A stretch of DNA of 14,722 nucleotides from Candidatus Thorarchaeota archaeon (GTDB taxonomy: Archaea; Asgardarchaeota; Thorarchaeia; Thorarchaeales; Thorarchaeaceae). Below the pieces are notes generated by a model, which was not told the DNA's origin, did not search any database, and saw only the letters and a program-made list of their open reading frames with translations. A program made the position numbers and the translations under genes. The DNA lies in NCBI GenBank assembly GCA_016839345.1, contig JAEOUL010000150.1:1-14722 (forward strand). The letters are read 5' to 3'. Each line of letters opens with the position of its first letter. Position 1 is the first letter of the stretch. Below are positions 1-14,722 of this stretch, piece by piece.

Positions 1-2
1 AG

Positions 3-437
3 AAGAAGCCGAAACAAATATCGAAAAGAATCAGAGAGAACGCAAAACTCATTGTTGTCGTAGCGATTCTAATGGGAGTTTCCTTCTATATGGGATTAGC
101 AACTCCCCGGACTTTTTCCATACCAATCAATTTGTCAGGAGCTTTGACCTTAGGTTTGCAATTTAGTACAACAGTAACCTACGGTCCGTTCCACACGGGC
201 GTTCGTATAACATTCGGTGTTACCGCAACATCACATACTTGGAATGTGGATATCATGGACCTTGGAGGTACACCTCTGACCACGCTCTTTAGTTCGGATA
301 CTGGAACCTTTGCTACTGCTTGGTTGTTTGCACCCAGTGGTGTTTTCATTCAAATCCGAGCAGATACATCTTTTCCGACCAGCATGAATTTAGATGGTAC
401 ACTATCAATCACATCGAGTCGATTCCCCTTCATCTAA
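3..437 (+). CDS. Membrane-anchored extracytoplasmic protein, 5'-truncated by window edge
   Basis: The reading frame is open from the first bases of the window to a TAA at 435-437, so the gene begins upstream; the internal ATG at 72 is probably not the start. The visible part opens with a basic stretch (KKPKQISKRIREN), then one hydrophobic helix (KLIVVVAILMGVSFYMGLA), then about 110 residues rich in Thr, Ser, Gly and Phe with alternating hydrophobic residues, as in a beta-sandwich. This suggests a short cytosolic tail or signal anchor and a small domain outside the membrane. I recognise no family. The stop lies 14 bases before hairpin A, which probably ends its transcript. The reading frame is well supported; the function is unknown. 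Confidence 0.6.
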   Translation, partial: KKPKQISKRIRENAKLIVVVAILMGVSFYMGLATPRTFSIPINLSGALTLGLQFSTTVTYGPFHTGVRITFGVTATSHTWNVDIMDLGGTPLTTLFSSDTGTFATAWLFAPSGVFIQIRADTSFPTSMNLDGTLSITSSRFPFI

Positions 438-451
438 ATGGAAAACAAGTA

Positions 452-479
452 GAGCTGGAGGTCGCCAGACCGCCAACTC
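452..479. terminator. Hairpin A (GAGCTGG family) between convergent genes
   Basis: Outer stem GAGCTGG pairs with CCAACTC (one C-A mismatch); inner stem GGTC/GACC closes on the loop GCCA. It lies 13 bases from the stop of the decayed DUF35 tail at 493 and matches hairpins B, C and D in position. It stands between the + gene ending at 437 and the - gene ending at 584, so a bidirectional terminator role is likely. On the minus strand a short TTGTTTTCC stretch follows. Confidence 0.55.
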
Positions 480-492
480 ATCTATTCAGATG

Positions 493-582
493 CTATCTCA
501 TACTCTTGACACATTGATAGACTGGTGCGCAGAGCTCCTTCCTACGCTTTTTCTTCGCAATCATTGGGCTGGTTTTCCACAC
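493..582 (-). pseudogene. Decayed 3' end of a DUF35 gene (tail copy A)
   Basis: Aligned by eye without gaps to 5392-5481, the 3' end of the intact DUF35 gene, about 67 of 90 bases match. The minus strand still reads as 29 codons plus TAG with no internal stop, and keeps KELCAPVY and VKSM where the intact protein has KELCAPVY and VKTM. Nothing of the zinc ribbon or OB fold is present, so it cannot make a DUF35 protein. The tail begins one base after the TGA of the CPBP-like gene (584-586) and runs into hairpin A. It is one of three such copies; see findings. It may now serve only as 3' untranslated sequence and terminator for the gene upstream. Confidence 0.8.
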
Positions 583-583
583 A

Positions 584-1321
584 TCATCCAAAGACAAGTA
601 AGAATGGTAGAATCGAATATCCACTGAAGAGTACTCCGGCAATATTGAGGTAGACATGGATGATACCAAGAGGCCACATACTACCAGTTCTGCGGTATAG
701 GAAAATGTAACCTATAGGAATGATGAATTGGATGATGAAGAACAGTTCAGTGAAAATGAACAAGTAATTACTCTCTAGCAAGAACTTAGCCCAGAATAGA
801 ACATGAATCATCCCTATCAGCACGATATAGAGAGCTCCACCTATGAACACCATCACTGTGCGTTTCCGTCCTTCCTTGTAGTATTCTGCAAATGAGTCAA
901 AGGTATAGAGCCAAATCAACTGCTCAGAGAAAGCATTGATTGGTGCCCAGACAATCAGTGTCAGAATCCAACCAATGGGATTGAGAACCTCAAATCTAAT
1001 CAAAGTGAACCAGGATGTTATGACTAGGATAGTCTGAAGGATGAGAAGAACTCCAAACAGTGGAATAGCATAGCTCCTGAACTGTTCTCGTATCTTTCCC
1101 CATTGGATCTTATAGTCAAGACTTCCACGACGCCATCTCACAATTAGAATCGCAAAGAGGCCATAGTAAATGAGCATCGGTAGAAGAGCACCAGTGAAGT
1201 CGAAGAGATATCCAGCAACTAGGGGGAGGACAAGTGCTGCTGTAATTGCTAGGATAAGATCTAGTGACTTGGGTTGATATGTTTCAAAGACATGGTCAGT
1301 AGCCAAAGGAAAACCCCACAA
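584..1321 (-). CDS. CPBP-family (CAAX protease/Abi-like) polytopic membrane protein
   Basis: A 245-residue protein with six to eight hydrophobic segments. The arrangement fits the CPBP family of intramembrane glutamic proteases: motif 1 at residues 129-141 (NAFSEQLIWLYTF), a histidine in a membrane helix at H173 (GMIHVLFW), and HVYLN with H222 and N226. Active members carry EExxxR in motif 1; here only E133 remains (E133-Q134, and no Arg at the usual place), so catalytic activity is doubtful. No ATG is available near the 5' end. The frame can start at TTG 1321, but it is open further upstream and no clear ribosome site is seen, so the N-terminus is uncertain. The stop lies against decayed DUF35 tail A, which with hairpin A would form the 3' end of the transcript. 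Roles in protein processing or membrane homeostasis are family-level guesses only. Confidence 0.7.
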   Translation of the reverse strand: MWGFPLATDHVFETYQPKSLDLILAITAALVLPLVAGYLFDFTGALLPMLIYYGLFAILIVRWRRGSLDYKIQWGKIREQFRSYAIPLFGVLLILQTILVITSWFTLIRFEVLNPIGWILTLIVWAPINAFSEQLIWLYTFDSFAEYYKEGRKRTVMVFIGGALYIVLIGMIHVLFWAKFLLESNYLFIFTELFFIIQFIIPIGYIFLYRRTGSMWPLGIIHVYLNIAGVLFSGYSILPFLLVFG

Positions 1322-1387
1322 AATATTAACTATCGTGAATATTCTTCTGTTATAGGGTTTGCGATATGAAACATTAATCCAGTAGAA

Positions 1388-1407
1388 GAGCTGGCAGGAG
1401 CCTGCTC
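1388..1407. terminator. Hairpin B (GAGCTGG family)
   Basis: GAGCTGGC and GCCTGCTC pair over eight positions with one central T-T mismatch, around the loop AGGA. Total length is 20 bases, like hairpins C and D, and it lies 13 bases from the stop of tail copy B at 1421. It follows tetR on the minus strand and is the likely 3' end of that transcript. Confidence 0.5.
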
Positions 1408-1420
1408 ATTGAATTGGGGT

Positions 1421-1454
1421 TTATTTCATGGACCTGACCCATTCGTAGACTGGA
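1421..1454 (-). pseudogene. Decayed last 11 codons of a DUF35 gene (tail copy B)
   Basis: The minus strand reads PVYEWVRSMK and TAA, against PVYEWVKTMK in the intact DUF35 protein; 27 of 34 bases match 5392-5425. On its own this would be too short to trust, but it has the same orientation and the same 13-base spacing to a 20-base hairpin as copies A and C. The tetR stop (1458-1460) lies three bases from its edge. Confidence 0.65.
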
Positions 1455-1457
1455 GTT

Positions 1458-2102
1458 TTATATTGGCAATTCAATCCTAAACAGCCGGATGAAAAGTTCT
1501 ACTAGGTAGTTTAGAAAATCCTTATGACTGGAAAATGGGTTACCAGCATAGAAAATGTAGCGATGGACAAGCAAGTCAATAATGTTTGTTTTGATAATCA
1601 TTTCTTTTTCACTGAGAGGTTCTTTAATTATTTCATACTTCCTAAGCTCGGCAATAATTGGATTCAGATTCAACACTTGCTGTGACCAATTTATCAAATC
1701 TTCAAAAACCGAAGGATCTGCTAGCATAGCAATTTCTAATGCGCGGATGAATTTTGAATTCTTCATATGTCCATCCACAACAAACTCAATCATTTGATAG
1801 ATGAATTCTCGCAAGGATTGAGAAGATGGTGGTTGATCCTTTGAGGTTAGGGGTATGGACAGGCTTTGCTGCTCCTCAGCAGCCATAAAAGCAACCTGAC
1901 TGTCAAGGATTAGTTGACGTAAAATATCAACTTTGCCGCGCGGGAAATACTTGTAGACTAGTCCAACACTGACATTTGCGCGTTGCGCGATCAATTTATT
2001 GGTCGTTTCCAAATATCCATAGGATTCTACCAGAGACATAAAGGTCCTCTTAATTTGCATTATCTTCTGTTGTTTATTTCTCGTACGACGTCTACCAGCC
2101 AT
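1458..2102 (-). CDS. TetR-family transcriptional regulator
   Basis: A 214-residue protein. Residues 1-60 form the classic TetR_N DNA-binding domain: basic N-terminus, then the helix-turn-helix at about 31-52 (TTNKLIAQRANVSVGLVYKYF) and a KVDIL segment that begins the linker helix. The rest is helical and ligand-binding in this family, with no specific similarity that I recognise. The start is ATG 2102; a TATA-like TTTTATAAG about 25-34 bases upstream and the lack of a ribosome site suggest a leaderless or nearly leaderless transcript. It is divergent from an alpha/beta hydrolase gene, and the 290-base spacer holds two copies of a palindrome, so it most probably represses the hydrolase, with an inducer linked to the hydrolase substrate. 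The ligand is unknown. The gene ends three bases from decayed DUF35 tail B. Confidence 0.9.
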   Translation of the reverse strand: MAGRRRTRNKQQKIMQIKRTFMSLVESYGYLETTNKLIAQRANVSVGLVYKYFPRGKVDILRQLILDSQVAFMAAEEQQSLSIPLTSKDQPPSSQSLREFIYQMIEFVVDGHMKNSKFIRALEIAMLADPSVFEDLINWSQQVLNLNPIIAELRKYEIIKEPLSEKEMIIKTNIIDLLVHRYIFYAGNPFSSHKDFLNYLVELFIRLFRIELPI

Positions 2103-2127
2103 GTTTTTTGATGAGAGAGGGATATCT

Positions 2128-2136
2128 TATAAAAGA
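2128..2136 (-). promoter_or_regulatory. TATA box candidate of the tetR gene
   Basis: The minus strand reads CTTTTATAA here, 26-34 bases before the ATG at 2102. At the usual archaeal spacing, transcription would begin near 2105, giving a leaderless message. Confidence 0.5.
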
Positions 2137-2283
2137 CTCTGGAAACCTGAATAAGTTTTCAAAAATAATCGAAATCAAAATTACATTTTGACGCTTCTGA
2201 GCTTTGGAATCCCTTAATTCATATTCAAGAATACAAAGAGGGAACTACTTAGCTTCGGTGTCAGGCAATCTTGGTTGAACACG

Positions 2284-2304
2284 TTAGTGACGATGCGTCA
2301 TTAA
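2284..2304. promoter_or_regulatory. Palindromic operator 1 (probable TetR-family site)
   Basis: TTAGTGACG and CGTCATTAA flank a three-base centre (ATG); eight of nine arm positions pair. It is the same site as operator 2, with centres 53 bases apart (about five helical turns, so on the same face of the DNA). A TTAAAAAG stretch overlaps its right edge. Confidence 0.75.
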
Positions 2305-2336
2305 AAAGCGTTAAATGTAGTCGGTTTCTCTTTCTC

Positions 2337-2357
2337 TTAGTGACGAGGCGTCACTAA
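2337..2357. promoter_or_regulatory. Palindromic operator 2 (probable TetR-family site)
   Basis: TTAGTGACG, centre AGG, CGTCACTAA: a perfect 9-bp inverted repeat, typical in size for a TetR dimer site. It touches the TATA-like sequence of the hydrolase gene, so a bound regulator would block TBP/TFB binding. Confidence 0.85.
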
Positions 2358-2368
2358 AATACTATAAT
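2354..2368 (+). promoter_or_regulatory. TATA region of the hydrolase gene
   Basis: CTAAAATACTATAAT lies 25-39 bases before the ATG at 2393 and overlaps the end of operator 2. Two TATA alternatives (CTAAAATA or ACTATAAT) cannot be separated by eye; transcription would start between about 2380 and 2392. Confidence 0.5.
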
Positions 2369-2392
2369 CTTCAGTAGAAATAGGTGAACAAA

Positions 2393-3550
2393 ATGTCTTC
2401 ATTATTAAGAGGCTTGATGACCAGACTACCTGATAAATGGCAAGACAAACTAATGGCCAAAGTAATTTCGAGTGGGAAATGGAAAGGTGCCCCTACTTTT
2501 CAGATGTTATTCCAGTCTATGGAACTGATGGGTGGAAACAAGTCTGATATAGTGAAAATATTCTCAGAATCGAAGGATCTGGGCATAGACTTTCGTGAAC
2601 ACGCCCGCCAAGTTGCCAAAGAGCGAAAAGAGGCAGGTTCTGAAGCAGAAAAGAAGGGCGATTATAAACAAGCAATCATTGAATATCAACATGCCGTAGT
2701 CAGTTACTTCCTTGCAGATTGGGTAACCTATGAAGAAGACCTGATTCTCGAAAACTACGACGATTTGCTGGAAATTTCTGAAAAAATCAATTCACTGTCA
2801 GATCCACCTGTAGAACATGTCAAGATCCTATGGAATGATGATTATCTTTATGGTAGACTACGGGTTCCGGAGATGACAACATCCAACGATGGATATCCTG
2901 CTATTCTTCTAACACAAGGCAATGATACTGTAAAGGAAACCCTTCGCTTTATAGAAGAAGCAGCCTTGAACAAAGGAATTGCAATTTTGAACATCGACCA
3001 ACCCGGATGGGGTGAATCGCGATATCATGGAGTACTGAACAAGAATTTTGAAGAGCTCGGTACATTCACAAACAAATGCGTAGATTTCTTATTGAACCAT
3101 CCTAATCATTCCTTTAGACAAGTGGGAGCACTCGGATTTAGCGGCGGGGCATTAATGTCTGCTGTGATGGCTTCTTTTGATGCGCGAATTGTGTCAATTG
3201 CCATGGTGGGAGCTGCATTAGTCAAATTGGATAAGGTTGTAAAACGAATGCCTGCCATTCAGAGAAGGCAAATCACTAAGCACACTGGAATCGTGGACCA
3301 AAATGAAATTTTCAAAAGATTGAAGGCATATGATTTTGAATCAATGCTACCAAAAATAAAGGTCCCCTCGTTAATCGTGCATGGGGAAGAGGACAGCCTC
3401 GCACCTGTTGAAGGTGTCCGTCAAATTGTGAAGTTTTTTGGAGGTCCTGTTGATCTCAATATAGTCCCGCAAGGGGATCACATGTGTTCTGACACATTGA
3501 TTGAAAGAGAACTTCCTTTGATAATGGATTGGTTTCTTGAGAAGCTCTGA
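2393..3550 (+). CDS. Alpha/beta hydrolase, FrsA/esterase-like, with helical N-terminal domain
   Basis: A 385-residue protein. Residues 1-135 are helical and include a TPR-like stretch (AEKKGDYKQAIIEYQHAV); residues about 145-385 form the alpha/beta-hydrolase fold. The catalytic triad is visible: nucleophile Ser250 in GFSGG, Asp334 in HGEEDSLAP, His363 in GDHMCSD; IDQPGWGES is the strand-loop that helps form the oxyanion hole. Architecture and length resemble FrsA/DUF1100-type hydrolases, whose substrates are mostly esters; the substrate here is unknown. A GTG at 2384 would add three residues, but GGTGA at 2383-2387 is then better read as the ribosome site for ATG 2393. Two TetR-type operators sit directly upstream, so expression is probably induced by a small molecule through the divergent regulator. 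Hairpin C follows the stop by 16 bases. Confidence 0.85.
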   Translation: MSSLLRGLMTRLPDKWQDKLMAKVISSGKWKGAPTFQMLFQSMELMGGNKSDIVKIFSESKDLGIDFREHARQVAKERKEAGSEAEKKGDYKQAIIEYQHAVVSYFLADWVTYEEDLILENYDDLLEISEKINSLSDPPVEHVKILWNDDYLYGRLRVPEMTTSNDGYPAILLTQGNDTVKETLRFIEEAALNKGIAILNIDQPGWGESRYHGVLNKNFEELGTFTNKCVDFLLNHPNHSFRQVGALGFSGGALMSAVMASFDARIVSIAMVGAALVKLDKVVKRMPAIQRRQITKHTGIVDQNEIFKRLKAYDFESMLPKIKVPSLIVHGEEDSLAPVEGVRQIVKFFGGPVDLNIVPQGDHMCSDTLIERELPLIMDWFLEKL

Positions 3551-3566
3551 AAATGGAAACAATAGA

Positions 3567-3586
3567 GAGCTGGTATAAACCAGCTC
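3567..3586. terminator. Hairpin C (GAGCTGG family)
   Basis: Perfect 8-bp stem GAGCTGGT/ACCAGCTC with the loop ATAA. It follows the hydrolase stop by 16 bases and lies 13 bases from the stop of tail copy C. The bases before it on the + strand (AAATGGAAACAA) closely match those before hairpin A (AAATGGAAAACAA), so the repeat extends past the hairpin. Confidence 0.65.
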
Positions 3587-3599
3587 ACTTTACCAAGAG

Positions 3600-3673
3600 T
3601 TACTTCATGGATTTGACCCATTCATAGACAGGTGCGCAGAGTTCCTTCATGCGCTCTTTCTCGGGGCTCATTG
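3600..3673 (-). pseudogene. Decayed 3' end of a DUF35 gene (tail copy C)
   Basis: About 63 of 74 bases match 5392-5465 without gaps. The minus strand encodes SPEKERMKELCAPVYEWVK followed by SMK and TAA, nearly identical to the end of the intact DUF35 protein. Similarity stops at about 3673; the frame stays open a further 25 or so codons but that part does not resemble DUF35. It is the best preserved and the nearest of the three copies to the intact gene. It lies antisense to any 5' extension of the NosD-like gene, which is a reason to reject a start at 3649 for that gene. Confidence 0.85.
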
Positions 3674-3722
3674 AACCCATAGCGCTTAATACCACTCCAT
3701 CCCAATTATGCAAACGCGTGAA

Positions 3723-3728
3723 GGAGAG
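3723..3728 (+). promoter_or_regulatory. Ribosome binding site that fixes the NosD-like gene start
   Basis: GGAGAG lies 7-9 bases before ATG 3736. Starting there gives MRRWKDYQ followed at once by a hydrophobic signal segment. The in-frame ATG at 3649 would add 29 residues encoded by the decayed DUF35 tail and its flank, and would bury the signal. Confidence 0.75.
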
Positions 3729-3735
3729 ATGTTTG

Positions 3736-5370
3736 ATGAGAAGATGGAAGGATTACCAATGTTTTGCAATTTCTTTGATGTTCATTCTAATAATTAGTAG
3801 TGTGTTTGTAATTGGTGAAAATGAAAGAAATTTTGTTTCTGACATGGAAGAGAAACAATCGAAAATCACGTTTATACCTCATGTCCCCATAGTAATTGAT
3901 GGAGACACAAATTTCTCTGTTACAGCCGCAAATGAAGGATGGCTTGGTGATGGTTCAGCAGAAAATCCGTATATTATCGATGGTCTTGAAATCGATGTTG
4001 ATGGTGGTGAAGGTGACTGTATCAACATCATCAACACACGGGTCAACTTCACAATCAGTAACTGCGTTCTTATAGGTGCAAATACAACAGCAGGTGCAGG
4101 GGTCAACTTGAAGAATGTCACCAATGGCAATCTGATAGGAAACACGCTTTCGCACTCACAACAAGCCTTCTATTTCAATCATTCCAGCTTTATTCTAATG
4201 AAGAGCAACACCATCACAGACTGTCGTTATAGCATCCAGATGCTCTCTTCGTCCGACAACATCATTATCGACAATAATGTTTCACAAAATTCCAGAGGGA
4301 TCCAGCTTCTGCTCAGTTCAGACTATAACACAGTGGTCAACAACACATTCACCAACAGTTTTCGGGGCATAACTCTCTATGAGAGTGATTACAACATCAT
4401 TACAAATAACACCATTTCATTGAATGACCAAGGAATCAACATTATTGATGAAAATAGCAATCATAATGAGATTCGGTGGAACGTATTTTGGAACAATGTT
4501 GAAAGTGGCATCGAATCCAACAGCACTAATATTTTCGACAGTAACTACTGGTCAGACTATACTGGCACAGATGTTGACCTTGACAAGATTGGGGACACAC
4601 CCTATTATAGCTGGGTTAATCTCACTGACAACCATCCTCTAATGCTTTTACCAAACGGGCTTGCGTTTGAGTGGTTAGAAACCCCAACTGACCAACTTGT
4701 CGAGTATGGCTCTAGACTGAATTACACATTGCATTGGAGGGTCTACTCTCTCTTGACATACCCCTTATGGCTCAATGACACGTTTAACTTTGAGCTACTT
4801 GAGGATGGCAGTTTTGTATCAGTGTGTCCATTACCTGTAGGTGAGTATGGAGTAAAGATTGAATTCAGTGATGGTTATGGTAACATATTGGAAGGTGTCT
4901 TCACTGTGAGTGTTAGAGATACAACATCGCCTGCCTGGGCCATGGAACCTACGAACCAGTCAATTCTTCATGGTGCCGAGTTGGACTTTCAAATAACAGC
5001 CTGGGACTTGTCAGGCATAGACCATTGGGTCATGAATGATACTACTCATTTCACCATTAGCTATACGCATTATCCCGGTGGTAGTACAGCCCGTATCATA
5101 AACATCTCACTTCTGGAACCAGGATCTTACGGTCTTAACTTGACAGTATATGACCCATATGACAACTACAGCTCCGTTAGTTTCTACTTTACAGTTCTCG
5201 ACACCTCGGCTACTACAACATTGCCAACAACATCACCTACAATAACCCCAACCCCCAGCGGTGTCGACCCTATACTGACACTTCTAATGGGAACTGGGAT
5301 TGGCGCTATCGCAGTAGTTATCGTTTTCATGGTGATGTATAGAAAAAAATTAGGAGTGAGCTGGTCTTAA
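3736..5370 (+). CDS. NosD-like parallel beta-helix surface protein with C-terminal membrane anchor
   Basis: A 544-residue protein. Residues about 9-27 form a signal peptide or signal anchor after MRRWKD. Residues 48-90 carry the motif common before archaeal NosD-type domains (DGDTNF, AANEGWLGDGSAENPYIIDG). About 95-275 holds repeated beta-helix rungs of the form SSxNxIxxNxxxxNxxGI. At 276-290, GTDVDLDKIGDTPYY is the usual end of this module. Residues 310-490 look like two Ig-like beta-sandwich domains, then a Thr/Pro-rich stalk (about 493-510), a membrane helix (about 512-534) and the tail YRKKLGVSWS. Many NxS/T sites fit glycosylation outside the cell. The family name comes from the periplasmic NosD protein, but in archaea such proteins are general surface proteins; a role in copper or nitrous-oxide metabolism should not be assumed. 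The stop codon lies inside hairpin D. Confidence 0.85.
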   Translation: MRRWKDYQCFAISLMFILIISSVFVIGENERNFVSDMEEKQSKITFIPHVPIVIDGDTNFSVTAANEGWLGDGSAENPYIIDGLEIDVDGGEGDCINIINTRVNFTISNCVLIGANTTAGAGVNLKNVTNGNLIGNTLSHSQQAFYFNHSSFILMKSNTITDCRYSIQMLSSSDNIIIDNNVSQNSRGIQLLLSSDYNTVVNNTFTNSFRGITLYESDYNIITNNTISLNDQGINIIDENSNHNEIRWNVFWNNVESGIESNSTNIFDSNYWSDYTGTDVDLDKIGDTPYYSWVNLTDNHPLMLLPNGLAFEWLETPTDQLVEYGSRLNYTLHWRVYSLLTYPLWLNDTFNFELLEDGSFVSVCPLPVGEYGVKIEFSDGYGNILEGVFTVSVRDTTSPAWAMEPTNQSILHGAELDFQITAWDLSGIDHWVMNDTTHFTISYTHYPGGSTARIINISLLEPGSYGLNLTVYDPYDNYSSVSFYFTVLDTSATTTLPTTSPTITPTPSGVDPILTLLMGTGIGAIAVVIVFMVMYRKKLGVSWS

Positions 5371-5377
5371 CCAGCTC
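5343..5377 (-). terminator. Hairpin D and T-run, terminator of the thiolase-DUF35 operon
   Basis: The stem TGAGCTGGT/ACCAGCTCA (5357-5378, nine pairs, loop CTTA on the + strand) follows the DUF35 stop by 14 bases; on the minus strand it is followed by seven T (5349-5343). This is the intact member of the hairpin family. On the other strand the last codons and the TAA of the NosD-like gene lie inside it, so it separates two convergent genes with no spare sequence. Confidence 0.75.
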
Positions 5378-5391
5378 ATTATGTTATGTTT

Positions 5392-6057
5392 CTACTTCAT
5401 TGTCTTGACCCATTCATAGACCGGAGCACAGAGTTCCTTCATACGCTCCTTCTCTGGGTTCATTGGTCCGGGTTTCCAGCCGTCAGCTGGCTCAAACCAG
5501 AAGTCAGTGACAGTACCCTGCCGTTGATTCTTTGGCTTCCAGACAACCTTCACTGGCATCCCAAACTCTGTGTCCCATGGGTCGATACCTCTGAGCTCGT
5601 TTGCGATTGCAGTCTTGCAGCCATCAACAATGACATAGGCAAGAACGAAGGGGAGTCGCTTCAAATAGCTCTTTCCGCTCCACCCAGCAATGGTCCAAGT
5701 ATGCACAATTCCTTCTTCTTTAAGTTTGATCCAATCCGATTTCTCAAGATTGCAGTCAAGATTCCAACAATTCACCCTCGGTGGGAAGAACTTATCTCCA
5801 CACTTTGGACACTTGGTACCCCAGAACTCTCCATCAACAAAGCCTTTACCGAGCTTCGAAACCTCTGCATACTTCCAGTAGTATAGCTGATCATAATGCA
5901 GATAGACCTTGAACTGTTCTTCTTTGGAATCCCAATCATAGCCCATAAACCCGATACCGGTTTCTTTGACATCGCCACGGAACTCATCCGAGTGCTTGTC
6001 ATCCCACTCTACATCACTGTGGCCAGGAATCTTATGCATGCGTTTGTCCTTAGTCAT
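5392..6057 (-). CDS. DUF35 OB-fold protein with rubredoxin-like zinc ribbon, thiolase partner
   Basis: A 221-residue protein. Residues 1-75 form an N-terminal part (LHYDQLYYWKYAE and flanks) longer than in minimal family members. The zinc ribbon is CPKC (C83, C86) and CWNLDC (C97, C102); an OB fold follows at about 105-185 (GIVHTWTI, RLPFVLAYVIVDG, GMPVKVVW). A C-terminal extension (DGWKPGPMNPEKERMKEL and on) is the part duplicated elsewhere in the window. ATG 6057 is preceded by AAGGAGG (6068-6074), which lies within the 3' end of the thiolase gene; the genes are two bases apart and surely co-transcribed. DUF35 proteins form complexes with thiolase-fold enzymes, in archaea binding CoA and linking thiolase to HMG-CoA synthase, in bacteria acting with thiolase-like aldolases. 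No HMG-CoA synthase gene lies here. Family assignment is firm; the reaction is not. Confidence 0.9.
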   Translation of the reverse strand: MTKDKRMHKIPGHSDVEWDDKHSDEFRGDVKETGIGFMGYDWDSKEEQFKVYLHYDQLYYWKYAEVSKLGKGFVDGEFWGTKCPKCGDKFFPPRVNCWNLDCNLEKSDWIKLKEEGIVHTWTIAGWSGKSYLKRLPFVLAYVIVDGCKTAIANELRGIDPWDTEFGMPVKVVWKPKNQRQGTVTDFWFEPADGWKPGPMNPEKERMKELCAPVYEWVKTMK

Positions 6058-6059
6058 CT

Positions 6060-7337
6060 TTATGGCCTCCTTAGAATGAAGTTCGAGATACTGGTTCCAG
6101 TACCTGCATGGCTGTTGACAAGACCTGTGTTTGCATCTTTGACATAGGTCTTGGAGCTCAAGTGTTTCTTCGGAGCTTGGTCATTGAGGTGGTAAGCACA
6201 CTCGATGGCGGACATGAGTCCCGTAGCACCCACAGGATGACCGTAGCCCATCAGACCACCACCTACATTGGAAGGTACCTCACCGTCAAGGAAGGTCTGC
6301 TTGTCACGAATGAAATCCTTGACTGTGTCCTTGTCACACCAGTGAAGAGCCTTGTAGATCTGAACCTCAGATGAGCTGAAGGCATCGTGAAGTTCAGCCA
6401 CATCAATCTCCTTGGCGGCCTTCTTGTATTCAATGCCAGCCATATCATAGGCCATCTCTCCTGATTTACGACAAGCGGCAAACTCTGTCATGTCAGGGTA
6501 GCCCTTTCCATATTGTTCATTCCAACCTGGAAAATCAATACGGTCACCAGCACGGATTGTGCAGCTACTGAGACCTGCGCCATCAATCTCGACATAGTTG
6601 TGAGGAGCGTGCTTCTTTGCCCACTCCTCGGAGGTAACAAGTGCAAAAGCACCACCACGACTCATGAGGCAGCAGTCCAAACGTTTCAGCGGATAGCTGA
6701 TCAGTCGACTCTCCATAACATCGTCCACAGTGAGTTCCTTCTTATAATAGGGCGACTTTGGATTGTTGTAGTCGCTCCGATACCACTGGGTCTTCTCATT
6801 GTCAGCCGCATAGTTCCTGTTCTTCAGAGCCGCCATTGCAAAGTCCTCCTCATTGAGCCCATTCTCTTTCATGAACTTGTAAGCCATCGCGGCGTAGTAA
6901 ATTGGATAGATACCACCGGCAAGTGCCTCGTACCGTGTATCAGACGCAAGAGCAATAAACTCGCTCCCCTGGCTCTGTGTGACGTTGTCCATGGTTTCCC
7001 AGCCATAAACACCAACCACATCGAACATGCCTGACTTGACAGCCATGAAAGCACCATAGAGTGCTGATCCTCCAGTGTTTCCTCCGTTTTCAATTCGCAC
7101 GTGGGGCAACCCGACTAACCCAAGATGGTCGTGGATAATCCACTCCGGTGTGAGCTGTTTGCCAAAGTGTACTGAGAAGTGAGAATAAACCATAAACTGG
7201 ATATCTCTCAGAGTGAAGTCAGGAATGTCTTTCTGGGTCTCCACAATACAATTAGCAGCCATAGCTTCCGGTGTTATATACATGGGATAGTCGAAGGGTG
7301 TTGCGGCACCACCTGCGAGACACACTTTTCGACTCAT
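6060..7337 (-). CDS. Thiolase-fold protein (SCP2-thiolase/Ltp2-like) lacking the catalytic cysteine
   Basis: A 425-residue protein with the full thiolase fold: N-terminal MSRKVCLAGGAATPF, ENGGNTGGSALYGA at 83-96, LDCCLMSRGGAFALV, ELHDAF (H317) and GGGLMGYGHPVGATG (H367). In acetyl-CoA acetyltransferases a nucleophilic Cys precedes xSG/xTG at the 83-92 motif; here the aligned position is Gly86. The C-terminal Cys of the usual C-x-G-G motif is also missing (NSHAGTG, 408-414). The protein therefore cannot work as a classical ping-pong thiolase. Cys-independent thiolase-fold enzymes with DUF35 partners exist, for example the steroid side-chain aldolases Ltp2-ChsH2, so a retro-aldol or aldol role on an acyl-CoA is possible; a purely scaffolding role is another. 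The ATG at 7337 has a weak GTGAT ribosome site. First gene of a two-gene operon. Confidence 0.85.
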   Translation of the reverse strand: MSRKVCLAGGAATPFDYPMYITPEAMAANCIVETQKDIPDFTLRDIQFMVYSHFSVHFGKQLTPEWIIHDHLGLVGLPHVRIENGGNTGGSALYGAFMAVKSGMFDVVGVYGWETMDNVTQSQGSEFIALASDTRYEALAGGIYPIYYAAMAYKFMKENGLNEEDFAMAALKNRNYAADNEKTQWYRSDYNNPKSPYYKKELTVDDVMESRLISYPLKRLDCCLMSRGGAFALVTSEEWAKKHAPHNYVEIDGAGLSSCTIRAGDRIDFPGWNEQYGKGYPDMTEFAACRKSGEMAYDMAGIEYKKAAKEIDVAELHDAFSSSEVQIYKALHWCDKDTVKDFIRDKQTFLDGEVPSNVGGGLMGYGHPVGATGLMSAIECAYHLNDQAPKKHLSSKTYVKDANTGLVNSHAGTGTSISNFILRRP

Positions 7338-7409
7338 GTTACATCACTGAATCCTTTTTCTAACACCAAATTATAGTGTCGATACTGAGTCAACCCAATT
7401 TTTGTCGGG

Positions 7410-7424
7410 TACTTAACAGCTTCG
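7410..7424 (-). promoter_or_regulatory. Candidate promoter element of the thiolase-DUF35 operon
   Basis: The minus strand reads CGAAGCTGTTAAGTA, 73-87 bases before the thiolase ATG. The same 15 bases with one change occur upstream of tldD (10642-10656), also about 60-70 bases before the start. TTAAGTA could be a TATA box with a purine-rich BRE, giving a leader of roughly 45 bases. A second A/T-rich candidate (CTATAATTT, about 7366-7375) lies nearer the start. Confidence 0.35.
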
Positions 7425-7444
7425 GCTTGTCTGATTGAGAATAA

Positions 7445-7624
7445 TCACGTAACGATGAGGTCATCTAGCATCTTCTGAATCCTGGTACGGAGGGTCTTCA
7501 CAGTAGGTGAGTCGAGAATGTCAAGTGCATCCTGCAAGACCTCCCGTGCTTCCTCCTTCCGACTCTGCTTGACAAGGAACTCAGCTCGTAGAAGGGCGGC
7601 ATGCATCTGGATCCCATTTGGCAT
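7445..7624 (-). pseudogene. 3' fragment of a TPR-like gene (tail copy 1)
   Basis: The minus strand encodes 59 residues from ATG 7624 to TGA 7445, with a stop codon directly before the ATG. The product (GIQMHAALLRAEFLVKQSRK, then EEAREVLQDALDIL) is strongly helical with a TPR-like pattern (A..L...A..L.....EEAREVLQDAL). It matches the reading frame at 10645-10887 over GIQM..ALL..EFLVK..RK. Without its upstream part it is probably the surviving tail of a longer gene, although a translated 59-residue protein cannot be excluded. It lies between pmbA and the thiolase operon, on the same strand as both. Confidence 0.6.
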
Positions 7625-7685
7625 TCAGTGTGATTACACTCAAAATCAATTAACCAACTTACAAAGACATCTCATGTTGCCTCTC

Positions 7686-7694
7686 AAAAAAAAA
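7686..7694 (-). terminator. T-run terminator candidate downstream of pmbA
   Basis: Nine consecutive T on the minus strand, about 155 bases after the pmbA stop. T-runs of this length are sufficient to terminate archaeal RNA polymerase; no strong hairpin precedes it. The rest of 7625-7847 holds no gene that I can support. Confidence 0.45.
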
Positions 7695-7847
7695 TCAGTG
7701 TTTCTCTGTATATGACAAATCACTGAGAAGAAGAAGAGATTCCGAAACATGTGAGCTCTTTCGGGAAAAGCATACTTGGGTATAACCATAACCGAATTCA
7801 TACAAACTTTGCATTCTCCCGAACAATCTCTTCAACTTCATTTCGGT

Positions 7848-9194
7848 CTAAGATGCAAAATCAAGATTCTCGACGCGAATATGTGGAACCAGCCAGGATT
7901 CTGTAGAACCACGTAGAGGTTTCTGCTCTTTACTGATTCCTGATATATTTTGCAACACATCAAAAAGATTGCCTGTGACCGTCATTTCTTTCAGCGTCAT
8001 CTTGAACTCACCATTCTCAATCAACTGCCCACCTTTCACCACAGCGGAAAAATCACCAGATATGAAATCAGGATCCATACTGGCTCTTTGAATGTAGATT
8101 CCTCGATCAACCTCAGAGAGCATCTCATCATATCTCATCCTACCTTTGTGAATCTCAATGTTGGTAGCTCCGACATCAGGTGCAGATCTAAAACCACCAC
8201 TTGCATGTCCAGTGGACAAAAGACCATCCTTGTTTGCTGTGAATGAGTTGTACATCACGCCCTTGAAGACACCAGAGTCAAGAATATCCAAAGACTTTCG
8301 TGGAACTCCCTCTCTATCAAAGGAGCTACTTGAGGTAGTTCTTGGAGCAGACCCATTGTCAGTAACTGATAATTCTGGAATCGCTATACTCTCTCCAAGC
8401 TTATCTTGAAGAAAACTTGATCCTGAGTGAATTGCTGTTGACTTTGCAGAAGTAATAAGCATATCAAACAAGTAATGGGTAGCCAACGGTGAGAAGATTG
8501 CTGTACCTTTGAATGCATCAGTTTTTTTTGCACCTAAGTTTTGGAGTGCTTTTTCTGCAAACATCTTGGCTCCATTTTCAAGATTCAAATCATTAGTAGA
8601 TACAACTGAATCAAATTCAAAGTCAAAAGATCCAATATCAGAACCCTCTACAGCCCATCCTAGGACTTGCCAAGAGAGTGCTGTCTTCCTCTCAGAAGAC
8701 TCTATACCAGTAGAAGTGCAGATTGCGTATTCATCCACTCTTGACAAGATGTGACCCGATTCTACTGATAGTCTTGAGTCAATATCTAAAATATGTTTCA
8801 GCAGATCTTTACTGTATTCAATCGTTTCACTCATAGATAGATTCGCAGTGTCTTCGCTATAGAGATCCTTTGTGCTTTTAATTTTCTGAGGTTCAGATAG
8901 GTAGTAGTGATCCATCGATGGAGTTGTTTTTGCTATTGATATTGCATCCTGAAGAGCCTCTAAGATTCTACCCCTATCAAATGAGTTGGCTGATGAGAAT
9001 CCCACTGATTTGTTCACAAGAACTCGCATACCAACTCCTTGTATTCTACTTGCAGTTGCAGACTTTAGTGAGCTGGTTTCTAGGTTGACTGTTTTTTCAC
9101 TGCGACTTAACGCATACAATTCAACTTCGTCTGCACCCTTTTTTTCAGCAATTGGAACAAGAGGCTGAATGACTGAAAGAACGTCTTCTGTCAA
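7848..9194 (-). CDS. pmbA: PmbA/TldE-family protein, partner of TldD
   Basis: About 448 residues with the PmbA/TldE fold: N-terminal half with SRSEKTVNLETSSLKSATASR and GVGMRVLVNKSVGFSSANSF, C-terminal half with GVFKGVMYNSFTANKDG, STGHASGGFR and SGDFSAVVKGGQLIENGE. It lacks the HExxxH zinc motif, as expected for the non-catalytic partner. TldD and PmbA/TldE form a heterodimeric zinc protease that in bacteria degrades unfolded peptides and matures microcin B17; the archaeal substrate is unknown and I see no peptide precursor nearby. The frame is open to GTG 9215 inside tldD, but GGAGGTG at 9201-9207 is a strong ribosome site six bases before TTG 9194, so I take TTG as the start, one base after the tldD stop. 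GTG 9215 remains possible. Confidence 0.88.
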   Translation of the reverse strand: MTEDVLSVIQPLVPIAEKKGADEVELYALSRSEKTVNLETSSLKSATASRIQGVGMRVLVNKSVGFSSANSFDRGRILEALQDAISIAKTTPSMDHYYLSEPQKIKSTKDLYSEDTANLSMSETIEYSKDLLKHILDIDSRLSVESGHILSRVDEYAICTSTGIESSERKTALSWQVLGWAVEGSDIGSFDFEFDSVVSTNDLNLENGAKMFAEKALQNLGAKKTDAFKGTAIFSPLATHYLFDMLITSAKSTAIHSGSSFLQDKLGESIAIPELSVTDNGSAPRTTSSSSFDREGVPRKSLDILDSGVFKGVMYNSFTANKDGLLSTGHASGGFRSAPDVGATNIEIHKGRMRYDEMLSEVDRGIYIQRASMDPDFISGDFSAVVKGGQLIENGEFKMTLKEMTVTGNLFDVLQNISGISKEQKPLRGSTESWLVPHIRVENLDFAS

Positions 9195-9195
9195 T

Positions 9196-10584
9196 TCATG
9201 CACCTCCAACCTCACCAGCTACTAAAGCAATGGTTCTCGTAAGACCACCACCACCATCTACCTTTGCAGCTTGTGTTTTACCACACGCCCCAGCGCCCAT
9301 ATCTAATTTCCAATCTTTAGCCACACCATCTACTGAGGATAACACATCGTATGCATTGCCAGTTATTGTGACATTCTTGACCAATTGTGCAACTGACCCA
9401 TTAACTATCTCGTATGCTTCTGGTACTGTGAACATGAACTCTGCGGTACTATCTGCTTGGCCTCCTCCGGGGAATGCGAGGAGATAGCCAAATTTCACAT
9501 CCTCAATAAGTTCGTCACGAGAGAACTCACCTGCAGCAAGGTATGTGTTTCTCATACGAATCAAAGGTTCAACATTATATTCAAAGGCTCGTTCATTTCC
9601 TGTAGGTTCAGAACCAAATTTGCTTGCAGAGGACCGGCTGTGAAGGAACGATCTCATGACTCCTTTCTCAATGATTATAGTTTTTCTTGTTTTAACACCG
9701 GCATCATCAACAGCGAGCCAACCAGCACCTTCTGTTTCTTCACCAGAGTCAATCATGGTGACATGTTCACTCGCCACCCTTTCTCCAATCTTACCTTTTG
9801 CCGCACTACCAGCTGCTACTAAATCAGCTTCAACAGTATGACCAATTGCTTCATGACATATAATCCCAGCAACTGAAGGTTCCATGAGAACAGTGTGTTT
9901 CCCACCTTTTGCCAGCGGAGCAGCGAGTAGTTTGATTGCTATATCAACCGCGCGTAATGCAGTATCTGCTAGGGAGTCCCTGTTGAAAACTTCCCAACCC
10001 CCAGTTATCCCACGAGCAAGAAGATGGGGCATCATTTTTCCACCCTCTGAAGCAACAGGTCTAATCATAAATTGGGGGCGAGTGTCTTTGAGTTCAACAT
10101 CTGTTCCATCAGAGTTTAGAATGAATCGATGATTAGAAGGAACGGACAACAAAGTCGCTGTTCCCTTGATTCTTTCATCGGATTCCTGCATCAGCTTATC
10201 AATCTCTAAGGCAAGCTCAACGCGTTCCTCAAAACTATGATTCGAAATTTGATCCTTACCAAGATTGGAGAAAGTACCAGTAACAGGTTTGATGGGAGCA
10301 AGAACATTTTTTTCACTAATACTTGAAGACAGGTTCTTGGCAGCTGATATTGCATCATCCGCTGTTTCGTTCAAAGTCTTCTTGTCAAGTTTGCTAGTAC
10401 TAGCAAACCCCCAGGCTCCATCCACGAGAGCCCTTATTCCTACACCTGCAAAATCATCTGAATCAGCCGTTCTAAGTACGCCTTTATCCACACGTATATT
10501 GGAGTTCTTTCTTTGATGATATCGAACTTCTAGGTGAACACCATTCGGACTATTCTCAATTAGTGATCTCAATAGGTCTCTCAC
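9196..10584 (-). CDS. tldD: TldD zinc metalloprotease
   Basis: A 462-residue protein, the normal family length. The zinc site is visible: HEAIGH at 244-249 (HExxxH; H244 and H249 as ligands, E245 as base), with C434 in MGAGACGKTQ as the expected third ligand. Other family landmarks are GVGIRALVDGAWGFAST near 47-63, NERAFEYNVEPLIRMRNT, and FPGGGQADSTAEFMF. It should form a barrel-like heterodimer with PmbA, encoded directly downstream and translationally coupled, and cleave small or unfolded peptides in the cytosol. The start is GTG 10584, with GGAG eleven bases upstream. The operon is flanked on both sides by copies of the same decayed TPR-like gene tail. Confidence 0.93.
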   Translation of the reverse strand: MRDLLRSLIENSPNGVHLEVRYHQRKNSNIRVDKGVLRTADSDDFAGVGIRALVDGAWGFASTSKLDKKTLNETADDAISAAKNLSSSISEKNVLAPIKPVTGTFSNLGKDQISNHSFEERVELALEIDKLMQESDERIKGTATLLSVPSNHRFILNSDGTDVELKDTRPQFMIRPVASEGGKMMPHLLARGITGGWEVFNRDSLADTALRAVDIAIKLLAAPLAKGGKHTVLMEPSVAGIICHEAIGHTVEADLVAAGSAAKGKIGERVASEHVTMIDSGEETEGAGWLAVDDAGVKTRKTIIIEKGVMRSFLHSRSSASKFGSEPTGNERAFEYNVEPLIRMRNTYLAAGEFSRDELIEDVKFGYLLAFPGGGQADSTAEFMFTVPEAYEIVNGSVAQLVKNVTITGNAYDVLSSVDGVAKDWKLDMGAGACGKTQAAKVDGGGGLTRTIALVAGEVGGA

Positions 10585-10641
10585 TCTTTATTCATCTCCG
10601 CACAATCAGAGGTCAGAATATATCCACTTCCAGCGGTCTAA

Positions 10642-10656
10642 TACTTAATAGCTTCG
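10642..10656 (-). promoter_or_regulatory. Candidate promoter element of tldD-pmbA
   Basis: The minus strand reads CGAAGCTATTAAGTA, 58-72 bases before the tldD GTG, with one difference from the element before the thiolase gene at 7410-7424. TATTAAGTATT is an acceptable TATA region. A shared promoter origin or shared regulation are both possible. Confidence 0.35.
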
Positions 10657-10887
10657 AAGGAGGTAAGAAATAAGTTTACAATTGGCATGTAGGACATCCT
10701 GCGTCTTTGCCTTTCTACCATGCTTAACAAGGAACTCCATCCACAGCAGGGCTACTTGCATCTGAATCCCAAGGTAGTCCTTATTTCGAGTGTGGCTCTC
10801 GAGGTGCACCATACATGGACGACCAGTGAAATCGGAAATATTCAGCTGACCTTCCACATCAGTGTTTTGGATATGCGTTGTTGTCAA
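10645..10887 (-). pseudogene. 3' fragment of a TPR-like gene (tail copy 2)
   Basis: An 80-codon frame whose middle (LGIQMQVALLWMEFLVKHGR, about 10715-10775) matches tail copy 1 at 7445-7624 (GIQM, ALL, EFLVK and RK identical). At base level the runs ACAAGGAACTC and CATCTGRATCCCA are shared. After QDVL the similarity fades into the tldD promoter, so the original C-terminus is lost or shifted. The ATG at 10887 has no clear ribosome site, and its 5' end overlaps the DinB-gene promoter region. I regard it as a decayed gene end rather than a functional gene. With copy 1 it forms direct repeats about 3.2 kb apart around tldD-pmbA. Confidence 0.55.
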
Positions 10888-10889
10888 GG

Positions 10890-10898
10890 TATAATATG
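10890..10898 (+). promoter_or_regulatory. TATA box candidate of the DinB-fold gene
   Basis: TATAATATG lies 17-25 bases before ATG 10915, which suggests a leaderless transcript. A small perfect palindrome, CCAAC-A-GTTGG (10901-10911), falls between the box and the start and could be an operator. Confidence 0.5.
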
Positions 10899-10914
10899 AA
10901 CCAACAGTTGGAAG

Positions 10915-11430
10915 ATGTCGATGGAAATGAATGTCTTAGAGGTGGTCAAAAGTCTGGCTGCATCCACTCGGGCTTGGCGTGAAAGAGCTCTTCAGACCTT
11001 GTATGAAGAGGGTTGCAACGATCTAGCCTATCGACCCAGATCTGGTATGTCATCCACCGGATGGCTTCTCGCACATCAGGGTGCGGCGTATGATTATACT
11101 TTGAACATGCTGATTAAAGGCAAGCCGCCCAAGAATCCAGATCTCTTCTATGCATATAGGGGTGATAGCACAGACCCAGGTGATTGGAGAGAAACGCCCC
11201 TTCACGAAATCAATGACTATTTCGACTCAGTTGAAAATGATTTACTCTCTTGGTTTGAAAAGGCGTCAGATGATGAACTGAGCCGCAGACTCGAAGGACC
11301 CAACACGCCCCAATATTTTCAAGGAATGCGTGTCATAGATGCGATTGCAGATATGTTTGCACATCTGAATCACCACAACGGGCATCTCAGTGCTATCAAG
11401 GGCGACTGGTGTCATCAGGATGAAAAGTGA
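10915..11430 (+). CDS. DinB-fold (DinB/YfiT-like) putative metal-dependent protein
   Basis: A 171-residue protein of the size and four-helix pattern of the DinB/YfiT superfamily. The expected metal-binding histidines are present: H54 in LLAHQGAAYDY, and HHNGH (H153, H157) in the last helix, DMFAHLNHHNGHLSAIKG. GMSSTGWLLAH is the usual first-helix signature. Members include thiol-dependent S-transferases (bacillithiol, mycothiol) and many of unknown role; this one has no visible specificity marker. The first of several ATG codons (10915, 10921, 10927) is chosen because the TATA box fits a leaderless start there. It is a single gene, closed by a hairpin overlapping its stop codon, and the neighbours give no clue to substrate. 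Confidence 0.8.
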   Translation: MSMEMNVLEVVKSLAASTRAWRERALQTLYEEGCNDLAYRPRSGMSSTGWLLAHQGAAYDYTLNMLIKGKPPKNPDLFYAYRGDSTDPGDWRETPLHEINDYFDSVENDLLSWFEKASDDELSRRLEGPNTPQYFQGMRVIDAIADMFAHLNHHNGHLSAIKGDWCHQDEK

Positions 11431-11456
11431 CTTCATGATTAAGTCTTAATGAAGTC
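11429..11456 (+). terminator. Hairpin at the end of the DinB-fold gene
   Basis: GACTTCAT pairs with ATGAAGTC, and TAAG with CTTA inside, leaving a small bulge. It begins within the TGA stop (11428-11430). No strong T-run follows directly. The remaining spacer to 11586 is A/T-rich with no gene visible. Confidence 0.5.
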
Positions 11457-11586
11457 TTGAAACACAATTATTGACATATCATTGAGATACTAGGAGCTTC
11501 ATAACTATTGAGCTGTTATTCTAAAACAGTCTTATTGGAAATTCTTTGATCTAGTTTGTAAATTCACATATCTTAGCGTATCAAAG

Positions 11587-11617
11587 AAAAAAAGGATGGT
11601 GAGACAAAGCTCACCAT
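11587..11617 (-). terminator. Intrinsic terminator of the caspase-like gene, overlapping its stop
   Basis: On the minus strand ATGGTGAG pairs with CTCACCAT around a six-base loop, followed by CC and seven T (11593-11587). The TGA stop (11613-11611) is within the left arm, so the last codons (LLW and stop) double as hairpin sequence. Confidence 0.7.
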
Positions 11618-12879
11618 AAGAGAAACGGTTTGTCTGGGTCTCCATCATAGGCTTCAGGATGATGAGCGCCCATCTGAAATGGATATGCAAGTTCTGCGTA
11701 GATAAATGCGACTTCCATCTCAGTTCGCGGATCTGAATCAAATGCATCTATGAGAGTATACTCCAAGAAGAAGTATGTCCAGAGTCCATTGCTATATTCT
11801 CCCGCGTCCCAACCCATGCCACGTTCAGTGCATGTTGATGCGAAGTAGACATTCATATAGTTGGCCATGTTCATGAAGTCTTCACCAAAACCACCAGCAA
11901 AGCAGTGGTCAAGGAAGACAAACACATTGTCACTGACAGCAAGCTCAAGTATAGCTGCGAGCTCATAATCCCAGAAGTATCCATCTTCTCCATTTTCTCC
12001 AACCGTTATGTCCCACATACACAATAAACTTGCACCCCTGCTATCACCGGCACCGTGTCCTGATGAAATGAATGCTATTGTATCTCGTGGACCGGCTTGG
12101 CTGACCATTTTAAGAAGGGCCTGTTTTGTATTGTATTCTGTGGCGACTCCGTCGTATTTTAGATACGAGTTTGTGTTATCTCCCAGAACTATGATTTCGT
12201 CATATCCCAGACCTGTAAGATAATTATACCAATCATTAGCATCGTCATCGCAGAACCTTAGGTCACCAATTGCTTTGTAGTCGCTGATGCCAACAATCAC
12301 AGCGTAATGTTGTGGTTTCTCACCATGGGTCTGATATTGTAAAGAAAGGTCTATTGCATCTCCAGAATCAATAGCTGTAGTCGGATCAAGTAAGAGTCTT
12401 GGATTACATTGACAATCATTTAGACAATAGATCTGAACAGTATCAACTCCGAAGAAAGTGACACCATCTTCAAAGCTTCCAATTATTGTCAGTTCAACAT
12501 ATCCTTGTGCTCCTGAAACCAGTTCAAGCACTGCCGGGCGCTCAAACTTAACCATCAGATCATCGATACCATCAAGATCTCTGTCTACTATTCCAACAAA
12601 GTCAGGAATTGAGGGGATGTTTTCAAGACAAATAGACGTTGTATCTATGTCATGAGCGGTATAATCCTCTGTAGGTGTAATATAACAGGTCACATACTTA
12701 CCACTGCTATTGTAACTTAGTGTATTCGGTCTAATGTCTACTGAAACCTCGATATCACCTATTACAACACCTGAATCAAAGAAGTTGTTTTTTGCATTAT
12801 TTGTGATCGTTGCGTGCGTTACTGGTAGAATTAGTATCAGCGCAATAATACTACACAGTACTAAAGTAGATCTCTTCAA
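11611..12879 (-). CDS. Secreted caspase-fold cysteine protease
   Basis: About 422 residues. The signal peptide KRSTLVLCSIIALILILPVTHA is cut probably after THA. Then comes a beta domain (about 45-155 of the longest frame) with RPNTLSYNSSGKYVTCYI, an Asp-rich DRDLDGIDDL loop and LMVKFERPAVLELV, a domain I know from other archaeal secreted proteins. The caspase/C13-C14 fold follows at about 195-400: HYAVIVGISDYKAIGDLRFC, DDDANDWYNYL, catalytic His281 in FISSGHGAG and Cys332 in FVFLDHCFAGGF (numbering of the frame from ATG 12897). Substrate and physiological role are unknown. The frame opens at ATG 12897, but AAGGAGTG at 12886-12893 lies just before TTG 12879, which gives a compact signal peptide; I prefer TTG. 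It is divergent from the ankyrin gene. Confidence 0.85.
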   Translation of the reverse strand: MKRSTLVLCSIIALILILPVTHATITNNAKNNFFDSGVVIGDIEVSVDIRPNTLSYNSSGKYVTCYITPTEDYTAHDIDTTSICLENIPSIPDFVGIVDRDLDGIDDLMVKFERPAVLELVSGAQGYVELTIIGSFEDGVTFFGVDTVQIYCLNDCQCNPRLLLDPTTAIDSGDAIDLSLQYQTHGEKPQHYAVIVGISDYKAIGDLRFCDDDANDWYNYLTGLGYDEIIVLGDNTNSYLKYDGVATEYNTKQALLKMVSQAGPRDTIAFISSGHGAGDSRGASLLCMWDITVGENGEDGYFWDYELAAILELAVSDNVFVFLDHCFAGGFGEDFMNMANYMNVYFASTCTERGMGWDAGEYSNGLWTYFFLEYTLIDAFDSDPRTEMEVAFIYAELAYPFQMGAHHPEAYDGDPDKPFLLW

Positions 12880-13012
12880 ATTTATCACTCCTTCCATGAA
12901 TTAAGTCGTACCTTTAGTTATTAGTAGTAAGAGCACTGTCTTCATTTTGCATATTAGCAACTCTTTGAAAGCGTAAACCTAGAATGAATTGGAATAAAAT
13001 GCAATAGAAGGG

Positions 13013-13056
13013 CCGAAAAAGCAAGTTTCGAGCCTGTTTTCGGATATATAAATATA
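13013..13056. promoter_or_regulatory. TATA-rich element and inverted repeat between the caspase and ankyrin genes
   Basis: CCGAAAA (13013) and TTTTCGG (13037) form an inverted repeat that directly abuts ATATATAAATATA (13044-13056), a near-ideal archaeal TATA on either strand. On the minus strand it would give the caspase gene a leader of about 140 bases; on the + strand it lies about 140 bases before the ankyrin start. The rest of 12900-13195 shows no gene. Confidence 0.4.
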
Positions 13057-13195
13057 ATTTCAAAGCTTTGAGTTAATGCCCTCGTCAATAGAGAGTCGCT
13101 AATCAAGTCCCCAAATCGCAAATGCAGTATACAGACACGCATTATTTTTGACTGCCAGATTAATCAACGCTTGAAATACCTCGGGGATTTAAGTT

Positions 13196-14113
13196 ATGCC
13201 AACAAAAAATGATAACCTCCTCGACGCAGCCGAAGCCGGAAATCTTGATGCTGTGATAAAAGCTCTCGAATCAGGTGCAGACATCAATGCGCAAAACGAA
13301 CTCATGAGAGATTCTGCGCTCCACCTAGCAGCCAGCAAGGGTCATATCGACATTGTAGAGTATCTTTTGGATAGCGATGCGGATATGCTTCTGACCAATG
13401 GAACTGACATGACACCACTCCATCTCGCTGCGCGGGATGGACAGACACACATTGTGAAATTCATTCTTGAGAGAGTTGACAAAATCCCAGAGAGAATTCT
13501 CAATGATATCATACATGTGGCATCAATGTCTGTCTATGGCAGACCTGAGATTGTACAGATGTTGGATGATTTCAGAACTGAACAAGCAAGACCCAGCACT
13601 ACTGGAAGACAGAAAGCTGATTCTATCCTTCTTGAGGCTTCAGAGAATGGAGACCAAGATCTAGTGAAGCAAGCATTGAAAGAAGGTGCGAATGTTAACG
13701 TGGTTGATGGAAGGGGTATGATGCCTATCCACTGGGCTGCACTAAGAGGACATACTCAGATAGTGAACATCCTGCTCGAAAACAATGCTGACATGAATAG
13801 TACGAATACTGCAGAGTGGACTCCAGTTATGCATGCGAGTTTTGAGGGACATCTTGAGATTGTTAAACTACTTCTTGGTAAAGGAGTGGAGGTCAATGCA
13901 AGAACATATGTTTCAGGAACTGCGCTTATCTTCGCTGCAGGAAGAGGGCATATTGAGATTGTCAAATTACTGTTATCAGCAGGAGCAGACCCCAACATTG
14001 AGATCGATGGGTCAGACGATGAAGACGGAATGACGGCATTATTATATGCTCGACGTGAAGGTCATGCGGCAATTGTAGAACTATTAATTCAAGCTCTTGA
14101 AAAGGATGAATAA
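13196..14113 (+). CDS. Ankyrin-repeat protein
   Basis: A 305-residue protein made almost wholly of ankyrin repeats. A first block has units at about 5-35, 38-68 and 71-100 (ALHLAASKGHIDIVEYLL, TPLHLAARDGQTHIVKFIL), then a degenerate unit and a linker at 101-140 (PERILNDIIHVASM, EQARPSTTGRQ). A second block has five units at 141-170, 174-203, 208-237, 240-268 and 278-303 (MPIHWAALRGHTQIVNILL, GTALIFAAGRGHIEIVKLLL). There is no signal peptide or membrane segment, so it is cytosolic and probably a protein-binding scaffold; the partner is not evident. The start MPTKNDNLLDAAEAG fits the beginning of a capping repeat. It is divergent from the secreted caspase-like gene; since one is outside and one inside the cell, a direct partnership is unlikely. 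Confidence 0.93.
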   Translation: MPTKNDNLLDAAEAGNLDAVIKALESGADINAQNELMRDSALHLAASKGHIDIVEYLLDSDADMLLTNGTDMTPLHLAARDGQTHIVKFILERVDKIPERILNDIIHVASMSVYGRPEIVQMLDDFRTEQARPSTTGRQKADSILLEASENGDQDLVKQALKEGANVNVVDGRGMMPIHWAALRGHTQIVNILLENNADMNSTNTAEWTPVMHASFEGHLEIVKLLLGKGVEVNARTYVSGTALIFAAGRGHIEIVKLLLSAGADPNIEIDGSDDEDGMTALLYARREGHAAIVELLIQALEKDE

Positions 14114-14157
14114 TCAATCTTCATTTATCCATAGACATCCATTGCGCCAAGATGATG

Positions 14158-14168
14158 TTTTAATATAA
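14158..14168 (+). promoter_or_regulatory. TATA box candidate for the 27-residue membrane peptide
   Basis: TTTTAATATAA lies about 50 bases before ATG 14217. Transcription from about 14190 would leave a short leader containing GGAGAGG at 14206-14212. Confidence 0.5.
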
Positions 14169-14216
14169 TCATTTGAACAACAGAACAAGCCACATTAGCG
14201 ATGACGGAGAGGAAGA

Positions 14217-14300
14217 ATGTTGAATAAAAAGAGAAGAAGAGCAATAGGTCTCATTGTCTTACTGATTGCTATTATCACTGTGACTGTAATTCTATCGTAA
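14217..14300 (+). CDS. Small single-helix membrane protein, 27 residues
   Basis: ATG 14217 to TAA 14300 encodes MLNKKRRRAIG followed by a run of 16 hydrophobic residues (LIVLLIAIITVTVILS). GGAGAGG (14206-14212) stands four bases before the ATG, or seven if only GGAG is counted, and a TATA box is about 50 bases upstream. The basic N-terminus predicts a cytosolic start with a single spanning helix and almost nothing outside. Such micro-proteins often bind and tune larger membrane proteins, but no partner is indicated. An overlapping frame from ATG 14201 (MTERKNVE and stop) might be a leader peptide. The promoter, ribosome site and clean composition together make translation likely; homology is unknown. 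Confidence 0.55.
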   Translation: MLNKKRRRAIGLIVLLIAIITVTVILS

Positions 14301-14369
14301 AATTTTCGAAAATTGACACAATAAACATCCAACGAACATTATTAGATAAGAAAATACGATATTTCTAAC

Positions 14370-14654
14370 ATGACCAGTGATTCAGGAGAGTCTGAGGATA
14401 TCATTAGGGTCATCAAAGGGGTCCATTGCGCCAAGGGTCCCAAGGGATGCAAGAAGTGTGTAGATGCAGGAATCCAGAACAAACTCTGTTTGATACGCAT
14501 CTACAAAGAGGCTAGTGAGGAACCCAGACCAGTCATTGAACTTGACAGAGAAGACCAGCAATACTTCACATATGATGTGCTGCAGTGTTTCGATAGCATA
14601 CAGCAAGCTCACGATTATGCAGAAGAGCACGAGATATGGGACGTCGAGTATTAA
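14370..14654 (+). CDS. Small Cys-rich protein of unknown function
   Basis: A 94-residue acidic protein that I do not recognise. Its N-terminal half has a cysteine cluster, HC at 19-20, C27, C30 and C40 (GVHCAKGPKGCKKC), spaced CxxxxxxCxxC plus a distal Cys, which could bind zinc or an iron-sulfur centre. The C-terminal half (QQYFTYDVLQCFDSIQQAHD, then YAEEHEIWDVEY) looks alpha-helical and very acidic. There is no signal peptide or membrane helix. The ATG at 14370 has an A/T-rich stretch about 20-30 bases upstream and no ribosome site, which suggests a leaderless message. It stands alone on its strand, after the small membrane protein. The remaining bases to the window end show no feature. Confidence 0.65.
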   Translation: MTSDSGESEDIIRVIKGVHCAKGPKGCKKCVDAGIQNKLCLIRIYKEASEEPRPVIELDREDQQYFTYDVLQCFDSIQQAHDYAEEHEIWDVEY

Positions 14655-14722
14655 GTGGGAGTAATTTCTGAATATTCAATTTTATTGATCCTCTTTCTTG
14701 CATTTGCACGAAATCAGTCTCC

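Follow-up and report, generated by a model that had tools for sequence, protein, structure and literature searches.

The question raised by this locus is why the end of a single protein-coding gene should occur four times along one stretch of archaeal DNA. The stretch analyzed, referred to as the window, comprises 14,722 nucleotides of a Candidatus Thorarchaeota archaeon. It contains a single intact DUF35 gene, and the 3' end of this gene, with its terminator hairpin, is present in three further copies that are truncated on the left; all tails point one way, with different genes between them (Table 1). The four best relatives of the DUF35 protein are 84–91% identical to it and are all labeled Thorarchaeota. 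In displaced tail 1 the reading frame stays open for 23 codons and then reaches a stop, and 10 of 69 compared bases differ from the complete gene, 8 of these 10 at third codon positions; displaced tail 3 has 12 amino-acid-changing codons. The listed start of unit 1 falls within a tail, and the real start is probably at about position 3736. The cargo labels proposed by an earlier, sequence-only reading of the window are upheld by Pfam for the TetR regulator, the hydrolase and the NosD-like protein, but not for the gene called CPBP (unit 3), where the match is Rce1-like (E 0.023) and its 15.4 bits lie below the cut-off of 22.4. The open reading frame past the last tail gave no Pfam match at E ≤ 0.001.

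Table 1. Features of the DUF35 locus in the window, in array order
Feature	Position	Strand	Evidence
Thiolase gene, DUF35 partner, directly upstream of DUF35	6060..7337	-	Pfam Thiolase_C_1 3.9e-25
Complete DUF35 (zinc-ribbon/OB-fold) gene, 221 aa, array head	5392..6057	-	Pfam OB_ChsH2_C 6.5e-08
3' end of complete DUF35 gene with terminator hairpin (5358-5377)	5341..5511	-	profile 161.4 bits; window gene itself in profile
Unit 1: NosD/beta-helix protein	3649..5370	+	Pfam Beta_helix 3.2e-23, NosD 4e-20
Displaced tail 1, hairpin 3567-3586	3557..3676	-	profile 92.6 bits
Unit 2a: alpha/beta hydrolase	2384..3550	+	Pfam BAAT_C 4.6e-08, Abhydrolase_1 1.9e-07
Unit 2b: TetR-family regulator	1458..2102	-	Pfam TetR_N 5.9e-07
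Displaced tail 2, coding part only about the last 33 nt; hairpin 1388-1407	1381..1454	-	profile 39.0 bits
Unit 3: 245-aa protein, weakly Rce1-like	584..1321	-	sub-threshold match
Displaced tail 3, partly decayed, hairpin 452-479	441..588	-	profile 74.9 bits
ORF past last tail, cut by window edge; next unit or flank	3..437	+	ORF list

A repeat search of the window returned a three-copy family (473-566, 3580-3673 and 5372-5465); the copy at 1387-1453 was assigned to another repeat pair. A tail profile was built from 13 tails, each consisting of 120 nt of coding sequence and 55 nt downstream, with the window's own gene among them; L014 and L015, and perhaps L017, turned out to be distal copies rather than complete genes. 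When the window was simulated 200 times with a first-order Markov model (2.94 Mb in all), this profile scored at most 8.8 bits, compared with 93, 39 and 75 bits for the copies in the window, which rules out chance similarity. Both searches thus agree with the sequence-only reading, which had placed the tail at three further sites in one orientation, each followed by a hairpin. Every tail includes a hairpin, with one mismatch in that of displaced tail 2 and one G-U pair in that of displaced tail 3, as read from the bases. In a set of 17 tails, 96.6% of the cells of the 7-bp stem are paired, a value reached in 0 of 500 shuffles, and two of the five measures of this test were unremarkable, namely pairs changed on both sides (85/500) and further pair types (374/500). 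An assembly artefact is unlikely because the arrays recur in many separate assemblies.

Further tail copies were found in relatives: at E < 1e-4, 15 of the 47 Thorarchaeia genomes carry at least two tails. Across genomes, small gene units recur in differing order between same-orientation tails, and unit 3 of the window is also present in an array of G027, with 87.7% identical DNA over 889 bases. Downstream same-strand intergenic copies were seen for DUF35 only among 308 ORFs on four contigs, and the candidate explanation that such copies are a property of every gene end was rejected on this count. A DUF35 match at E ≤ 1e-20 is present in 26 of the 47 genomes, at one place in 21 of them, and in the five genomes with two such places the second is never a complete gene. 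The earlier suggestion that one gene stays complete is supported. In several genomes (G025, G027 and others) the complete DUF35 gene lies on another contig or was not found.

The left boundaries of the tails are abrupt. They were placed in 48 of 58 copies, the 10 with an anchor score of ≤12 bits being left out, and lie anywhere between -271 and -26 nt relative to the stop codon, with 44 of the 48 within 105 nt of it; the values for L090 9443, L090 3066 and G025 4844 are too short through an indel, by their left context. The distribution is uneven, with no boundary between -94 and -80 and groups near -99, -74 and -35, a post hoc grouping that partly reflects shared descent. No common motif was apparent by eye in the left-boundary contexts, and the idea that the boundaries represent one decayed site was dropped after these were viewed, the -74 group remaining as a hint. 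Crossovers are located inside the tails. L015 and L019 are 95.8% identical over 3.9 kb; in the final 300 bases ahead of a point within the tail 281 of 301 positions are identical, beyond this point 79 of 107, followed by unrelated DNA. The tail of G027 is chimeric, its left part resembling the window and its right part G029, and the tail of G045 tracks L020 as far as roughly the stop codon, beyond which it enters the flank of L015. The crossover points differ from case to case, unlike the fixed crossover of integrons, and no clear microhomology was seen at the few readable junctions.

The differences between tails and resident genes bear on the origin of the tails. In 17 copies these number 60, 42 and 153 at codon positions 1, 2 and 3, respectively (36, 28 and 89 without G004), placing 153 of 255 at third positions. 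In G033 a complete DUF35 gene stands directly ahead of a flank that is found behind truncated tails in G031, G032 and G004, providing an intact counterpart. Past the terminator this flank is 80% identical over 110 nt in G031 and 76% over 124 nt in G032, and it is present in G004 as pieces of 42–58 nt on three contigs. The third-position excess and the G033 flank therefore identify the distal tails as former gene ends, displaced by an incoming new end. They are displaced older or foreign gene ends and not copies of the present gene, and the proposal that each event adds a fresh copy of the tail does not hold given the third-position differences. Decay is not always greater with distance from the gene (G028), which counts against serial displacement, and some tails are right-truncated as well, for which serial displacement needs extra events.

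The best reading of these observations, which we consider probable, is serial 3'-end displacement at an archaeal housekeeping gene, with homology-anchored additive integration, of the type suggested for Rhs and T6SS arrays, as the putative mechanism. DNA from a related Thorarchaeon, entering by uptake or as a circle, would bring its own DUF35 end, the terminator and whatever lay behind, and would undergo homologous recombination with the DUF35 gene already present. Its other end would join the resident tail without homology, unless the DNA were a circle already closed at such a junction. The DUF35 gene would be restored with the newcomer's 3' end and the cargo placed behind it, while the resident 3' end, truncated at the junction, would be shunted downstream. 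Repeated rounds would build the array, and tails already present would offer more homology for unit swaps between strains. The in-tail crossovers and motif-less left junctions are as expected for homology-facilitated illegitimate recombination, with the evidence from microhomology ambiguous. Against the mechanism, the tails are short and often 80–90% identical, making them poor substrates for homologous recombination, and ordinary homologous recombination does not explain the choice of DUF35 in particular. The uneven spread of the left boundaries and the lack of clear microhomology at the readable junctions also count against it. Repeated recombination through the 3' end of the gene, as the sequence-only reading had suggested, is supported, and so is its expectation of further copies in relatives. 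Among the three routes it offered, homologous recombination fares best, but it would proceed via gene ends and not by loss of whole operons.

The DUF35 3' end and terminator could possibly be a dedicated capture or exchange site of an Asgard cassette system, recombinase-free or with an unknown recombinase, which would make it an integron counterpart sprung from a protein-coding gene end; we rate this as rather unlikely. A putative site-specific recombinase acting in trans, with the DUF35 3' end and hairpin as an integron-like attachment site whose boundaries were blurred by deletions, is unlikely. It would account for the restriction to one gene among the 308 ORFs, the reordering of small units between tails of a single orientation, the clusters of left boundaries and the hairpin retained across copies, and it is consistent with the mild bias of the nearest cargo-side ORFs at 59 tails (37 towards the tail, 20 away and 2 tails without an ORF, a count that includes two complete genes broken by contig ends). 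The variable crossover points and left boundaries speak against it. Matches to the tyrosine (PF00589) or serine (PF00239) recombinase families occur somewhere in 5 of the 15 array genomes, a point in its favor, and are missing from the other 10, a point against it. Of 36 PF00589 and 27 PF00239 places, none lies on a contig bearing tails (E < 1e-4) with a single exception in G036, where the distance to the tail is about 1 Mb. For the integron integrase IntI (TIGR02249), none of the 47 genomes reached the cut-off and 8 had matches below it; this search lacked a positive control, as none of the 14 controls reached the cut-off either. A partial match in G044 scored 88 and 77 bits. The earlier remark that no integrase is visible is supported, and no recombinase match was located near any array. 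A fixed-site integrase is disfavored because boundaries and crossovers vary and most array genomes (10 of 15) lack a tyrosine or serine recombinase match, and archaeal integration at gene ends, another of the routes offered, is disfavored with it.

Decay of tandem paralogous thiolase-DUF35 operons down to their last codons is mostly refuted and very improbable. A paralogous operon with a terminal 156-aa DUF35 gene does stand at or shortly before the tail in L015, L018, L019 and L150 (G035), and L154 (G036) is similar, the comparison there covering the end of the paralogous operon only. However, the boundaries are abrupt, an ORF unrelated to DUF35 precedes most tails, and no genome has several complete close DUF35 genes (E ≤ 1e-20, distant paralogues uncounted). 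At this threshold the five two-place genomes lack a second complete DUF35 gene, and paralogue decay is not the general explanation. That the tails are selected transcription terminators spread by ordinary rearrangement is more doubtful still: stem pairing is kept across copies and 37 of 57 neighboring ORFs run towards the hairpin, but the other 20 point away, and the conserved codons are left unexplained. Retro-copies, in which reverse-transcribed DUF35 mRNA would yield 5'-truncated copies ending at the terminator, fit the variable 5' truncation and the fact that most copies reach the terminator but are hardly credible, as displaced-tail homology runs past the terminator into genomic flank in the testable copies, copies are clustered in one orientation per contig and the divergence of many matches that of orthologues.

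Thorarchaeota are archaea akin to the ancestors of eukaryotic cells, and the uptake and retention of foreign genes by Asgard archaea bears on the gene mix of the lineage behind eukaryotes. Under serial 3'-end displacement the DUF35 locus is a natural record of insertions, each marked by one displaced end and legible across many genomes, and the tail of about 120 bases offers a short probe for counting gene capture in metagenomes. In the open-licence literature on Asgard and Thorarchaeota DUF35, cassettes, integrons and mobile elements and on tandem arrays of orphan C-terminal fragments in archaea, mostly at abstract level, such an array was not found described.

In SCC elements, CIMEs and archaeal tRNA-gene integration, with tandem accretion, an element that inserts at a gene 3' end rebuilds that end, and direct repeats remain. 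Such systems use an integrase and a fixed core site; neither was found at the DUF35 array. Integrons, which occur in archaea and are enriched in Asgard archaea (PMC9668308), resemble the DUF35 array in consisting of small gene units parted by related sites. They differ in that here no IntI is above cut-off in 47 genomes, no crossover is fixed, gene orientation appears mixed (37 to 20) and the site is the end of a protein-coding gene. The orphan immunity arrays of the Vibrio cholerae T6SS, as summarized by Kirchberger et al. 2017 (PMC5361080), grow by serial additive insertion that moves older genes downstream, for which a process resembling homology-facilitated illegitimate recombination has been proposed, with no evidence of an integrase; these arrays keep and shift an immunity gene, whereas the DUF35 array shifts a gene fragment. 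The rhs loci, in the outline of Jackson et al. 2009 (PMC2935791), contain a complete gene and, behind it, a series of detached 3' fragments from the same clade whose core portions differ in length; in the model given, homologous recombination via circular intermediates pushes the older end downstream. The same layout is seen here, with same-orientation truncated 3' fragments of variable length lined up behind a complete gene. The rhs ends are variable tips, whereas the DUF35 tails encode the conserved C-terminus of a thiolase partner protein, the mixed cargo is unrelated to this end, and there are no polymorphic C-terminal tips with partner genes. Selection on toxin and immunity provides no obvious reason for the DUF35 array. 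Displacement at rhs loci is from Enterobacteriaceae and the DUF35 array from archaea; gene-end displacement has been reported at toxin loci of bacteria, to which the DUF35 array adds an archaeal housekeeping gene.

The DUF35 3' end with its terminator hairpin occurs four times on one strand of the window, as the sequence-only reading had claimed, and the repeats score far above the best tail found in 200 simulated windows (8.8 bits). The NosD/beta-helix gene and the hydrolase with a TetR regulator were confirmed between the tails, whereas the supposed CPBP gene gave a weakly Rce1-like match. The stretch separating the TetR gene from the hydrolase contains two near-identical palindromic repeats (2284-2306 and 2337-2359), perhaps operators of the TetR-family regulator. 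The protein encoded at 11611-12897 carries a Peptidase_C14 (caspase) domain (Pfam, E 8.4e-07).

Complete DUF35 gene and displaced tails in the window
Feature	Position	Strand	Remark
Complete DUF35 gene	5392-6057	-	thiolase gene precedes
Displaced tail with hairpin	3557-3676	-	92.6 bits (tail profile)
Displaced tail with hairpin	1381-1454	-	39.0 bits (tail profile)
Displaced tail with hairpin	441-588	-	74.9 bits (tail profile)

At 84-91% identity, the four closest DUF35 relatives carry the label Candidatus Thorarchaeota, as do most of the other loci among the 20 compared; two are labelled only 'archaeon' and one each Lokiarchaeota, Hodarchaeum, Thermoplasmata and Anaerolineales. Among 47 genomes from the class to which one relative belongs, a DUF35 match at E<=1e-20 is present in 26, and a covariance model covering the tail and its hairpin, run with the stricter filters used for many genomes, matched at E<=0.05 in 38. 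By our own count from the match table at E<1e-4, at least two tails occur in 15 genomes (G002, G003, G004, G010, G011, G012, G024, G025, G027, G028, G029, G030, G031, G032 and G038, the last with its tails spread over two contigs) and one tail in 19, these counts being lower bounds because the assemblies are fragmented; the sequence-only reading had named further copies beside unrelated genes as support. Several tails on one contig always share one orientation. The single tail stands at the complete gene in G007, G008, G013, G015, G022, G023 and G039-G041, where some contigs end shortly after. In genome G006, the end of contig L006 and the start of L016 share exactly 127 identical bases, which fall within the DUF35 gene end. 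As this equals the k-mer size in the contig names, the graph of the assembly branches at this point, through either a strain variant or a second, nearly identical tail. A paralogous 156-aa DUF35 gene lies directly or shortly before a main-type tail on contigs L015 (8803-9435), L018 (3409-4074), L019 (3299-3929), L150 (3839-4981) and L154 (about 8409-8948); the last belongs to G036, which has this tail although the E<=1e-20 search gave no main-type DUF35 match.

The units between tails frequently comprise one to three genes, with longer stretches in G025, and encode a HEPN/MNT pair, a PIN protein, GNAT, TPR and LRR proteins, Rce1-like proteases, hydrolases, a methyltransferase and TetR. Unit families reappear elsewhere in changed order; the window's 245-aa protein unit is found in G027 with 87.7% DNA identity over 889 bases and different neighbours. 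Of the nearest cargo-side ORFs, 37 are directed towards the tail and 20 point away from it. A three-gene block with similar ends recurs in the zone beside different neighbours, on L002 (13226-16627), L018 (4197-7541) and L077 (5575-9033), as well as on L141 (G025), L145 (G027) and L148 (G029).

For 308 ORFs with 100 or more codons, from four contigs (392 kb), the 3' end was compared with the ORF's own contig at E<=1e-3. Only DUF35 had downstream same-strand intergenic copies, in G030 and G002; the same test found none in G022, which has a complete DUF35 gene and no array, and the G012 contig is without a complete DUF35 ORF. The remaining matches were coding paralogues, DUF35 tails seen via neighbours, and upstream intergenic copies (G012, G022). 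On the four contigs, tail-profile matches above 10 bits are confined to the DUF35 zone and, for G012, to the corresponding array. On the G022 contig L107, a small ORF (about 5194-5547) has two intergenic partial 3'-end copies (about 9010-9065 and 9250-9281), 3.8-4.1 kb upstream of it.

DNA exchange through the tails shows in three cases, whose crossovers lie, by our own reading, near model positions 72-75, 60-115 and 100-160. L019, from an Anaerolineales bin and probably misbinned, shares 95.8% identity with the Thorarchaeota contig L015 along 3.9 kb. Their final 300 bases before a point within the tail match at 281 of 301 positions, the part beyond that point matches at 79 of 107, and behind it lies unrelated DNA. 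The G027 tail is chimeric, its left part window-like and its right part G029-like, and the G045 tail matches L020 until about the stop codon and then enters a flank known from L015. Left boundaries, taken from 48 of 58 copies with ten weakly anchored ones left out, span -271 to -26 relative to the stop, 44 of them at most 105 nt from it; a post hoc look placed none in -94 to -80 and groups near -99, -74 and -35, a grouping for which descent partly accounts. No common cargo-side motif was found at them by eye, and some tail fragments are also truncated at the right end.

A recombinase acting on the DUF35 gene end is a rather unlikely source of the arrays. Within the limits set by incomplete assemblies, PF00589 matched in 18 of 47 genomes and all 14 controls, and PF00239 in 14 of the 47 and 10 of the 14; neither was found in 10 of the 15 array genomes, and the matches in G003, G004, G010, G011 and G031 are not near an array. 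Within the same limits, an integron integrase scored above the cut-off in none of the 47 genomes and below it in 8, in a search run without a positive control. The earlier remark that no integrase is visible holds near arrays, and a Pfam scan of about 50 proteins, chosen from the ORFs, showed no recombinase.

A near equivalent of the empty-site comparison proposed in the sequence-only reading is found in G033, where the complete gene leads into the flank that follows a truncated tail in G031, G032 and G004. Past the terminator, this flank is 80% identical to G031 over 110 nt and 76% to G032 over 124 nt, and matching pieces of 42-58 nt occur on L004, L017 and L020. The comparison shows the distal tails to be gene ends severed from their gene. 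Retro-copies would stop at the terminator, and the homology beyond it speaks against them. The tails had also been viewed as fresh copies of the present gene, a view that did not survive the codon-position comparison. In 17 copies from genomes that also contain a complete gene, each copy with at least 24 compared bases (1125 bases in all), differences from the resident gene at positions 1/2/3 number 60/42/153, or 36/28/89 without G004, whose bin is possibly mixed; the window's nearest copy differs at 10 of 69 bases, 8 of them third positions. Because changes at the first two codon positions would be more numerous in copies lying as junk while the gene changed, most tail copies had belonged to a working gene for most of the divergence time. 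Decay is further advanced in the most distant copies of the window and of G030; in G028 it does not follow copy order.

Serial displacement of the gene's 3' end leaves the choice of DUF35 without explanation. Toxin-immunity selection is not an obvious driver, because DUF35 proteins are reported as partners of thiolase-like enzymes in acyl-CoA chemistry. The array pattern resembles the displacement proposed for two bacterial systems, rhs loci and T6SS immunity arrays, and we consider it rather probable that the DUF35 array arises in the same way. The authors attribute rhs displacement to homologous recombination with circles (PMC2935791), and the T6SS immunity arrays to something akin to homology-facilitated illegitimate recombination (PMC5361080).
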